Positions 1 to 64,000 of a stretch of 64,000 bases of DNA are shown here, piece by piece (position 1 is the first letter of the stretch; every line of letters starts with the position of its first letter). The stretch is from the NCBI RefSeq assembly GCF_028689785.1, contig NZ_JAQVCN010000009.1:35814-99813 (forward strand), given 5' to 3'. The translations under genes were made by a program, and so were the position numbers. The stretch is from Zoogloea sp. GTDB taxonomy: Bacteria > Pseudomonadota > Gammaproteobacteria > Burkholderiales > Rhodocyclaceae. The notes under the pieces are model-generated. The model was not told the DNA's origin. It was given only the letters and a program-made list of their open reading frames with translations, and searched no databases.

Positions 1-1
1 G

Positions 2-202
2 AATGTGGCCATGGAGGCCCTGCCCGAGGAGCTGAGGACTGCGATCGTGTTGCGAGAGATCGAAGGTTTGAGCTACGAAGAGATCGCCACGATCATGGAG
101 TGCCCGATAGGCACGGTGCGTTCGCGGATCTTCCGCGCACGTGAAGCAATTTCAGAAAAGCTCAAGCCGTTGCTCGATACGGCTCCGAACAAGAGGTGGT
201 AA
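2..202 (+). CDS. rpoE: RNA polymerase sigma-E factor (RpoE/AlgU), 3' end only
   Basis: Only the last 66 codons are inside the window; the gene enters from the left edge. The visible part is a sigma-70 region 4 helix-turn-helix: LPEELRTAIVLREIEGLSYEEIA followed by IGTVRSRIFRARE, the part that contacts the -35 element. The next genes are rseA, rseB, rseC and a DegP-type protease, the classic order of the extracytoplasmic stress operon (algU-mucABCD in Pseudomonas). That context fixes the identity as the envelope-stress sigma factor rather than another ECF sigma. The ATGs at the left edge are internal methionines, not starts. Confidence 0.92.
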   Translation, partial: NVAMEALPEELRTAIVLREIEGLSYEEIATIMECPIGTVRSRIFRAREAISEKLKPLLDTAPNKRW

Positions 203-206
203 GACG

Positions 207-743
207 ATGAAAGAGAAAGTTTCTGCCCTGCTGGATGGCGCCCTCGATGAGGCGGCATCTGCCCGCATGCTGGACTCCCTGAAACGGGATGGTGGCCTGC
301 GTCGGGAATGGGATCACTACAGTCTTATCGGAGATGTCTTGCGGGATGAGCCGGTGATGTCGGCCGATTTCACCAGCCGCCTCATGCTGCGGCTGGATGA
401 TGAGCCGACGGTGTTGGCTCCGGCCCGGGTTGAGCCCCGTCGGGTTGGCTGGGCGCGGCACTTCATGCCGATCGCCGCGTCGGTGATGGGGGTCGCTGCC
501 GTTGGTTGGGTGGCCATGACCCTGAATGCGCCTGGTTCGACATCGGCTCCTCTGGCCGCGCTCAAAAAACCGGTTCCTGCCGTTGCGGTTGCCGATGCCT
601 CGAAGACGGCCCGGCTCGTCGCAGCCGAACCTTCCGAGCGCGAATACCTGATTGCCCATCAGGCAATGGCTCCCTCTGCCGCCATGCCGGGGGTCGCGCA
701 GTATGTGCGTTCCGTTTCCGATACGCGAATGGCCGGCGAGTGA
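207..743 (+). CDS. rseA: Anti-sigma-E factor RseA (MucA)
   Basis: A 178-residue protein. The N-terminal domain begins MKEKVSALLDGALDEAA and continues with a WDHYSLIGDVLRDE stretch, typical of the RseA cytoplasmic domain that binds sigma-E. One membrane segment lies near residues 90-110 (MPIAASVMGVAAVGWVAM), with a periplasmic tail after it. In the family the protein holds the sigma factor at the inner membrane until DegS-type and RseP proteases cut it. The ATG at 207 is chosen over the upstream in-frame start of the ORF track because it lies just after the rpoE stop and the family motif starts there. Its TGA overlaps the rseB ATG, so the two are probably translationally coupled. Confidence 0.9.
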   Translation: MKEKVSALLDGALDEAASARMLDSLKRDGGLRREWDHYSLIGDVLRDEPVMSADFTSRLMLRLDDEPTVLAPARVEPRRVGWARHFMPIAASVMGVAAVGWVAMTLNAPGSTSAPLAALKKPVPAVAVADASKTARLVAAEPSEREYLIAHQAMAPSAAMPGVAQYVRSVSDTRMAGE

Positions 744-1708
744 TGAAGCGCTTCCTGTGCTTCTTGGCGCTTGTTTTTGCCGGTTGCGGATCGGTGTTGG
801 CCCAGGTACCGAACGATCCCTTGAGCTGGCTGGGGCGGATTTCCAGTGCGGCGCACAAACTCAATTACTCGGGTACCTTTACCTATCAGAGCGGCAAGCA
901 CATGGAAACGTCGCGGGTCACCCATCTGGTCGATGCCAACGGCGAATACGAGAAGCTTGAAGCGCTGGATGGCAGCCCGCGGGAGGTGGTGCGGAACAAT
1001 GATGAAGTCCAGTGCTTTCTTCCCGAACAGAAGCTGTTGATCGTCGATCAGTTTGGTGCCCGGCGCAGCTTTCCGGCGCGTCTGCCTCAATCTCCCAGTG
1101 CGCTGGCAGAGAACTACCGGATCCGTAAGGGTGAGATCTCGCGAGTGGCCGGAATGGAGAGTCAGCAGATCATTCTCGAGCCCCGGGACGATATGCGTTT
1201 CGGCCATCATCTGTGGGCCGATGTGGCAACCGGGCTGTTGCTGCGCGCCCGTCTGATGAGTGAGAAGGGTGACAGCATCGAGCAGTTCGTGTTCACCGAA
1301 GTACAGATTGGCGCGCCCTTCGACAAGGAAAAGGTCCGCTCTCGGTTCACCCGTTCTCCAGACTGGAAGGTGGTGAATGCCCGGGGGAGCGACGTAAAGA
1401 TCGAGGACATCGGCTGGGTCTTCAAGCACACCATCCCGGGGTTCCGGCAGGTGGTTTCTGTGGCGCGCCAGGCGCGCAAGGAGCGGGGTGAGGCGTATCA
1501 CGTGGTGTTCTCCGACGGGCTTGCCGCGATCTCGGTGTTCATTGAGCCCGAATCGGGCAAGGGCCTGGCCCAGAGTGGCCTGAGTGCGTCCGGCTCCTTC
1601 AATATCTTCCGGCGCACCGTCGCCGACCACCGGATCACCGCGCTCGGAGAAGTTCCGGCGCAGGCGCTGGTGCGGATTGCCGATGGCGTGGAAATGCGGA
1701 AGCGGTGA
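743..1708 (+). CDS. rseB: Sigma-E regulatory protein RseB (MucB)
   Basis: A 321-residue periplasmic protein with a clear signal peptide (MKRFLCFLALVFAGCGSVLAQ). It starts in the TGATG overlap with the rseA stop. The mature part opens DPLSWLGRISSAAHKLNYSG with a FTYQSG motif, matching the RseB lipoprotein-carrier-like fold (LolA/LppX type). RseB binds the periplasmic domain of RseA and protects it from cleavage until mislocalised envelope lipids or LPS displace it. The ORF track start at 506 lies inside rseA in another frame and is not credible. The stop overlaps the start of rseC. Confidence 0.9.
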   Translation: MKRFLCFLALVFAGCGSVLAQVPNDPLSWLGRISSAAHKLNYSGTFTYQSGKHMETSRVTHLVDANGEYEKLEALDGSPREVVRNNDEVQCFLPEQKLLIVDQFGARRSFPARLPQSPSALAENYRIRKGEISRVAGMESQQIILEPRDDMRFGHHLWADVATGLLLRARLMSEKGDSIEQFVFTEVQIGAPFDKEKVRSRFTRSPDWKVVNARGSDVKIEDIGWVFKHTIPGFRQVVSVARQARKERGEAYHVVFSDGLAAISVFIEPESGKGLAQSGLSASGSFNIFRRTVADHRITALGEVPAQALVRIADGVEMRKR

Positions 1709-2160
1709 TGCGTGCGCAGGGCGTGGTGAGTCGTGTCGAGGGTGATCATGTGTGGGTCGAGGTCTCCGTCTCGGGCGGTTGCGGGCGTTGTCATGAGGCT
1801 GGTGGCTGCGGTGGCGTGAACATCGCCCGGCCTTTCGGCAAGGCGCTCCGCGTGTTGCGGCTTCACAATGATGTTGATGCCCTGCCTGGCGAGCGGGTGA
1901 GCGTCGTTGTGGATGATGGGCTGCCGCTCAGGGCTGCGTTGCTTGCTTATGGGGCGCCCGTCCTCGGGGTGCTCGCGGGGGCTGCGCTGGGTACCTCATT
2001 GGCTGCGAATGGGAATCCCGATCTTGCAGCGGCGCTAGGGGGAGGCGCGGGAGGCGTTCTGATGTATCTCTTTGGGCGTGCCCGTAGTGGTGCGGCCGAG
2101 GGGAGCATGAAGATCGAGCGTATTGCTGGCCCTTCTTCGGTCGGAGGTTGTGGCCGATGA
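1708..2160 (+). CDS. rseC: Positive regulator of sigma-E, RseC/MucC family
   Basis: A 150-residue inner-membrane protein. The N-terminal domain shows the RseC pattern: RAQGVVSRVEGDHVWVEV, then a cysteine cluster GCGRCHEAGGCG. Two hydrophobic segments follow (about residues 73-95 and 104-118), so two membrane passes are expected. ATG 1708 overlaps the rseB stop; the track's GTG at 1705 is one codon earlier and cannot be excluded. In E. coli RseC has a mild positive effect on sigma-E and has been linked to redox (SoxR-reducing) functions. The 3' end overlaps the protease gene by four bases (ATGA). Confidence 0.85.
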   Translation: MRAQGVVSRVEGDHVWVEVSVSGGCGRCHEAGGCGGVNIARPFGKALRVLRLHNDVDALPGERVSVVVDDGLPLRAALLAYGAPVLGVLAGAALGTSLAANGNPDLAAALGGGAGGVLMYLFGRARSGAAEGSMKIERIAGPSSVGGCGR

Positions 2161-3596
2161 TCGCCGCCGTGTTTGCTCAAGCAGCCTCTCGTGGTCTGGC
2201 GGTGATCTTCTGCGTGGCCCTGGCTGCGCCGGTGGTCGCGAGGGATCTTCCCGATTTTGCCGGGCTGGCAGAGCGTCAGGGAGCCGCGGTGGTGAACATC
2301 AGCACCACCCAGGCCGTGCGCCAGGTGCGTCCGGGGGTGCCCAGCCTAGAGGAGGACGATCCCATGTTCGACTTCTTCCGCCGCTTTGTGCCGCGTCATC
2401 CGGGGGCGCCACGGGGGAGTGAACCGGACAACCGCTCTCTGGGCTCAGGCTTCATCGTGTCTGCGGATGGTCATATCCTGACCAATGCCCACGTGGTGGA
2501 CGGTGCTGACGAGATCGTCGTTAAGCTCACGGACAAGCGGGAGTTCCGGGCGCGGGTCATGGGGACGGATGCCCGCACGGATCTGGCCCTGCTGAAAATC
2601 GAGGCGGCGGGCTTGCCCCGGGTGAGTCTGGGGGATCCGTCAAAGCTGCGGGTGGGAGACTGGGTGGTTGCCATCGGCTCGCCCTTTGGTTTCGAGAATT
2701 CCGTGACGGCGGGGATTGTGAGTGCCAAGGGACGCTCCTTGCCCCAGGAAAACTTCGTACCCTTCATTCAGACTGACGTGGCCATCAATCCCGGAAACTC
2801 TGGTGGCCCCCTCTTCAACATGAAGGGGGAGGTGGTGGGAATCAACTCTCAGATCTACAGCCGCACAGGTGGCTTCATGGGTCTGTCATTTGCGATTCCC
2901 ATCGATGTGGCGATGAATGTGCAGGAGCAGCTGCGTGTAGCCGGTCGGGTCCAGCGCGGCCGGGTGGGCGTGGTCATCCAGGAGGTCTCCCGGGATCTGG
3001 CGGATAGCTTCAGGTTGGGCAGGCCGGTAGGTGCGTTGGTCAGTTCCGTTGAAAAGGGTAGCCCGGCAGATAAGGCCGGCTTCGAGCAGGGTGATATCGT
3101 CCTGAGCTTCGATGGCCGTGCCGTGGAGGTGTCGACTGATCTTCCGCGGCTCGTCGGCGGGACGCGCCCGGGCAGCAAGGTGCCGGTGCAGGTCTGGCGT
3201 CGGGGGGCTGCAAGAAACCTGACCGTCCTTGTGGCCGAGTTGCCCGAAGAGAAGCCGCGCAAGGTGGCGACGCGCCTACCCAAGCCTGAGCTGGTATCGC
3301 CCAATAAGCTCGGGATCGCGGTTGCCGAGCCCAATGCCGAGCAGCGTCGGGATGGTCGTTTTGCCGCGGGCGGGGTGGTGGTGGAAGCCCTGCGCAGTGC
3401 CTCCGCCCGGGCCTCCGAGATCCAAGCGGGCGATGGGATTCTCGCGCTGGTCAGCAAAGGGGTGCGTATCGAGACCCGTTCCGTTGAGCAGTTCAACCGT
3501 GCGGTGGCCAGCCTGGATGCGGGGCAGGCCGTGACCTTGCTGATTGCGCGTGGTGACGTACAGACTTTCGTGCCGGTGCGATCCCTTGAGCGCTGA
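2157..3596 (+). CDS. degP: Periplasmic serine protease/chaperone, DegP/MucD family
   Basis: A 479-residue DegP/Q-type serine protease. A signal peptide (residues 1-28) is followed by the trypsin-like domain. The catalytic triad is visible: His in TNAHVVDG (about residue 110), Asp in DARTDLALLKI (about 140) and Ser in NPGNSGGPLF (about 213). Two PDZ domains follow (about 255-345 and 375-470). ATG 2157 overlaps the rseC stop; the track's GTG at 2148 is three codons earlier and less convincing. As the last member of the sigma-E module it corresponds to mucD, which removes misfolded envelope proteins and lowers the signal reaching RseA. Confidence 0.93.
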   Translation: MIAAVFAQAASRGLAVIFCVALAAPVVARDLPDFAGLAERQGAAVVNISTTQAVRQVRPGVPSLEEDDPMFDFFRRFVPRHPGAPRGSEPDNRSLGSGFIVSADGHILTNAHVVDGADEIVVKLTDKREFRARVMGTDARTDLALLKIEAAGLPRVSLGDPSKLRVGDWVVAIGSPFGFENSVTAGIVSAKGRSLPQENFVPFIQTDVAINPGNSGGPLFNMKGEVVGINSQIYSRTGGFMGLSFAIPIDVAMNVQEQLRVAGRVQRGRVGVVIQEVSRDLADSFRLGRPVGALVSSVEKGSPADKAGFEQGDIVLSFDGRAVEVSTDLPRLVGGTRPGSKVPVQVWRRGAARNLTVLVAELPEEKPRKVATRLPKPELVSPNKLGIAVAEPNAEQRRDGRFAAGGVVVEALRSASARASEIQAGDGILALVSKGVRIETRSVEQFNRAVASLDAGQAVTLLIARGDVQTFVPVRSLER

Positions 3597-3609
3597 TCGT
3601 GAGCTCACC

Positions 3610-3837
3610 GTGTTGAGCCGGGAGTGGTGCCATTTGTGCCATGAACTGCTTGATGCCCTCAAGCCCCTGCAGAATGAACTGGGCTTTCGCGTGACCGTGG
3701 TCGATGTGGATGCCCACGAGGACCTTGAGGCCCGGTGGAGCGAGTGGGTGCCGGTGGTGCTCGACGGCGAGACCGAGATCTGCCACCACTTCCTCGATGA
3801 GTCTGCCGTTCGTGCTCATTTCCGGCGTATCGGTTAG
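3610..3837 (+). CDS. Glutaredoxin-like protein (DUF836 family)
   Basis: A short protein, about 75 residues, with a thioredoxin-like fold: beta strand [19 protein letters not shown] with a CxxC motif (CHLC), then [16 protein letters not shown], then a WVPVVLDG strand carrying the cis-Pro-type VPVV motif. This matches the small glutaredoxin-like DUF836 family often found beside lepA in betaproteobacteria. The start is uncertain: GTG 3610 and TTG 3613 are the most plausible because upstream in-frame codons lie inside degP. It is 13 bases after the degP stop and probably the last gene of the sigma-E operon, since a terminator-like hairpin follows. Substrate unknown. Confidence 0.75.
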
Positions 3838-3872
3838 AATGCAAGTCTTTGCCAGGCAAACAAAATTTATCA

Positions 3873-3895
3873 GGGTGCCCTCCGGCACCCTTTTT
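3873..3895 (+). terminator. Rho-independent terminator-like hairpin just before lepA
   Basis: GGGTGCC (3873-3879) pairs with GGCACCC (3884-3890) across a CTCC loop and is followed by TTTTT. It is an excellent intrinsic terminator for the rpoE-degP-glutaredoxin unit, but it ends only about ten bases before the lepA start. Confidence 0.8.
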
Positions 3896-3905
3896 CATGG
3901 CCCAC

Positions 3906-5702
3906 ATGCAACACATCAGAAACTTCTCGATCATCGCCCATATCGACCACGGTAAATCCACCCTGGCCGACCGGATCATCCAGCTGTGTGGCGGTCTCTC
4001 CGCCCGGGAGATGGAAAGCCAGGTTCTCGACTCGATGGATATCGAGCGTGAGCGTGGTATCACCATCAAGGCCCAGACGGCAGCGCTGAGCTACCGCGCC
4101 AAGGATGGTCAGATTTATAACCTCAACCTTATCGACACGCCGGGGCACGTGGATTTCTCGTACGAAGTCTCCCGCTCTCTTGCCGCCTGCGAGGGCGGGC
4201 TGCTCGTGGTGGATGCGTCCCAGGGTGTCGAGGCCCAGACCGTGGCCAACTGCTATACGGCACTGGAGCAGGGCGTCGAAGTGGTGCCGGTTCTGAACAA
4301 GATGGATTTGCCTCAGGCCAATCCGGACGGTGCCAAGCAGGAAATCGAGGACGTGATCGGGATTGATGCGAGCGATGCGATTCCGTGTTCGGCCAAGACC
4401 GGTATGGGCGTCGAGGACATCCTGGAGGCGGTGATTGCGCGGATTCCGCCGCCCAAGGGCGATCCGGAGGCGCCCCTCAAGGCCCTGATCATCGACTCGT
4501 GGTTCGACAACTACGTGGGTGTGGTGATGCTGGTGCGGGTAGTCGATGGCGTGCTCAAGCCCAAGGACAAGATTCTCTTCATGTCCAATGGCAATCAGCA
4601 CCTGTGCGAGCAGGTGGGCGTGTTCACCCCCAAGTCCCTGCAGCGCGACTCGCTGTCCGCCGGCCAGGTAGGCTTCATCATCGCCGGCATCAAGGAGTTG
4701 AAGTCGGCGAAGGTGGGGGACACCATCACCCTGGCCAGCCGCAAGGCAGAGCAGCCGCTGGCCGGTTTCAAGGAGATCAAGCCGCAGGTGTTTGCCGGCC
4801 TTTATCCGGTGGAGTCCAACGAATACGATCAGCTCCGCGAGTCGCTCGAGAAGCTGCGCCTCAACGACGCTTCCTTGCAGTTCGAGCCCGAAGTTTCCCA
4901 GGCCCTGGGTTTCGGTTTCCGTTGCGGTTTCCTTGGTCTGCTCCACATGGAGATCGTCCAGGAGCGCCTGGAGCGCGAGTTCGACATGAACCTCATCACT
5001 ACGGCGCCGACCGTGGTCTACGAGGTGCTCATGAAGGACGGTACCGTCGAACAGGTCTCCAACCCGTCGCGCCTGCCGGATCTCTCCAAGGTCGAGGAGG
5101 TGAGGGAGCCGATCATCAAGGCGGTCATCTTCCTGCCCCAGGAGTATGTGGGTTCGGTGATCACCCTGTGCAACCAGAAGCGCGGTGCCCAGGTGGATAT
5201 GCTCTACCACGGCCGCCAGGTACAGCTGATCTACGACATGCCCATGAACGAAGTTGTGATGGACTTCTTCGACAAGCTGAAGTCTGTGTCGAGGGGCTAC
5301 GCGTCTCTCGACTACGAGTTCAAGGAGTATCGTGCCGCCGATCTGGTCAAGCTCGATGTGCTGGTGTCCAGCGAGAAGGTGGACGCCCTGTCCATCATCG
5401 TGCACCGGGCCAACTCCCAGTATCGTGGCCGTGAGCTGGTGGCCAAGCTGCGTGAGCTGATCCCGCGCCAGATGTTCGACGTGGCCATCCAGGCAGCCAT
5501 CGGCTCCAACATCGTGGCCCGTGAAACCATCAAGGCCCTGCGCAAGAACGTGTTGGCCAAGTGTTACGGCGGTGACATCACGCGGAAGAAGAAACTCCTC
5601 GAGAAGCAGAAGGAGGGCAAGAAGCGGATGAAGCAGGTGGGTAACGTGGAGATTCCGCAGGAGGCCTTCCTGGCCGTGCTGCGGGTCGATGAAGGTAAAT
5701 AA
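3906..5702 (+). CDS. lepA: Elongation factor 4, ribosomal back-translocase LepA
   Basis: A 598-residue translational GTPase. The start [19 protein letters not shown] lines up with the usual LepA N-terminus, so ATG 3906 is preferred over 3897 and over the track's TTG at 3849. G motifs are visible: AHIDHGKST (G1), RGIT (G2), DTPGHVDF (G3) and NKMDLP (G4). Next come the EF-G-like domains and the LepA-specific C-terminal domain ([45 protein letters not shown]). The protein acts on stalled or stressed ribosomes. There is no obvious ribosome-binding site between the terminator-like hairpin and the start, which is odd for this gene. lepB follows 30 bases later. Confidence 0.97.
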
Positions 5703-5732
5703 GCCGGTGTATCCGGCAGCAGGAGTGCTTGC

Positions 5733-6521
5733 GTGAATTTCGCCCTGATTCTTTTTGGCTTGCTGGTCGTGAGTGGTGTCCTGTGGGCCCTCGATCGATT
5801 TGTTGCGAGCAAGCGGCGTTCGGTTGGTGCCAAATCGCCCTGGTGGGTGGAGTATGGGGCCAGTTTTTTTCCGGTCATCCTGGTGGTCTTCTTTCTGCGC
5901 TCATTTGTCGTCGAGCCCTTCAAGATCCCCTCTGGTTCGATGATTCCGACCCTGCTGGTGGGTGACTTCATCCTCGTCAACAAGTGGACTTACGGTATCC
6001 GTCTGCCGGTCATCAACAAGAAGGTCATCGAGGTGAATCAGCCCAAGCGTGGCGACGTCATGGTCTTCCGCTTTCCGGCCGACCCGTCCCTCGACTACAT
6101 CAAGCGTGTGGTGGGCCTGCCTGGTGACAAGGTCGAGTACATCGACAAGAAGCTCAGCGTCAATGGTGTGGCCATGACCCAGCGCGAGGAGGGCGATTAT
6201 CTTCACGCCGACCGCCTCTACTATTCGCCGCGCCGGGCCGAAAAGCTGGGTGAGGTCGAGCACAGCATCATCGTGGAAAATGACGCACCTGCCTTCGTTT
6301 CCCAGATTACCCAGTACGCTTACCGTGACAACTGCACCTATACTAGCCGTGGCGTGACCTGCACGGTGCCCGATGGGCACTATTTCATGATGGGTGACAA
6401 TCGGGACGGGAGCTTTGACAGTCGGGGCTGGGGCTTCGTGCCCGAGCAGAATATTGTCGGTAAGGCATTCTTCATCTGGTTCAATTTCAGCGACCTGAAA
6501 CGCATCGGCAGCTTCCATTGA
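5733..6521 (+). CDS. lepB: Signal peptidase I
   Basis: A 262-residue inner-membrane protease that cuts signal peptides from Sec/Tat exported proteins. Two N-terminal membrane segments are seen (NFALILFGLLVVSGVLW and SFFPVILVVFFLRSFV). The catalytic Ser is in PSGSMIPTLLVGDF (about residue 69) and the general-base Lys in DYIKRVVGLPGDKVE (about 123). The C-terminal box MGDNRDGSFDSRGWGFVP is also present. GTG 5733 is preceded by AGGAG at a good distance. lepA-lepB-rnc-era-recO is a conserved proteobacterial arrangement. Confidence 0.96.
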   Translation: MNFALILFGLLVVSGVLWALDRFVASKRRSVGAKSPWWVEYGASFFPVILVVFFLRSFVVEPFKIPSGSMIPTLLVGDFILVNKWTYGIRLPVINKKVIEVNQPKRGDVMVFRFPADPSLDYIKRVVGLPGDKVEYIDKKLSVNGVAMTQREEGDYLHADRLYYSPRRAEKLGEVEHSIIVENDAPAFVSQITQYAYRDNCTYTSRGVTCTVPDGHYFMMGDNRDGSFDSRGWGFVPEQNIVGKAFFIWFNFSDLKRIGSFH

Positions 6522-6523
6522 TC

Positions 6524-6892
6524 ATGACGCGAAAAAGTCAGTCGGGCCTCAGCCTCATCGGCGTGCTGTTTGTCGGTGCCGCGCTTAGCGCCTTTGTCCT
6601 GTTGGGTTTGAAGCTGATTCCGGTCTTGACCGAGTATCACGGCATCAAGCGGTCGATCGCGGCGGTGGCCGGTGAGGCTGACCCCCAAAACGCCAGCGTT
6701 TCCCAGTTGCGCAACGCATTCTCCAAGCGCGCCACCGTGGATGACATCACCAGCATTTCCCCCGCCGACCTGGATATCACCAAGGAAGACGGCCGGATCG
6801 TGATTTCTGTCGACTACTCCCGCAAGATTCACCTGTTTTACAACGTGAGTCTCGTCATCGATTTCTCGACAAGCACCGGGCCGTCCCGTTGA
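6524..6892 (+). CDS. DUF4845 family membrane protein
   Basis: A 122-residue protein that opens like a type IV pilin-style peptide (MTRKSQSGLSLIGVLFVGAALSAFVLLGLKLIPV), a short basic segment followed by one membrane helix. The remainder is periplasmic. DUF4845 proteins sit between lepB and rnc in many beta- and gammaproteobacteria; the function is not known. ATG 6524 begins two bases after the lepB stop; the track's TTG 6518 lies within lepB. Confidence 0.85.
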   Translation: MTRKSQSGLSLIGVLFVGAALSAFVLLGLKLIPVLTEYHGIKRSIAAVAGEADPQNASVSQLRNAFSKRATVDDITSISPADLDITKEDGRIVISVDYSRKIHLFYNVSLVIDFSTSTGPSR

Positions 6893-6902
6893 TCAGGCCG
6901 AC

Positions 6903-7574
6903 ATGAAGCTGGAAGGTTTGCAGCGGGCCATCGGCCATAGCTTTGCCCGTCCCGAGTTGCTCGAACAGGCCGTGACCCATCGCAGTTTTGGGTCGCCCCA
7001 CAACGAGCGGCTTGAGTTTCTGGGGGATAGTGTCCTCAACTGTGTCACCGCGCTGGCCCTGTTCGGGCGTTTCGGTGAGTTGCGTGAGGGTGATTTGTCC
7101 CGCCTGCGGGCCAATCTCGTGCGTCAGGAGGCGCTGCACCGGCTGGCTGACGGCCTGAATCTCGGTGAATACCTGCGTCTGGGCGAAGGTGAGCTGAAGA
7201 GTGGTGGCCACCGGCGTCCGTCGATTCTCGCCGATGCCCTGGAGGCCATCTTTGCGGCGGTATATATCGATGCGGGTTTCGAGGCAGCCAAGGCGGTCAT
7301 TGATCGGCTTTACGCGTCCTCGCTTGCCGGGCTGGATCCGGCCCGCGCCTTGAAAGACCCAAAGACGGCCCTGCAAGAGTGGCTTCAGGGCCGGCGCATG
7401 GCGCTGCCCCGTTATTCCCTTGCCGATACCCGCGGCGAGGCTCATCAGCAGGAATTCGAGGTCGAGTGCGAGATCGCCGGCCTCGGTCTCAAGACCCGCG
7501 GCGTAGGCGTCAGCCGCCGCGCTGCCGAACAGCAGTCCGCCCAGCGGGCGCTGGAACTTCTCCCCAAGCAATGA
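6903..7574 (+). CDS. rnc: Ribonuclease III
   Basis: A 223-residue double-stranded-RNA endonuclease that processes rRNA precursors and structured mRNAs. The signature [12 protein letters not shown] is at residues about 36-47. The second acidic site is in [15 protein letters not shown] dsRNA-binding domain follows ([13 protein letters not shown] to the [17 protein letters not shown] type end). It starts at ATG 6903, ten bases after the DUF4845 gene, and overlaps era by four bases (ATGA). Confidence 0.97.
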
Positions 7575-8479
7575 CCGACACCCAATCTGCCGCCGACCAG
7601 CCCTTCCGTACAGGCTTCGTTGCCATTGTCGGACGCCCGAATGTGGGCAAGTCCACCCTGCTCAACCGTTTGATCGGTCAAAAGATCAGCATCGTCTCGC
7701 GCAAGGCCCAGACTACCCGTCATCGGGTAACCGGGGTGCTGACCGAAGGGGCGGCCCAGTTTATCTTCGTCGATACGCCGGGCTTCCAGACCCGTCACAA
7801 GAACGCCCTCAACCGGGCCATGAACCGCACTGTCACCCAAGTGCTGGCAGACGTGGACCTGGTGCTGTTCGTCATCGAGAGCGGCCGCTACGGCCCCGAT
7901 GACGAACAGGTGGTGAAGCTCTTGCCTGAAGGCGCCAAAGTCATCCTTGTAGTGAACAAGGTGGATCTGCTTGAGGACAAGGCCCGCATGCTGCCCTTCC
8001 TGCAGAAGATGAGCGCGGTCTATCCCTTCGCCGAGATCGTGCCGGTGAGCGCCGAGAAAGGGCGCAACACCGATCAGCTCGTCAAGGCTGCCCAGCCTTA
8101 CCTCCCCGAAGCAGACCCTATTTTCGATGCGGATGACATCACCGACCGCAGCGAGCGCTTCCTGGCTGCCGAGTTCCTGCGCGAGAAGCTGTTCCGCCAG
8201 CTTGGCGAGGAACTGCCCTATGGCATGACCGTCGAGATCGAGAAGTTCGAGGCCGAACCCGGCCTGCGCCGCATTCATGCAGCCATCATTGTGGACAAGT
8301 CTGCCCACAAGGCCATGGTGATCGGCAAGGGAGGCGAGCGCCTGAAGCGCATCGGCACAGAAGCCAGACTCGAGATGGAGAAGCTCTTCGACTCCAAGGT
8401 CTTTCTGGAGGTCTGGGTCAAGGTCAAGAGTGGCTGGGCTGACGACGAGCGGGCCCTCAAGAGCCTCGGTTACGAATAG
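7571..8479 (+). CDS. era: GTPase Era
   Basis: A 302-residue GTPase needed for 16S rRNA maturation and 30S assembly. G motifs: [12 protein letters not shown] (about residues 24-35), the TTRHRVTGV switch, DTPGFQ and NKVDLL. The C-terminal KH domain contains [17 protein letters not shown], which binds the 3' end of 16S rRNA. The ATG overlaps the rnc stop; the track's start at 7379 lies inside rnc in another frame and was rejected. Confidence 0.97.
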
Positions 8480-8500
8480 GCCTTTCCGGAACTGCCCGCC

Positions 8501-9238
8501 GTGAGTGCCAGGCAGCGGATAGACCAGCAACCCGGCTTCGTGCTGCACAGCTATCCCTATCGGGAAACCAGCCTGATCGTTGAGGTCTTCAGCCGTGACC
8601 ACGGCCGTATCGGCCTGGTGGCCAAGGGGGCGCGGCGCCCCATGTCGCAGCTCCGCGGCGTGTTGATGGCTTTCCAGCCCCTGTTCATCGACTGGAGCGG
8701 CGGCGGCGAGATGAAGACCCTGGTCCGGGCCGAGTGGCAGGGGGGGCAGCCCCTTCTTGGCGGCCAGGCCCTGCTGTGTGCCTATTATCTGAATGAGCTC
8801 CTGCTGCGTTTGATGCCTCGGGAGGACGCGCATCCGGCCCTTTATCAGGCCTACGGTGAGGCTCTGCGGGCTTTGGCCGTGGGCGATTCCCAGGAAGTGG
8901 TGCTTCGGCGCTTTGAGCTGGCCTTGCTCCAGGAGCTGGGATACGGCCTTGAATTGGAGACGGATTGTGATGGTTTGCCCGTCCTGCCCGATAGCGACTA
9001 CGCCTATATAATCGAGCGCGGCGCGGTGGCCCTCGACGAGCATCGGATCGACGATCCGGCGGTGGTCCGCGGCAAGACCCTCATCGACATGGCCCACCAG
9101 GATCTGCGTGATCCCGACACCCTGGCCCAAAGCAAGGCTTTGATGCGCCGGCTCATCCAGCATTACCTCGGCGGACAGGTGCTCCAATCCCGCCGTGTAT
9201 TCACCGAATTGTTTGCCTATCCCGGAGACCCGTCTTGA
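8501..9238 (+). CDS. recO: DNA repair protein RecO
   Basis: A 245-residue recombination mediator that loads RecA with RecR on SSB-coated gaps. The N-terminal OB-fold region is clear (GFVLHSYPYRETSLIVEVFSRDHGRIGLVAKGARR). The helical middle part carries CAYYLNELLLRLMPREDAHP. The zinc-finger cysteines found in some RecO families are not evident, as in many proteobacteria. GTG 8501 is the first start after the era stop. The 3' end overlaps the pdxJ TTG start. Confidence 0.93.
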   Translation: MSARQRIDQQPGFVLHSYPYRETSLIVEVFSRDHGRIGLVAKGARRPMSQLRGVLMAFQPLFIDWSGGGEMKTLVRAEWQGGQPLLGGQALLCAYYLNELLLRLMPREDAHPALYQAYGEALRALAVGDSQEVVLRRFELALLQELGYGLELETDCDGLPVLPDSDYAYIIERGAVALDEHRIDDPAVVRGKTLIDMAHQDLRDPDTLAQSKALMRRLIQHYLGGQVLQSRRVFTELFAYPGDPS

Positions 9239-9996
9239 TCGAACTTGGCGTCAATATCGACCACGTGGCCACCCTGCGTCAGGCCCGCCGCACTTGGGAG
9301 CCGGATCCTTGCTGGGCGGCCATGGAGGCCCATCTGGGCGGTGCAGACGGGATTACCGTCCATTTGCGCGAGGATCGTCGCCACATTCAGGATGCCGATG
9401 TGCGCAAGCTTGGCGAGCTCACCCAGATCAAGCTCAACCTCGAGATGGCAGCAACCGACGAGATGGTTGGTATTGCCTGTGCGCTGAAGCCTCAGATGGC
9501 CATGTTTGTGCCTGAGGGGCGCCACGAGGTGACCACCGAGGGGGGGCTTGATATCGTCTCCCAAGAGGCCCGCCTCAAGGATGCGGTGGCGCGTCTGGCC
9601 GAGGAAGGCATCATCGTCAGTGTCTTCATTGATGCCGAGATCGCCCAGGTGGAGGCAGCCGAGCGCATCGGCGCGAAGGTCTGCGAAATCCATACGGGCC
9701 CTTACGCCCATGCCTTCCACAGCGCCGGGCGCGACGCGGAGAGCCCTGCGGTGCTCGCCGAAATCGACAAGATCCGTCAGGCCGGCGCCGCCATACGGGC
9801 GCTCGGGCTGCGCTTCAACGCGGGGCATGCGCTCAATTACTACAACGTCCAGCCCATCGCCCGGTTGCCGGGCATTCGCGAGCTGCATATCGGGCACGCC
9901 ATCGTCAGCCGTTCGGTGTTCACCGGTCTTCGTGAGGCCGTGCGTGAGATGAAGCGTCTCATGCGGGAAGCCGCCGAGCGCGGCGAGCCGGCGTGA
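9235..9996 (+). CDS. pdxJ: Pyridoxine 5'-phosphate synthase PdxJ
   Basis: A 253-residue TIM-barrel enzyme that joins 1-deoxy-xylulose 5-phosphate and 3-amino-2-oxopropyl phosphate to give pyridoxine 5'-phosphate in vitamin B6 synthesis. Family motifs: ELGVNIDHVATLRQARRTWEPDP at the N-terminus, DGITVHLREDRRHI, EIHTGPYA, and LRFNAGHALNYYNV followed by ELHIGHAI. The rare TTG start at 9235 overlaps the recO stop and gives exactly the family N-terminus. It overlaps acpS by four bases. Confidence 0.96.
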   Translation: MIELGVNIDHVATLRQARRTWEPDPCWAAMEAHLGGADGITVHLREDRRHIQDADVRKLGELTQIKLNLEMAATDEMVGIACALKPQMAMFVPEGRHEVTTEGGLDIVSQEARLKDAVARLAEEGIIVSVFIDAEIAQVEAAERIGAKVCEIHTGPYAHAFHSAGRDAESPAVLAEIDKIRQAGAAIRALGLRFNAGHALNYYNVQPIARLPGIRELHIGHAIVSRSVFTGLREAVREMKRLMREAAERGEPA

Positions 9997-10370
9997 TCTA
10001 CGGGGTCGGCACCGACATCGTGCGGGTGGCCCGTATGGCCGATGCGCTGACCCGCCACGGAGTGCGCTTCGCCGAGCGCATCCTGGATGTCTCCGAGCAG
10101 CCCGCATTTCATTCGGCCGCTGCCCCGGACCGCTTCCTGGCCAAACGCTTTGCTGCCAAGGAGGCCTTCGGCAAGGCCCTCGGCACCGGCGTCGCCGTGC
10201 CGGCCACGCTGCACGCCCTGCGGGTTGGTCATGATGCGCTGGGCAAGCCCCACTTCGAGTACTCACCAAGCCTCGCCGATTACATGACGGAGCGGGGCCT
10301 CTGCGCTCATCTCAGCCTGTCCGACGAGGCCGACTATGTTGTTGCTTTTGCCGTCATCGAAAGACCATGA
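9993..10370 (+). CDS. acpS: Holo-[acyl-carrier-protein] synthase AcpS
   Basis: A 125-residue phosphopantetheinyl transferase that converts apo-ACP into holo-ACP using coenzyme A. The magnesium-binding Asp is in the N-terminal IYGVGTDIVRVARM motif, and the second signature RFLAKRFAAKEAFGKALGTG is complete. GTG 9993 overlaps the pdxJ stop, and the 3' end overlaps nagZ by four bases, so the pdxJ-acpS-nagZ run is probably one coupled transcript. Confidence 0.96.
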   Translation: MIYGVGTDIVRVARMADALTRHGVRFAERILDVSEQPAFHSAAAPDRFLAKRFAAKEAFGKALGTGVAVPATLHALRVGHDALGKPHFEYSPSLADYMTERGLCAHLSLSDEADYVVAFAVIERP

Positions 10371-11404
10371 AGTCCTCTCCTGCCTTCCCCGGCCCCGTCA
10401 TGCTCGACGTTGTTGGCCACGAGATCACCGCCGAAGAGCGGGAGATCTTGCAGCATCCCCTTGTTGGCGGCGTAATTCTGTTCGCCCGCAACTATGCCGA
10501 GCCGGAGCAACTGCGCGCCCTCACTGGGGCGATCCGCGCTGCCCGGCCGGAGCTGGTGATTTCCGTCGATCATGAAGGGGGGCGCGTGCAGCGTTTCCGC
10601 GAGGGCTTCACCCGGCTGCCGGCGATGCGTCGTCTCGGCGAGGCCTGGGCGGCTGATCCGGCGGTGGGCAGGGCCTGCGCCCGCCAGGCCGGCTTTGTGC
10701 TCGCCGCCGAGTTGCGCGCCCATGGTGTGGACCTTAGCTATGCCCCGGTGCTTGACCTGGATTACGGCGTCAGCAGCGTGATTGGCGACCGGGCTTTCCA
10801 TCGGGATCCCCAGGTGGCCGCCGAGCTGGCCGGCGAGGTGGTGGCCGGGCTGGCCGACGCCGGCCTGCGAGCGGTAGGCAAGCATTTTCCCGGGCATGGC
10901 GCTGTCGAGGCGGATTCCCATGTGGCGATTCCCGTGGACAGCCGCAGCTTCGAAGCCGTGTGGGCCGAGGACATCGTTCCTTTCCGCGTGCTCGCCCCCC
11001 AGTTGGGCGGTGTAATGCCTGCCCATGTGATCTTCGAGAACATCGATGCCCGTCCGGCGGGTTTCTCCCATTTCTGGCTGCAGGATGTGCTGCGCGGCAG
11101 GCTCGGCTTTCAAGGCGTGATTTTCAGCGACGACCTGACCATGGAAGGGGCCAGTGTGGCCGGGGGCATCGTGGCCCGGGCCGAGGCTGCGCACTCCGCC
11201 GGCTGCGACATGGTACTGGTGTGCAACCGCCCGGACATGGCCGTGGACCTGCTCGACAACTGGCGCCCCGAGGCACATGCGGGCAGTCGTGAGCGCATCA
11301 TGGCACTGCGCCCCAGGCCGGGGACAGCGCCGGCAGATCCTGACACCCTGGCCGGCTGGGCACCTTATTGCGCGGCCCGTGACGGCGTGCGGGCCCTCGC
11401 CTGA
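10367..11404 (+). CDS. nagZ: Beta-N-acetylhexosaminidase NagZ
   Basis: A 345-residue cytosolic family-3 glycoside hydrolase that removes N-acetylglucosamine from anhydro-muropeptides during peptidoglycan recycling. Visible family motifs: VISVDHEGGRVQRFREGFTRLP, the catalytic loop KHFPGHGAVEADSH (about residues 175-190), and the nucleophile Asp in VIFSDDLTMEGA. Start ATG 10367 overlaps acpS. The length is normal for the single-domain proteobacterial type. Confidence 0.96.
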   Translation: MKSSPAFPGPVMLDVVGHEITAEEREILQHPLVGGVILFARNYAEPEQLRALTGAIRAARPELVISVDHEGGRVQRFREGFTRLPAMRRLGEAWAADPAVGRACARQAGFVLAAELRAHGVDLSYAPVLDLDYGVSSVIGDRAFHRDPQVAAELAGEVVAGLADAGLRAVGKHFPGHGAVEADSHVAIPVDSRSFEAVWAEDIVPFRVLAPQLGGVMPAHVIFENIDARPAGFSHFWLQDVLRGRLGFQGVIFSDDLTMEGASVAGGIVARAEAAHSAGCDMVLVCNRPDMAVDLLDNWRPEAHAGSRERIMALRPRPGTAPADPDTLAGWAPYCAARDGVRALA

Positions 11405-11421
11405 ATTCGGGGCTCGCGGTC

Positions 11422-13218
11422 GTGGCCTTTGACGCCAAAGCCTTTCTGCGCACCCTTACCGAGGAGCCCGGCGTCTATCGCATGATCGGGGCCGACGATG
11501 CGGTGTTGTACGTCGGTAAAGCGAAGAATCTGAAGCGTCGGGTGTCCTCGTATTTTCAGCGTACCCAGCTCAGTCCGCGGATCGCCATCATGGTGGGGCA
11601 GGTACAGCGGGTGGATATCACCGCCACCCGCTCCGAGGCGGAGGCGCTGATCCTCGAGAACAATCTCATCAAGAGCCTCGGGCCCAAGTACAACATCCTG
11701 TTTCGGGACGACAAGTCTTACCCCTACATCGCCCTGTCGGGGGGAGATTTTCCCCAGATCTACTATCACCGCGGGGGCTTCCGGAAGGGCGTGCGCTATT
11801 TCGGGCCCTTCCCCAACAGCTGGGCGGTGCGCGAGAGCCTGCATCTGATGCAGAAGATCTTCCGCCTGCGCACCTGTGAGGACAGCACCTTCAGCAACCG
11901 CTCGCGCCCTTGTCTGCTGCACCAGATTCAGCGCTGTACCGGGCCCTGTGTCGGGCTGATCGACAAGGATGCCTATGCCGCTGACGTGCAGCTGGCCAGC
12001 CTGTTCCTCAACGGTCGCCATGGTGACGTGGTGGACGATCTGTCCAGGCGCATGCAGGAGGCCTCCGACGCGCTGGCCTTCGAAAAGGCCGTCGTTTATC
12101 GCGACCAGATCCGTAACCTGCAGGCCGTGCTTCACAAGCAGTTCGTCGAAAGCGCCAGGGACGAAGATGTGGATGTTCTCGCCGCGGTGGAGCGGGGCGG
12201 CATGGTATGCGTCAACCTGGCCATGATCCGTGGCGGGCGTCACCTGGGTGACCGGCCCCTGTTCCCCAGCAACGCCCAGGGCTGCACGCCCCTGGACGCG
12301 CTGGTGGCCTTCGTCGAGCAGCACTACCTGGATCACCCGTTGCCGGGAAAGATTCTGGTCAACGTCGACCCTGTGGTCGTCAAGGATGCCCTCGACGAGG
12401 TGATCGAAGGCAAGGTCGGTGTCATGGCTGCCCGCTACGAGAACGAGCGGGCGTGGATGGGCATGGCCGAGAACAACGCCGGCCTGGCCCTGATGGTGCG
12501 GGAGCAGGAGTCCAGTCGGGGGGAGCAGCGTCTCGAGGCCCTGCGCGATGCCCTTGGTTTGGCGGATACGCCCAGCCGGATCGAGTGTTTCGACATCTCC
12601 CACACCATGGGTGAATCCACAGTGGCCTCCTGCGTGGTATGGGATGGCAAGGCCATGAAGAAGTCCGAGTATCGGCGCTACAACATCGCCGGCATTACCG
12701 CCGGCGATGACTACGCCGCCATGCGCCAGGCCCTGACCCGGCGCTACGAGAAGGTGGCTGCCGGCGAAGGTGTTCGCCCCGACCTGATCCTCATCGATGG
12801 CGGCAAGGGGCAGATGGGAGTGGCCCGGGAGGTGCTGGCCGAGCTGGGGCTGGAGGCCATCACGATGTTTGGCGTGGCCAAGGGCGAGAGCCGCAAGCCA
12901 GGGCTGGAAGAGCTGGTCTTTCCCGACGGGCGTGAGCCGGTACACATGCGCCCAGATGCGCCGGCACTGCACTTGATCCAGGAAATCCGTGACGAAGCTC
13001 ACCGCTTTGCCATCACTGGCCACCGGGCCCGCCGGGCCAAGACCCGTAACACCTCGCGCCTGGAGGACATCGCCGGGGTCGGGCCGACACGGCGGAAGAA
13101 GCTGCTGGCAGCCTTTGGCGGCATCGAGGGTGTGCGAAAGGCCACGATAGAGGATCTGTGCCGGGTGGAAGGCATCAACCGGCACCTTGCCGAACAGATA
13201 TACAATGCGATGCGATAG
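11422..13218 (+). CDS. uvrC: Excinuclease ABC subunit C
   Basis: A 598-residue nucleotide-excision-repair nuclease. The GIY-YIG domain is N-terminal (EEPGVYRMIGADDAVLYVGKAKNLKRRVSSYF). A cysteine region (RTCEDSTFSNRSRPCLLHQIQRCTGPC) and the UVR motif that contacts UvrB (SDALAFEKAVVYRDQIRNLQ) follow. The RNase H-like endonuclease domain (IECFDISHTMGESTVAS, LILIDGGKGQ) and two terminal helix-hairpin-helix motifs (LEDIAGVGPTRRKKLL) complete it. GTG 11422 is the first good start. The pairing with pgsA downstream is the usual proteobacterial arrangement. Confidence 0.97.
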   Translation: MAFDAKAFLRTLTEEPGVYRMIGADDAVLYVGKAKNLKRRVSSYFQRTQLSPRIAIMVGQVQRVDITATRSEAEALILENNLIKSLGPKYNILFRDDKSYPYIALSGGDFPQIYYHRGGFRKGVRYFGPFPNSWAVRESLHLMQKIFRLRTCEDSTFSNRSRPCLLHQIQRCTGPCVGLIDKDAYAADVQLASLFLNGRHGDVVDDLSRRMQEASDALAFEKAVVYRDQIRNLQAVLHKQFVESARDEDVDVLAAVERGGMVCVNLAMIRGGRHLGDRPLFPSNAQGCTPLDALVAFVEQHYLDHPLPGKILVNVDPVVVKDALDEVIEGKVGVMAARYENERAWMGMAENNAGLALMVREQESSRGEQRLEALRDALGLADTPSRIECFDISHTMGESTVASCVVWDGKAMKKSEYRRYNIAGITAGDDYAAMRQALTRRYEKVAAGEGVRPDLILIDGGKGQMGVAREVLAELGLEAITMFGVAKGESRKPGLEELVFPDGREPVHMRPDAPALHLIQEIRDEAHRFAITGHRARRAKTRNTSRLEDIAGVGPTRRKKLLAAFGGIEGVRKATIEDLCRVEGINRHLAEQIYNAMR

Positions 13219-13233
13219 CCCGCAAACGTCGAC

Positions 13234-13806
13234 ATGCTTTTCAATATCCCCAACTCCCTGACCTGGGCGCGCATTGCCCTGATCCCCTTTTTCGTCGGCA
13301 TCTACTACCTTCCGGATTCCGTCATTTCCGCGGAAGACAAGAACCTGGTGGCCACGCTGACCTTCATCGCTGCCGCGGTGACGGACTGGTTTGACGGCTA
13401 TCTTGCGCGCACCCTCGGTCAGACCTCGGCCTTCGGCGCCTTTCTTGATCCGGTGGCCGACAAACTGATGGTGGCCGCCGCCCTGATCGTTCTCGTGCAC
13501 CTCGGCCGGGTGGATTCCCTGATTGCGCTGGTCATTATCGGCCGCGAGATCACCATCTCGGCCCTGCGCGAATGGATGGCCAAGGTGGGCGCGGCTGGCA
13601 GCGTGGCGGTGGCTTTTGTCGGCAAGCTCAAGACTGCGGCCCAGATGTCGGCGATCCCTCTGCTGTTGTACCAGGCCCCGGCGTTCGGTTTTGACGGGAT
13701 GGCACTTGGTACCGTGCTGATATATGTGGCTGCGGTTCTGACCCTGTGGTCCATGGGCTACTACATGCGTTGTGCCTGGCCCGAGCTGATGAAGCGTAGC
13801 CGCTGA
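13234..13806 (+). CDS. pgsA: CDP-diacylglycerol-glycerol-3-phosphate 3-phosphatidyltransferase
   Basis: A 190-residue inner-membrane enzyme that makes phosphatidylglycerophosphate, the first committed step to phosphatidylglycerol and cardiolipin. The CDP-alcohol phosphotransferase signature is complete: DWFDGYLARTLGQTSAFGAFLDPVADK (the DGxxAR..G...DxxxD pattern). Several hydrophobic helices follow. The start MLFNIPNSLTWARIALIPFFV is the usual PgsA N-terminus. It ends just upstream of the tRNA array promoter. Confidence 0.96.
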   Translation: MLFNIPNSLTWARIALIPFFVGIYYLPDSVISAEDKNLVATLTFIAAAVTDWFDGYLARTLGQTSAFGAFLDPVADKLMVAAALIVLVHLGRVDSLIALVIIGREITISALREWMAKVGAAGSVAVAFVGKLKTAAQMSAIPLLLYQAPAFGFDGMALGTVLIYVAAVLTLWSMGYYMRCAWPELMKRSR

Positions 13807-13822
13807 AAGCGGCAATCCGGAT

Positions 13823-13850
13823 TTGACATCCAGAATTTTTTGCCTATAAT
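13823..13850 (+). promoter_or_regulatory. Sigma-70 promoter of the tRNA array
   Basis: TTGACA (13823-13828) and TATAAT (13845-13850), both perfect consensus, are separated by 16 bases. The GGCGGT downstream of the -10 box resembles the GC-rich discriminator of stringently controlled stable-RNA promoters. The first tRNA-Gly begins 14 bases after the -10 box. Confidence 0.9.
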
Positions 13851-13863
13851 GGCGGTCTGTCGA

Positions 13864-13939
13864 GCGGCAGTAGCTCAGTTGGTAGAGCGCAACCTTGCCA
13901 AGGTTGAGGTCGAGAGTTCGAGACTCTTCTGCCGCTCCA
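13864..13939 (+). tRNA. tRNA-Gly (GCC), first copy
   Basis: A 76-base cloverleaf with the acceptor pair GCGGCAG/CTGCCGC and an encoded CCA. The anticodon stem CAACC/GGTTG encloses TTGCCAA, giving anticodon GCC. D-loop and T-loop (GTTCGAGAC) are normal. Confidence 0.97.
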
Positions 13940-13949
13940 AAGAATTTCC

Positions 13950-13968
13950 GGGGAAGCCTAGCTTCCCC
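13950..13968 (+). terminator. Hairpin between tRNA-Gly and tRNA-Cys
   Basis: GGGGAAGC pairs with GCTTCCCC around a CTA loop, followed by only GTTT. The weak U-tract suggests a partial terminator or a processing structure inside the tRNA transcript. Confidence 0.6.
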
Positions 13969-13980
13969 GTTTAGATTGAC

Positions 13981-14054
13981 GGCGCGATAGCAAAGCGGTT
14001 ATGCACCGGATTGCAAATCCGTGTAGGTCGGTTCGACTCCGGCTCGCGCCTCCA
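13981..14054 (+). tRNA. tRNA-Cys (GCA)
   Basis: A 74-base cloverleaf: acceptor GGCGCGA/TCGCGCC, CCA encoded, anticodon stem GGATT-GCA-AATCC giving GCA (Cys). The short variable loop is normal for this tRNA. It lies between two identical tRNA-Gly genes. Confidence 0.97.
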
Positions 14055-14067
14055 GGTGTAGATCCAA

Positions 14068-14143
14068 GCGGCAGTAGCTCAGTTGGTAGAGCGCAACCTT
14101 GCCAAGGTTGAGGTCGAGAGTTCGAGACTCTTCTGCCGCTCCA
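14068..14143 (+). tRNA. tRNA-Gly (GCC), second copy
   Basis: Base-for-base identical to the copy at 13864-13939 over all 76 positions, including CCA. It lies 13 bases after tRNA-Cys and is probably processed from the same transcript. Confidence 0.97.
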
Positions 14144-14150
14144 GAATGCG

Positions 14151-14198
14151 ACGGGGAAAGCGATGATTCGAGAGAATCTGCTTTCCCCGTTTTGTTTT
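14151..14198 (+). terminator. Terminator of the tRNA array
   Basis: ACGGGGAAAGC (14151-14161) pairs with GCTTTCCCCGT (14180-14190), an 11-bp stem with an 18-base loop, followed by TTTGTTTT. A strong intrinsic terminator at the end of the Gly-Cys-Gly array. Confidence 0.9.
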
Positions 14199-14408
14199 TG
14201 GGCTACCTGCCTTTCTTTGAGGCGATTTTTCCGTTTTCGCCCCCGTGTCTCCTGGACGCGCAGCATTCCGGCGTGCCTGAATCCCTTTCTCTCCCGGTGT
14301 AGCCTGCCTGACAAGGGGTTGTCGTAAGCCTGTCACGGTGCTGACTCAGGATTGGTGTCGTCGACAGTGATGTCGGCCCACTCTGGGCCGGACCGACGGG
14401 AGATCCGG

Positions 14409-14600
14409 ATGAAGCAAGTTCTCGATGCGCTCGCCAGAAAGCTGTGCAACACCGCCTTTGGTCCGGAGGTGACGGCTTTTCTGATGGATGGGGAGTGGCA
14501 GGCCCCTTTGTTTGTTCCAGATGCGTTCGACACGGCGGAGAGGGGGGTATTGGAACTGCCCGAGATCGTTGCTGGTTCGCGGGAGTTTCTTCGCTGCTGA
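14409..14600 (+). CDS. Small hypothetical protein
   Basis: A possible 63-residue protein starting MKQVLDALARKLCNTAFG, with a GGGAG-like ribosome-binding site about seven bases before ATG 14409. It has no signal peptide, membrane segment or motif I recognise. It stands alone between the tRNA terminator and the glycosyltransferase. Codon use is not clearly different from background, so it could be a chance ORF. The rest of 14199-14750 shows no other convincing gene. Confidence 0.35.
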   Translation: MKQVLDALARKLCNTAFGPEVTAFLMDGEWQAPLFVPDAFDTAERGVLELPEIVAGSREFLRC

Positions 14601-14753
14601 GGCCCGGCGCCTCGGGATACGATCCTGCCTTGGGGCCTCCTTTTGCGGCTGCTTCATTCGCAAGCATTCGTCATTGATCTGCCTGCATGGCCCGCCCGGT
14701 TCGGGTTGGGTGTGACTGCCTTGGCTGTTTTCTAGTACTATTCAAAGGTTTAC

Positions 14754-14795
14754 ACCGATATTTGCATCGGTATGGCTCGACTCCCCGGGGAGTCG
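14754..14795 (+). promoter_or_regulatory. Two hairpins upstream of the glycosyltransferase
   Basis: ACCGAT/ATCGGT (14754-14771) is followed by the perfect palindrome CGACTCCCC-GGGGAGTCG (14778-14795) and then GGCCTTTATG. The second hairpin could be a weak terminator or part of a structured leader. An AT-rich stretch just upstream (around 14729-14752) could hold a promoter. Confidence 0.45.
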
Positions 14796-14850
14796 GGCCT
14801 TTATGCGTTCCCCGCACCGGCGCGGGGCTGGCAGGGTTGAAAGGTCTGGT

Positions 14851-15687
14851 TTGAGCGGTACGGAATTCTCGGTTCTGATGGCGACCTACAGGCGCGACGA
14901 TGCGGGGCATCTCGAGCAGGCCCTGGAGAGTCTGACCAGGCAGAGCCTCGTGGCTTCGGAAGTGGTGCTGGTTGAAGATGGGCCTATCGGCGATGCAGCG
15001 CGGGCCGTCATCGAGCGCTATCGTGCCGCCCTCAACATCCAGTCGCTGGTGATGCCCCGCAACGTCGGGCTGGCAGCCGCCCTCAATGCCGGATTGCAGC
15101 ACTGCCGCCACGAACTCGTGTTTCGCTTCGACAGTGACGATATGGCGTTGCCGGAACGCTTCGCCCGGCAGCTTGCAGCCTTTGCTGCCGGCCCGGCGAT
15201 CGATGTCGTTGGTAGTTTTGCGCAGGAAATGGACAGCGCCGGTACACCGGGGAGAGTCCGTTCAATGCCGATTTCCCACGACGAGATTCTCGCCAAGCTG
15301 TGGGCCTGCCCCCTTATTCATCCCACGGTGGCCTACCGGCGCAGCCGGATATTGGCCGTTGGCGGCTACCGCACCGATCTGCGGCGCAGTGAGGACTACG
15401 ATCTGTGGTTTCGTTGCGCCAAGGCAGGCATGCGCTTCGGCAACCTGCCGGAAGCCCTGATCCTCCATCGTTTCGATCAAACCAGCCATCTGCGCCACGC
15501 TTTCCGGGATGCCCTGGAGAGGGCGCTGAGCGGCTACCGGGGGGCCTGTCTGCTCGGAATGCCCCTCTGGAAGCGCCTGGCCTGCTTTGTGCCCCTGGTG
15601 CGTGCGGTGTTGCCCACGCCCCTGCGCCACCCGGTCTATCGCCTGCTGTCGCGCTTCGACCCCCGACGCTCCGGTTCGCCAGACTAG
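14851..15687 (+). CDS. Glycosyltransferase family 2
   Basis: A 278-residue GT-A glycosyltransferase with SVLMATYRRDDAGHLEQAL at the N-terminus, VVLVEDGP, RNVGLAAALNAGLQ and the metal/sugar-nucleotide-binding FRFDSDDM motif. The acceptor-side part contains HPTVAYRRS and RRSEDYDLWFR. It resembles capsule or O-antigen side-chain transferases; donor and acceptor cannot be told. TTG 14851 has GAAAGG six bases upstream and places the family strand at the N-terminus. ATG 14803 would add 16 Arg-rich residues and sits in hairpin-forming DNA. The gene stands alone and faces DUF1178. Confidence 0.85.
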   Translation: MSGTEFSVLMATYRRDDAGHLEQALESLTRQSLVASEVVLVEDGPIGDAARAVIERYRAALNIQSLVMPRNVGLAAALNAGLQHCRHELVFRFDSDDMALPERFARQLAAFAAGPAIDVVGSFAQEMDSAGTPGRVRSMPISHDEILAKLWACPLIHPTVAYRRSRILAVGGYRTDLRRSEDYDLWFRCAKAGMRFGNLPEALILHRFDQTSHLRHAFRDALERALSGYRGACLLGMPLWKRLACFVPLVRAVLPTPLRHPVYRLLSRFDPRRSGSPD

Positions 15688-15717
15688 CTGCTGCGGGTTC
15701 TGCACCCACCTCAAGCC

Positions 15718-16140
15718 TCAGTGCATGTCGTCCTTGTCCGGGGGAACCGGCAGGATGGGAATGCCCTCGTCGATCAACTCGATCATCTCCTCCCTGTCGG
15801 CCTTGCCCCGGATGGCTCTTTCCTCGCTGTCGCCGTAATGGATACGGCGGGCCTCCTCGGCGAAGTGCTCGCCCACGTCCTCGGATCTGGCGGCGGCGCT
15901 GCGCAGGGCTTCGATCAGGCGAGCGGCAATGGCCTGAGGGTCGGGAGAGGCGGAAGTGGCAGGGGCAGAATGGGACGAGGTCTGGATGTACGGGGCCGAA
16001 GGCAGGCGCCGTACGTCACTGCTACCGCAATGGGGGCAGGTCACCAAACGGGTAGTGCGCTGGCTTTCGAAGGCGTCGCTGGAGGCAAACCAGGCTTCGA
16101 AGCGGTGCTCCCTGTCACAGCACAGGTCGAGGACGATCAT
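15718..16140 (-). CDS. DUF1178 family protein
   Basis: A 140-residue protein that begins MIVLDLCCDREHRFEAWFAS, with a second cysteine pair in TCPHCGSSDVRRLPSAP; together these look like a zinc ribbon. The C-terminus ends IDEGIPILPVPPDKDDMH, typical of DUF1178. The function is unknown. It converges with the glycosyltransferase and its upstream end faces the T6SS leader region, so a promoter for it may lie within 16141-16300. Confidence 0.88.
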   Translation of the reverse strand: MIVLDLCCDREHRFEAWFASSDAFESQRTTRLVTCPHCGSSDVRRLPSAPYIQTSSHSAPATSASPDPQAIAARLIEALRSAAARSEDVGEHFAEEARRIHYGDSEERAIRGKADREEMIELIDEGIPILPVPPDKDDMH

Positions 16141-16389
16141 GGTGAAGAGCTTTCATCGCTTCGCGAGACGTGGATTCAAGGCGAAGGCGTGCGTAATGCC
16201 AATATGGGCTCGGTGGGCTGAGGGATCGTATCGAAATCAACGCCCACCGTGAATGCTATGAAATCGGAAGCGGATATGTTATCAATTCAGCCTCACAAAC
16301 AGGCCTGCGGCGGCCTGCAAAAGTGTAGTCCGTTTTCTTTTGATTCAAGATATTCTTTCCTCTTCCCGGCATTCAGAGGAGAGGTCTTG
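16141..16389. other. Intergenic region between DUF1178 and the T6SS + arm
   Basis: About 250 bases between divergent genes, with an AT-richer stretch at 16265-16375 that stands out from the GC-rich surroundings. It should hold the promoters of DUF1178 (- strand) and tssA (+ strand). I see no consensus sigma-70 or sigma-54 element I would defend. Confidence 0.5.
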
Positions 16390-16434
16390 ATGATGATTCT
16401 TTGCCCAATCTGGGTGATGGGGCGGTGGGGGTGA
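16390..16434 (+). CDS. Possible 14-codon leader peptide before tssA
   Basis: The best ribosome-binding site in this region (AGAGGAGAGG, ending five bases before ATG 16390) serves a tiny ORF, MMILCPIWVMGRWG. Its TGA (16432-16434) overlaps a GTG codon in the tssA frame. The arrangement suggests translational coupling into tssA. The alternative is that this is simply how a frameshifted or misread tssA start looks. Confidence 0.35.
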   Translation: MMILCPIWVMGRWG

Positions 16435-17486
16435 ATGTGAATCTGGACGCATTGCTTGAACCCACGCCTGGCGATCTGCCTTGTGGTCCGAATCTGGAAT
16501 ACGACGACGATTTCCGTGAGCTTGAAAAGGCCGCCAACGGGACTCCCGAACTCGAGTTCGGTGCGGGTAACGGTGATGGCGTCACCCGGATCGAGGGCGT
16601 GGGGCCGGACTGGGCCAAAGTGCGCAAGCTCTCTGAGGGGCTCTTCTCCCGAAGCAAGGATCTCCGCGTTGCTGTTTTACTGACCCGGGCGCTGACCCAT
16701 TCCGACGGTCTGGCCGGGCTGGAAGCCGGGCTGCAATTCACACTCTCCCTCCTTGAGCGCTTCTGGGACCATGTCCACCCAATGCTCGACCGGGACGACA
16801 ACGATGACCCCACCGAGCGGATCAATGCCCTGGCCGGGCTGGCCTCGGAAGGCATGGTGGGGGCCGTTCGTGATGCCTGGGTGGTGCGCTCCCGCCAGAT
16901 CGGCATGCTCGTCGTCCGTGACGTGGAGGTGGCCGCAGGGCGGCTGCAGCCCAGAAGCGGCACGGAGGCATTGTCGGAAGGGCAGGTCATCGGGCTGATC
17001 ACCGCCGGTCTGGCGGATGATCCGGGGCTTGCCCTCCGGGTGCGGAAGCTCGAAGCGCTGCTCAAGAGTATTGATGTGCTCCTGTCCGAGCGGGTCGGTG
17101 CTGCAGACGGCATCGATTTCAAGCCGTTTCAGACTGTTCTTTACCCGGTCCGGCAGTTTGTCGAGCGGTGTCCGGGAGGAGGGCAGGACGACTCCATATC
17201 CGTCGATGCCACACCGGCCGACACGGGGAGTGTGAGCACGGGGGCAGTCAAGGCTCCTGCGGCCCCGGGGGAAATCAATTCCCGTGCAGACGTGCTCCAG
17301 ACCCTCGACCGGCTATGTGATTTCCTGGCCCGCACTGAACCGGGCAGCCCGGTTCCGATGGTCCTGCGGCGGGCCCAGAAGATGATGAACATGAACTTCC
17401 TCGAGCTCATGAACGACCTTGCTCCCGATGGCCTGGGGCAGGCAGAAAAGGTCGTTGGAGCACGTTTCGAATATCCGGAGTCGTGA
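16431..17486 (+). CDS. tssA: Type VI secretion protein TssA (ImpA family)
   Basis: About 351 residues. The ImpA-related N-terminal domain is clear: VNLDALLEPTPGDLPCGPNLEYDDDF, then DWAKVRKLSEGLFSRSKDLRVAVLLTRALTHSDGLAGLEAGL and ERFWDHVHPMLDRDDNDDPTERINAL. TssA organises baseplate assembly and sheath-tail polymerisation. The short C-terminal part ends SPVPMVLRRAQKMMNMNFLELMNDL, the type present in the H1-like TssA1 class. The track uses TTG 16401; GTG 16431 or 16437 fits the family N-terminus better and overlaps the leader ORF stop. First gene of the + arm. Confidence 0.9.
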   Translation: MNVNLDALLEPTPGDLPCGPNLEYDDDFRELEKAANGTPELEFGAGNGDGVTRIEGVGPDWAKVRKLSEGLFSRSKDLRVAVLLTRALTHSDGLAGLEAGLQFTLSLLERFWDHVHPMLDRDDNDDPTERINALAGLASEGMVGAVRDAWVVRSRQIGMLVVRDVEVAAGRLQPRSGTEALSEGQVIGLITAGLADDPGLALRVRKLEALLKSIDVLLSERVGAADGIDFKPFQTVLYPVRQFVERCPGGGQDDSISVDATPADTGSVSTGAVKAPAAPGEINSRADVLQTLDRLCDFLARTEPGSPVPMVLRRAQKMMNMNFLELMNDLAPDGLGQAEKVVGARFEYPES

Positions 17487-17537
17487 TACCGGCGAATTGC
17501 GCAGTGCAGTATCGCCACCCCCACATGGAGGCACAAA

Positions 17538-18038
17538 ATGGCAGACAGCAGTCAGAAGTTCATTGCTCGTAACCGGGCGCCGCGGGTTCAGATTGAATAT
17601 GACGTGGAGCTCTACGGTGCCGAAAAGAAGGTCCAGCTGCCCTTCGTCATGGGGGTGCTCTCAGATTTGTCCGGCAGCCCTGCCGAGCCCCTGGCGCCGA
17701 TTGCGGAGCGCAAGTTCCTGGAAATCGACGTGGACAATTTCGATAGCCGCATGAAGTCGATGAAGCCACGGGCGGCTTTCCAGGTTCCCAATACCCTGAC
17801 TGGTGAAGGCAATCTCAATGTCGAGCTGACTTTTGAAAGCATGGACGACTTCACTCCGGCCGCCATTGCCCGGAAGGTCGACGCCCTCAACAAGCTGCTT
17901 GAGGCCCGTCAGCAATTGTCCAACCTGATTACCTACATGGACGGCAAGACCGGCGCGGAAGAGCTGGTGGGGCGCTTGCTCAACGACCCGGCCCTGTTGC
18001 AGACCCTTGCCACGGCGCCGAAGCCTTCCGAAGGCTGA
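17538..18038 (+). CDS. tssB: T6SS contractile sheath small subunit TssB
   Basis: A 166-residue protein opening MADSSQKFIARNRAPRVQIEYDVELYGAEKKVQLPFVMGVLSDLSG, the standard TssB/VipA start, with FLEIDVDNFDSRMKSMKPR and ending in a helical segment (LLEARQQLSNLITYMDGKTGAEELV). TssB and TssC together form the cytoplasmic sheath that contracts to push the Hcp tube outward. It has a fair ribosome-binding site (GGAGG) before ATG 17538 and is followed by tssC 64 bases later. Confidence 0.97.
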   Translation: MADSSQKFIARNRAPRVQIEYDVELYGAEKKVQLPFVMGVLSDLSGSPAEPLAPIAERKFLEIDVDNFDSRMKSMKPRAAFQVPNTLTGEGNLNVELTFESMDDFTPAAIARKVDALNKLLEARQQLSNLITYMDGKTGAEELVGRLLNDPALLQTLATAPKPSEG

Positions 18039-18102
18039 ACGGGCGACAACCCGCTGCGCGTCATCACCCCCGCGCGCCACTACCCAATAACAACCGGAGA
18101 AT

Positions 18103-19602
18103 ATGAGCATGGTCGATCCGCAACTTCAGGCCGACGCCAAGGGCGTTGCCGGGGCAGAAAGCAGCGAATTCGCATCGCTGCTGCAAAGGGAGTTCAAGCC
18201 GAAGTCCGAAGAGGCACGGGATGCTGTCGTCAAGGCCGTTGAGACCCTCGCGAAACAGGCGCTTTCCCAGACCCAGCTGGTGGGCAATGATGTCGTCAAG
18301 TCCATCGAGGCGATGATCGCCCAACTCGACAAGAAGCTCTCGGAACAGATCAACCTGATCATGCACAACTCCAGCTTCCAGAAGCTGGAGGGGGCATGGC
18401 GCGGGCTTCATTACCTCGTCAATAACACCGAAACCGACGAGATGCTGAAGATCCGGGTGATGAACATCACCAAGTCGGAGCTGCACAAGAACCTGAAGCG
18501 CTTCAAAGGCACGGCCTGGGACCAGAGCCCGGTGTTCAAGCGCATCTATGAGGAAGAGTACGGTCAGTTTGGCGGCGAGCCCTTTGGTTGCCTGGTTGGC
18601 GACTACTACTTTGATCAGACACCGCCCGACGTGGAACTGCTTGGTGAAATGGCCAAGATCTCGGCTTCCGCCCACGCCCCCTTCATTGCCGCCGCCAGCC
18701 CGGCGCTGATGCAGATGGATTCCTGGCAGGAACTCGCCAACCCGCGGGATCTCACCAAGATCTTCGGCACCCCCGAATACGCCGCCTGGCGTTCCTTGCG
18801 GGAGAGCGACGACGCACGCTACATCGGCCTCGCCGCGCCGCGTTTCCTGGCCCGGGTGCCGTATGGCGCAAGGACCAACCCGGTGGACGAGTTTGCCTTC
18901 GAGGAAGATACCGGCGCCGCAGACCACAGCAAGTACACCTGGGCCAACTCGGCCTACGCCATGGCGGTCAATATCAACCGCTCGTTCAAATATTACGGCT
19001 GGTGTTCGCGGATCCGCGGCATCGAGTCGGGAGGGGCAGTCGAGGGGCTACCGGTGCATTCCTTCCCCACCGATGACGGTGGTGTGGACATGAAGTGCCC
19101 CACGGAGATCGCCATCAGCGACCGGCGTGAGGCGGAGCTGGCCAAGAACGGCTTCATGCCCTTGGTGCATAAGAAGAACTCTGATTTCGCCGCCTTCATC
19201 GGTGCCCAGTCGTTGCACAAGCCGGCCGAGTACGATGATCCCGATGCCACGGCCAATGCCAATCTGGCGGCACGCCTCCCGTATCTGTTTGCCTGCTGCC
19301 GCTTTGCCCATTATCTGAAGTGCATCGTGCGTGACAAGATTGGTTCGTTCAAGGAGCGCGACGACATGGAGCGTTGGCTGAAGGACTGGATCATGAACTA
19401 CGTGGATGGGGATCCGGCCCATTCATCGGAAGAGACCAAGGCCCGGCGCCCCCTGGCGGCGGCGGAGATCGTGGTGGAGGAGGTGGAAGGCAACCCGGGT
19501 TACTACACCTCGAAGTTCTTCCTCCGCCCGCATTACCAGCTGGAAGGCCTGACCGTGTCCCTCAGGCTGGTGTCCAAGCTGCCTTCCCAGAAGGCAGCCT
19601 GA
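18103..19602 (+). CDS. tssC: T6SS contractile sheath large subunit TssC
   Basis: A 499-residue protein. The TssC/VipB core is visible: QNLIMHNSSFQKLEGAWRGLHYLV-type segment, FGCLVGDYYFDQTPPDVELLGEMAKISASAHAPFIAA, RDLTKIFGTPEYAAWRSLRESDDARYIGLAAPRFLARVPYG, and the C-terminal EVEGNPGYYTSKFFLRPHYQLEGLTVSLRLVSKLP. Its handshake with TssB builds the sheath, which ClpV later takes apart. The start is ATG 18103 with CGGAGA upstream. The normal length argues for an intact gene. Confidence 0.97.
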   Translation: MSMVDPQLQADAKGVAGAESSEFASLLQREFKPKSEEARDAVVKAVETLAKQALSQTQLVGNDVVKSIEAMIAQLDKKLSEQINLIMHNSSFQKLEGAWRGLHYLVNNTETDEMLKIRVMNITKSELHKNLKRFKGTAWDQSPVFKRIYEEEYGQFGGEPFGCLVGDYYFDQTPPDVELLGEMAKISASAHAPFIAAASPALMQMDSWQELANPRDLTKIFGTPEYAAWRSLRESDDARYIGLAAPRFLARVPYGARTNPVDEFAFEEDTGAADHSKYTWANSAYAMAVNINRSFKYYGWCSRIRGIESGGAVEGLPVHSFPTDDGGVDMKCPTEIAISDRREAELAKNGFMPLVHKKNSDFAAFIGAQSLHKPAEYDDPDATANANLAARLPYLFACCRFAHYLKCIVRDKIGSFKERDDMERWLKDWIMNYVDGDPAHSSEETKARRPLAAAEIVVEEVEGNPGYYTSKFFLRPHYQLEGLTVSLRLVSKLPSQKAA

Positions 19603-19614
19603 CGGAACTCGAGA

Positions 19615-19633
19615 GGCGGGGGGTATCCCCGCC
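19615..19633 (+). promoter_or_regulatory. GC-rich hairpin between tssC and hcp
   Basis: GGCGGGG (19615-19621) pairs with CCCCGCC (19627-19633), with no U-tract after it. It may protect the 3' end of processed tssABC mRNA or partly terminate it, leaving hcp separately expressed. Confidence 0.4.
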
Positions 19634-19737
19634 CAAGGGGTGAAGCGAGAGGCGGATGCCGGATCGGGGGGGAAGTGGGTTCCGTCTCCATCCTGGCTTT
19701 TTGTGGATCACAATTTAGCGGAGCGCGGAGGTAGATC

Positions 19738-20220
19738 ATGGCAGTCGATATGTTTTTCAAACTCACCGGCATTGAGGGTGAGTCCAAGGACGACAAGCAC
19801 GAGAAGGAAATTGACGTGCTGGCCTGGAGCTGGGGACTTTCCCAGAGCGGCAACACCCATGTGAGTACTGGCAGTGGTGCCGGCAAGGTGAACGTGCAGA
19901 ACCTGAGCTTCACCAAATGGGTGGATTCGGCGTCCACTCCGCTCATCCTTTCCTGCTGCAAGGGTACGCACATCAAGGAAGCCAAGCTCACGGTGCGCAA
20001 GGCGGGCGATCAGCCCCTCGAATACATCAAGATCACCCTCAATGATGTGCTTGTGTCTTCGGTACAGACAGGGGGCAGTGGTGGCGAAGATCGTCTGACC
20101 GAGAACGTGACGCTGAACTTCGGCAAGTTCAAGGTTGAATACACTCCGCAGGATGCCAAGGGTGCTGGCGGAGGTGCGAAGACGGCGGCGTGGGACATTC
20201 CCGCCAACAAACCGGCTTGA
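19738..20220 (+). CDS. hcp: T6SS tube protein Hcp, copy 1
   Basis: A 160-residue Hcp1-type protein: MAVDMFFKLTGIEGESKDDKHEKEIDVLAWSWGLSQS, then KVNVQNLSFTKWVDSASTPLILSCCKGTHIKEAKLTVRKAG and LNFGKFKVEYTPQDAKG. Hcp hexamers stack to form the inner tube and can carry small effectors in the ring. The gene has the best ribosome-binding site of the cluster (GCGGAGG before ATG 19738), consistent with high expression, and is flanked on both sides by hairpin-forming spacers. Confidence 0.97.
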   Translation: MAVDMFFKLTGIEGESKDDKHEKEIDVLAWSWGLSQSGNTHVSTGSGAGKVNVQNLSFTKWVDSASTPLILSCCKGTHIKEAKLTVRKAGDQPLEYIKITLNDVLVSSVQTGGSGGEDRLTENVTLNFGKFKVEYTPQDAKGAGGGAKTAAWDIPANKPA

Positions 20221-20230
20221 TGATCGGGCT

Positions 20231-20270
20231 GCCCCGGACTGATTGCGCTCCGGGGCGGGCCTGGCGGCCC
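20231..20270 (+). promoter_or_regulatory. Tandem hairpins between the two hcp genes
   Basis: GCCCCGGA/TCCGGGGC (20231-20256) is followed directly by GGGCC/GGCCC (20257-20270). There is no T-tract, so an mRNA stabiliser or a partial terminator that sets the hcp1:hcp2 ratio is more likely than full termination. Confidence 0.45.
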
Positions 20271-20318
20271 TTGCGGCCGCCTCATGCATGAGATCCAGAC
20301 ACGCGTTCGGGAGCGGCC

Positions 20319-20813
20319 ATGGCCATCTGCGACATGTTTTTGAAGGTCGAGTCTGCACGTCAGGGGCCGATCAAGGGTGAAAGCGGTGATTCCAAGCACG
20401 CCGGAGAGATCGAGGTGATCGCCTGGTCCTGGGGCATGGAATGCGAGGGGGACTGGTATCAGAACAAGGCCTCCCGGGAGGGCGGGCGCACCACCATCCA
20501 CGAACTGCAGATCACCAAGCGTGTGGATGCAGCGTCGACGGGCCTGATGGCGGCCCTGCGTCGCAACGATCCGATCAAGAAGGCGGTGCTCAGCGTACGC
20601 AAGGCATCCGGTGAAACCGGCCTCGACTACCTGACCGTAACCATCGAACGGGGGCGGGTCACCGGGCACCGCATCGTTGGATCCGGCTCTCCGGAGCTGA
20701 TCGAAGAAGTCCGCTTTGCCTTCCAGAAGGTCAACGTGGAATACCGGCAGCAGGACAAGGGCGGCTCGGGCAAGGGCGTGTGCAGCTTCGAAACCGAGAT
20801 CGATCAGGCCTGA
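20319..20813 (+). CDS. hcp: T6SS tube protein Hcp, divergent copy 2
   Basis: A 164-residue Hcp family protein clearly different from copy 1: MAICDMFLKVESARQGPIKGESGDSKHAGEIEVIAWSWGMEC, then GGRTTIHELQITKRVDAASTGLMAALRRNDPIKKAVLSVRK and RFAFQKVNVEYRQQDKGG. The fold motifs match, but the two share only part of their residues, so this is not a recent duplication. Two Hcps in one operon could form mixed tubes, or the second could serve a specific effector. It has a GGGAG ribosome-binding site. Confidence 0.93.
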   Translation: MAICDMFLKVESARQGPIKGESGDSKHAGEIEVIAWSWGMECEGDWYQNKASREGGRTTIHELQITKRVDAASTGLMAALRRNDPIKKAVLSVRKASGETGLDYLTVTIERGRVTGHRIVGSGSPELIEEVRFAFQKVNVEYRQQDKGGSGKGVCSFETEIDQA

Positions 20814-20871
20814 GCCCGTCAGGGGTGCTGCGCGCGGCCGCAATCAAGATGCACATTTCAGGAGCACCTCA

Positions 20872-21705
20872 ATGAATGCAGTGAAGAATGCCGAGAGTGC
20901 TCTTCAGCAGGGCGAGCCGGCTCAGGCGCTCAAGCTCTTGCAGGACGGTGTCCGCGCCAATCCTGCAGACGCGCGCCTGCGCGTTTTCCTGTTTCAGCTC
21001 CTGTCCGTTCTCGGGCAGTGGGAGCGGGCGCTCAATCAGCTGAGCGTGGCGGCCGAGCTGGATGCCGCGGCGCTGCCCATGGCTCAGACCTACCGGGAGG
21101 CCATCCGGTGCGAGTCCCTGCGCAACGAGGTGTTTGCCGGGCGTAAGGTGCCCATGATCTTCGGCCAGCCCGACACCTGGCTGGCGCTGCTGATCGAATC
21201 CCTGCTCACGGCTGGCAAAGGTGATCAGGAGGGGGCCGAGCGCTTGCGCCAGAAGGCGTTCGATGCCGCACCGGCAAGCTCCGGTACCCTCGACGGAGAG
21301 GCCTTTGCGTGGCTTGCCGATGCCGACATGCGCCTCGGCCCGGTGTGTGAGGCGGTCATCAATGGCCGCTATTACTGGCTGCCCTACACCAATCTGCGTC
21401 GCATCCAGTTTGATGAGCCTGCCGATCTGCGCGATGTGGTCTGGACCCCGGTCCATTTTGAGTTCGTCAATGGCGGCGAAAGTGTCGGCCTGATCCCGAC
21501 TCGCTACCCGGGCAGTGAGCTGTCCGCCGAACCCCTCGTCCAGCTGGCGCGTCGCACCGAATGTTTCGAGGCGCTGCCGGGCGTGTTTCACGGCAGCGGC
21601 CAGCGCATCCTGAGCACCGATGGCGGTGACAAGGCCCTGATGGATGTGCGCCTGATCGAGTTTGATGCCGTGCCGGAAGCGGGCACGGAGCCTGCGGATG
21701 ACTGA
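20872..21705 (+). CDS. tagJ: T6SS accessory protein TagJ (ImpE family)
   Basis: A 277-residue protein with an N-terminal TPR-like part (AESALQQGEPAQALKLLQDGVRANPADARLRVFLFQLLSVLGQWERAL) and an ImpE-type C-terminal domain (FAWLADADMRLGPVCEAVINGRYYWLPYTNLRRIQFDEPADLRDVVW). In P. aeruginosa H1-T6SS, TagJ1 binds the sheath protein TssB and modulates ClpV action. Its position between hcp and tssE is the H1-like order. ATG 20872 is used; the track start at 20716 lies inside hcp2. It overlaps tssE by eight bases. Confidence 0.93.
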   Translation: MNAVKNAESALQQGEPAQALKLLQDGVRANPADARLRVFLFQLLSVLGQWERALNQLSVAAELDAAALPMAQTYREAIRCESLRNEVFAGRKVPMIFGQPDTWLALLIESLLTAGKGDQEGAERLRQKAFDAAPASSGTLDGEAFAWLADADMRLGPVCEAVINGRYYWLPYTNLRRIQFDEPADLRDVVWTPVHFEFVNGGESVGLIPTRYPGSELSAEPLVQLARRTECFEALPGVFHGSGQRILSTDGGDKALMDVRLIEFDAVPEAGTEPADD

Positions 21706-22207
21706 GCTGGTGCCGCGGGAGCGGCTTCAGCCGTCCTTGCTGGATCGACTGACCGATGACGATCCGGGGAGTGTGCAGGAGCCGGTCGAGCGCCGTGTGC
21801 TCAGCAGAAGCCAGATGCGCGCGGCTGTCCTGCGGGATCTGACCGCCCTGCTGAACTGCACCCGCTTGAGCGACAAGGACAATCTTCTCGCCGCTGCGCC
21901 CCATGCAGGAAATTCGGTGCTCAACTACGGGGTGCCTTCGTTTTCCGGAGAAACGGCGGCTTCCATCGCGGTTAGCGACATTGAACGGGCCGTCAGGGAC
22001 GCCATCATCCGATTCGAACCGCGCATCCTGCCGGACTCCCTCCTGGTCACGGCGATTCTCGACGACAACATGCTCGACTGGCACAACCTCGTCAGCTTGA
22101 AGATATCGGGCCTGCTGTGGGCCCAGCCCGTGCCCCTCGAGATGCTCATCAGGACCACCCTGGATCTGGAAACCGGACAGGTCGAACTGTTCGAACTGAG
22201 CAAATGA
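21698..22207 (+). CDS. tssE: T6SS baseplate protein TssE (gp25-like)
   Basis: A 169-residue protein. The N-terminus RLQPSLLDRLTDDDPG is the TssE signature, followed by a CTRLSDKD segment in place of the usual lysozyme-like remnant, then SVLNYGVPSFSG and ERAVRDAIIRFEPRILPDSLLV, matching the gp25/lysozyme fold. It is a wedge component of the baseplate where the sheath starts. ATG 21698 overlaps the tagJ end; the track's start is 12 codons upstream within tagJ. Confidence 0.94.
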   Translation: MTELVPRERLQPSLLDRLTDDDPGSVQEPVERRVLSRSQMRAAVLRDLTALLNCTRLSDKDNLLAAAPHAGNSVLNYGVPSFSGETAASIAVSDIERAVRDAIIRFEPRILPDSLLVTAILDDNMLDWHNLVSLKISGLLWAQPVPLEMLIRTTLDLETGQVELFELSK

Positions 22208-22214
22208 AGTCCGC

Positions 22215-24089
22215 ATGAATCCTCGGCTGCTGCATCTCTACAATCAGGAACTTCGCCATCTGCGGGAGATGGGGAGCGAGTTCGCGGAGGAGTTCCCGAA
22301 GATTGCCAGCCGTCTGTCGATGGATGGCATCGAAGTCGCCGACCCTTACGTCGAACGTCTGCTCGAAGGGGCGGCCTTCCTCGCTGCGCGCGTCCAGCTG
22401 AAGCTCGAAGCCGAGTTTCCACGCTTTACCCACCACTTGCTGGAGATGGTGCATCCCCATTTCCTGTCGCCCACGCCGGCGATGGCGATCGCCCAGTTCC
22501 AGCCTATCCTGTCCGACGCAAACCTGGCCGAGGGCTTCGTCATCAAGCGGGGGAGTGCGCTGCAGACCGCCTCGGTTGCGCGGGATGGTAGCGCCTGCAC
22601 CTTCACCACGGCCCGGGACGTCAGCCTGTGGCCCATCGAAGTGGTGGAGGCGCGTTATTTCAGCGCCGCCACCGACCTGCCCCTGCCGTCGCCAGACATC
22701 GCCCGCAAGTTCCGCGGTGGCGTGCGCATTCGGCTGCGCAGCACCGCAGGGCTGCGCTTCGATCAGCTCCGGGTGGAGCAGTTGCGCTTCTGCCTCGGCG
22801 GTGCCGACGAAACAGCCTACCGGCTCCTGGAGTGCATTGGCGGCAAGCCGCTGGGCGTCATGGTCACTGGCGTCGACCGGCCCATCCGCAACCGCCATTT
22901 TCTGGCCGGCTCCTGCCTGACCCTGGCGGGTTACGCTGACGACGAAGCCCTGCTGCCGTCCACGCCCCGGGGGTTCAGTGGCCACCGCCTTATCCACGAA
23001 TACTTCGCCTTCCCCCAGCGCTTCCTGTTCTTCGACATCTCGGGCCTTGCCGCGGTGCTGTCGCGCATGCCGGTGAGCGAACTGGAGCTGCACCTGCTCT
23101 TCTCCAAAGGAGACGCGACCCTGGAGAGTCAGGTTGATGCGGGGAACTTCCTGCTCAACGCCACGCCGGTCATCAATCTCTTCCAGCGGCGGGCGGACCG
23201 GATTCATGTCACCACCGGTGAATACGAGTTCCATGTGATGCCCGATCGAACCCGGGCCATGGACTTCGAGGTCTACGACGTGCTGTCCCTCACCGGCTTC
23301 AGCTCCGGTGCGGAAAGGGAGCAGAACTTCGTCAGCTTCTACGAAAGCCATCACGGCTGGGATGCGGGGGCCCAAGGCTATTTCACCCTCCGTCGCGAGC
23401 CGCGGCTGCTGTCCGAGCGGCAGCGTCGCATCGGCACCCGGACCCGCTACACGGGTAGCGAGACCTTCGTCTCCATCGTGGATTCAGCCGAAGCGCCCTA
23501 CAGCCCCGACCTGCGCCAGCTGGCGGCGACCATCCTGTGCACCAACCGGGATCTGCCCATACTGCTCAACCTGGGGGGGCAGGGCAGTGATTTCGCCCTG
23601 GACGTATCTGCGCCCATCGAGGGGGTGCGCTGCGTGCGCGGGCCCTCCATGCCCGCCGCACCGGTGGCCGATGGGCCCCAGGCCTGGAAGTGCATCAGCC
23701 TGCTCTCCCTCAACTATCTGTCGTTGCTGGACAGCGACAGCGCCAAGGGCGCAGCGGCCCTGCGGGAAATGCTCGGGCTCTACGGCGGCAGCAAGGATCT
23801 GAGCGTCCGGCGGCAGATCGAGGGGCTGCGCTCGGTGCACGCCGTGCCCTTCTCCACGCGCCTCCCGATGGCCGGGCCACCCTGTTTCGGGCGAGGCATC
23901 GACATCGCGGTGGAGGTGGACGAACTGGCCTTCGAGGGCGGCAGTGCCTTCCTGCTTGGTTCGGTACTTGAGCATTTCTTTGCCCGCTATGTGTCTATCA
24001 ACAGCTTCACGCGGACCAGGCTGCGCTCCCTGACCCGTGGTGAGGTCATGAGCTGGGAGGTCCGATGCGGGCTTCGCCCGATCTTCTAA
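22215..24089 (+). CDS. tssF: T6SS baseplate protein TssF (ImpG)
   Basis: A 624-residue baseplate wedge protein beginning MNPRLLHLYNQELRHLREMGSEFAEEFPKIASRLSMDG and continuing DPYVERLLEGAAFLAARVQLKLEAEFPRFTHHLLEMVHPHFLSPTPAM, the invariant TssF start. The C-terminal region has FGRGIDIAVEVDELAFEGGSAFLLGSVLEHFFARYVSINSFTRT. TssF, TssG, TssE and TssK form the baseplate wedge. Its 3' end overlaps tssG by 25 bases. Confidence 0.97.
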   Translation: MNPRLLHLYNQELRHLREMGSEFAEEFPKIASRLSMDGIEVADPYVERLLEGAAFLAARVQLKLEAEFPRFTHHLLEMVHPHFLSPTPAMAIAQFQPILSDANLAEGFVIKRGSALQTASVARDGSACTFTTARDVSLWPIEVVEARYFSAATDLPLPSPDIARKFRGGVRIRLRSTAGLRFDQLRVEQLRFCLGGADETAYRLLECIGGKPLGVMVTGVDRPIRNRHFLAGSCLTLAGYADDEALLPSTPRGFSGHRLIHEYFAFPQRFLFFDISGLAAVLSRMPVSELELHLLFSKGDATLESQVDAGNFLLNATPVINLFQRRADRIHVTTGEYEFHVMPDRTRAMDFEVYDVLSLTGFSSGAEREQNFVSFYESHHGWDAGAQGYFTLRREPRLLSERQRRIGTRTRYTGSETFVSIVDSAEAPYSPDLRQLAATILCTNRDLPILLNLGGQGSDFALDVSAPIEGVRCVRGPSMPAAPVADGPQAWKCISLLSLNYLSLLDSDSAKGAAALREMLGLYGGSKDLSVRRQIEGLRSVHAVPFSTRLPMAGPPCFGRGIDIAVEVDELAFEGGSAFLLGSVLEHFFARYVSINSFTRTRLRSLTRGEVMSWEVRCGLRPIF

Positions 24090-25153
24090 GCTTGCTGGAG
24101 TCCATGACCCGGGAGCCCTGGGCATGGGATTTCTACCAGGCCTTGCGCCGTCTCGATGCGCTCAATGCGGACGCGCCTCGCATCGGTCTCGGGCGTAGCC
24201 CCGGCGAAGAGCCGATACGCCTCGGGCAGGACCCCGACCTCACTTTTGCCCCGGCGTCACTGGCGGCTGTCGCCCCGCCCAAGGGGCGGCGGCCGAATCG
24301 CCTGGAAGTGCGTTTTTTCGGCATGCTCGGCCCCAACGGGCCTTTGCCGCGACATCTCACCGAGCATGCCCGCAACCGTCTGCTGCATGGTGGCGATGCC
24401 AGCTTCGCGCGCTTCCTGGATGTCTTCCATCACCGTTTCCTGAGCCTTTTCTACCGCGCCTGGGCGCAGGCCCAGCCGACAGTCAGCCTCGACCGGCCCG
24501 ACGACGATCCCTTCGGGGGTTATCTGGGGGCCCTGGCCGGCATCGGCTTGTCCGAGCTGCGCGACCGGGATGCGCTGCCCGACTTTGCCAAGCTCGCCCA
24601 TACCGGCCACCTGAGTCGCCAGATCCGCAATGCGGAAGGGCTGGCCAAGCTGGTGGCGGCCTACTTCCGCTGCGAGGTGCAGGTCGAGCAGTTTGTCGGC
24701 CACTGGATCGTGCTCGACGAGGGCGATCGCCTGGTTCTCGGCACCGGGCGCCAGGCTCTCGGCCAGGGGGCGGTGGTCGGCGCCCGGGTTTGGGACAGGC
24801 AGCACAAGTTCCGCCTGCGTATCGGCCCTCTGGCGGGCGATGCCTACGCATCGCTGCTGCCAGGTGGCGCGGGTATCCGGGCGCTGGCGGCCTGCGTGCA
24901 CAACTACGTGAATCTGGAGTTTTTCTGGGACGCTCGGCTGGTGCTTGCCGCCGCGGACGTCCCGCATGCACGGCTCGATGGTCGGGTGCGCCTGGGCTAT
25001 TCGTCCTGGCTGGGCGGACGGGATGCCTCCCGCGATGCCGACGACCTCGTGCTCGACGTGGAGCGGGTGCTGGGGCGCCCCGCTTCGCCGTCCGGTGGCA
25101 GCAATCCACGCAGTTCAGCCGCCGATCGATTCCCTGCAGCCCAGTCAGCCTAA
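24065..25153 (+). CDS. tssG: T6SS baseplate protein TssG (ImpH)
   Basis: A 362-residue protein. Family features: MTREPWAWDFYQALRRLDAL near the N-terminus, RLEVRFFGMLGPNGPLPRHLTEHARNR, FLDVFHHRFLSLFYRAWAQAQP and VAAYFRCEVQVEQFVGHWIVLDE. It is the partner of TssF in the baseplate wedge. ATG 24065 lies within the tssF 3' end, so expression is probably coupled. clpV follows 13 bases after the stop. Confidence 0.96.
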   Translation: MRASPDLLSLLESMTREPWAWDFYQALRRLDALNADAPRIGLGRSPGEEPIRLGQDPDLTFAPASLAAVAPPKGRRPNRLEVRFFGMLGPNGPLPRHLTEHARNRLLHGGDASFARFLDVFHHRFLSLFYRAWAQAQPTVSLDRPDDDPFGGYLGALAGIGLSELRDRDALPDFAKLAHTGHLSRQIRNAEGLAKLVAAYFRCEVQVEQFVGHWIVLDEGDRLVLGTGRQALGQGAVVGARVWDRQHKFRLRIGPLAGDAYASLLPGGAGIRALAACVHNYVNLEFFWDARLVLAAADVPHARLDGRVRLGYSSWLGGRDASRDADDLVLDVERVLGRPASPSGGSNPRSSAADRFPAAQSA

Positions 25154-25166
25154 TTGAAAGGTCGGT

Positions 25167-27893
25167 ATGAGCGAGATCAGTCGTGTTGCGCTATTCGGCA
25201 AACTCAACAACGTGGCCTACAAGGCCATCGAGGGTGCCACCGTATTTTGCAAGCTGCGGGGCAACCCCTATGTCGAGCTGGTGCACTGGATCGCCCAGAT
25301 CGTTCAGGCGGAGAACACAGACATCCACTGCATCGTGCGTCATTTCGAGATCGATGCGTCGCGTCTGTCGGCGGACATCACCGCAGCCCTGGACAAGCTG
25401 CCACGGGGCGCGACCGCCATTTCGGACCTCTCCGAGCACGTCATGGACATCTGTGAGCGCGGCTGGGTCTATGGTTCGCTGATGTACGGCGAGGGCGCCA
25501 TCCGCACCGGCCATCTGATCGTCGGAGCGCTCAAGACGCCGCGCCTGTTCAATGTGCTGCTGGGCATCTCGCGCCAGTTCGAGCGCATCCGCGCCGACAC
25601 CCTGGCCGATGAGTTCGCCGCCATCGTGGCCTCGTCCGCCGAAGAGGCCCTGTCGGTGCCCGGCAACTCCGGCCAGCCTGGCGAGGCCAGCGACGCCCTG
25701 GCGCCGGCCTCGATGGGCAAGCAGGAGGCCCTCAAGCGCTTCACCTCCGACCTCACCGCCCAGGCGCGGGAGGCCAAGATGGACCCCATCGTCGGGCGTG
25801 ACGAGGAGATCCGCCAGCTCATCGACATCCTGATGCGGCGGCGCCAGAACAACCCCATCCTGGTCGGCGAGGCCGGCGTGGGCAAGACCGCGGTGGTGGA
25901 GGGCTTCGCCCAGCGCATCGTGCGTGGCGATGTGCCGCCGTCCCTCAAGGACGTGGAGCTGCGGGCCCTCGACGTGGGCCTGCTGCAGGCCGGGGCCAGC
26001 ATGAAGGGCGAGTTCGAGCAGCGCCTGCGGGCGGTGATCGACGAAGTCCAGGCCAGCCCCAAGGCCATCATCCTGTTCATCGACGAGACCCACACGCTGG
26101 TCGGCGCCGGGGGCGCGGCAGGCACCGGCGATGCGGCCAATCTGCTCAAGCCGGCCCTGGCCCGCGGCCAGCTGCGCACCATCGGCGCCACCACCTGGGC
26201 CGAATACAAGAAATACATCGAGAAGGACCCGGCCCTGACCCGGCGCTTCCAGGCCGTGCAGGTGGATGAGCCGGACGAGCGCCGCGCCATCCTGATGATG
26301 CGCGGGGTCGCCTCCACCATGGAGAAGCACCACAAGGTACAGATCCTCGACGAGGCCCTGGAGGCGGCGGTGCGCCTGTCCCACCGCTACATTCCGGCGC
26401 GGCAGCTGCCCGACAAGTCGGTCAGCCTTCTGGATACCGCCTGTGCGCGGGTGGCGGTCAGCCTGCATGCCACGCCGGCCGAGGTGGACGATTGCCGCAA
26501 GCGCATCGAGGCCCTCGAAACCGAGGCGCAGATCATCGGCCGCGAGAAGGCGGTGGGCATCGATGTGGCCCAGCGTGAAGCCGAGGTGAGCGTCGCCCTG
26601 GAGGCGGAGCGGGCGCGCCTGGAAGAGCTGGAAGCCCGCTGGAAGCGCGAGAAGGAACTGGTAGACGAGCTGCTGGCCCTGCGCGCGCGCCTGCGCGGAG
26701 GCGCCCAGCCGGTCGAGGGGACCGGCAGCGCGCTGGAGGCGGCGGCCGGCGAAGTGGCCGAAGCCGATCCGGCGGCCCAATCCAGCGCCCCGAATGAGAC
26801 CGAGCGGAGCGAACTGCTGGCACGGCTCGGCGAGGTGCAGACCGCCCTGGCCGAGGTGCAGGGCGAAAACCCCCTGATCCTCGCCACCGTCGACTACCAG
26901 GCCACCGCCAGCGTGGTGGGCGACTGGACCGGGATCCCGGTGGGGCGGATGGCCCGCAACGAAGTGGAGACCATCCTCAAGCTGGCCTCCGCGCTGGGCG
27001 AACGGGTGGTCGGCCAGGATCACGCCATGGAGATGATCGCCAAGCGCATCCAGACCTCCCGCGCCGGGCTCGACAATCCGAGCAAGCCGATCGGCGTCTT
27101 CATGCTCGCCGGCACCTCCGGCGTGGGCAAGACCGAGACCGCGCTGGCCCTGGCCGAGGCCTTGTACGGCGGCGAGCAGAACCTGATCACCATCAACATG
27201 AGCGAGTACCAGGAGGCCCACACCGTCTCCACCCTCAAGGGCGCGCCGCCGGGCTATGTGGGCTACGGCGAGGGTGGCGTCCTCACCGAGGCAGTGCGCC
27301 GCAAGCCTTATTCCGTGGTGCTGCTGGACGAGGTGGAGAAAGCCCACCCGGACGTGCATGAAATCTTCTTCCAGGTCTTCGACAAGGGCTTCATGGAAGA
27401 CGGGGAGGGGCGCTTCATCGATTTCAAGAACACCCTGATCCTGCTCACCACCAACGCCGGCACCGATCTGATCTCGTCCATGTGCCGCGACCCGGAGCTG
27501 ATGCCGGAGCCCGACGGCCTGGCCAAGAGTCTGCGCGAGCCGCTGCTCAAGATCTTCCCGCCGGCCCTGCTCGGCCGCCTCGTGGTGATTCCCTACTACC
27601 CCCTGTCGGACGAGATGCTCGGGCGCATCGTCAGCCTGCAGCTCAATCGCATCAAGGCCCGGGTCGAGGCGCGCTACCGGATCCCCTTCGAGTACACCGA
27701 CGAGGTGCGCAAGCTGGTGGTGTCGCGCTGCACCGAGAGCGAATCGGGTGGCCGCATGATCGATGCCATCCTCACCAACACCCTGCTGCCCGACCTGAGC
27801 CGGGAGTTCCTGACCCGCACCATGGAGGGGCGTCCGGTGGCTGCCGTGCGGATCGGGGTGGTGGATGGCGGTTTCAGCTACGCCTTTGAATGA
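25167..27893 (+). CDS. clpV: T6SS sheath-disassembly ATPase ClpV (TssH)
   Basis: A 908-residue Hsp100/AAA+ unfoldase with an N-terminal ClpV domain (about 1-160), first ATPase module with Walker A GEAGVGKTAVVEG (about residue 232) and Walker B LFIDETHTLVGAGG, a coiled middle region (about 425-570), and second ATPase module with Walker A GTSGVGKTETALALAEALYGG (about 650) and VVLLDEVEKAHPDVHE. The N-terminus (SRVALFGKLNNVAYKAIEGATVFCKLRGNPYVELVHWI) is the ClpV type, not ClpB. It recycles contracted TssB/TssC. The gene is unusually GC-rich and uniform. Confidence 0.97.
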   Translation: MSEISRVALFGKLNNVAYKAIEGATVFCKLRGNPYVELVHWIAQIVQAENTDIHCIVRHFEIDASRLSADITAALDKLPRGATAISDLSEHVMDICERGWVYGSLMYGEGAIRTGHLIVGALKTPRLFNVLLGISRQFERIRADTLADEFAAIVASSAEEALSVPGNSGQPGEASDALAPASMGKQEALKRFTSDLTAQAREAKMDPIVGRDEEIRQLIDILMRRRQNNPILVGEAGVGKTAVVEGFAQRIVRGDVPPSLKDVELRALDVGLLQAGASMKGEFEQRLRAVIDEVQASPKAIILFIDETHTLVGAGGAAGTGDAANLLKPALARGQLRTIGATTWAEYKKYIEKDPALTRRFQAVQVDEPDERRAILMMRGVASTMEKHHKVQILDEALEAAVRLSHRYIPARQLPDKSVSLLDTACARVAVSLHATPAEVDDCRKRIEALETEAQIIGREKAVGIDVAQREAEVSVALEAERARLEELEARWKREKELVDELLALRARLRGGAQPVEGTGSALEAAAGEVAEADPAAQSSAPNETERSELLARLGEVQTALAEVQGENPLILATVDYQATASVVGDWTGIPVGRMARNEVETILKLASALGERVVGQDHAMEMIAKRIQTSRAGLDNPSKPIGVFMLAGTSGVGKTETALALAEALYGGEQNLITINMSEYQEAHTVSTLKGAPPGYVGYGEGGVLTEAVRRKPYSVVLLDEVEKAHPDVHEIFFQVFDKGFMEDGEGRFIDFKNTLILLTTNAGTDLISSMCRDPELMPEPDGLAKSLREPLLKIFPPALLGRLVVIPYYPLSDEMLGRIVSLQLNRIKARVEARYRIPFEYTDEVRKLVVSRCTESESGGRMIDAILTNTLLPDLSREFLTRTMEGRPVAAVRIGVVDGGFSYAFE

Positions 27894-27923
27894 GCATGCC
27901 CTTGAACGCGAAGCGCTAAAGCC

Positions 27924-29264
27924 ATGACTGCCGACATCGACACCGAGCTGGATGCCCCCGCCGAGCTGAGCCTGGGAGAAGCCCTGGGCCTGGCCCTCAG
28001 GCTGCATCGTGAAAAGGCCTACGAGGGGGCAGAGGCCTTGTACCGGCGAATCATCGAAGCCGCCCCCGAACTGGCGGATGCCCATCATTTCCTCGGCGTG
28101 CTGTGTCACGAAAGTGGCCGCAGCGCAGAGGGCATCGCCCTGATCCAGCGGGCGATCGAGCTGGTGCCGGATTTTCCGGGGTTCCATAACAATCTCGGCA
28201 ACATCCACATGCAGTGCGGGCAGCTGGCAGAGGCCACCGCCTGCTATGGGCGCGCCATTCAGCTCGCACCGGACGACGCCGACCTGCATAACAACCATGG
28301 CGCGCTGCTGAAGGCCGAAAAGCGTTTCGAAGAGGCCGCGGCCAGTTTTCAGCGCGCCATGGGGCTCGATCCGGGCAACGTCCGGGCCTACAACAACATG
28401 GGTCTGCTGCATGCCGCCCAGGGGCAGACGGCGGAGGCGATCCGCTATTACTGCGAGTCCATCGGCCGGATTCCCGGGCACCCGGAGGCCCACAAGCTGC
28501 TCGGTCTGACCTACTACTCCCTCGGTCGTCACGAGGAGGCGGCAGAGGTGTTCCGGCAATGGGTCGAGGTGGCACCCGAGCATCCGGTGGCACGCCACAT
28601 GTATGCCGCCTGTTCGGGCCAGGGTGTGCCGGAGCGGGCCGCCGACGATTACGTGGAGTACACCTTCGATCGCTTCGCTTCGAGTTTCGAGGAGCAGCTC
28701 AATCTCAAGCTGTCTTACCAGGCTCCCCAGTTGTGCGCCTCGGCGCTCACCCGCCAGGCGGGGGCGCGGCGCGGCCTGGATCTGCTCGATGCAGGTTGTG
28801 GCACCGGCCTGTGCGGCCCGCTGGTCGCGCCCCTGTGTGATCGTCTGGTCGGTGTGGATCTCTCCGGCGGCATGCTGGAGCTGGCCGCCACCAAGGGCGT
28901 CTACACCGAGCTGGCCAAGGCCGAGCTCACCGAGTTCCTGCTCGGCCAGGGCGAAGTGTGGGACGTGATCATGTCCGCCGATACCCTGTGCTATTTCGGT
29001 GACCTGCGGCGGGTCGTGGCCGCTGCGGCGGGGGGGCTGAAGGCTGACGGACTGCTGGTGTTTACCGTCGAGCAGGTGGACGATGGCACGCCGCCAGAGG
29101 GTTTCCGGATCAATCCCCATGGCCGCTACAGCCATACCCGCGGGCACGTGGAAGAGGTGGTCCGGGCGGCCGGGCTCGCCCTGCTGGAGGCGGGCGAGGA
29201 CAGCCTGCGGACTGAAGGGGGCAAGCCCGTGCAGGGGCTGGTCGTGGTGGCACGCAAGCCTTGA
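27924..29264 (+). CDS. TPR-repeat / methyltransferase fusion protein
   Basis: A 446-residue soluble protein. Residues about 20-235 are tandem TPR units (for example GIALIQRAIELVPDFPGFHNNLGNIHMQCGQLAEATACYGRAIQLAPDDADLHNNHGALLKAEKRFEEAAASFQRA). Residues about 275-440 are a class I SAM-dependent methyltransferase: LDAGCGTGLCGPLVAPLCD is the SAM-binding loop and VGVDLSGGMLELA the acidic strand. It resembles TPR-methyltransferases annotated only by homology, so the substrate is unknown. It sits between clpV and vgrG, 30 bases after clpV, so a role in T6SS assembly or effector/spike modification is an inference. Confidence 0.85.
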   Translation: MTADIDTELDAPAELSLGEALGLALRLHREKAYEGAEALYRRIIEAAPELADAHHFLGVLCHESGRSAEGIALIQRAIELVPDFPGFHNNLGNIHMQCGQLAEATACYGRAIQLAPDDADLHNNHGALLKAEKRFEEAAASFQRAMGLDPGNVRAYNNMGLLHAAQGQTAEAIRYYCESIGRIPGHPEAHKLLGLTYYSLGRHEEAAEVFRQWVEVAPEHPVARHMYAACSGQGVPERAADDYVEYTFDRFASSFEEQLNLKLSYQAPQLCASALTRQAGARRGLDLLDAGCGTGLCGPLVAPLCDRLVGVDLSGGMLELAATKGVYTELAKAELTEFLLGQGEVWDVIMSADTLCYFGDLRRVVAAAAGGLKADGLLVFTVEQVDDGTPPEGFRINPHGRYSHTRGHVEEVVRAAGLALLEAGEDSLRTEGGKPVQGLVVVARKP

Positions 29265-29274
29265 GGGAGATGTC

Positions 29275-31338
29275 ATGGAACAACTGATGGAGATCACGTC
29301 CCCGTTCGGGGATGCCGTGCGCTTCGAAACGATGCAGGCCCGGGAAGAGTTGGGGCGGCTTGCCGAGTACGACATCACGGTGCTGTCCGCCAAGGAAACC
29401 CTGCTGCCCAAGGACATTCTCGGGCAGGGCGTGACGGTGATCCACAATGGCCTGGAGGCCGGGCCGCGGCATTTCAATGCCTGCGTGACGCGCTTCGGCC
29501 TGGTGGGGGTGGAGGGGCGCTACTTCCGCTATCGCATCGTGGCCCACGCCTGGCTGTGGCTGCTGACGCGCAGCGCCGATTGCCGGATTTTCCAGAACAA
29601 GTCGGTGCCCGATATCGTCCGCGACATCTTCGGCAAGTACCCCGATGCCAGCTTCGACTTTCGCCTGACCGGCAGCTATGCGCCCCTCGAATACTGCGTG
29701 CAGTACCGGGAGAGCGATTTCGATTTCGTCAGCCGACTGCTGGAAACCGAGGGCATCTACTACTTCCTCAAGCACGTGCCGGGCAAGCACACGGTGGTGC
29801 TGTGCGACTCCATCAGCGCCCACAAGCCGGTGGTCGGTCATCCGTCCATCCGCTTTCTGCCCGAAGGCGGGCGCGGCCGGGCCGAGAACAAGACCATCGG
29901 CCAGTGGATGAGCGCCCGGGAGATCCGCACCGGCATGACCGAGCTGGATGACTACGATTTCGAGCGTCCCTCCCTGGATCTGAAGAAGTCCAGCAAGGTG
30001 TCCTCCAGCGATGGGGGGGCGAAGTTCGAGGTCTACGATTACCCCGGCGACTATTTGCGCACCGCCGATGGCGAGCGCTACGTGAAGACCCGCCTGGAGG
30101 CTCTGCGCGTCCCCTACGAGGTGATGGAGGGGCGCAGCGGCGTGGTGGAGATCGCCAGCGGCGCCACCTTCACCCTGCAGGAGCACCCCCGCGATGACCA
30201 GAACCGGGAATACCTGGTGGTGTCGGCGGAGTACGACATGGTCCATGGTGGGCACGAAACCGGTACCGGGCAGGGCTCCAGCCACAGCTGCCGCTTCACC
30301 GTGATGCCCACCGCCGAGGTCTTCCGGCCCGAGCGCCGCACACCCCGGGCCATCGTGCGCGGGCCGCAGACCGCCGTGGTGGTGGGGCCGGCCGGCGAAG
30401 AGATCTACACCGACAAGTACGGGCGGGTGAAGGTCCAGTTCCACTGGGACCGCCTCGGCCGCAAGGACGAGAACGCCTCCTGCTGGGTGCGCGTGTCCCA
30501 CCCCTGGGCCGGCAAGAACTGGGGCATGGTGGCGTTGCCGCGCATTGGTCAGGAGGTCATCGTGGACTTCCTGGAGGGCAACCCGGACCGGCCGATCATC
30601 ACCGGCCGGGTCTATAACGCAGAGCAGATGCCGCCCTACGCCCTGCCGGCCAACATGACCCAGACCGGTATCAAGACCCGCTCCAGCAAGGGCGGCTCCC
30701 CGGCCAACTTCAACGAGCTCCGCTTCGAGGACAAGAAGGGCGAAGAGCAGGTCTATGTTCACGCTGAGCGCAATTTCGATGGTGTCATCGAAAACTGCGA
30801 GACCCGCTCCATCGGGGTGGACCGCTCCAAGACCGTCGGCCACGATGAGACGGTGTCGGTGGGCCACGACCGCAGTGAATCGGTGCAGAACAACGAATCC
30901 ATCACCATTGGCGTCAATCGCGACCTGGCGGTGGGGGCGGATGCCAGCACCTCGGTGGGGTCCAACCGCAGCATCACGGTGGGATCCAACGAAAGCCACG
31001 ACGTGGGCGGGCGCCGCGATCGCAGGGTGGGTGGCGACGAGCACGTGGACATCGGCGCCAATCTCGCCGAGACGATAGGCAAGAACGTGACCCTCAGCAT
31101 CGGCGAGAACCAGTCCGTGACGGTTGGGAAGGACGGGCGGGTCCAGCTCGGCAAGACCTACTATCTCGAGGCCGCCGACGCCATCACCTTCAAGACCGGC
31201 GACGCCTCCATCACCCTCAAGAAAGACGGCACCATCACCATCCAGGGGCGCGACATCGCCATCAAGGGCAGCGGCAAGGTGAGCGTCAAGGCCTCGGGCG
31301 AGGTGGCCATCAAGGGCATGAAGATCGCCAGCAACTGA
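29275..31338 (+). CDS. vgrG: T6SS spike protein VgrG
   Basis: A 687-residue VgrG. gp27-like part: DILGQGVTVIHN, RYFRYRIVAHAWLWLLTRSADCRIFQNKSVPDIVRDIFG, ESDFDFVSRLLETEGIYYFLKH. gp5 OB-fold part: GEEIYTDKYGRVKVQFHWDR, SCWVRVSHPWAGKNWGMVALPRIGQEVIVDFLEGNPDRPIITGRVYNA. A beta-helix needle of short repeats follows (VGHDRSESVQNNESITIGVNRDLAVG) and ends YYLEAADAITFKTGDASITLKKDG. No extra enzymatic domain is present, so cargo is probably carried by separate proteins downstream. ATG 29275 has GGGAGA upstream; the track start at 29083 is inside the previous gene. Confidence 0.96.
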   Translation: MEQLMEITSPFGDAVRFETMQAREELGRLAEYDITVLSAKETLLPKDILGQGVTVIHNGLEAGPRHFNACVTRFGLVGVEGRYFRYRIVAHAWLWLLTRSADCRIFQNKSVPDIVRDIFGKYPDASFDFRLTGSYAPLEYCVQYRESDFDFVSRLLETEGIYYFLKHVPGKHTVVLCDSISAHKPVVGHPSIRFLPEGGRGRAENKTIGQWMSAREIRTGMTELDDYDFERPSLDLKKSSKVSSSDGGAKFEVYDYPGDYLRTADGERYVKTRLEALRVPYEVMEGRSGVVEIASGATFTLQEHPRDDQNREYLVVSAEYDMVHGGHETGTGQGSSHSCRFTVMPTAEVFRPERRTPRAIVRGPQTAVVVGPAGEEIYTDKYGRVKVQFHWDRLGRKDENASCWVRVSHPWAGKNWGMVALPRIGQEVIVDFLEGNPDRPIITGRVYNAEQMPPYALPANMTQTGIKTRSSKGGSPANFNELRFEDKKGEEQVYVHAERNFDGVIENCETRSIGVDRSKTVGHDETVSVGHDRSESVQNNESITIGVNRDLAVGADASTSVGSNRSITVGSNESHDVGGRRDRRVGGDEHVDIGANLAETIGKNVTLSIGENQSVTVGKDGRVQLGKTYYLEAADAITFKTGDASITLKKDGTITIQGRDIAIKGSGKVSVKASGEVAIKGMKIASN

Positions 31339-31343
31339 GCCCG

Positions 31344-32360
31344 ATGCTCCAGGTCATCAATACCACTCCCTATCCGGCCACGCTGGCGGTCTTCCCCGCG
31401 CCGAGTGGCGTCGAGTGCGCCTACGCCGCTGTGAAGATCAGTTACGACCTGTCCACCGGCGTGCCGCAGCTTGCCGCCAGCCAGGCGATGTTCCTCGCCA
31501 GCGACGTGTATTGGGGCGATACGGCCAGCACGTCCCTGCGCGCCGCGGCAGATCTGACCCTGCTCAAGCCCTCCACCGACGTGCTGCTGCTCGGTCGCGC
31601 GGTGGCGCCGGCTGGGCCGGTGGCGTGCATGGACGTCGCCTTGCGCGTCGGTGGTTTTGGTCGGCGTTTGCGGGTTTTCGGCGAGCGCAGCTGGCAGCGG
31701 GAGGGGGAGGGCTGGCGGCCTAGTGCTCCGCAGCCCTTCGAGCGCCTGCCTCTGCGCTGGGAGCTGGCCTTTGGCGGGCCGTCCCGGGGCCATCCCGAGC
31801 ATCCGCCCGAATGCGAGCAGCGCAACCCGGTGGGGCGCGGTTTTGTGGCCAGTTGGGACAGTGATCCGGTTGGCTTGCCGCTGCCCTGCATCGAAGACCC
31901 GGACGCCCTGCTGCGCCATCCCCACGAGCGCCCCGAGCCGGCCGGCGTGGCGCCTGTGGCGCCAGGCTGGCTGGGGCGTGCCAGGTATGCCGGCACCTAC
32001 GATGCGGCCTGGCAGAAGACCCGGGCGCCGTATCTTCCCCTCGACTTCGACCCCCGCTTCTTCCAGGCCGCCCCGCCCGGGTTGGTCGCGCCGGTGCGCC
32101 TGACGGGAGGGGAGGACGTGGCGCTGGAAGGGGTGACCGGGGGCGGGAAGGTCTGTTTCGCCTTGCCTCGCCCCGATCTGCACATGGCCTTCGATTTTGC
32201 CGGGCGCCACATGGCGGCTGAGCCGCTGCTCGATACCGTCCTCATCGAGCCGGACATGGCCCGCCTGCAGATGGTCTGGCGGGCCGAACTGGCGGTGGAC
32301 AAGCACCTGCTCAAGCTGCGTGCCCTGCATGTGTCCGGCCAGCTGGAGAAGGCCCCATGA
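31344..32360 (+). CDS. DUF2169 domain protein (T6SS adaptor-like)
   Basis: A 338-residue protein beginning MLQVINTTPYPATLAVFPAPSGVECAYAAVKISYDL, with LPLRWELAFGGPSRGHP and ECEQRNPVGRGF, the usual DUF2169 features. DUF2169 proteins are found next to vgrG and PAAR-like genes in many T6SS cargo blocks, where they are thought to help load effectors onto the spike; this is context-based inference for the present protein. It starts six bases after vgrG and overlaps the ketosynthase-like gene by four bases. Confidence 0.88.
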   Translation: MLQVINTTPYPATLAVFPAPSGVECAYAAVKISYDLSTGVPQLAASQAMFLASDVYWGDTASTSLRAAADLTLLKPSTDVLLLGRAVAPAGPVACMDVALRVGGFGRRLRVFGERSWQREGEGWRPSAPQPFERLPLRWELAFGGPSRGHPEHPPECEQRNPVGRGFVASWDSDPVGLPLPCIEDPDALLRHPHERPEPAGVAPVAPGWLGRARYAGTYDAAWQKTRAPYLPLDFDPRFFQAAPPGLVAPVRLTGGEDVALEGVTGGGKVCFALPRPDLHMAFDFAGRHMAAEPLLDTVLIEPDMARLQMVWRAELAVDKHLLKLRALHVSGQLEKAP

Positions 32361-33412
32361 GCGCCGTCATCGCCGCCGCCGGCCTGGTGTGCCCGGCGGG
32401 TCTCGGTCTGGCGGAGAGTGCAGCCGGGGCACGGGCGCGACTGTCGGCCTTGCGCGAGATCGACTGGTGCGACCGACGCCTGGAGCGCTTCATCGTGGGC
32501 CGCGTGCCCGACCCGGGCCTGCCGGCCCTGGCGTCGGCGCTGGTCGACGCTCCCCTGCAGGCCCGCGAGGCCCGCATGCTGCGCCTGGCCCATGCCGCCC
32601 TGGTTGATGTGTATGCCGGGTTGCCTGCCGATCTGCCGGCGCCCCCGCTGCTCCTTGGCCTGCCGGAACATCACACCACCCTGCCCATCGATTCCGAACG
32701 CTTCCTCAAGCTGCTGGCAAATCAGGCTGGGGCGTGTTTCGACCCGGCGCTCAGCATTGCCGCGCCGCGCGGTCGGGCCAGCGGCCTGATGGCCCTGTCC
32801 CAGGCCGTGACGCGCATCGCCGCCGGGGAGGCTGGCCTGATCCTGGTGGGCGGGCTGGATTCCCTGGTGGATCTGTACGTGCTGGCGGCGCTGGACCGTG
32901 CCGGGCGGATTCGCGGGGAGACTGTCAGTGACGGCTTCAGCCCGGCGGAGGGGGCCGCCTTCCTGCTGGTGGCGAGCGAAGCAGAAGCCCGCCGCCACCG
33001 GCTGCCCGTGCTGGCGCGGATCGCAGCGACGGGGAGCGGCTTCGAGCCCGGGCATCTGTACGCCGACGAGCCCTACCTGGGGGACGGCCTGGCCGGTGTG
33101 GTCTCGGCTTGCCTCGACAACGCGGGCCTGGCGGCGCCGCTCCAGACCGTCTATTGCAGTTTCAACGGCGAGCGTTATTGGGCGCGGGAGTTTGGCGTGG
33201 CGCGCATCCGCAACGCTGCGGCCTTTGCCGACGAGGCCCGGATGGAGCACCCGGCCGAGTGCTTTGGCGACCTGGGGGCGGCCCACGGCGTGGCGCTGGC
33301 GGCGCTGGCCTGCCACGGCCTGGCTGGGGGCTATCGACCCGGCCCGGCTTTGGTCTATGCTTCTTCCGACAAGGGAGACCGGGCCGCGGTCATCTTCGAG
33401 CGCAGCAGCTGA
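32357..33412 (+). CDS. Ketosynthase-fold protein without catalytic cysteine
   Basis: A 351-residue thiolase/ketosynthase-like protein: MSAVIAAAGLVCPAGLG start, LILVGGLDSLVDLYVLAAL, a DGFSPAEGAAFLLVA segment and a C-terminal CFGDLGAAHGVALAALA. The position where an active enzyme carries its nucleophile (TACSS-type motif) reads LSIAAPRGRASGLMAL, with no cysteine, and the first active-site His region reads FNGERYW. This suggests a structural or adaptor role rather than acyl condensation. Similar beta-ketoacyl-synthase-like proteins accompany DUF2169/DUF4150 genes in other T6SS loci. Overlaps DUF2169 by four bases. Confidence 0.8.
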   Translation: MSAVIAAAGLVCPAGLGLAESAAGARARLSALREIDWCDRRLERFIVGRVPDPGLPALASALVDAPLQAREARMLRLAHAALVDVYAGLPADLPAPPLLLGLPEHHTTLPIDSERFLKLLANQAGACFDPALSIAAPRGRASGLMALSQAVTRIAAGEAGLILVGGLDSLVDLYVLAALDRAGRIRGETVSDGFSPAEGAAFLLVASEAEARRHRLPVLARIAATGSGFEPGHLYADEPYLGDGLAGVVSACLDNAGLAAPLQTVYCSFNGERYWAREFGVARIRNAAAFADEARMEHPAECFGDLGAAHGVALAALACHGLAGGYRPGPALVYASSDKGDRAAVIFERSS

Positions 33413-33422
33413 GGGTCGGTCG

Positions 33423-33803
33423 ATGCCATGCACTGTTCATAATATTGCCGGGTTCGCGCACAAGACCAGTGGTGGCATGAGCATGGTCTTTCCCGATGTC
33501 TGCAAGACCCCCGCACCGCCGGCCCCGCCCGTACCGATCCCGTATCCGAACATCGGCAAGTCCTCCGACACCATTGCCGGCACTACCACGGTCAAGGCTG
33601 ACGGCTCGATGGTGATGGTGAAGGGCGCCAAGTACATGATGAGCATGGGGGACGAGCCGGGGACGCTGGGGGGCGTCATCAGCAGCACCTTCAAGCAGGA
33701 ATGCGAGTTTCTGATGTACTCCTTCAATGTGATGCTCGACGGGAAGAACGTCTGCCGTCTGGGCGACCCCTTGTGGCACAACAAGAAGAACATTCTCGGG
33801 TGA
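33423..33803 (+). CDS. DUF4150 PAAR-like spike-tip protein
   Basis: A 126-residue protein: MPCTVHNIAGFAHKTSGGMSMVFPDVCKTPAPPAPPVPIPYPN, then SSDTIAGTTTVKADGSMVMVKGAKYMMSMGDEPGTLGG and KNVCRLGDPLWHNKKN. This is the DUF4150 (PAAR-like) pattern; such proteins are expected to sharpen the VgrG tip and recruit cargo. It lies directly before the nuclease gene (4-base gap), so the tip and effector are separate polypeptides here rather than fused. ATG 33423 is used; the track's longer ORF extends into the previous gene. Confidence 0.92.
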   Translation: MPCTVHNIAGFAHKTSGGMSMVFPDVCKTPAPPAPPVPIPYPNIGKSSDTIAGTTTVKADGSMVMVKGAKYMMSMGDEPGTLGGVISSTFKQECEFLMYSFNVMLDGKNVCRLGDPLWHNKKNILG

Positions 33804-33807
33804 GGGC

Positions 33808-34710
33808 ATGACCGAACTTGCAGAATCCGTGATGATTGGCCTGATTGCCGATAGCGGCGATGTGCCCTGCCCCTTTGATCACGACGCCCCTGCCCCCGAG
33901 AAGGTCAATAACCAACTGGTGGGCAACGGCGGCACCCTGGGAAGCTACATGGAGGCGGGCAGCGGCACCACCCTGTACCCACCACTGAAGCGCAAGCTCA
34001 GGCCCGTGCCCTATCCCGAGCAGGCCGAGCGGGAGGTCACGGTGGGTGAGCACAGCTATCCGGTATGGTGCGCCGCCCATCACCTCATCCCGGCCCAGGC
34101 CTCCCTCAAGAAGGCCACCCAGCTCAAGCGTTTCATGGAAAAGGGGCGTGGCCCCAGCAAGTTGTGGAGCGATATCGGCTACGACGTGAATGGGCTGCAG
34201 AACGGCGTCTGGCTGCCGGGCAACTATGCCGTGGGGGGCATGGGTACGGGTGACTGGGTGGGGGCGCCCAGCGCCATGGACGGGGACGCCGAAGAGGGCA
34301 GCGTGCGCCGCCGCGCGGCACGCCGCAGTGCGTCGAGCACCAAGCTCGACGGCCTGCGCCACGAGATCGATCCGGACAACCGCAAGTGGCTGTATGTGGA
34401 CAAGGCCACGCGCCTGGTGAATGCCCAGTTCCACGACGCCCACGTGGATTACAACAAGTTCGTGCTGGGCATCCTCAACAAGATCGGGGCGTCTTTGCAG
34501 GAGCGCAAGAAGAAGAACCTTGACGGCCTCGCCTGCCGCAAATGCGCCAAGCGCGAGGAGAAGATCGCCGAATATGGCATTCCCCCGCCCTTCAGCCTGA
34601 TCAAGCGCCTGGACGGGGTGTCGGCGCGCCTGCGGTCTTACCTGAAGGGGCGGCGCGGGCATGCGATGGTGTTCACATCGCGCTGGGGAAAACTGATTGG
34701 CAAGGGCTGA
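33808..34710 (+). CDS. Probable T6SS effector, AHH-type nuclease
   Basis: A 300-residue protein. Residues about 80-150 carry the AHH nuclease pattern: PVWCAAHHLIPAQASL followed by a helical part and IGYDVNGLQNGVWLPGNY, the HNH-like His-His plus N...NGV.LP core found in bacterial toxins. A late CRKCAKREE cysteine pair is present. There is no signal peptide, which fits delivery by the spike. It sits just after the DUF4150 tip gene and before an Imm11-like gene, a standard tip-toxin-immunity order. DNA or RNA as target is not known. It is longer C-terminally than the minimal AHH domain. Confidence 0.8.
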   Translation: MTELAESVMIGLIADSGDVPCPFDHDAPAPEKVNNQLVGNGGTLGSYMEAGSGTTLYPPLKRKLRPVPYPEQAEREVTVGEHSYPVWCAAHHLIPAQASLKKATQLKRFMEKGRGPSKLWSDIGYDVNGLQNGVWLPGNYAVGGMGTGDWVGAPSAMDGDAEEGSVRRRAARRSASSTKLDGLRHEIDPDNRKWLYVDKATRLVNAQFHDAHVDYNKFVLGILNKIGASLQERKKKNLDGLACRKCAKREEKIAEYGIPPPFSLIKRLDGVSARLRSYLKGRRGHAMVFTSRWGKLIGKG

Positions 34711-34732
34711 ATCGCCATAGCCGGAGTAGCCG

Positions 34733-35308
34733 ATGACCGAACCATCCGCCGCGTTTTTCATGCTGGCCTGCCACAGCCCGGAGGAGGGCGACCACGCCCA
34801 GTACAGCTACGAGCCCGACGACGAGGAGCGCAGCTGGATCATGGGGCAGCCCTTTGACGCGCCACCCCCTGTGCCCGTGCCGGTGACCGTCGAGCCGGGG
34901 GAGGAGGGGCTGCAGCCGGAGCTGACCGACGTGCCCGTGCCGCTCATGTCCCGCCGGCTGGCCAAATGCCTGATGGCGGCGGGGGTGTCGAACATCGATT
35001 TCTATCCCGCCCGGGTGACGGAGCAGGCCAGCGGGTGCAGCCACGACGGGCTGCTGGCGTTCAACCTCATCGGCCTGGTGGCTGCGGCGGATCTGTCCCG
35101 CTCCACTTTCTCGGCGCCGGATGGCCCGCTGCTGTCGGTGGATTTCGACGGCCTGGCCATCGATCCCGCCAAAGCGGGGGCGGCCGACATGTTTCGCCTG
35201 GCCGAGTCGGTGAATGGCATCGTGGTGAGCCGGCGTGTCCGGCAGGCGATCCTCGATGCCGGCATCACCACCCTGGAGTTCATCCTGCCGGAGGACTGGG
35301 TCGGTTGA
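34733..35308 (+). CDS. Imm11/DUF1629-like protein, candidate immunity
   Basis: A 191-residue acidic protein. The C-terminal two thirds resemble the DUF1629/Imm11 family: LMSRRLAKCLMAAGVSNIDFYPARV, LLAFNLIGLVAAADLSRS, MFRLAESVNGIVVSRRVRQAILDAGITTLEFILPEDW. Genes of this family lie next to polymorphic toxin or T6SS effector genes. Position directly downstream of the nuclease suggests it neutralises it, but this pairing is inferred only from order. No membrane segment or signal peptide is seen, consistent with a cytosolic nuclease partner. Confidence 0.7.
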   Translation: MTEPSAAFFMLACHSPEEGDHAQYSYEPDDEERSWIMGQPFDAPPPVPVPVTVEPGEEGLQPELTDVPVPLMSRRLAKCLMAAGVSNIDFYPARVTEQASGCSHDGLLAFNLIGLVAAADLSRSTFSAPDGPLLSVDFDGLAIDPAKAGAADMFRLAESVNGIVVSRRVRQAILDAGITTLEFILPEDWVG

Positions 35309-35353
35309 GCGCCGCTCATCGCCCGGTCTCCGCCCCGCTGTCTGGAGTTGTCC

Positions 35354-35782
35354 ATGTCTGAAACCGCACGTGTCCTGGCCTTGCCCCATGAAGTCGACCC
35401 GCTGCCCCAGCGGGCCGAAGTGACCGCCCTGCTGGAGGGCGGGCTGATCCGGGTGCGCCTTTCGGGGGGCCGCGAATGGGATGCGGCCTGGCTCCAGGCC
35501 GGCAGCAACGCCTCGGTGGCGCTGGCCATCCATGACTGGGTCATCGTGCTGCCCCCTGCCGGCGGGCATCCCGCCGTGGTGATGGGGCGGATCGGCCCTT
35601 ACAGCCCCCCGGCACCCCCGGCGCGGCTGTGCCTTGAGGCGACCGAAGTGCTGACCCTCAAATGCGGCGCCGCCGTGCTCGATCTTCGGGCCGATGGCAA
35701 GGCCGTGCTGCGCGGGGAGGATGTACTGATCCGCGCCCGGGGCCTGCAACGCATCAAGGCCGGCAGCGTTTCCATCAATTAG
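35354..35782 (+). CDS. DUF6484 protein with VgrG-tip-like C-terminus
   Basis: A 142-residue protein. The N-terminal half resembles DUF6484, a small beta-rich domain (AEVTALLEGGLIRVRLSGGREWDAAWL, DWVIVLPPAGGHPAVVMGRIG). The C-terminal half (LCLEATEVLTLKCGAAVLDLRADGKAVLRGEDVLIRARG) matches the rhythm of the VgrG end in this cluster (YYLEAADAITFKTGDASITL...GRDIAIKGSG). So it looks like a short OB plus beta-helix spike piece without the gp27 part. The function is unknown. ATG 35354 is chosen over the track's TTG 35348. TIGR02270 follows three bases later. Confidence 0.75.
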   Translation: MSETARVLALPHEVDPLPQRAEVTALLEGGLIRVRLSGGREWDAAWLQAGSNASVALAIHDWVIVLPPAGGHPAVVMGRIGPYSPPAPPARLCLEATEVLTLKCGAAVLDLRADGKAVLRGEDVLIRARGLQRIKAGSVSIN

Positions 35783-35785
35783 GCG

Positions 35786-37006
35786 ATGCCCGTCGTCGCT
35801 CCCCTCACGCGCGCCTGGCGCTTCATTCCGGAGCGGGTCCTTACCCATCTGTAAGAGCTGGCCTACCTGTGGCAGCGGCGCCGTGCATCCATTCGCTCCG
35901 ACAGCCTGACCCTGCGGGATTTCGCCTACCTCAACGAGAGAATCGAGGCGCACGTGCAGGGGGCCATGGTGGCCGGCGCGGCCCTCGACGACATTGCCGG
36001 CAGTGCGCTGGTGTCCTCCGACCGGGATGAGGTCTTTGCCATCGGCTGGGCCCTCCTGCGCGGCGCGGCGGATCACCAGGTCTCCCGCGTGCTTGAGGTC
36101 TTCCTGGAAACCAAGGGGGGCGGGCTGGCCGGGCTCGGGGAGGCGCTCACCCTGGTGCCCCTGGCATCCACGGAAGCCGCTTTGCGCGATGCCCTTACCC
36201 ACGGGAATGCCCCCCAGGCGGCATGGGCCAGCCTTGCCTTGGCCCAGAAGGGGCGGCTCGAAGCTGATGCGGCCGGGCTGGCGGGCCTGTTGGTGCACGA
36301 TCAGGGCTCTGTGGCGGAAGTAGCCTGGCGGGCGGCCCGGTGTGTGGATGCCCACCACACGGCGCAGCCGCGGCCCTATGCCGAAGCACTCCGTCATGCG
36401 GACCCGCTTGTGGTAGAGACGGCTGTCGAGACGGCCATCTGGACGGGGCAGCCCTGGGTGCTGGACACGCTGTGGCGTCTCGCCGCGGTGCCGGAGCGGC
36501 AGCCCTGGGCGCTGGGGTGGCTTGGGGCACTGGCGCCCCCTGACGGGCAGGCCGCCGTGCTTGCCCGGATCAGCGAGCAGCCTGCGGCGCAGCGCGGCCC
36601 CCTGGCAGCCCGCCTGGGCACCTGCCAGGCATTGGAGCAGGTGCACGTCTGGATGGCGTCGGATGATCCGCAGCTGGCCGCGTCGGCCCTGCGCGGCTGG
36701 AGCCGGATGACTGGGTTGAGTGCGGACGGTGCCCGGGTTGCTTCCCCCGCAGGTGACGATGAAAATCCGGTGTTCCAGGATCTTCGCGATGAACTTTTAC
36801 TGCCTGACCTTGCAAAGGTCCGCCAGCTCCGGGATGAGCACGGCAAACGTTGGCAGGGTGGTGTACGCTGGTGCCGGGGGCACGACATCCGGGACAGCCT
36901 GAGCCGTGAGGCCCAGCGTTGGATCGACCTCGAAGCCCGCTGGGATTTTGGTGCCCGGGCCGCCCTGGCAGGGCAGGGGGTCATTCCGCCACCGCCGTCT
37001 GTCTGA
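35786..37006 (+). pseudogene. TIGR02270-family HEAT-repeat protein, broken by in-frame TAA
   Basis: The open part (from internal ATG 35954) encodes a TIGR02270-type alpha-helical HEAT-like protein linked to T6SS loci. In the same frame, homologous sequence extends upstream to ATG 35786 (MPVVAPLTRAWRFIP...), interrupted at codon 23 by TAA (35852-35854). After the stop the frame continues ELAYLWQRRRASIRSDSLTLRDFAYLNERIEAHVQG, the expected family N-terminus. A CAA to TAA change would explain it. Translation might restart at GTG 35942 or ATG 35954, giving an N-truncated protein. A sequencing error cannot be excluded. Confidence 0.75.
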
Positions 37007-37044
37007 CACAATCGGATCTATCAGGATTAAACGGGCATTTGCTT

Positions 37045-38847
37045 ATGCGCATCGTCGTGATGACTTTCAAGGGCGCTCCGCTGACTGAGCCCATCCAGGC
37101 GGAGTTTGGTGCCGGCGGTGGAACCATCGGTCGCGAGGCGGGGAATCGTCTCACGCTGCCAGACCCCGAGCGTCACATCTCCCGGGTACAGGCGCGGGTG
37201 CTCGTCGAGGGCGGGCGCTACATGCTGGAGGATCTCGGCGGCAATCCGACCCTCGTCAATGATCGCCCGGTGGGGCGAGGAACCCGCGTGCTGCTCACCG
37301 ATGGTGACCGGGTCTGTGTCGGCCAGTACGAGATGTGGGTTGAGCAGAGCCGCGTCCAGATGCCAGGCGAGGGGGCCAGGCCGGTCGGCAGCGATCCGCT
37401 GGGGCTGTTTGGCGGAGCCTCTTCGGGGGGCTCGGATCCGTTCGGCGCGCCGCCCCGCAGCCCCTCCCTGACGACCCCGGCCGAAGATCCGTTCGGTGTG
37501 TTCTTCAATGCGGCCGCGGTGCCCCCCGAGCCGCAGGTGCCAGCGGCCTCCCTGCCTGACCCTTTTGCTCCGGCGCCGCGCCCGGTGGTGCCGCCTCCCG
37601 CCGTAATGGGTGGGGTGCCCGGGCTGGAGGCGAGTGTCGATACCCTGTTCGGTATCCGGGCGGGGGATGGGGGCAGGGATCCCTTTGCCGGCACCGCCCT
37701 CTCCGGCAATGTCGCACCGACCCTGGGGCAGGCACCCGTCGTAGATGATCCCCTGGCACTCTTTGGTGGTGCCGTCCGGGAGGCCGTGCCGAACCCGGTG
37801 CGTGACGATGCGCCGCTGCTTGCCGAGAACATCGGGCTGCCGCGGCCCCTGGCGGTACAGGCTTTGCCCGCTGTTCCCGAGCGCGCCGCGGAAGTGCCGC
37901 CGTTGCCGGACCCGGCCCCTGCCGCAGTGACATACTCGCCCGAGCCACCGGCCCGTGATCCGGCCGGTGCTGCGCCGCCGGGGGGGGGTATTGTGCTGTC
38001 CTGGTCTGCCGGCGAAGGCTCCAATGGCGGATCCACACCGGCCCGGGAGCTGGGAGCGCTGCCCCAGACAGAGATCTACGAGCGCCGCAAGGACGCGTCG
38101 TCGCCGGCTTCCCACCCGCCCCGGGCGGCCGGTGCGCAGGCCTTTGATGTGGTCCTCACGCCTCCGCCGCCCCTGTCACCTGCCACCCCTGCACCCACGC
38201 CCGAGCCGACAGCACCTGCCGCCGCTGCGCCTGCGTCGCCCGATGTTGCGGCGGCGCTGCTGGCTGCCTTCCAGCGGGGCCTGGGCATGCCGATCTACGC
38301 GCATGGGGGGTTGACCCCCGAGCGCATGGAGCAGCTTGGTGTCGTGGTACGCGAGTCCGTGGCCGGCACCATGGGCCTGCTCAAGGCCAGGGCCCTGACA
38401 AAACGCGAGTTTCGGGCCGACATGACGATGATCGTCAGCCGGGAGAACAACCCGCTCAAGTTTGCGCCGGACCTGGAGTTCGCCCTGTTTCAGTTGTTGG
38501 AGCCCAAGGGCGGCGGCTTCCTGGCGGCAGAGCCTGCGATGCGCGATGCCTATGTCGACCTGCGCTCCCATCAGTTCGGTTTCCTGGCCGGCATGCGGGC
38601 CGCGATCGGCGGGCTGATCGAGCGCTTCAAGCCCGAGGTGCTGGAGAAGCGCATCAGCCACGGCGGCTTCCTGGCCAGCGTGCTGCCCGGCGCACGCAAG
38701 GCCCGCCTGTGGGATCTCTACGAGCAGCACTATGCCGCCATCTCCCGGGAGGCCGAGGACGATTTCGATGCCCTGTTCGGACGGGAGTTTCTGAAGGCCT
38801 ACGAGGCGCAGATCGAGCGCCTCAGGGACGAGGCGGAGGAGCAGTGA
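37045..38847 (+). CDS. tagH: FHA-domain T6SS regulator TagH (Fha)
   Basis: A 600-residue protein with an N-terminal FHA domain (about 1-100: FGAGGGTIGREAGNRLTLPDPERHISRVQARV, GNPTLVNDRPVG), a Pro/Ala-rich linker of some 300 residues, and a C-terminal TagH domain (about 420-600: LLAAFQRGLGMPIYAHGGLTPERMEQLGVVVRESVAGTMGLLKAR, EKRISHGGFLASVLPGARKARLWDLYEQHY). In H1-type systems Fha is phosphorylated by PpkA and turns secretion on. The linker repeats a short D-P-F/L motif seven or so times. ATG 37045 is used; the track start is in the previous gene. It overlaps the phosphatase gene. Confidence 0.95.
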   Translation: MRIVVMTFKGAPLTEPIQAEFGAGGGTIGREAGNRLTLPDPERHISRVQARVLVEGGRYMLEDLGGNPTLVNDRPVGRGTRVLLTDGDRVCVGQYEMWVEQSRVQMPGEGARPVGSDPLGLFGGASSGGSDPFGAPPRSPSLTTPAEDPFGVFFNAAAVPPEPQVPAASLPDPFAPAPRPVVPPPAVMGGVPGLEASVDTLFGIRAGDGGRDPFAGTALSGNVAPTLGQAPVVDDPLALFGGAVREAVPNPVRDDAPLLAENIGLPRPLAVQALPAVPERAAEVPPLPDPAPAAVTYSPEPPARDPAGAAPPGGGIVLSWSAGEGSNGGSTPARELGALPQTEIYERRKDASSPASHPPRAAGAQAFDVVLTPPPPLSPATPAPTPEPTAPAAAAPASPDVAAALLAAFQRGLGMPIYAHGGLTPERMEQLGVVVRESVAGTMGLLKARALTKREFRADMTMIVSRENNPLKFAPDLEFALFQLLEPKGGGFLAAEPAMRDAYVDLRSHQFGFLAGMRAAIGGLIERFKPEVLEKRISHGGFLASVLPGARKARLWDLYEQHYAAISREAEDDFDALFGREFLKAYEAQIERLRDEAEEQ

Positions 38848-39641
38848 TGGACCGGTCTATCGCCCTCGAGACGGCCTATCTCTCGAAGCCCGGCGGCAGG
38901 GGCTACAACGAGGATGCCTGCGGTTTCTGGAGCAACGACAGCGCGGCATGCTGGGTCGTTTCGGACGGGGCGGGCGGGCATGGCAGCGGCGACATTGCGT
39001 CGCGGCTGGTGGTCAGCAGCATCCTTGAGGCGTTTTCCGCCAATCCCACGGTGAGTTCGGACCGGGCGATCGAGCTCCTGCGCCATGCCAATGACGCGGT
39101 GATCAACGCCAAGCAGAGCGGTGTGACCAAGGACGACATGCATGCCACGGTGGCCCTGCTGATGGTGGATCGAGCCACGGAGTCGGCGATCTGGGGGCAC
39201 GTGGGTGATACCCGCATCTACCTGTTTCGCGACGGTGACATTGCCTACCGCACCCGTGACCACAGCCTGGTGCAGAGCTTCATCGATGCGGGCTACAGCA
39301 GCCCGAGCGATCTCCGCACCCATCCCCAGCGCAGCCTGCTCACCTCCGCCATCGGCTCCGCCGAGACCATCGAGCTCTCGGTGGCCGGGGCGCTGGTGGG
39401 GTTGAAGCAGGGCGACGCCTTCCTGATCTGTACCGACGGATGGTGGGAGTACGTGGACGAGAGCTGCATGCTGTCCCAGCTGGCGGGGTCGGTCGAGGCC
39501 AACGACTGGCTGGTGAGCATGGCCCTGCAGGTGGAACGGGTGGCCAAGGCCGAGAACGACAACTTCAGTGCGGTGGGGGTGTTCTATGGCGCCCGGCCCG
39601 CTGCCACCACCGTCATCCGGTCCTATCCGTCGGCCCAGTGA
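38847..39641 (+). CDS. pppA: PP2C-type phosphatase, T6SS PppA-like
   Basis: A 264-residue PP2C/Stp1 phosphatase: GGRGYNEDACGFW (first metal-binding Asp/Glu), VVSDGAGGHGSGDIASRLVV (second metal site), WGHVGDTRIYLFRDGDIAYRTRDHSLVQ, LICTDGWWEYV and AENDNFSAVGVFY (third metal Asp). In the threonine phosphorylation pathway PppA removes phosphate from Fha and switches the system off. ATG 38847 overlaps the tagH stop. The gene converges on tagF of the - arm. Confidence 0.93.
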   Translation: MDRSIALETAYLSKPGGRGYNEDACGFWSNDSAACWVVSDGAGGHGSGDIASRLVVSSILEAFSANPTVSSDRAIELLRHANDAVINAKQSGVTKDDMHATVALLMVDRATESAIWGHVGDTRIYLFRDGDIAYRTRDHSLVQSFIDAGYSSPSDLRTHPQRSLLTSAIGSAETIELSVAGALVGLKQGDAFLICTDGWWEYVDESCMLSQLAGSVEANDWLVSMALQVERVAKAENDNFSAVGVFYGARPAATTVIRSYPSAQ

Positions 39642-39646
39642 GCAGT

Positions 39647-39681
39647 GGCCTGAGCCTGCCTTGAGGGCAGCCGGTCAGGCC
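39647..39681. terminator. Bidirectional hairpin between convergent T6SS arms
   Basis: GGCCTGA (39647-39653) pairs with TCAGGCC (39675-39681), enclosing an inner CTGCC/GGGCAG hairpin. It overlaps the tagF stop. There is no clear U-tract on either strand, so termination efficiency is uncertain. Confidence 0.55.
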
Positions 39682-40346
39682 CTGACGCTGCCCTGGAGCA
39701 TGTCCACAAAGGCCGGGCCGGACGGCAGATGGGCATGGGCAATGGCCCGTTGTCCGTCGCTGTCCCACCACAGGCTGTAACCCTCCAGGAGCTCATCGAG
39801 CGCTTCGCCGGCCAGCCCGTCGAAGGCCGGTGGTTGTCCCGGGAGGCGGGGCAGCGGGCAGGCCCGGCTGCTGGCCTTCAGGGCGGCCAGGGCTGCGCCA
39901 CCGGGCGGCGGTGGCCCCAGGTCGAGGGGGCCGGCTGCGGCCAGGGCGGCTTCAAAACCTGCTACCGTGGCCTCGTGGGTCAGGCAGGCCCGGGCCGCAT
40001 CCTCAAGACGGTTCAGCCACGCATCCAGCGCCGCGACCTGGGTGGCCGCCCAACTGAAGGGCGGGAGCGCAGTGCAGATGGTGAGCGGAAAGTAGCGCCC
40101 GACCCTATCCACGGAGGGGAGCAGGATGCCGCTCCAGCGGCGCCCATCCACCACCCCGGGGCCCAGCATGAAACGCCAGACCGGCGCCCGCAGGTAGGTG
40201 GCCAGCCAGTTGCCCCCCAGGGTGCGCTGGCTGTCGACGATCACCGCCTGCAGCCAGGTGTCCCAGTGGGTGATGAAATCCTGTTCCAGCCGGCGCTGGG
40301 CGAAATCACCCAGCGCCGGCAGCTTGCCGTACCAGCCTGCGGTCAT
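39675..40346 (-). CDS. tagF: T6SS accessory protein TagF
   Basis: A 223-residue TagF-family protein: MTAGWYGKLPALGDFAQRRLEQDFITHWDTWLQ, then PVWRFMLGPGVVDGRRWSGILLPSVDRVGRYFPLTI. TagF acts as a post-translational repressor of T6SS by binding Fha, and works with the PpkA/PppA switch. Here it is a separate gene rather than fused to PppA as in some species. It is the last gene of the - arm and lies 46 bases after tssM. Confidence 0.93.
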   Translation of the reverse strand: MTAGWYGKLPALGDFAQRRLEQDFITHWDTWLQAVIVDSQRTLGGNWLATYLRAPVWRFMLGPGVVDGRRWSGILLPSVDRVGRYFPLTICTALPPFSWAATQVAALDAWLNRLEDAARACLTHEATVAGFEAALAAAGPLDLGPPPPGGAALAALKASSRACPLPRLPGQPPAFDGLAGEALDELLEGYSLWWDSDGQRAIAHAHLPSGPAFVDMLQGSVRA

Positions 40347-40392
40347 CGTCGGGCTCCTGTGTGACTGTTCCGGTCATCCTGTCCTGGCGGGG

Positions 40393-43300
40393 CTAGAGGC
40401 CCCCGGGGCAGCGGAATTCGGCGAGTTCGCGCAGCCGGAAGGGGTTCTGGACACTTCCCGCGGTCACTTCGAAACTGGCGCCGCGGCCGTCCACGTCAAA
40501 GCTCACGCGGAACTTCTCCGGTGCGCCCAGGCTTTCGATGCGGGCCTTGTCGAAGAGCCGGAACAGCGCCCACGGGCCTTCGGTGGAGAATCCGGAGTTG
40601 CCGCTGGCGGAAGGCGGATTGACCTGAACCCGGGCGCTCAGGCCGCCCTTGGCGCCGGGCCACTGCACCGACTGGAGCACCTGCGGGCCGTGGGCATAGC
40701 GGATCAGCTGACCATCCACGTCGAGGGTGATCTGGGTGAGGGCCGGGTCCATCTCGAGGGGTTTGAAGTCCAGGCGCAGGGCGCCGCCGCTGCGGAAGAA
40801 CACGTCGCGGATGACCGCTGCCCGCTGGAACTGCACCAGGCTGCCCGGGTCGCCGAGGGACTGCTCCTGGACCTTCTTGAAGCTCCACTGGCGGGTGGAG
40901 GTGTCCACGTACTGGGCCAGGTTCTTCTGGAAGAAATCGTCGATGATGCCGCCCGGCGCGAACAGCCGGGCGAAGTCTTCCCGGGTCACGTCCCGTGTGC
41001 TGCCCTTGGTGAAGGGGTAGCGGCCCTCGATGGCGCGCTGGCAGAACTGGCCGACCTGGCCGCCCACGTTGGCCGACAGGTTTTCGCGGGTGGCGGAGAG
41101 GGCCTGGCTGACGCCGGCGTTGGAGATCTGCTGCAGCATCGAGCGCAGGGGTTCGGGCATGCGCGCGCCTTCGGCCTTCACCTTGGCAGCGGTGCCCCCC
41201 GGCGGCGGCGCCACCTTGTCGCGCAGGGCGGTTTCGGTGGCGGTGAGGTTGACGTAGACCTCGTTGAGCAGGGCCATCACGCCGTCGATGGGGGCGGTCT
41301 TGCCGTCGCTGCTGTCCACCAGGTTGCGGATCGGGGCGAAGTGCTCGTCCACCATGCTCTCCTGGGAGGGGCCCTGGGGCCCGCGCCCGCTGGCGACGGG
41401 GTCGAAACCGAGGATCTTGCCCAGCTCCTGGCGGGCGCCGGAGATCTTCTCCTTGGCCGTATCCACCACGGTCTTGTCCTCGGGCTTGCGGCTCAGGGAG
41501 GTCTCCCGGGCCACCGCCTTCAGGAAGCGCGGCAGGGGCGAGTCCGGGGCTGACAGGGTGCGCGCCTGCTGGATGCTCTGCTGCAGGCTGGCGGAGCGGA
41601 TCAGGGTTACATCTTTCAGATACTCGTCCCACACCGCGATGTAGTCTGCCAGGTAGAGCCGGCGGACGTCCTCGATGAGGCGGGCGGCGTCGGGCGGGGT
41701 GCCGGCGGCGCTGCCCAGCACCCAGGTCTCCTCGCCGGCCAGCTGCTGGGTAACGCGCCCGACCTCCCGGTCGAAGCCCTTGTAGTAGCCGTCGTGGGTG
41801 TACAGGCCGGCGATGCCCTTGGTCAGGGGCTGGCCGCTCTTGCGTGTGAAGACCAGCGCGGCGGACGGGCCAGCGGCCCGATCAAGGGCGAAGTCGGGGA
41901 TGTCGCGGCCGACGCCCTGGCGCTTGAGGCGGCTATACACCCGGGCCGGCAGCGAGAAGCGCAGCAGCTGGTTGCGGGCCTGGGCCACCAGGGCACTGTC
42001 GGTGGCCACCGGGGAGCTGACGGCGCCGTTGGCAAACAGATTGTCCAGGTGCTGGTTGAGGGCGCTGCGCTGATCGGTGGTGGCGCCGGCGGGGAGGGTC
42101 CGCTCCCAGTCGCTGGTGATCCAGGCCTTCAGTGCCTCCCCGTTGAAGTGGGCCGGGTCCTGGAGCATCAGGTAGGCCTTGAGGGCCTCGTAGGTGAACT
42201 CCAGGTTGTTCCGCGGCAGGCTGTCGCGCAGCTGCGCGTCGATGCGCTGGGCGATGCGCGGCATCAGCGCGTCACGCAGCACGTTGCGGTAGGCCTGGTC
42301 GGCCGCAGCATCAAGCTTTTCGTCCTGGGCCAGGCCGAAGCCCAGGGACATGGGCGTGTTGCCGTTGGGGCGGGCGGCAGTGACGGACACGCCCTGCACG
42401 GCATCGATCACCGGCAACAGCGCTAGCAGATTGTCCAGGGGCAGGTCGGAGGCCTTTACGGTGACGGGTTTCAGCTCGGCCACGCGGGCATTCACTTCAT
42501 CGATGTAGCCCCGGTTGCCGATGTAGGAGAGCGTCCAGGCCAGCAGCAGACCCACCGACACGAGGCCGATGGCGGCGAAGGCGGCCAGGCGGATCAGCCC
42601 GCGGCGGCGCTCCCAGGCCAGGTTGGCCTTGCCGATGCCCTGCTCGGCAAAGATCACCTCGCGCAGCAGGCGCGTCATGAAGAAGCTCTTGCCCGAGCCG
42701 AACTGGGGCGGCAGCACGCGCCGTTCCAGGCTGAAGGCGCCGCCCAGGGTGGCCAGCACCCGGTCGATGGGGCTGCCTTCCTGGGTGCCGCTGGTGAAAT
42801 AGACGCCGCGCACGAGGGCGTCGTGCTTGAAGCCCGAGGAGGCGAAGATCTGGTCGATGAAGCTGCCGAGCACGCGGGTGGCGCCAGCAAACTGATGGGG
42901 AAAGGCGGCAATGGCCTCGCGCCGGGACAGGTCGCGCTCGCTCTGCAGGCGTTCCAGGAGCTGGCCGTCGATGCGTGCCTGGAGGCCTGCGAAACGTGCG
43001 CTCAGGCCGGCCAGAGGCTTGGCCTCGTCGTCCAGGGGCAGGGTGGTGCCCCACACCTGGTCGCGGGCATCCTTGCCCAGGTTGCCGAAGAACTCCTGGA
43101 AACCGGCGATCAGGTCGGACTTGGTGACCAGCACGTAGATCGGCAGGCGCACGCCGAGTTCGGTGTAGAGCTCGTGGATGCGCTCGCGCAGGGCAGCGGC
43201 ATGGGCGCTGGCGGCGGCTTCGTTGTGGGTCAGCAGGTCGCTCAGGGAAAGGGTCAGCAGGACGCCGTTGAGGGTTTGGCGGGGGCGGAACTTCTTGAGC

Positions 43301-43950
43301 AGGGCCAGGAATTCACGCCACGCGCCCTTATCGCTCTCCCGGTCGGAGTCCTGGGTGGTGTAGCGGCCAGCGGTGTCCAGCAGCACCGCTTCGTCGAAGA
43401 ACCACCAGTCGCAGTTGCGCGTGCCGCCCACGCCCTTGACCTGATGGCCGGTGGTGCCTTCGGCCAGCGGGAAGCGCAGGCCGGAGTTGATCAGCGCGGT
43501 GGTCTTGCCGGAGCCGGGGGCGCCGATGAAGACATACCAGGGTAGCTCGTACAGGTAGCGGCTGGAGCCCAGGGCGGACAGCTTGTCCAGCGCGCCGCCC
43601 TTGGCCTCGCCGCCTAGCCGGCGCTGCTTGAGCACGGCGGTGCCTTCGGCAAAGCGCTGGCGCAGGGTCTGCAGCTCCGGCGACTCTTCCTTCTGGGCCG
43701 GCTTGCCGGCGATGCCGTCGATCAGCTCGGCGTTCTTGCGGCGGGCTTTCCAGCCCCGGTAAGCCAGGTGGCCGGCGATGGCCAGCACGCACAGCACAAT
43801 GAGCACCAGCCGGGCGGTTTCCGATTCGAAGGGAGCGTGGCCGGCGATGGCGACGAGGGGCCCCACGTACCAGATCACCAGGCTCAGGGCGATGAGGCCG
43901 ATGGCGGTGATCGCGACGGGGTGGAGGAGGGCCTTGAAAAAGCTTTTCAT
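40393..43950 (-). CDS. tssM: T6SS membrane-complex protein TssM (IcmF)
   Basis: A 1185-residue inner-membrane protein. Two N-terminal membrane helices (LLHPVAITAIGLIALSLVIWY, LVLIVLCVLAIAGHLAY) precede a cytosolic NTPase domain with Walker A GAPGSGKTTALINSG (about residue 140) and NCDWWFFDEAVLLDTAGRYTTQDS. A third helix (LAAFAAIGLVSVGLLLAWTLSYIG, about 460-485) leads to the long periplasmic part that meets TssJ. The C-terminus has ALFRLFDKARIESLG. Walker A is intact, so ATP/GTP binding is possible. The start is ATG 43950 (MKSFFKALLHPV); the track start overlaps tssL. Confidence 0.96.
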   Translation of the reverse strand: MKSFFKALLHPVAITAIGLIALSLVIWYVGPLVAIAGHAPFESETARLVLIVLCVLAIAGHLAYRGWKARRKNAELIDGIAGKPAQKEESPELQTLRQRFAEGTAVLKQRRLGGEAKGGALDKLSALGSSRYLYELPWYVFIGAPGSGKTTALINSGLRFPLAEGTTGHQVKGVGGTRNCDWWFFDEAVLLDTAGRYTTQDSDRESDKGAWREFLALLKKFRPRQTLNGVLLTLSLSDLLTHNEAAASAHAAALRERIHELYTELGVRLPIYVLVTKSDLIAGFQEFFGNLGKDARDQVWGTTLPLDDEAKPLAGLSARFAGLQARIDGQLLERLQSERDLSRREAIAAFPHQFAGATRVLGSFIDQIFASSGFKHDALVRGVYFTSGTQEGSPIDRVLATLGGAFSLERRVLPPQFGSGKSFFMTRLLREVIFAEQGIGKANLAWERRRGLIRLAAFAAIGLVSVGLLLAWTLSYIGNRGYIDEVNARVAELKPVTVKASDLPLDNLLALLPVIDAVQGVSVTAARPNGNTPMSLGFGLAQDEKLDAAADQAYRNVLRDALMPRIAQRIDAQLRDSLPRNNLEFTYEALKAYLMLQDPAHFNGEALKAWITSDWERTLPAGATTDQRSALNQHLDNLFANGAVSSPVATDSALVAQARNQLLRFSLPARVYSRLKRQGVGRDIPDFALDRAAGPSAALVFTRKSGQPLTKGIAGLYTHDGYYKGFDREVGRVTQQLAGEETWVLGSAAGTPPDAARLIEDVRRLYLADYIAVWDEYLKDVTLIRSASLQQSIQQARTLSAPDSPLPRFLKAVARETSLSRKPEDKTVVDTAKEKISGARQELGKILGFDPVASGRGPQGPSQESMVDEHFAPIRNLVDSSDGKTAPIDGVMALLNEVYVNLTATETALRDKVAPPPGGTAAKVKAEGARMPEPLRSMLQQISNAGVSQALSATRENLSANVGGQVGQFCQRAIEGRYPFTKGSTRDVTREDFARLFAPGGIIDDFFQKNLAQYVDTSTRQWSFKKVQEQSLGDPGSLVQFQRAAVIRDVFFRSGGALRLDFKPLEMDPALTQITLDVDGQLIRYAHGPQVLQSVQWPGAKGGLSARVQVNPPSASGNSGFSTEGPWALFRLFDKARIESLGAPEKFRVSFDVDGRGASFEVTAGSVQNPFRLRELAEFRCPGGL

Positions 43951-43966
43951 GGAGGTGTCCAGCGGA

Positions 43967-45280
43967 TCAGTTGCCCGGAGCCGGGGGGAACACGACGATT
44001 TCGACGCGCCGGTTGCGGGCACGCCCTTCCGGCGAATCGTTGGAGGCGACCGGCATGCTCTCGGCCATGCCTTCGGCCCTGATGCCGCCGCTGCCCGGCA
44101 GGCGCGCCGCCAGCAAGGCCGCCACGGCGTCGGCGCGGGCCTTGGAGAGGTGCCAGTTGGACGGGAAGCGCGCCGAGCGGATCGGCTGGTTGTCGGTGTG
44201 GCCGCGGACCACCACACTGCCGCCCACCTTGCCGATGGCGGTGCCGATGTGGTCGAGCAGCGCGATGAAGGTGGCCGAGGGGGTGGCGCTGCCGGCGTCG
44301 AAGAGGCCGTCGCCCTGGGTCAGCACGATGCTCCGGTCGGCCAGGTCTTGCACCACCAGGCGGCCGGAGCGCACATCGGCGGCGAGCTGGCTGGCCAGTC
44401 GGTCGGGGGCCGGGGCGGCAGGGGGGGCGGCCTTGGCGACGGCGTTGCGGGGCGCTACGGTGAGGGCGAGGATGTCGGAGAAGGTCGGGTCGGACTGGCG
44501 GTTGAGGGCGAAGGAGGCGCCGACGTAGACCAGGCCGGTGAGCGCCGCGGCCACGGCCGCCACGGCCCAGATGGGCAGGCTGTCACGCAGGGGCTTGCGC
44601 TGGCTGGCGGTGGTGCGCCAATCGGGAGAGAGCTCCCGGTCGGGTTCGCTGCGCACCCGGCTGAGCATGGCGTAAAGGCGCTCGCGCACCTGTTCGAGCT
44701 GGGCCGCACCGTTCTGCAGGACCCGGTAGCGGCCCTCGAAGCCGAGGCTGATGATGAGGTAGAAGAGTTCCAGCAGGTGGCGGTGGGTGTCGGGCTGCTC
44801 GGCCACCTTGCCCATCAGCTGGAAGAACTTCTCACCGCCCCAGGCTTCGTTGTGAAACTGGATCAGCAGGCTGTTCTGGGCCCAGATGCGCTCGCCCCAG
44901 GGAGTGTTGGCGGCGGCCTCGTCGAGGAAGGTGCACAGGGCGTAGCGGGCCGCCACTACGTGTTCGTTGGGGCTGCCGGAGGCGCGGGCGCGGCGCTCGA
45001 ACTCCTGCAGCGCCTGGGCCAGGGTGGCGCGCAGGCCGGACGGGTCGGGCGGAGCCACCTGGCGCAGTTGGGGGGCGAGGTTGAGCAGGGGGCTGGCGGC
45101 CGCGACGAGGGGGTTGAGCCCGGTCTCCCAGTCGAGGGCGCTCAGGTCGGTGCGTTCGAAGCGTCCTCCACCGGGGGGGGGCGGAGGCGAGCCGGCCTGG
45201 GGGGCGGGGCGGGCACCCGGGGACGGAATGATCAGGGTGCGATCGGCGGGCATCTGCCCGAACGGATCATCGTGTGCCAT
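43967..45280 (-). CDS. tssL: T6SS protein TssL (DotU) with C-terminal OmpA domain
   Basis: A 437-residue protein. The DotU/TssL cytosolic domain is at about 50-215 (NPLVAAASPLLNLAPQLRQ, ALCTFLDEAAANTPWG, KFFQLMGKVAEQPDTHRHLLELFYLIISLGFEGRYRV). One membrane helix follows (PIWAVAAVAAALTGLVYVGASF). The periplasmic end is an OmpA-like peptidoglycan-binding domain (VVVRGHTDNQPIRSARFPSNWHLSKARADAVAALL, GRARNRRVEIVV). This is the 'specialised' TssL type that anchors the membrane complex to peptidoglycan without a separate TagL. tssM follows 16 bases on. Confidence 0.95.
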   Translation of the reverse strand: MAHDDPFGQMPADRTLIIPSPGARPAPQAGSPPPPPGGGRFERTDLSALDWETGLNPLVAAASPLLNLAPQLRQVAPPDPSGLRATLAQALQEFERRARASGSPNEHVVAARYALCTFLDEAAANTPWGERIWAQNSLLIQFHNEAWGGEKFFQLMGKVAEQPDTHRHLLELFYLIISLGFEGRYRVLQNGAAQLEQVRERLYAMLSRVRSEPDRELSPDWRTTASQRKPLRDSLPIWAVAAVAAALTGLVYVGASFALNRQSDPTFSDILALTVAPRNAVAKAAPPAAPAPDRLASQLAADVRSGRLVVQDLADRSIVLTQGDGLFDAGSATPSATFIALLDHIGTAIGKVGGSVVVRGHTDNQPIRSARFPSNWHLSKARADAVAALLAARLPGSGGIRAEGMAESMPVASNDSPEGRARNRRVEIVVFPPAPGN

Positions 45281-45345
45281 GGGCCAAACCTCTCAATGGC
45301 ACCCCCGCGCCGGCGGGAGTGGAACGATTGCGCCGGGGCCCGCGC

Positions 45346-46686
45346 CTAGGCGCGGATGGCCCACAGGGAAAGATCAAGGCCGGGAAAGTCCCCGGTGACA
45401 TAGATGCCGAGGGCGCCGGAGGCGTCCAGCTGTTGCCAGAGGTCGCCGGTGTTGTCGAGCTCGAAGTAGGAGAAGCCAGCGTGGTAGGGGATCTGCCGCG
45501 GGGCCACCGGCAGCGGACGCAGGGCGATGCCGGGCAGCTGCAGATTGACCAGGTCGCGCATGCGCTCCAGGGGGCCGAGCTTGGCCTGGGCGGGGAAGCG
45601 GGTGCGCAGCATCTCGCCGGGCAGCTGGGCATTGACGGCCAGGATGAAGCCGGCGTTGCGCAGCAGGCTGCGGTCGATGATGTGGCCCACGTAGCGCCCC
45701 TGCTTGTGGTCCTGAAGGTCGATGGCGATGGCGTTCTGGTCGAGCAGGGTGGTGAGCCCCAGGCGGATGGCGCGGATCAGGGGCAGGAAGCACAGATCGA
45801 GCTCGTCGTGGCAATACACCGGGAAATCCCCGGGGCGGCGCTCGGTGGTGGCGAGGGTGGATAGCTCTCCAGCCACTTCGAGCAGGCGCTCGAACAGGTG
45901 GTGGGGGTGCAGCGGGCGGTCGGCGCGGAACTGGTCGAACAGCGGCTGGTAGCGATTGACCGTCATCAGGAACAGGAAGTCGGCCACCTCGGCCACGCCA
46001 CCGGCACCCGGGTGGGCCAGCCGCGAGGCGAGGGCATCGCCGCGCTGGCGCAGCAGGGCGCTGACTTCCTTGATGTAGCCCTCAAGCACTGGCGAGGCGG
46101 TGCTGTCGAGCACCGGGGGAATGTAGCCCCGGTCGAGGAGCAGGCTGTTGTCGGCACGTTTCTCGGTGACGCGGACCACGCCGATCCGGGTGTAGGCATC
46201 GGTCAGCGGGTCGCTCAGGGCCAGGCGCAGCTTGGGTTGCCCCACCTGGATGCCGACGGTGCCGCCTTTTTCGGTGTGGGCGTCGTTGAGCTCGAAATCC
46301 ACCGGCTCGTAGCGGGCCAGGCGGGCGGTGGCATCGGCGGCGTCGAGGCTGACTTCGAGCCCCTGGGCGCGGCGCAGGGGCAACGCCAGGCAGACGAGCT
46401 GGTCCTTGGCGTCTTTGGGGAAGTCGAGTGCCGGCGGCGGGAGGTCGATGCCGGGAATGTCGAAGGGCGTGCCGTCGGGCAGCACGCCGCGGGCTTCGAC
46501 GATGGCGAGCTTGCCCGCCAGCAGCGCGGCTTCGTCGATGACCAGGTGGGAGAAGCCCCAATGGTTGCCGAACAGCGGCGCCACGCGGGATTCCACCCAC
46601 CAGGCGGCGTGGCGGTCCTGCTGCTGAAAATGCTGAGGTTGGAGAAAGAGGCCTTCCGACCAGACAACCCGACTGAACCAAGACAT
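45346..46686 (-). CDS. tssK: T6SS baseplate protein TssK
   Basis: A 446-residue trimeric baseplate protein that links the baseplate wedge to the membrane complex. The start MSWFSRVVWSEGLFLQPQHFQQQDRHAAWW is the invariant TssK N-terminus, with GNHWGFSHLVIDEAALLAGKLAI next. The C-terminal shoulder/head domain shows PGFSYFELD-like HAGFSYFELDNTGDLW and AIYVTGDFP-type GIYVTGDFPGLDLSLWAIR. It lies between tssJ and tssL in the usual tssJKLM order. Confidence 0.96.
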   Translation of the reverse strand: MSWFSRVVWSEGLFLQPQHFQQQDRHAAWWVESRVAPLFGNHWGFSHLVIDEAALLAGKLAIVEARGVLPDGTPFDIPGIDLPPPALDFPKDAKDQLVCLALPLRRAQGLEVSLDAADATARLARYEPVDFELNDAHTEKGGTVGIQVGQPKLRLALSDPLTDAYTRIGVVRVTEKRADNSLLLDRGYIPPVLDSTASPVLEGYIKEVSALLRQRGDALASRLAHPGAGGVAEVADFLFLMTVNRYQPLFDQFRADRPLHPHHLFERLLEVAGELSTLATTERRPGDFPVYCHDELDLCFLPLIRAIRLGLTTLLDQNAIAIDLQDHKQGRYVGHIIDRSLLRNAGFILAVNAQLPGEMLRTRFPAQAKLGPLERMRDLVNLQLPGIALRPLPVAPRQIPYHAGFSYFELDNTGDLWQQLDASGALGIYVTGDFPGLDLSLWAIRA

Positions 46687-46713
46687 TGTGATGATCTCCA
46701 GGGCCTGAGCCGG

Positions 46714-47193
46714 TCAGCGTTGGGGGCCGATGCTGACGGTGTCCCGCCCGACTTTCGCTTGCAGGGTATTGAGCGTGTTTCGCTGGATGGGGGCCACGGC
46801 CCGCCAGACTGTTCGGTTGGGGTCGCGGTAGGCCACGAAGACGCCGATCGACTTCACCTCTGCTCCGGGCCGCAGCAGGGTCTTGACGCTTTCACCCGGC
46901 CTCAGGGTGATCTCCTCACGCTGTACGCTGGTGTTGCCGAGGGTTTTTTCGTCGGCATCGAAGAGCGAGAAGAAATCGGCGGCTTCGAATGATGCCGGGT
47001 GAGACAGCAGGTAATAGCGCACCACCACCGGGGTGGAGCGCCCGCGGCTGTCCTGATTGACAGACGTATCGGCCTGGAGTGTCAGCTGAACCAGCGTGGG
47101 GGGAAGCTCTGGAACTTGCGGCTTGCTGCCGCCACAGGCGGCCAGCGCAATGCACAGGCCAACCCAGCAACCGGTCTTGAATGGCTTCCACAT
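46714..47193 (-). CDS. tssJ: T6SS outer-membrane lipoprotein TssJ
   Basis: A 159-residue lipoprotein precursor: WKPFKTGCWVGLCIALAACGGS provides the signal peptide and lipobox Cys (LAAC, about residue 19). The beta-sandwich body shows VVVRYYLLSHPASFEAADFFSLFDADEKTLG and PGAEVKSIGVFVAYRDPNRTVWRAV, typical of TssJ. It anchors TssM to the outer membrane. The start is ATG 47193, because the track's start at 47283 would put 30 charged residues before the signal peptide. It is the first gene of the - arm. Confidence 0.94.
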   Translation of the reverse strand: MWKPFKTGCWVGLCIALAACGGSKPQVPELPPTLVQLTLQADTSVNQDSRGRSTPVVVRYYLLSHPASFEAADFFSLFDADEKTLGNTSVQREEITLRPGESVKTLLRPGAEVKSIGVFVAYRDPNRTVWRAVAPIQRNTLNTLQAKVGRDTVSIGPQR

Positions 47194-47388
47194 GAATCGG
47201 GGTCCGCGAGTCGACGACCGCAGCAGTTTATCCTGTAACCACAGCGCTTGAGCGGCGGATAAAAGGCCACCGGGCATTATCATTTTTGCTAAGGTAAGCG
47301 AATAAGGACGTCGGCGTGCGAAGGCCTTTTACGGCCGGGTGCGACCAGGCATGAAGCCACAACGTCATCACCGCAGAGGGAGGCCCAC
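47194..47388. other. Divergent intergenic region, tssJ / lipoprotein
   Basis: About 195 bases between two divergent genes. It must contain the start of the tssJKLM-tagF transcript and of the + strand envelope locus. A TGATAAT-like -10 on the - strand (complement of 47275-47281) is the only promoter-like element I noted; its -35 partner is poor. GGGAGG precedes ATG 47389. Confidence 0.4.
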
Positions 47389-49623
47389 ATGCGCGTTTCG
47401 CTCGTCTCGAAAGTGCCCGTCGCGTCTGTCGCCTGTTTGATCGTCTTGGGCCTGCTGGCCGGGTGTGGGGGCTCCGGGAGCGCCGATGGGGTCAAGAAGA
47501 GTACGGGCGCAACACTCACCTCCCTGCGGGTGGAGGCGCGTGACGGAGAAGGCGACAGCCTGAACTACCAGTGGCGGGTGACGGCAGGCAGTATCGATAA
47601 CCGCAATGCCAGCGCCACCACCTGGGAGCTCCCCGACGGCCCCGGTATGCACTTCGCCTATGTGCTGGTCGGCGACGGCCGAGGTGGCTACATGGAGCAG
47701 CAGTACGCTGTTTCCAGTGATGCCTTCAGGATTTCCGCTCCGCTGGCCACCCCGGCAAGCTATAGCACCCCGGCCGTGGCCGCCGGCGACGAGGTGAAGG
47801 GGGGCACCGTGCGGCTCCGCTTCATCGCCGATTTCGACACTACTTTCCACAACGGGGCCGCTTCGGGGGTCCGCAACGTCTATCTCCCCGACATCCGGGT
47901 GAACGTGACCAGGGCTGGTAGTGGCGAAGCGGTGTTCTCCGGAACGAGCAACCTCGGCGGTGAGCTGACGCTCCCGGCCCTGGCCGAAGGGGAGGCCTTC
48001 AACATCGTTTGCAGCGGCCCCCAGGGGAACACCCTGGAGGGCTGCAGCACGCTGACGGGCGCCGCGCTTTCGCAGGGGCTGCAGCTGGGCGTCAAGGCGC
48101 CGTCGAACGTGCATAACCTGCGCCTGTATGGACATGTGGGGCTGGCGGATGGCGGCATCTGCGGCGTGGACAACACGTTTTTCGGCGTTCAGTCCGCAGC
48201 CACCGTCCAGGCGTTGCAGGCGGATGGCAGCAGCCTCGCCGCGCCGGTTCGGGTGAACCGCTTCGGCGACTACGTGCTGGATGCAGCGGTGCTGGTCAAC
48301 GCCCGTCTCAAGCTCCGCATTAGTTGTGAAGCCTATTCTGTGACCCTCGACCTGCCCACCCCGACCGGGGGCTACCTGGGCAATGCCATCGAGTTTTCCC
48401 ATGTCATTCCCAATAGCCGGCCGGCGATGGTCAAGATGCTGGCCAATGGCCCGGATGGCAATGTCCGGGGGCAGATGGTTGTGCCGGTGGCCGGCGCCTT
48501 CTCCGTGGCCCAGCCCCGGTCCGACCACTTCCTGACCTACAAGGGGGCCGACAGCCGGGTGGGGGCCTGCAACTACTACCGGGCCTTGGGCGCGGTGAAG
48601 GACTGCGACGCCCAGGGCAACATGGTGGGCCCCATTACCCTGGAGGACTGGAAGCGCGAGAACCGGATGGGCAGCTACCGGGCCGGCAACGAGGAAGTCT
48701 CGGCCACCTATGTCAATCAGCGCGATCTCAACCTGGTGCGGCGCATGGTGGCCACACAGGCCGCGCCGGACCGGATCGCCTTTGTCGTCTGCAACCACCC
48801 CGGCCCGGACGGTGAGACCCAGCGCGAGACCAATGAGGTGATCGAAACGGCCCTTGCCGATGAGAAGCGCGTTGCCTGCGTTGCCATGGAGTATTCGCCG
48901 GCCACGGGGCGGAGCGATGGCCAGCCTTTCACCAAGTTCCTTACCTTCGGGCCCGACGGCAAGCTGGTGCTCTCGGTCAATCTGGACGGACGTGGCGAGA
49001 AGTACATGCCCGGCGCCTGCGTGGCCTGCCACGGCGGTGCCGGCTACCTGGGGCACTTCCCCGAATCCGGCCACCCCAGCCCCGATCTAAAGTCGAATTT
49101 CCTGCCCTTCGATACCGGCAACTATCTGTTCTCGACCCGCCAGGGCTTCTCCGAGGCAGAGCAGGCCGCCGCCATCCGCAAGCTCAACGATCTGGTCGTT
49201 GCCACCCAGCCGGCCACGGCCACCCGCAAGCTGGTCCAGGGTTGGTATGCCAGGTCGGCCCTGAGCCTGGACAAGACCTACGTACCGCCAGCCTGGGTCA
49301 GCTACGACACGGTCAAGCCCGGTGCCGCGCGGTTCTACCGGGAAGTGGTGGGCACCTCGTGCCGGACCTGCCACGCCGCCATGCAGGACAATTTCGACTG
49401 GGACTCGGGGGCCGGCCAGCCCATTCTCCTGAGCCGCGTGGCCCTGCCCCACGTCTGTGGCGGCCAGGCCGACCTGTATGCCAATGCTTCCATGCCAAAC
49501 GCCCTGATGTCCCTGGACAAGCTCCATACCCGCATCCAGGCGGACCCCTCCCTGGCGACGCTGGTGAAGGATTTCCTGGGCTGCACCACCCCCGCCCCGG
49601 ATCCGGTCTACCCCCGTCGCTGA
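47389..49623 (+). CDS. Lipoprotein with two CxxCH haem-binding motifs
   Basis: A 744-residue exported protein. The signal peptide ends in a lipobox (VLGLLAGCGGSGS). Residues about 40-115 look like a PKD/cadherin-type beta domain (EARDGEGDSLNYQWRVTAGSIDNR), and another beta-rich part follows. The C-terminal third carries two CxxCH sites, GACVACHGGAGYLGHFP (about 545) and TSCRTCHAAMQDNFDW (about 660), which suggest covalent haem c. I know no named family for the whole. It begins a + strand envelope locus with an OmpA lipoprotein and a JDVT-CTERM protein that also has CxxCH. An oxidoreductase or electron-carrier role is inference. Confidence 0.75.
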   Translation: MRVSLVSKVPVASVACLIVLGLLAGCGGSGSADGVKKSTGATLTSLRVEARDGEGDSLNYQWRVTAGSIDNRNASATTWELPDGPGMHFAYVLVGDGRGGYMEQQYAVSSDAFRISAPLATPASYSTPAVAAGDEVKGGTVRLRFIADFDTTFHNGAASGVRNVYLPDIRVNVTRAGSGEAVFSGTSNLGGELTLPALAEGEAFNIVCSGPQGNTLEGCSTLTGAALSQGLQLGVKAPSNVHNLRLYGHVGLADGGICGVDNTFFGVQSAATVQALQADGSSLAAPVRVNRFGDYVLDAAVLVNARLKLRISCEAYSVTLDLPTPTGGYLGNAIEFSHVIPNSRPAMVKMLANGPDGNVRGQMVVPVAGAFSVAQPRSDHFLTYKGADSRVGACNYYRALGAVKDCDAQGNMVGPITLEDWKRENRMGSYRAGNEEVSATYVNQRDLNLVRRMVATQAAPDRIAFVVCNHPGPDGETQRETNEVIETALADEKRVACVAMEYSPATGRSDGQPFTKFLTFGPDGKLVLSVNLDGRGEKYMPGACVACHGGAGYLGHFPESGHPSPDLKSNFLPFDTGNYLFSTRQGFSEAEQAAAIRKLNDLVVATQPATATRKLVQGWYARSALSLDKTYVPPAWVSYDTVKPGAARFYREVVGTSCRTCHAAMQDNFDWDSGAGQPILLSRVALPHVCGGQADLYANASMPNALMSLDKLHTRIQADPSLATLVKDFLGCTTPAPDPVYPRR

Positions 49624-49658
49624 TCCCCGCACATTCTGCCGGACCCTAGGAAAACCAG

Positions 49659-50984
49659 ATGAAATCAAGCACATCCACCCCCTCCCTCAAGATCCTGGCG
49701 GCGCTGCTGCTGAGCATGGGGCTTGTCGCCTGCAGCAACCCCAAGGGGCCCGCGTCGGCGGGCAGTGTCCGCGCCACCCCGGATGCAAGCCAGAACACGG
49801 CGGCCGATACCGATCCGGGCTACGTCGCAGAGGGTGCCCCCCAGCCGCCCGTCCGCTCTCCGCGCAAGCCCCTGGTCGCACCTTCCCCGATCAAGTTCGA
49901 GGACGCCATCACCCGTGCCGGCGACAAGCTGTTCGAGGATGCTCTGGCTGAGTTGGGCAGTGGCAAGCGGGCTGTGGTCATCGACCCACTGATCGATGCC
50001 AACACCGGCGCCCAGACCGTCAGCACGGTCAAGATGGGGCAGCAACTCCAGGCCCTGCTCAAGCAGCGCCGCTACACCAATTTCACCGTCAAGCCGCTCA
50101 CCCGCCAGAGCCTGGCGGAGCAGCCCCTGCTACTGATCGGCACCCTCACGCCGGTCAATGTGGAGCGGGCCATCGACACGCCGCCCGACGCCTTCCGGGT
50201 CTGGCTCACGGTCATCGACCTGAAGACCCGGCGGGTGGTCGCCAAGCAGATCGACCGGGCCACCGTGGGCTCGGTGAATCCGGAGCCGCTGCCTTACTTC
50301 CGTGACAGCCCGAGCTGGCACAAGGACAAGACGGTGATGGGCTACATCAACTCCTGCCAGGTCAACACTCAGGTCGGCGATCTGGCCGACCCTGACTACC
50401 TGTCCCGGCTGCCTGCCGCCGCGGTCATCAATGAAGCCATGCTGGCCTACAACGACGGCAAGATCGGCGATGCCAACGCGCTGTACAAGGAGGCTTCCGG
50501 GCTTGCCGACCGGGGTGATCTGCGCGTTCTCAACGGTCTCTACCTGACCAGCTGGCAGCTGGGCCAGCGGGACGCCGCCCAGGATGCCTTCAGCCGGCTG
50601 GTGGCCTCCGGCCTGGAGGCCAGGCGCCTGCCCATGAAGCTGCTCTTCAAGCCCGGCACCGTCAGCTTCAACGACCTGGGCGACCTGCCCACCCAATACC
50701 AGCTATGGCTCGCCACCATGGCCCGGGAGGCGGGCAAGACGCCCGCCTGCATGAAGATTGTCGGGCACACCAGCCGGACCGGCAGCGCCAGCGCCAACGA
50801 GCGCCTGTCCCTGCGCCGTGCCGAGGCGGTGAGCAAGCTGCTGGAAGGGCGCGAACGTTCGTTGCGCACCCGGCTGTCGGTGGGGGGCGTCGGCTCCCGC
50901 GAGGCCCTGATCGGGCTGGGGACCGATGATCAGCGGGATGCTCTGGATCGGCGGGTGGAGTTCCGGGTCGTCGATTGCATCTAG
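49659..50984 (+). CDS. OmpA-family lipoprotein
   Basis: A 441-residue lipoprotein with signal peptide and lipobox (LLLSMGLVACSNPKG). The N-terminal half (KRAVVIDPLIDANTGAQTVSTVKMGQQLQALL...TNFTVKPLTRQ) resembles the LpoB/CsgG/FlgO-like fold. A TPR-like part follows (DGKIGDANALYKEASGLADRGDLRVLNGLYLTSWQLGQRDAAQDAFSRL). The end is an OmpA peptidoglycan-binding domain (CMKIVGHTSRTGSASANERLSLRRAEAVSKLL, RDALDRRVEFRVV). It probably bridges the outer membrane and cell wall. It lies 35 bases after the CxxCH lipoprotein. The partner it works with is not evident. Confidence 0.8.
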   Translation: MKSSTSTPSLKILAALLLSMGLVACSNPKGPASAGSVRATPDASQNTAADTDPGYVAEGAPQPPVRSPRKPLVAPSPIKFEDAITRAGDKLFEDALAELGSGKRAVVIDPLIDANTGAQTVSTVKMGQQLQALLKQRRYTNFTVKPLTRQSLAEQPLLLIGTLTPVNVERAIDTPPDAFRVWLTVIDLKTRRVVAKQIDRATVGSVNPEPLPYFRDSPSWHKDKTVMGYINSCQVNTQVGDLADPDYLSRLPAAAVINEAMLAYNDGKIGDANALYKEASGLADRGDLRVLNGLYLTSWQLGQRDAAQDAFSRLVASGLEARRLPMKLLFKPGTVSFNDLGDLPTQYQLWLATMAREAGKTPACMKIVGHTSRTGSASANERLSLRRAEAVSKLLEGRERSLRTRLSVGGVGSREALIGLGTDDQRDALDRRVEFRVVDCI

Positions 50985-51041
50985 GCGTCGGCTTCACAAG
51001 GGGCCCGGCAAGGGCCGGACACACGCATTCTTGGGGGGCAG

Positions 51042-53228
51042 ATGGGCATGTTCATGAATCTTCGGAATGCAGGCCGGATCGCGCTGGCGGTGTCAGGCCT
51101 TGCCATGGCTGGCGCTGCCATGGCAGCGGGCGGCCCCAGCTCGACACTCTGGACGGATGTCTGCCAGACCTGCCACCAGGGGAAGGACCACCCCGGCTTC
51201 GTGTCCACGCCGTCGAACCCTCCGACGGATCCGCTTTACCCATCCATCCTCAAGTCCGCCAATCGATCCGACTACACCTGGCTGGATTCCGTCGCCGGCC
51301 TGAAGGCCCATATCGCGGCTGTCGCCACGCCGGGCTCCACCATGAAGCCGTACTACGACGCCTACATCGCCAGTGGTACCACCACGGTGGAGGCTTTGCG
51401 TGTCTTCCTGCTGGCCGCCCTGGATGGCGCCTTCGACAAGACGAGCATCAACTTCGGCAGCAGCGACATCAATGTTGCAAAGAGTGACAGCGTCACGATC
51501 ACCAACCTGCGAGCCAGTAATCTGGTCGTGAACACGGGGTCGATCAGCGTCAGCGACCCGGCCAGTTACCAGATCAACGCGGCTTCAAGCACCTGCTTCA
51601 CTCAGCCAAGCCTCGGCCCCGGTGGAGAATGCACGCTCTCCGTCTCTTTCAAGCCGGCCAGCGCCGGCCTGAAATCCGCCACCCTCCAGGTCCCGCTGGA
51701 TCCCGCCGGTGGCGACCCCCCTCCCACCGTGGCAAACATTGCGCTGTCCGGGACGGGGAGCGCGCCGCCGCCGATCCCTGTCCCCATCCTCAGTTCGGGC
51801 AACATCAGCGGACAGATGGATCGCCCGGTGGGAGAGAGCAGCACCGCCGACCTGACGCTGTTCAACGTCGGCAATGCCCCGGTCAGCCAGCTGGTTGTCG
51901 CCATCCAGGGGGCTGCCGCGGCTGACTACACCTTCACCGAAGACTGCGCCACGAATCCCCCAGCGCCAGGCGGCGTCGAGGCGTGCACGGTCCGGGTCAG
52001 CTTCAAACCTGCTGCCCTCGGTGTGCGTGAGGCGACGCTGCTGGTCAGCTATTCGGGAGGCGCGCCCACGCAAGATTTCTCCCTGCCGGTGGTCATGAAC
52101 TTCAGGGGCATCGTTCCGCCAAAGCCCGTCGCTACCCTCACCGCGTCCACCGACTTCGGCAGCCAGGGGGTCGGTAACGTCTATCCGCCCCGGCGGCTCA
52201 TCTACACCAATTCCGGGCTTGTCACGATCGCCAATATCGCCGTTTCGATTGCCGGCGAAGGCTTCTCGCTTGTCAGCCCCGCCTGCCCCGCCAGCCTGGC
52301 ACCGGGGGCCAAGTGCAGCATCGACGTTCAATTTGCTCCTGCCCTGGCGGATACAGACTATGCGGGTGTGGTGAGCGTTGCCAGCAACGCCGAGGGTGCT
52401 CCCCACAAGGCCACCCTGAACGGCCGCGGGGTGAATGAGCCGACCCCCGTGCTGGCCTGGTCTGGGGCGGGCGGCGTGGTCGATTTTGGCGCCGTTGCAG
52501 TCGGCGCCAGCCGGGAGCTCGATGTCACGCTCACCAACCCGGGCCCGGCGGCTGTGATACTCAAGGTTGCCAACATCCTCGGCGCCCAGGCCCGGTCCTT
52601 CCTGGTGGTGCCGATTTCGTGCCAGTTCAACGACTATCTCACCGCGGGGCAGTCCTGCAAGTTCAGGCTCAGCTTCAGACCCGGCTCGTCCGGCACCAAG
52701 GTCGCCGATGTCCAGGCCGGCACGACGGGGAGCGCCCCGGGCTTGCTGACGGTCACGGGCATCGGGCTCAGCGGGCCGGAGCCCGGGGCTGTGCTCTCTT
52801 CGACGGCCTTGAGCTACACGCCGGTCCGGGTCGGCTCCAGTTCGGCGCCGCAGCTCATCACGCTGCGCAGTAGTGGCTCCGCTGCCCTGCAGATCACCGA
52901 CATTGCCCTCAGCGGCGCCTTTGTGATCAGTGCGCAGACTTGTGCGGCACCCCCCTTCAGCCTGGAGCCGGGCTTTGACTGCACCTTCTCGGTGAGCTTC
53001 AAGCCCACCGTCGAAGGAACGCTGGCGGGAAGCGTAAAGATCAGGTCAAACGCGGCTGATCTGCCGGAATTGCAGATCAGCCTGAGCGGCACGGCCGATC
53101 CGGCCCCCAAGACTTCGGGGGGCGGCGGCTGCTCCCTGGTGCAGGGGGATTCGCCTGCCGATCCGACCCTGTGGCTGCTGGCCGCCGCCGCGCTGGGCGT
53201 GCTGTGGTGGCGTGGGCGCCGGGCATGA
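51042..53228 (+). CDS. CxxCH protein with five anchor-D-like repeats and JDVT-CTERM tail
   Basis: A 728-residue exported protein with signal peptide (NLRNAGRIALAVSGLAMAGAAMAA) and a haem-type motif near the mature start (VCQTCHQGKDHPG). Five beta-sandwich repeats of about 90-100 residues follow, each of the 'choice-of-anchor D'/ASH type with NxG turns, a Cys pair and a C-S-V-x-F-x-P core (ECTLSVSFKPASAG, CTVRVSFKPAALG, CSIDVQFAPALAD, CKFRLSFRPGSSG, CTFSVSFKPTVEG). The C-terminus is a sorting tail: GGGGCSLVQG, DPTLWLLAAAALGVLWW helix, RGRRA. This matches JDVT-CTERM. It overlaps the protease gene by four bases. Confidence 0.85.
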   Translation: MGMFMNLRNAGRIALAVSGLAMAGAAMAAGGPSSTLWTDVCQTCHQGKDHPGFVSTPSNPPTDPLYPSILKSANRSDYTWLDSVAGLKAHIAAVATPGSTMKPYYDAYIASGTTTVEALRVFLLAALDGAFDKTSINFGSSDINVAKSDSVTITNLRASNLVVNTGSISVSDPASYQINAASSTCFTQPSLGPGGECTLSVSFKPASAGLKSATLQVPLDPAGGDPPPTVANIALSGTGSAPPPIPVPILSSGNISGQMDRPVGESSTADLTLFNVGNAPVSQLVVAIQGAAAADYTFTEDCATNPPAPGGVEACTVRVSFKPAALGVREATLLVSYSGGAPTQDFSLPVVMNFRGIVPPKPVATLTASTDFGSQGVGNVYPPRRLIYTNSGLVTIANIAVSIAGEGFSLVSPACPASLAPGAKCSIDVQFAPALADTDYAGVVSVASNAEGAPHKATLNGRGVNEPTPVLAWSGAGGVVDFGAVAVGASRELDVTLTNPGPAAVILKVANILGAQARSFLVVPISCQFNDYLTAGQSCKFRLSFRPGSSGTKVADVQAGTTGSAPGLLTVTGIGLSGPEPGAVLSSTALSYTPVRVGSSSAPQLITLRSSGSAALQITDIALSGAFVISAQTCAAPPFSLEPGFDCTFSVSFKPTVEGTLAGSVKIRSNAADLPELQISLSGTADPAPKTSGGGGCSLVQGDSPADPTLWLLAAAALGVLWWRGRRA

Positions 53229-53635
53229 ACCGGCAGCCAGGCCTTGCAGCCCGGCCGGATGCGGGCCTGCTGCTGCAGTGTGCCGCCGTGCTCGGCCTTG
53301 CCGCCATCGCGGCGGGCCTGAGTGGCACGGCGTGGCGGCAGGGGGTTGTCCTGCTGCTGTTCGCCCCGGTGGTGGAAGAGCTCATCTTCCGCCGGGGCCT
53401 GCAGGAGCTTCTGCTGTCGCGCCGCTGGCCCGGCTGGCAGGCCAACCTGGCCGTGGCGGCCACCTTCGCCCTGGCCCACGGAGCCCTGAGGGGCAGCGTG
53501 GAGGCCCTTGCCCTCGTGCTCCCGGCGATCCTGCTCGGCATGCTCTACGCGCACTGGCGGCGGCTGGGGCCCTGCGTACTGGCCCACGCCCTGATGAATG
53601 GCGTCTGGCTGCTCGCTGTACCGACCCTGATTTGA
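53225..53635 (+). CDS. mrtJ: JDVT-CTERM system intramembrane protease (MrtJ-like, CPBP family)
   Basis: A 136-residue multi-pass membrane protein of the CPBP (CAAX/bacteriocin-processing) glutamic protease family. Catalytic motifs: VVEELIFRRGLQELLLSRR (EExxxR), TFALAHGALRGS (FxxxH) and AHALMNGVW (HxxxN). ATG 53225 overlaps the stop of the JDVT-CTERM protein, strong evidence that this protease serves that one substrate. By analogy with other CTERM sorting proteases it should cut at the GGGGC motif near the tail helix, perhaps letting the Cys be lipidated. It is short for the CPBP family, which is normal for dedicated CTERM proteases. Confidence 0.85.
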   Translation: MNRQPGLAARPDAGLLLQCAAVLGLAAIAAGLSGTAWRQGVVLLLFAPVVEELIFRRGLQELLLSRRWPGWQANLAVAATFALAHGALRGSVEALALVLPAILLGMLYAHWRRLGPCVLAHALMNGVWLLAVPTLI

Positions 53636-53692
53636 ATCGACCCCAGGCATGGCGCCCCGCCGACACTCCGAAGCTGACACAGGCTGAACATC

Positions 53693-54703
53693 ATGAAAAA
53701 CACATCCACGATCCTGACGGCAGTCCTGGGCGGGCTTCTCTTCATCGGCGCCGATGGGGCCTTGGCCCAGGTGGATTACAGCGTCTACGGCGTTGCCGAC
53801 CTCTCCTACGGTGTCTTTGAGCAGAGCGGGCTGGCCAGGGATGTGCGTTTCAACAGCAACTCCCTGTCGCCGAGTTTTGTGGGCGTTACCGGCAGCTACG
53901 GCTTCGACGATGGCTGGAGCGTGGCCGCCGTGGCGGAGACCTTCATCCGCTTCCACGATTTCAAGACCGGCCGGCGTGACTCCGACCCCCTGCTGTCCAG
54001 GAATGCCTTCATCGCCCTGCGCAGCAATGACTACGGCGCCCTGCGCTTCGGCCGCCTGCAGACCCCGATCTTCGACACCACCAACCGCTTCAACGCGCTC
54101 GGCAATTCACCCCTGTCGCCGGCGATCCGCCAGCTCTTCTTCAGCGGCAACATTGAAGGGGTGGATGGGGATTTCTACTGGGACAACGCCGTCGGCTACA
54201 CCAGCCCGAACTTTGATGGATTGAGTTTCAATTTGATGCACGCTGCCCAAAAGAATGAGGAGCGGGGCAGCTACCAGGGGGGCAGCGTGGTGTGGTCCGT
54301 GGGCCTGCTGTCGCTTGAGGCCGCGGCCCAGAATGTGCATGTGAATGACGGCATCAAGGACCCGACCAGAGAAACTACCTGGCAACTGGGGAGCAGTTAC
54401 AACTTTGGCTTTGCCCGGGTGTTCGGCCTGTACTCCCAGGTGCGGGACCGGGGCCTGGATGCCAGGAGCAAGCTGGCCTCGGCGGGGGTCAGCCTGCCCC
54501 TGGGGCCGGGCTCCCTGCTGTTCCAGGTCGGCTCCTCCACCACCGCAGGGGCGGCGATCGACCGCAAGCACACCACCATCAGTTCGGCCTACCTGTATGA
54601 ATACGACAGCGCCACCGATATCTACGTGATCGGCATGGACGACCGGGTCCGCGGCCAGAGCAGCGGGCAGTCGGTGGCCCTGGGGGTACGTTTCAAGTTC
54701 TGA
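53693..54703 (+). CDS. Gram-negative outer-membrane porin
   Basis: A 336-residue protein with a signal peptide (TSTILTAVLGGLLFIGADGALAQ). The mature part is the betaproteobacterial trimeric porin type: VDYSVYGVADLSYGVFEQSG, SPSFVGVTGSYGFDDGWSVAAVAET, NAFIALRSNDYGALRFGRLQTPIFDTTNRF, and the terminal beta strand ending in Phe (SVALGVRFKF), the outer-membrane assembly signal. It should form a 16-stranded general or anion-selective channel. Start ATG 53693 lies 57 bases after mrtJ; whether it is part of that operon is unclear. Confidence 0.9.
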   Translation: MKNTSTILTAVLGGLLFIGADGALAQVDYSVYGVADLSYGVFEQSGLARDVRFNSNSLSPSFVGVTGSYGFDDGWSVAAVAETFIRFHDFKTGRRDSDPLLSRNAFIALRSNDYGALRFGRLQTPIFDTTNRFNALGNSPLSPAIRQLFFSGNIEGVDGDFYWDNAVGYTSPNFDGLSFNLMHAAQKNEERGSYQGGSVVWSVGLLSLEAAAQNVHVNDGIKDPTRETTWQLGSSYNFGFARVFGLYSQVRDRGLDARSKLASAGVSLPLGPGSLLFQVGSSTTAGAAIDRKHTTISSAYLYEYDSATDIYVIGMDDRVRGQSSGQSVALGVRFKF

Positions 54704-54730
54704 CGGGGCGGGCTGCCCCAGGGAGCAGAG

Positions 54731-55321
54731 ATGACTGCATTGAACAGTTGCTATGTGAATGAGACGGCTCGGCAGGCGGCCGAAGGGGGCATGCGTGTCG
54801 AGGGCGTGAACGATTTTTCGCCAGGTACGGTGCTCTTCCGGTTTGTCCAACGGGCGGACGTGGCGGACGAGGTCTACATCTCCAGTCCCTGGTGGTTTCA
54901 GGCCTCGTCGGTTCGCCGCATTCTGCAGGCGGCGCGCGAGGGACATCGGGGTGAGAGCCAGGCCTCCGGTCAGGCGAGCCGCATGGCGGCCCTGTCGTCG
55001 ACCTGGGCGCGCAGTGGGGCCCACTACTTGCTGGCAGCACGGGTCATCGCGCCCATGACCTTTCTGTGGGGGGCGCCGCGGGCAGTCGGCATGCGCAGTT
55101 CCGGTGATGAGCGCGCCTCCGGGCTGGATTCCGGATCCGTGGTTGCGGAGATCGAGATCGTGCCGGACCCGCGTTGCGTCCAGCTGTTCCTGCCCGGGAT
55201 GCAGGATGCATCGCTGGCCAGAAAGGCGGTCAGTGTCATCTCCCGTACCAAGATGAAACACAGTGAAGCCCTGGCGGAAGGGGAGATCGAAGTCTTCCTG
55301 CGCAGCATTACGGCCTCCTGA
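54731..55321 (+). CDS. Protein of unknown function
   Basis: A 196-residue protein I do not recognise. It has no signal peptide or clear membrane segment. Segments include GTVLFRFVQRADVADEVYISSPWWFQASSVRRIL, HYLLAARVIAPMTFLWGAPRAVG and EIVPDPRCVQLFLPGMQDA. It is well supported as a gene by its ATG with GGGAGCAGAG upstream and by GC-rich third positions. It lies between the porin and the Ser/Thr kinase (opposite strand). A link to either, or to T6SS, cannot be shown. Confidence 0.6.
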   Translation: MTALNSCYVNETARQAAEGGMRVEGVNDFSPGTVLFRFVQRADVADEVYISSPWWFQASSVRRILQAAREGHRGESQASGQASRMAALSSTWARSGAHYLLAARVIAPMTFLWGAPRAVGMRSSGDERASGLDSGSVVAEIEIVPDPRCVQLFLPGMQDASLARKAVSVISRTKMKHSEALAEGEIEVFLRSITAS

Positions 55322-55350
55322 CGCTGGCGGCAGGCCGTCATCCTGACTTG

Positions 55351-55455
55351 AGGGCCCCCTTCCGTGGGGTCGAATTCATTCGACCGCGGACTTTGGTCAG
55401 CGGCTTGCCGGTCATTGGCGTGAGCAGGTCGAATGAACTCGACCCTACGGGCCCT
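55351..55455. repeat. REP-like nested inverted repeat
   Basis: Two 19-base arms, GGGTCGAATTCATTCGACC (55367-55385) and GGTCGAATGAACTCGACCC (55427-55445), are inverted copies with one mismatch. Each arm is itself a palindrome or near-palindrome (GGTCGAAT/ATTCGACC). The outer flanks AGGGCCC and GGGCCCT also pair. The whole 105-base unit folds into one large hairpin, in the style of REP/BIME or MITE elements. It lies between the convergent genes for the unknown protein and the kinase. Confidence 0.8.
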
Positions 55456-55478
55456 CCAGCCGCCGTTGCTGCGCGGGT

Positions 55479-57101
55479 CTAGCGGCAGCGCGCCTTGTCA
55501 AATCGGGCCAGGAGCTCGGGCGAGCTTTCGCCGAGGGAGATGCGCTGCAGGATGCTGGCGCATTCGGCGGAACGGGGGGGGCCAGCTTTTTCGGGTTTGG
55601 CCGGCTTGGTGCCCGTGGCTGCTGCGGTGTCGGCCGGTGCCTTGCGCACGGGAGCGGGCGTGGCGGAAGTCTCCCTGGGGGAGGGGCGTGCGACCGGGGC
55701 CGGGGTTTCGGGCTGGCGGCGAACGGGGGCGGGCGGGGTTGATGGCGCAGCCGGTGCAGCCACTGAAGGGGGCGTCGATGGGGCGGCTGCCGGAACCGCC
55801 GGTGGGGCTGCAGTCGGAGTCGCCGAAGAAGGGGCAGGCGGGGCCGGTGTTGATGCTGCTTCAGCCGGGGCCGGGCGTGCAGGTGGGGGCGCGGCTTCCT
55901 GCACCGCGGGTGTTGCGGGCCGTGCAGCAGCGGGGGTTGTCTCCGTCGGTCGCTTCCCGGTGCTCAGCCACCAGGCTGCTGCCATGGCACAGGCAAGAGC
56001 CAGACCGCCCCCCGTCAGAGCGATGGGGGATATCCGTCGTGGAGATGGGGTAGCGGCCTCGGCTGGGCGCGGGCCGGGTGTGGGCTGGCTGTTTGCGGCC
56101 GGGGGCCTGGCGTGCTCTGGCGGTGATGGCTGCGGTTCCAGATCATGGACCAGGTCGGCGATGGTCTGGGTGCGTGCCTCGGGCCGGGCGGCCAGGGCCC
56201 GGTCGATGGCCCCCAGGAAACCCGCGCTGAAGCCGACCGGTGCCCGCTCCGCCAGCGGGTGGTATTGGTCATTGAGCAGCCGCCCCACCGAGGGCGGCGG
56301 TGTGCTGCCGGTGATGACCCAGTGCATGGTGGCCGCCAGGGCGTAGACGTCGGTCCACGGCCCCTGCTTCATGTCAGGCAGCTCGGCGTACTGCTCGACC
56401 GGCGCGTAGCCGGGCTTGAGGATCACGGTGAGGGCCTGGGTCATGTCGCCGATCACTCGGCGGGCGGCACCGAAGTCGAGCAGCAGCGGGCGGCCGCTGC
56501 CCTCCAGCAGGATGATGTTGTCCGGGGCGATGTCCCGGTGGAAGCACTGCTCCCCGTGAATGAGCCGGAGGGCATCGCACAGGGGGGTGAGGATCCCGGT
56601 GAGCCAGGCCTCGCTGACCTGTGTCCGGTCTGCCTGGATGTGGTCCTTGAGGGTCTCCCCTTCGTAGAGGGGCATGACCATGTAGGCCGTGCCGTTCGCC
56701 TCCCAGAAGCGATACACCTTGACCAGCGCGGGATGGTCGAACTGGGCCAGGAGCTTTGCTTCATTCACGAAGCTCCTGAGGCCCGCCTCGTAGGTGCTCC
56801 GATGGCGCTCCGAGCGGGGCGCCACGGTTGCCGGGCCCTTGCGTGAGGCGATCGAGGCGGGCATGTATTCCTTGAGCGCGACCTTGCGCTCCAGGGAGTG
56901 GTCCCAGGCGAGGTAGACGATGCTGAAGCCGCCCTCGCCGATCTTCGCCCGCAGCTCGAATTCGCCGATCAGGGTGCCCGCAGGCAGCGCTTGTCCGTCC
57001 CCGTCATCGTCGATCCGCGGGGCGCTCCCCGGCGTGGCGGACGTGTCATTGCCGGCAGCAGAGAGAATGGTGCGGTCGTCTTCTTCTGGTGCGTTGCTCA
57101 T
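55479..57101 (-). CDS. Membrane Ser/Thr protein kinase, candidate PpkA
   Basis: A 540-residue Hanks-type kinase. Catalytic features: IGEGGFSIVYLAWD (glycine loop), KVALKEYMP (Lys), CFHRDIAPDNIILL (HRD...N), LLLDFGAARRV (DFG). After the kinase domain (about 45-315), a membrane helix (ISPIALTGGGLALACAMAAAWWL, about 355-377) leads to a Pro/Ala-rich periplasmic stretch and a two-Cys tail (ECASILQRIS...FDKARCR). It could phosphorylate TagH, completing the T6SS switch with PppA, but it lies 8 kb from tssJ. The start ATG 57101 is chosen; the track's start would run into tRNA-Leu. Confidence 0.85.
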   Translation of the reverse strand: MSNAPEEDDRTILSAAGNDTSATPGSAPRIDDDGDGQALPAGTLIGEFELRAKIGEGGFSIVYLAWDHSLERKVALKEYMPASIASRKGPATVAPRSERHRSTYEAGLRSFVNEAKLLAQFDHPALVKVYRFWEANGTAYMVMPLYEGETLKDHIQADRTQVSEAWLTGILTPLCDALRLIHGEQCFHRDIAPDNIILLEGSGRPLLLDFGAARRVIGDMTQALTVILKPGYAPVEQYAELPDMKQGPWTDVYALAATMHWVITGSTPPPSVGRLLNDQYHPLAERAPVGFSAGFLGAIDRALAARPEARTQTIADLVHDLEPQPSPPEHARPPAANSQPTPGPRPAEAATPSPRRISPIALTGGGLALACAMAAAWWLSTGKRPTETTPAAARPATPAVQEAAPPPARPAPAEAASTPAPPAPSSATPTAAPPAVPAAAPSTPPSVAAPAAPSTPPAPVRRQPETPAPVARPSPRETSATPAPVRKAPADTAAATGTKPAKPEKAGPPRSAECASILQRISLGESSPELLARFDKARCR

Positions 57102-57250
57102 GGCCGGTCCGGGGTCTTGGGAATGCGTCAGTCTTGTGGGTTCGGGCGATGGACTGTAAAGCCTGAACGGCGCGGAGGCCACACGCGGTTCATCGTAGCA
57201 TGCCCGCGTGGCGGCTCCGGTGCTTGTCAGGCACCCCGCCGGATAAGCAA

Positions 57251-57279
57251 ACACCCTGCATCCGGAGAGTGCAGGGTGT
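57251..57279. terminator. Terminator of the min/tRNA-Leu transcript
   Basis: ACACCCTGCA (57251-57260) pairs perfectly with TGCAGGGTGT (57270-57279) around a 9-base loop. On the - strand, after tRNA-Leu, the stem is followed by TTTGCTTAT; on the + strand by TGATTTTC. It probably works mainly for the - strand transcript. Confidence 0.8.
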
Positions 57280-57296
57280 TGATTTTCAGTACTTTC

Positions 57297-57381
57297 TGGT
57301 GCCCGGAGCGGGACTTGAACCCGCAAGGCTTGCGCCGGCGGATTTTAAGTCCGCTGTGTATACCGATTTCACCATCCGGGC
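57297..57381 (-). tRNA. tRNA-Leu (TAA)
   Basis: An 85-base tRNA with a long variable arm, as expected for Leu. Acceptor GCCCGGA/TCCGGGC, CCA encoded (complement of 57297-57299). The anticodon loop CTTAAAA within GCGGA/TCCGC gives TAA. It lies ten bases downstream of minE on the same strand. Confidence 0.96.
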
Positions 57382-57391
57382 GGGGAGGGCT

Positions 57392-57652
57392 TCAGCGCTG
57401 GGGCTGTTCCGGCAGGGTGATGTTGACTTCGAGGATCTCGCAGTTGTCCTGCTTTTCGAGCTGAACCTTGATGTCGTCGGGGCCTACGTTGACGTACTTG
57501 GAGATGACGGCGATCAGTTCGCGCTGCAGCTCGGGCAGGAAGTCGGGCGCCCGGTTGGTGCCCCGCTCGTGGGCGATGATCAGGGACAGGCGTTCCTTGG
57601 CGACGGAGGCGGTCTTCTGCTTGGAGCCGAAGAAGTAGGAGAGGAGGGACAT
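57392..57652 (-). CDS. minE: Cell division topological specificity factor MinE
   Basis: An 86-residue protein: [31 protein letters not shown] carries the amphipathic membrane-targeting N-terminus and the MinD-contact helix, followed by the dimerisation part ([40 protein letters not shown]). MinE stimulates the MinD ATPase and drives the pole-to-pole oscillation that restricts MinCD from mid-cell. It begins one base after the minD stop. Confidence 0.97.
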
Positions 57653-57653
57653 C

Positions 57654-58469
57654 TCACTTGCCTCCGAAGATGCGCTTCAGCAGGCCGGGCTTTTCGTAGT
57701 TGACGAAGCGCAGGGGCCGTTCTTCTTCGAGAAAGCGGGCAATGACGTCCTGGTAGGCGGTGGCCACGTCGCTGTCCTTCAGGTGGATGGCCGGGGTGCC
57801 CTGGTTGGAGGCCTGGAGCACGTCGTCGGATTCGGGGATGACGCCGATCAGGGGCACGCGCAGCAGTTCCTGGACGTCCTTGTAGGACAGCATCTCGCCA
57901 TCTTCGACGCGCTTCGGGGCGTAGCGGGTGACCAGCAGGTGTTCCTTGACCGGCTCGCGGCCTTCCATGGCGCGGCGGCTCTTGCTTTGCAGGATGCCGA
58001 GGATGCGGTCGGAGTCACGCACGGAGGAGACTTCGGGGTTGGACACGACGATGGCTTCGTCGGCGAAGGTCAGGGCCATCACGGCGCCCCGCTCGATACC
58101 GGCGGGGGAGTCGCAGATGACGTAGTCGAAGCCCATGTGCTCGAGCTCCTTGAGCACTTTCTCGACGCCTTCTTCGGTCAGCGCGTCCTTGTCGCGGGTC
58201 TGGGAGGCGGGCAGGATGAAGAGGTTCTCGCAGTGCTTGTCCTTGATCAGGGCCTGGTGCAGGTTGGCCTCACCGTTCACCACGTTGATCAGGTCGTACA
58301 CCACGCGGCGCTCGCAGCCCATGATGAGGTCGAGGTTGCGCAGGCCCACGTCGAAGTCGATGACGGCGGTCTTGTAGCCGCGCAGGGCCAGACCGGTGGA
58401 AATGCTTGCGCTGGTGGTGGTCTTGCCGACGCCACCCTTGCCGGACGTTACTACGATGACGCGTGCCAC
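57654..58469 (-). CDS. minD: Septum site-determining ATPase MinD
   Basis: A 271-residue deviant-Walker ATPase: [22 protein letters not shown] (Walker A with signature Lys), [24 protein letters not shown] (switch I), [18 protein letters not shown] (switch II). The amphipathic C-terminal membrane-targeting helix is present ([10 protein letters not shown]). ATP-bound MinD dimers recruit MinC to the inner membrane and block FtsZ ring formation near poles. Order minC-minD-minE, with a 30-base gap after minC. Confidence 0.98.
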
Positions 58470-58499
58470 GATGTCCCCTTAAGTCTGTGAGTCGCTGCT

Positions 58500-59294
58500 T
58501 CAGTCGTTCTGAAGCGGCATGATTTCGAGAGTGTGCAGGTTGTCCGAGCCGCTCAGACGTACCTGGGTGCTGCGCCCGGCGACGGCTTGCGGGATGCCCC
58601 GTTCGAAGGTGCGATACACCCCGGCGATGGAGACGAGCTCGGGTCCGAAATTGGTGCTGAAGATGCGGGCGCTGGTGTCGCCCCGGGCGCCGGCGAGGGC
58701 GCGGCCGCGCAGAGGGCCATAGCAATGGATGCAGCCGTCGGCGATGACTTCCGAGCCGGGGCTCATGCCGGCCAGCAGCACCAGGTCGCCGCCCTTGGCA
58801 TAGACCTGCTGGCCGGAGCGCAGCGGGCGCTCGACGACCATGGTGGTGGCAGGGGCGACACTTGCCGCGGCAGCCGGCTGGGGCGCTGCTGGTGGCGCCT
58901 CGACGGGCGCGGGGGCCGGCGGCGGGGCCTGGGGCTTGGGCGGGGCGATCGGGCGCTCGGCGGAGATGCCTTCCGGGCCGAGGATGGCCAGGTTGGCACG
59001 GCGGGCGCCGTCGTGCAGGTAGTCCGGCAGGTTGCGCACACCAATCGGTTGCACCTGGTAGCGGCGCAGCAGGCTGATGATGGCGGTCCAGTCCACCCGG
59101 TCCGGGGTGCTGGCGAGCTGGGCGAAGTCGAGCACGGCCGGTTCGCCGGCAAAGAAGTCCGGCATGCCGCCGAGCATCATGTGCAGGGCATCGGCGAGAC
59201 GCACGGCTTCGGTTTCACGGACGTGGGCGGTCATTACCGCCAGGCTGGCGCCTTTGAACTCGATCAGTTTGCCCTGCAGGGATGCGTCGGCCAT
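58500..59294 (-). CDS. minC: Septum site-determining protein MinC
   Basis: A 264-residue FtsZ-polymerisation inhibitor. The N-terminal domain (IEFKGASLAVMTAHVRE, FFAGEPAVLDFAQL) binds FtsZ. A long Pro/Ala-rich linker (PPKPQAPPPAPAPVEAPPAAPQPAAA, about residues 120-150) is followed by the beta-helical C-terminal domain (SGQQVYAKGGDLVLLAGMSPGSEVIADGCIHCYGPLRGRALAGARGD) that binds MinD. The start is ATG 59294 on the - strand. The 91 bases upstream separate it from hslO and may hold its promoter. Confidence 0.96.
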   Translation of the reverse strand: MADASLQGKLIEFKGASLAVMTAHVRETEAVRLADALHMMLGGMPDFFAGEPAVLDFAQLASTPDRVDWTAIISLLRRYQVQPIGVRNLPDYLHDGARRANLAILGPEGISAERPIAPPKPQAPPPAPAPVEAPPAAPQPAAAASVAPATTMVVERPLRSGQQVYAKGGDLVLLAGMSPGSEVIADGCIHCYGPLRGRALAGARGDTSARIFSTNFGPELVSIAGVYRTFERGIPQAVAGRSTQVRLSGSDNLHTLEIMPLQND

Positions 59295-59385
59295 GGATGT
59301 CGGGTGAGGGGTTAGCGGACTAAAACCGGTGAAGTCTACGTTTCAGCAGGGTTTCGGGCAAGTCCGCTCGCCAAATGGCTGAAGA

Positions 59386-60255
59386 TCAGTGCAGGGTGCG
59401 GGGTTCGGCGGGGGGCTCGGCGAACAGGGCGGCCACGTCGTCGGCATCGAACCGGTATTCATGGTTCGACAGGTCATCGTGGATCAGGATCTCGCCGTGT
59501 TCGGCCAGCATTGCGTCGAGCTCGGTCCGACCCAGGGAGCGCAGCATTTCGCGCACCTTTTCCCAGTTCTGCGGCCACTCGTGGGTGACTTCGCGGGTAT
59601 CGAGAAGGCGCACGGTCTCCTGGTGGAACAGGCGGATCAGGATGTCTTCGGCGGAGAGCCCGAGGAGCTCGTCGTCGCGGATCGTGGCGGCAAGGCGGGT
59701 GATCCGGTCCCAGCCGTCCGGGTCCTTCCGGTCGGCGTCGGGGAGCTTCTGCAGGAACAGGCAGGCCGCACTGCGGGAGGATGCGGCGGTGTGCAGGGCG
59801 GCCGGCTGCTGCTCGGACTGGGTGAGATAGTGTTCGAAGACCTCGGCCACGGAGCTGCCTTCGATGGGCACGTAGCTCTGGTAAGGGTGGCTCAGGCCGG
59901 GCATGTCCAGGGTCAGCAGAAGGTGGCCGTCACCCACCAGGTCGGCGATGCCGGTCTTGCCGGCAGCTTCGTCACTGGCCTTGGCGTAGCCGCGCAGGTT
60001 GAGGCCCTCGGTGACATCCACCACCAGCAGGCTGACCGGGCCGTGGCCCTGGAGCTGGATGGTGAGGCGGCCGGACTGTTTGAGGTTGCCACCGATGATG
60101 CTGGCCACGGCGCTCATGGCGCCCAGCATGTCGCGCACCGGGGGGGCGTAATCACGATTGACGAGCAGGGCCTGCCAGACTTCGTCGAGCCGGACGATGG
60201 CGCCGCGGATGTCGAGGTCTTCAAGGAGGAAACGTTGGATGGTGGAGGTGCTCAT
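59386..60255 (-). CDS. hslO: Hsp33 family chaperone lacking the zinc cysteines
   Basis: A 289-residue Hsp33 homologue: IQRFLLEDLDIRGAIVRLDEVWQALL, YAPPVRDMLGAMSAVASIIGGNLKQSGRLTIQLQGHGPVSLLVVDVTEGLNLRGYA, PYQSYVPIEGSSVAEVFEHYLTQSEQQPAAL. The C-terminal redox switch (CxC...CxxC in E. coli) aligns with EVTHEWPQNWEKVREMLRSLG and GEILIHDDLSNHEYRF: all four cysteines are replaced, and the only Cys in the protein is elsewhere (AACLF). So oxidation-triggered activation by zinc release is not possible; it may be constitutive or triggered by unfolding. It overlaps the upstream ArsC/Spx gene by four bases. Confidence 0.92.
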   Translation of the reverse strand: MSTSTIQRFLLEDLDIRGAIVRLDEVWQALLVNRDYAPPVRDMLGAMSAVASIIGGNLKQSGRLTIQLQGHGPVSLLVVDVTEGLNLRGYAKASDEAAGKTGIADLVGDGHLLLTLDMPGLSHPYQSYVPIEGSSVAEVFEHYLTQSEQQPAALHTAASSRSAACLFLQKLPDADRKDPDGWDRITRLAATIRDDELLGLSAEDILIRLFHQETVRLLDTREVTHEWPQNWEKVREMLRSLGRTELDAMLAEHGEILIHDDLSNHEYRFDADDVAALFAEPPAEPRTLH

Positions 60256-60617
60256 TCGGTCGTCCCCGCGGGGCTGAGAAAACTGGTGTAGAGGGCGGTG
60301 TCGAGGCCGACCAGCAGCTGCCCGCCGTCTGTCTCGATGACTGGCCGGCGGATCAGGCTGGGGAATTCCTGCATCAGTTGCACGGCGGCGCTCTGGGTGT
60401 CGATGGCCTGGCGCTCTGCGGGCAGCTTGCGCCAGGTGGTGCCGCGGGTGTTGATCAGGCTCTTCCAGCCGATGGCCTTGCTCCAGGCGTGGAGGCGGGC
60501 GGAGTCGATGCCGGATTTCTTGTAGTCGTGAAAGGTGTAGGTGACACCGTGCTCGTCGAGCCAGGCGAAGGCCTTTTTCATGGTGTCGCAGTTCTTGATG
60601 CCGTAAATCGTCGTCAT
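60252..60617 (-). CDS. ArsC/Spx/YffB family protein
   Basis: A 121-residue thioredoxin-fold protein of the ArsC-related family: TTIYGIKNCDTMKKAFAWLDEHGVTYTFHDYKKSGID, then GWKSLINTRGTTWRKLP and FPSLIRRPVIETDGGQLLVG. A single Cys in the N-C-D-T motif, rather than CxxC, fits the YffB/Spx-like type. These are often annotated as arsenate reductase, but there is no ars operon here, and physiological substrates are mostly unknown. The start is ATG 60617; the track start adds 16 Arg-rich residues from the upstream hairpin. Confidence 0.9.
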   Translation of the reverse strand: MTTIYGIKNCDTMKKAFAWLDEHGVTYTFHDYKKSGIDSARLHAWSKAIGWKSLINTRGTTWRKLPAERQAIDTQSAAVQLMQEFPSLIRRPVIETDGGQLLVGLDTALYTSFLSPAGTTE

Positions 60618-60632
60618 GGTGCCGGAAGCAGC

Positions 60633-60654
60633 GCGACGCCCCGGGAGGCGTCGC
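60633..60654. promoter_or_regulatory. Hairpin between tex and the ArsC/Spx gene
   Basis: GCGACGCC (60633-60640) pairs with GGCGTCGC (60647-60654) around CCGGGA. It has no U-tract on the - strand, so it is either a weak terminator after tex or a structured leader just upstream of the ArsC/Spx ATG. Confidence 0.45.
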
Positions 60655-60707
60655 TGGAAAATCAAGGGGATGGGGCGGATTTTAGCCGCCCGTGGGGGCG
60701 CCGGGGC

Positions 60708-63035
<2,328 letters not shown>

Positions 63036-63217
63036 GGACGGGCTGGCGCAAAAAAAGGGCGCATGGTGCAGAAAGCTGGCCGCGCCTGCAAGCCCGTGGC
63101 CGACCCGGTTTCCGGTAAAATCAAACAATTGTCCGTGTCGCGAAGCGGTCCCATTCCGCGCACATCCAGCCTGGCCGCCATTCTTGGCGAGTCCGGCCCA
63201 GCAGGAGATAACACCGA

Positions 63218-64000
63218 ATGAATCCATTTTTCGCTGCGTTGGCGGCGGTGGCGTTTGGCTTGACCGTGGTCGGGGCAGATGTCTCGGCCGCGCCGCAGCC
63301 ATCCCATCCCGCCCCGGCCCGCAAGGCAGCACCGGCGGCCAAGGCAGCCGCCAAACCCGTTTCGAAGCCCGCCGCCAAGTCGGCACCCAAGGCGGCACCC
63401 GCTCGCGTCGCAGCGCCGGCCAGGCAGGGCAAGGCGTCGGCGCCCAAGGCGGCCGTGGTCAAGGGGAGCGCCTCCAAGTCGATCCCGGCAAAGCCGGCGT
63501 CGTCCAAGGCTGCCGCTGTTCAGGGCAAGCAGTCCGCCACCAAGCAGGTTGTTGCCAGTGGCAAGGCGGGGCGCGGTGCCAAGGCGGCTCAGCAGCCGGC
63601 GCCGGTTGAGCTGGTGACCAAGAAGGGGCGTAAGGGCCGGGCTGAGCCTGTCGTGGCAGCTGCCCGTGAATCTCGTACCCAGCAGCATGGCCGGATTGCG
63701 CCGTCTACGCCCGCGCCGGTGGTGGAGCGTCGGCCTGTCGTCAGGGGGGGGGCTGCGCCCATCGGGCGTGAGGCTTTTGTTCCGAGTTCGCCCCCGATCT
63801 CCCGCGCCGAGGCGGTGCGTCAGTTGCAGGGCCGAGTGGCTGCACCGGCCGCGGCGCCCGTGGCACCCGTGGCTCCGCGTGCAGCGCTGACAATCCCCCC
63901 CCCGGCGGCGGAAGTTTCCCGGGCTGCATCCCGTTCGATGCCGGCCACGGAGCCCCCCCTGCAGGCGACCAACGAACTGCCCAGGCGGGTGGCACCGGTA
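63218..64000 (+). CDS. Secreted Ala/Lys/Pro-rich protein, N-terminal part (3' end outside window)
   Basis: An open frame of 261 codons from ATG 63218 to the window edge without a stop, so absent from the ORF track. AGGAG lies about 11 bases upstream. A signal peptide ([26 protein letters not shown]) precedes a low-complexity histone-H1-like stretch (repeats of APKAA, AKPAAK, SKAAA) and then a Pro/Ala/Val-rich part ([28 protein letters not shown]). The catalytic domain, if any, lies beyond the window. Such basic leaders occur on some cell-wall enzymes (for instance D-alanyl-D-alanine endopeptidases) in this group, but that is only a guess. Confidence 0.6.

Follow-up and report, generated by a model that had tools for sequence, protein, structure and literature searches.

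Two overlapping genes of a Zoogloea sp. very probably encode a JDVT-CTERM target protein and its cognate protease MrtJ, with processing of the C-terminal tail of the target. They lie in a stretch of 64,000 nucleotides (the window; RefSeq assembly GCF_028689785.1, contig NZ_JAQVCN010000009.1), to which all coordinates below refer. Direct support comes from the family memberships of both proteins, the pairing of tail and protease across genomes, the single tail in the genome, the presence of type II secretion (T2SS) secretins and the conservation of the tail. The two-gene arrangement as such is already described; added here are a five-gene block, a CxxCH cargo, many-to-one cases and co-occurrence counts. 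The location of the pair within a small, conserved, redox-looking block beside a type VI secretion (T6SS) cluster is the less expected part.

The target gene (51042..53228, + strand) codes for 728 amino acids comprising a putative signal peptide, a CxxCH domain, about five ASH/choice-of-anchor-D Ig-like domains and the JDVT tail. The signal peptide was assigned by eye from a hydrophobic N-terminus ending in AMAAG; the structure model has a helix at residues 2-22 with low confidence. Pfam matches were to Ig domains of the ASH/HYDIN/VesB type, including PF22544. A fold search with the protein returned only Ig-like repeat proteins, e.g. ciliary ASH proteins and cadherins, and thus was uninformative on function.

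The tail, SGGGGCSLVQGDSPADPTLWLLAAAALGVLWWRGRRA, spans residues 692-728 (53115..53225, +). The original prediction had named it a JDVT-CTERM tail, and the NCBIfam model NF033191 agreed with 47.9 bits (E = 8.9e-13; curated cut-off 27 bits), the full model (1-35) aligning with residues 692-727. The tail consists of a GGGGC motif with Cys697 (codon 53130-53132, +), a transmembrane helix, which the structure model places at residues 708-723, and an Arg cluster in the terminal WWRGRRA. The Cys was present in every JDVT tail read. Comparison of this genome with three Zoogloea relatives yielded identities of 78, 25 and 31% for the first 130 residues, 85, 45 and 50% for the stalk and 95, 77 and 74% for the tail. 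Thus conservation is highest in the tail and lowest at the N-terminus, yet the CxxCH motif in the latter is unchanged. This pattern fits a functional sorting tail on a surface-exposed cargo.

The adjacent ORF for a glutamic-type CPBP intramembrane protease (53225..53635, +; 136 amino acids) starts with ATG and is nested in a longer GTG frame (53171-53635). The sequence ATGA at 53225-53228 contains both its start and the stop of the 728-residue ORF, and the motifs EELIFR (53375-53392), FALAH (53465-53479) and HALMN (53585-53599) are in place, so that the claim of a CPBP protease with three motifs, starting inside the stop codon of its neighbour, was confirmed. The NCBIfam model for MrtJ (NF033192) scored 79.9 bits (E = 1.7e-22), only 5 bits above its equivalog cut-off of 75 bits. 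It was the best CPBP model as anticipated: all others reached 16-36 bits, far under their own cut-offs, with MrtS as the runner-up (36.4 bits, cut-off 130). The protein also matched the Rce1-like Pfam family PF02517 with 63.9 bits. The catalytic motifs EExxxR, H and HxxxN are kept in the four Zoogloea copies of MrtJ, which diverges faster than the porin and the lipoproteins of the block described below, with dN < dS. Searches of PDB sequences and of plasmids with MrtJ gave no match.

The four-base overlap of target and protease had been regarded as a strong functional link. All four Zoogloea genomes with a tail-protease pair retain it. By itself, however, the overlap is weak evidence because an ATGA or GTGA overlap is possible in 7 of the 46 same-strand neighbouring pairs in the window (simple gene call). 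Such common overlaps, together with a MrtJ score barely above the cut-off, would be compatible with a tail that is a membrane anchor only and a neighbouring CPBP protein that acts on something else. We consider this highly improbable since tail and MrtJ co-occur across 40 genomes, including many in which the genes are far apart.

MrtJ exceeded its cut-off in 33 of the 40 tail-bearing genomes, i.e. in 32 of 39 when our own is set aside. Matches at E <= 1e-7 were present in 37 of these 39, but this level was also reached in 7 of 14 control genomes; the count above the cut-off is therefore the meaningful one. In a sample of 299 genomes of the family MrtJ was above the cut-off in three, all of them Zoogloea with tails. 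Within the genus, tails were found in 4 of 24 genomes, and all four had MrtJ above the cut-off. Tails occurred in 24 of 399 genomes of a phylum sample and in 16 of 399 of an order sample. The protease was located directly downstream of a tail in about 13 of the 40 genomes, as judged by comparison of positions.

Our own genome has one JDVT tail and one MrtJ above the cut-offs, the next matches having 14.5 and 16.7 bits; a scan for further tails thus revealed none. The proposal of a one-substrate system therefore holds for Zoogloea. It does not extend to the family at large because many genomes outside the genus combine 2-4 tails with one MrtJ above the cut-off, the protease often being far from the tails. 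G350 and G470, for example, have four tails each and a single MrtJ above the cut-off. Together with G362 and others they belong to one family (f39) with up to four tails and a single, mostly non-adjacent MrtJ, a many-to-one system. As a separate observation, our genome encodes 14 PEP-CTERM tails above the cut-off on several contigs, a second C-terminal sorting system. Two GspD secretins of the T2SS were also above the cut-off.

In Myxococcus xanthus the processing of MYXO-CTERM proteins requires MrtX, and an invariant Cys is required for cleavage; the Cys has been proposed to be lipidated before the T2SS exports the protein (PMC11980579). From this work we infer cleavage, lipidation and surface location of the Zoogloea target. 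Sec would export the protein, and its C-terminal helix would keep it in the inner membrane. Cys697 would probably be lipidated by an acyltransferase, and MrtJ would then cut on the far side of Cys697. Thereafter the target would reach the outer surface, most probably via type II secretion, and be retained there by its lipid. A literature search found no experiment on any JDVT/MrtJ pair, and a CxxCH cargo is unusual among JDVT family proteins, which we count against this explanation. The protease might also trim the tail without a lipid on the Cys, the protein then being released or held at the surface via partner proteins like some T2SS substrates. The five-gene block holds no acyltransferase linked to the pair, and the lipidating enzyme is unidentified even for MrtX (PMC11980579), both in favour of processing without a lipid. 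Yet the Cys of every tail read and the dependence of MrtX cleavage on this residue argue against it, and we regard it as clearly unlikely.

The pair is part of a block of five genes, all read in the same direction, whose order is conserved in the four Zoogloea genomes that carry it. The first gene (47389..49623, +) codes for a putative lipoprotein with two CxxCH motifs, CVACH and CRTCH, and no assigned family. It is followed by a putative lipoprotein with an OmpA domain (49659..50984, +; PF00691, 32.2 bits), the JDVT protein, MrtJ and a general porin (53693..54703, +; Porin_4, PF13609, 106.3 bits), the latter conserved in all four genomes. The CxxCH lipoprotein occurs in 3 of 24 Zoogloea genomes, all of them tail-bearing, while the contig of the fourth tail genome stops just past the OmpA gene. 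Close orthologues of the OmpA lipoprotein (81-92% identity) are restricted to the same four genomes, with relatives of 39-44% identity elsewhere. The CxxCH region of the first lipoprotein had a sub-threshold match to Cytochrome_CBB3 (20.7 bits); a PDB sequence search gave no match, and its AlphaFold model, based on three sequences, was unusable with a mean pLDDT of 31. The five-gene block was not found at the other tail loci examined outside Zoogloea. Scans for promoters and terminators gave nothing above shuffled sequences.

The block is flanked on the left by the gene for the T6SS lipoprotein TssJ (46714..47283, - strand), beyond which tssK, tssL and tssM follow (46686-40393, -) and, farther out, tagF, a PP2C-type phosphatase gene and an FHA protein gene. 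A Ser/Thr protein kinase gene (55479..57326, -) is on the right. The T6SS cluster as a whole extends over 25167-47283 of the window and encodes a ClpV-type ATPase, a VgrG-type spike protein, a DUF2169 protein and an Imm11-type immunity gene in addition to FHA, PP2C phosphatase, TagF and TssM/L/K/J. Because six Zoogloea genomes without the block retain relatives of tssJ, tssK and tssL, these T6SS genes do not require it. The whole block is turned round in Z. dura with respect to tssJ and the kinase gene, and a Zoogloea MAG shows this same orientation on the tssJ side. Comparison of the block (47389-54703) with loci L071 and L072 showed it inverted between two pairs of Zoogloea species with the flanking tssJKL and kinase genes kept. 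Inverted repeats that bracket the block and could explain the inversion were not present in our genome. The gap between porin and kinase genes contains an inverted repeat (55362-55450) of 24 bases, 92% complementary and 41 bases apart.

With respect to the cargo, the target has the haem-binding motif CQTCH at residues 41-45 (51162..51176, +). The residues C-x-x-C-H are invariant in the four orthologues from Zoogloea and in a relative from G556, a genome of another family, and among about 44 JDVT proteins read these were the only ones with the motif. The domain itself matched cytochrome Pfam models weakly (E 0.089), and the structure model has low confidence in this region. These scores, the Ig-like stalk, the fast-evolving N-terminus and the adjoining T6SS genes would also suit a surface adhesin with a CxxCH domain that is not a cytochrome, the block being an adhesion or T6SS accessory. 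This alternative bears on the cargo alone and does not conflict with processing of the tail. We consider it rather unlikely in view of the retention of CxxCH although the identity of the domain drops to 25-31%, of the second CxxCH protein at the head of the block and of the G556 relative. The latter, from another family of the same order, has a clear cytochrome c match (3.3e-6) and sits in a redox cluster, with genes for DUF4266, DUF3570 and ApbE downstream.

ApbE flavinylates DUF3570 proteins, and clusters of this kind were assigned to extracytosolic electron transfer (PMC8238504). In G556 the thioredoxin-like member of such a DUF3570/DUF4266/ApbE cluster is fused to the CxxCH-ASH-JDVT protein; beside the Zoogloea block no such genes were seen. 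The G556 frame (L074:9584-12355) reads cytochrome, ASH, JDVT tail, signal-like stretch and thioredoxin-like domain, so that the JDVT tail is internal, much as has been reported for the MYXO-CTERM tail of MXAN_5598. The G556 case is the best independent support for a redox cargo.

Taken together, the JDVT protein is a probable carrier of a c-type cytochrome domain, and a surface-anchored redox protein is plausible. The cargo is most likely a c-type cytochrome carried by an Ig-like stalk; that it takes part in cell-surface electron exchange together with the co-inherited CxxCH lipoprotein is possible but somewhat short of an even chance. Still more tentatively, and on balance doubtfully, MrtJ may anchor the stalked cytochrome on the Zoogloea surface as part of a non-Mtr electron-exchange module formed with the CxxCH lipoprotein, the OmpA lipoprotein and the porin. 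An Mtr-type porin-cytochrome conduit (MtrAB, i.e. an MtrB/PioB-type barrel with a multihaem cytochrome) was considered separately and rejected, because the porin matches general porins only and there are at most two CxxCH motifs per protein. An Mtr-like cluster different from this block has been reported for Zoogloea found on anodes (PMC8258643), which is context and not evidence for the block.

JDVT/MrtJ is a predicted system, and a genome with one target and one small protease would offer a simple setting in which to demonstrate cleavage and to seek the missing lipidating enzyme. Furthermore, the conserved block suggests surface redox chemistry as the function of the cargo, in a wastewater genus that has been enriched on anodes (PMC8258643).

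Among known systems, GlyGly-CTERM/rhombosortase, with VesB of Vibrio cholerae as an example, has a similar cargo plan: the stalk of the Zoogloea target matches the HYDIN/CFA65/VesB-like Ig family PF22544 and is followed by a tripartite tail. Rhombosortase, however, belongs to the rhomboid serine proteases, which are not related to CPBP proteins, and its tail is glycine/serine-based. MYXO-CTERM/MrtX of M. xanthus shares the common plan of Cys motif, helix and Arg cluster with a CPBP protease that has EExxxR and HxxxN. Yet 35 MYXO-CTERM proteins occur in M. xanthus, whose MrtX has 239 residues, whereas the Zoogloea protease is a near-minimal core of 136 residues with one target, and the myxosortase models (MrtP, MrtC and core) scored far below their cut-offs on it. 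The closest counterpart is JDVT-CTERM/MrtJ itself (NF033191, NF033192), both models being above their curated cut-offs here. PMC11980579 describes MrtJ and a single JDVT-CTERM protein as encoded by two neighbouring genes, sporadically in beta- and gammaproteobacteria, and the Zoogloea pair, in a betaproteobacterium, is therefore a further case of this arrangement. While a single MrtJ is often accompanied by several tails elsewhere, the Zoogloea system is distinguished by its CxxCH-ASH cargo and its five-gene block.
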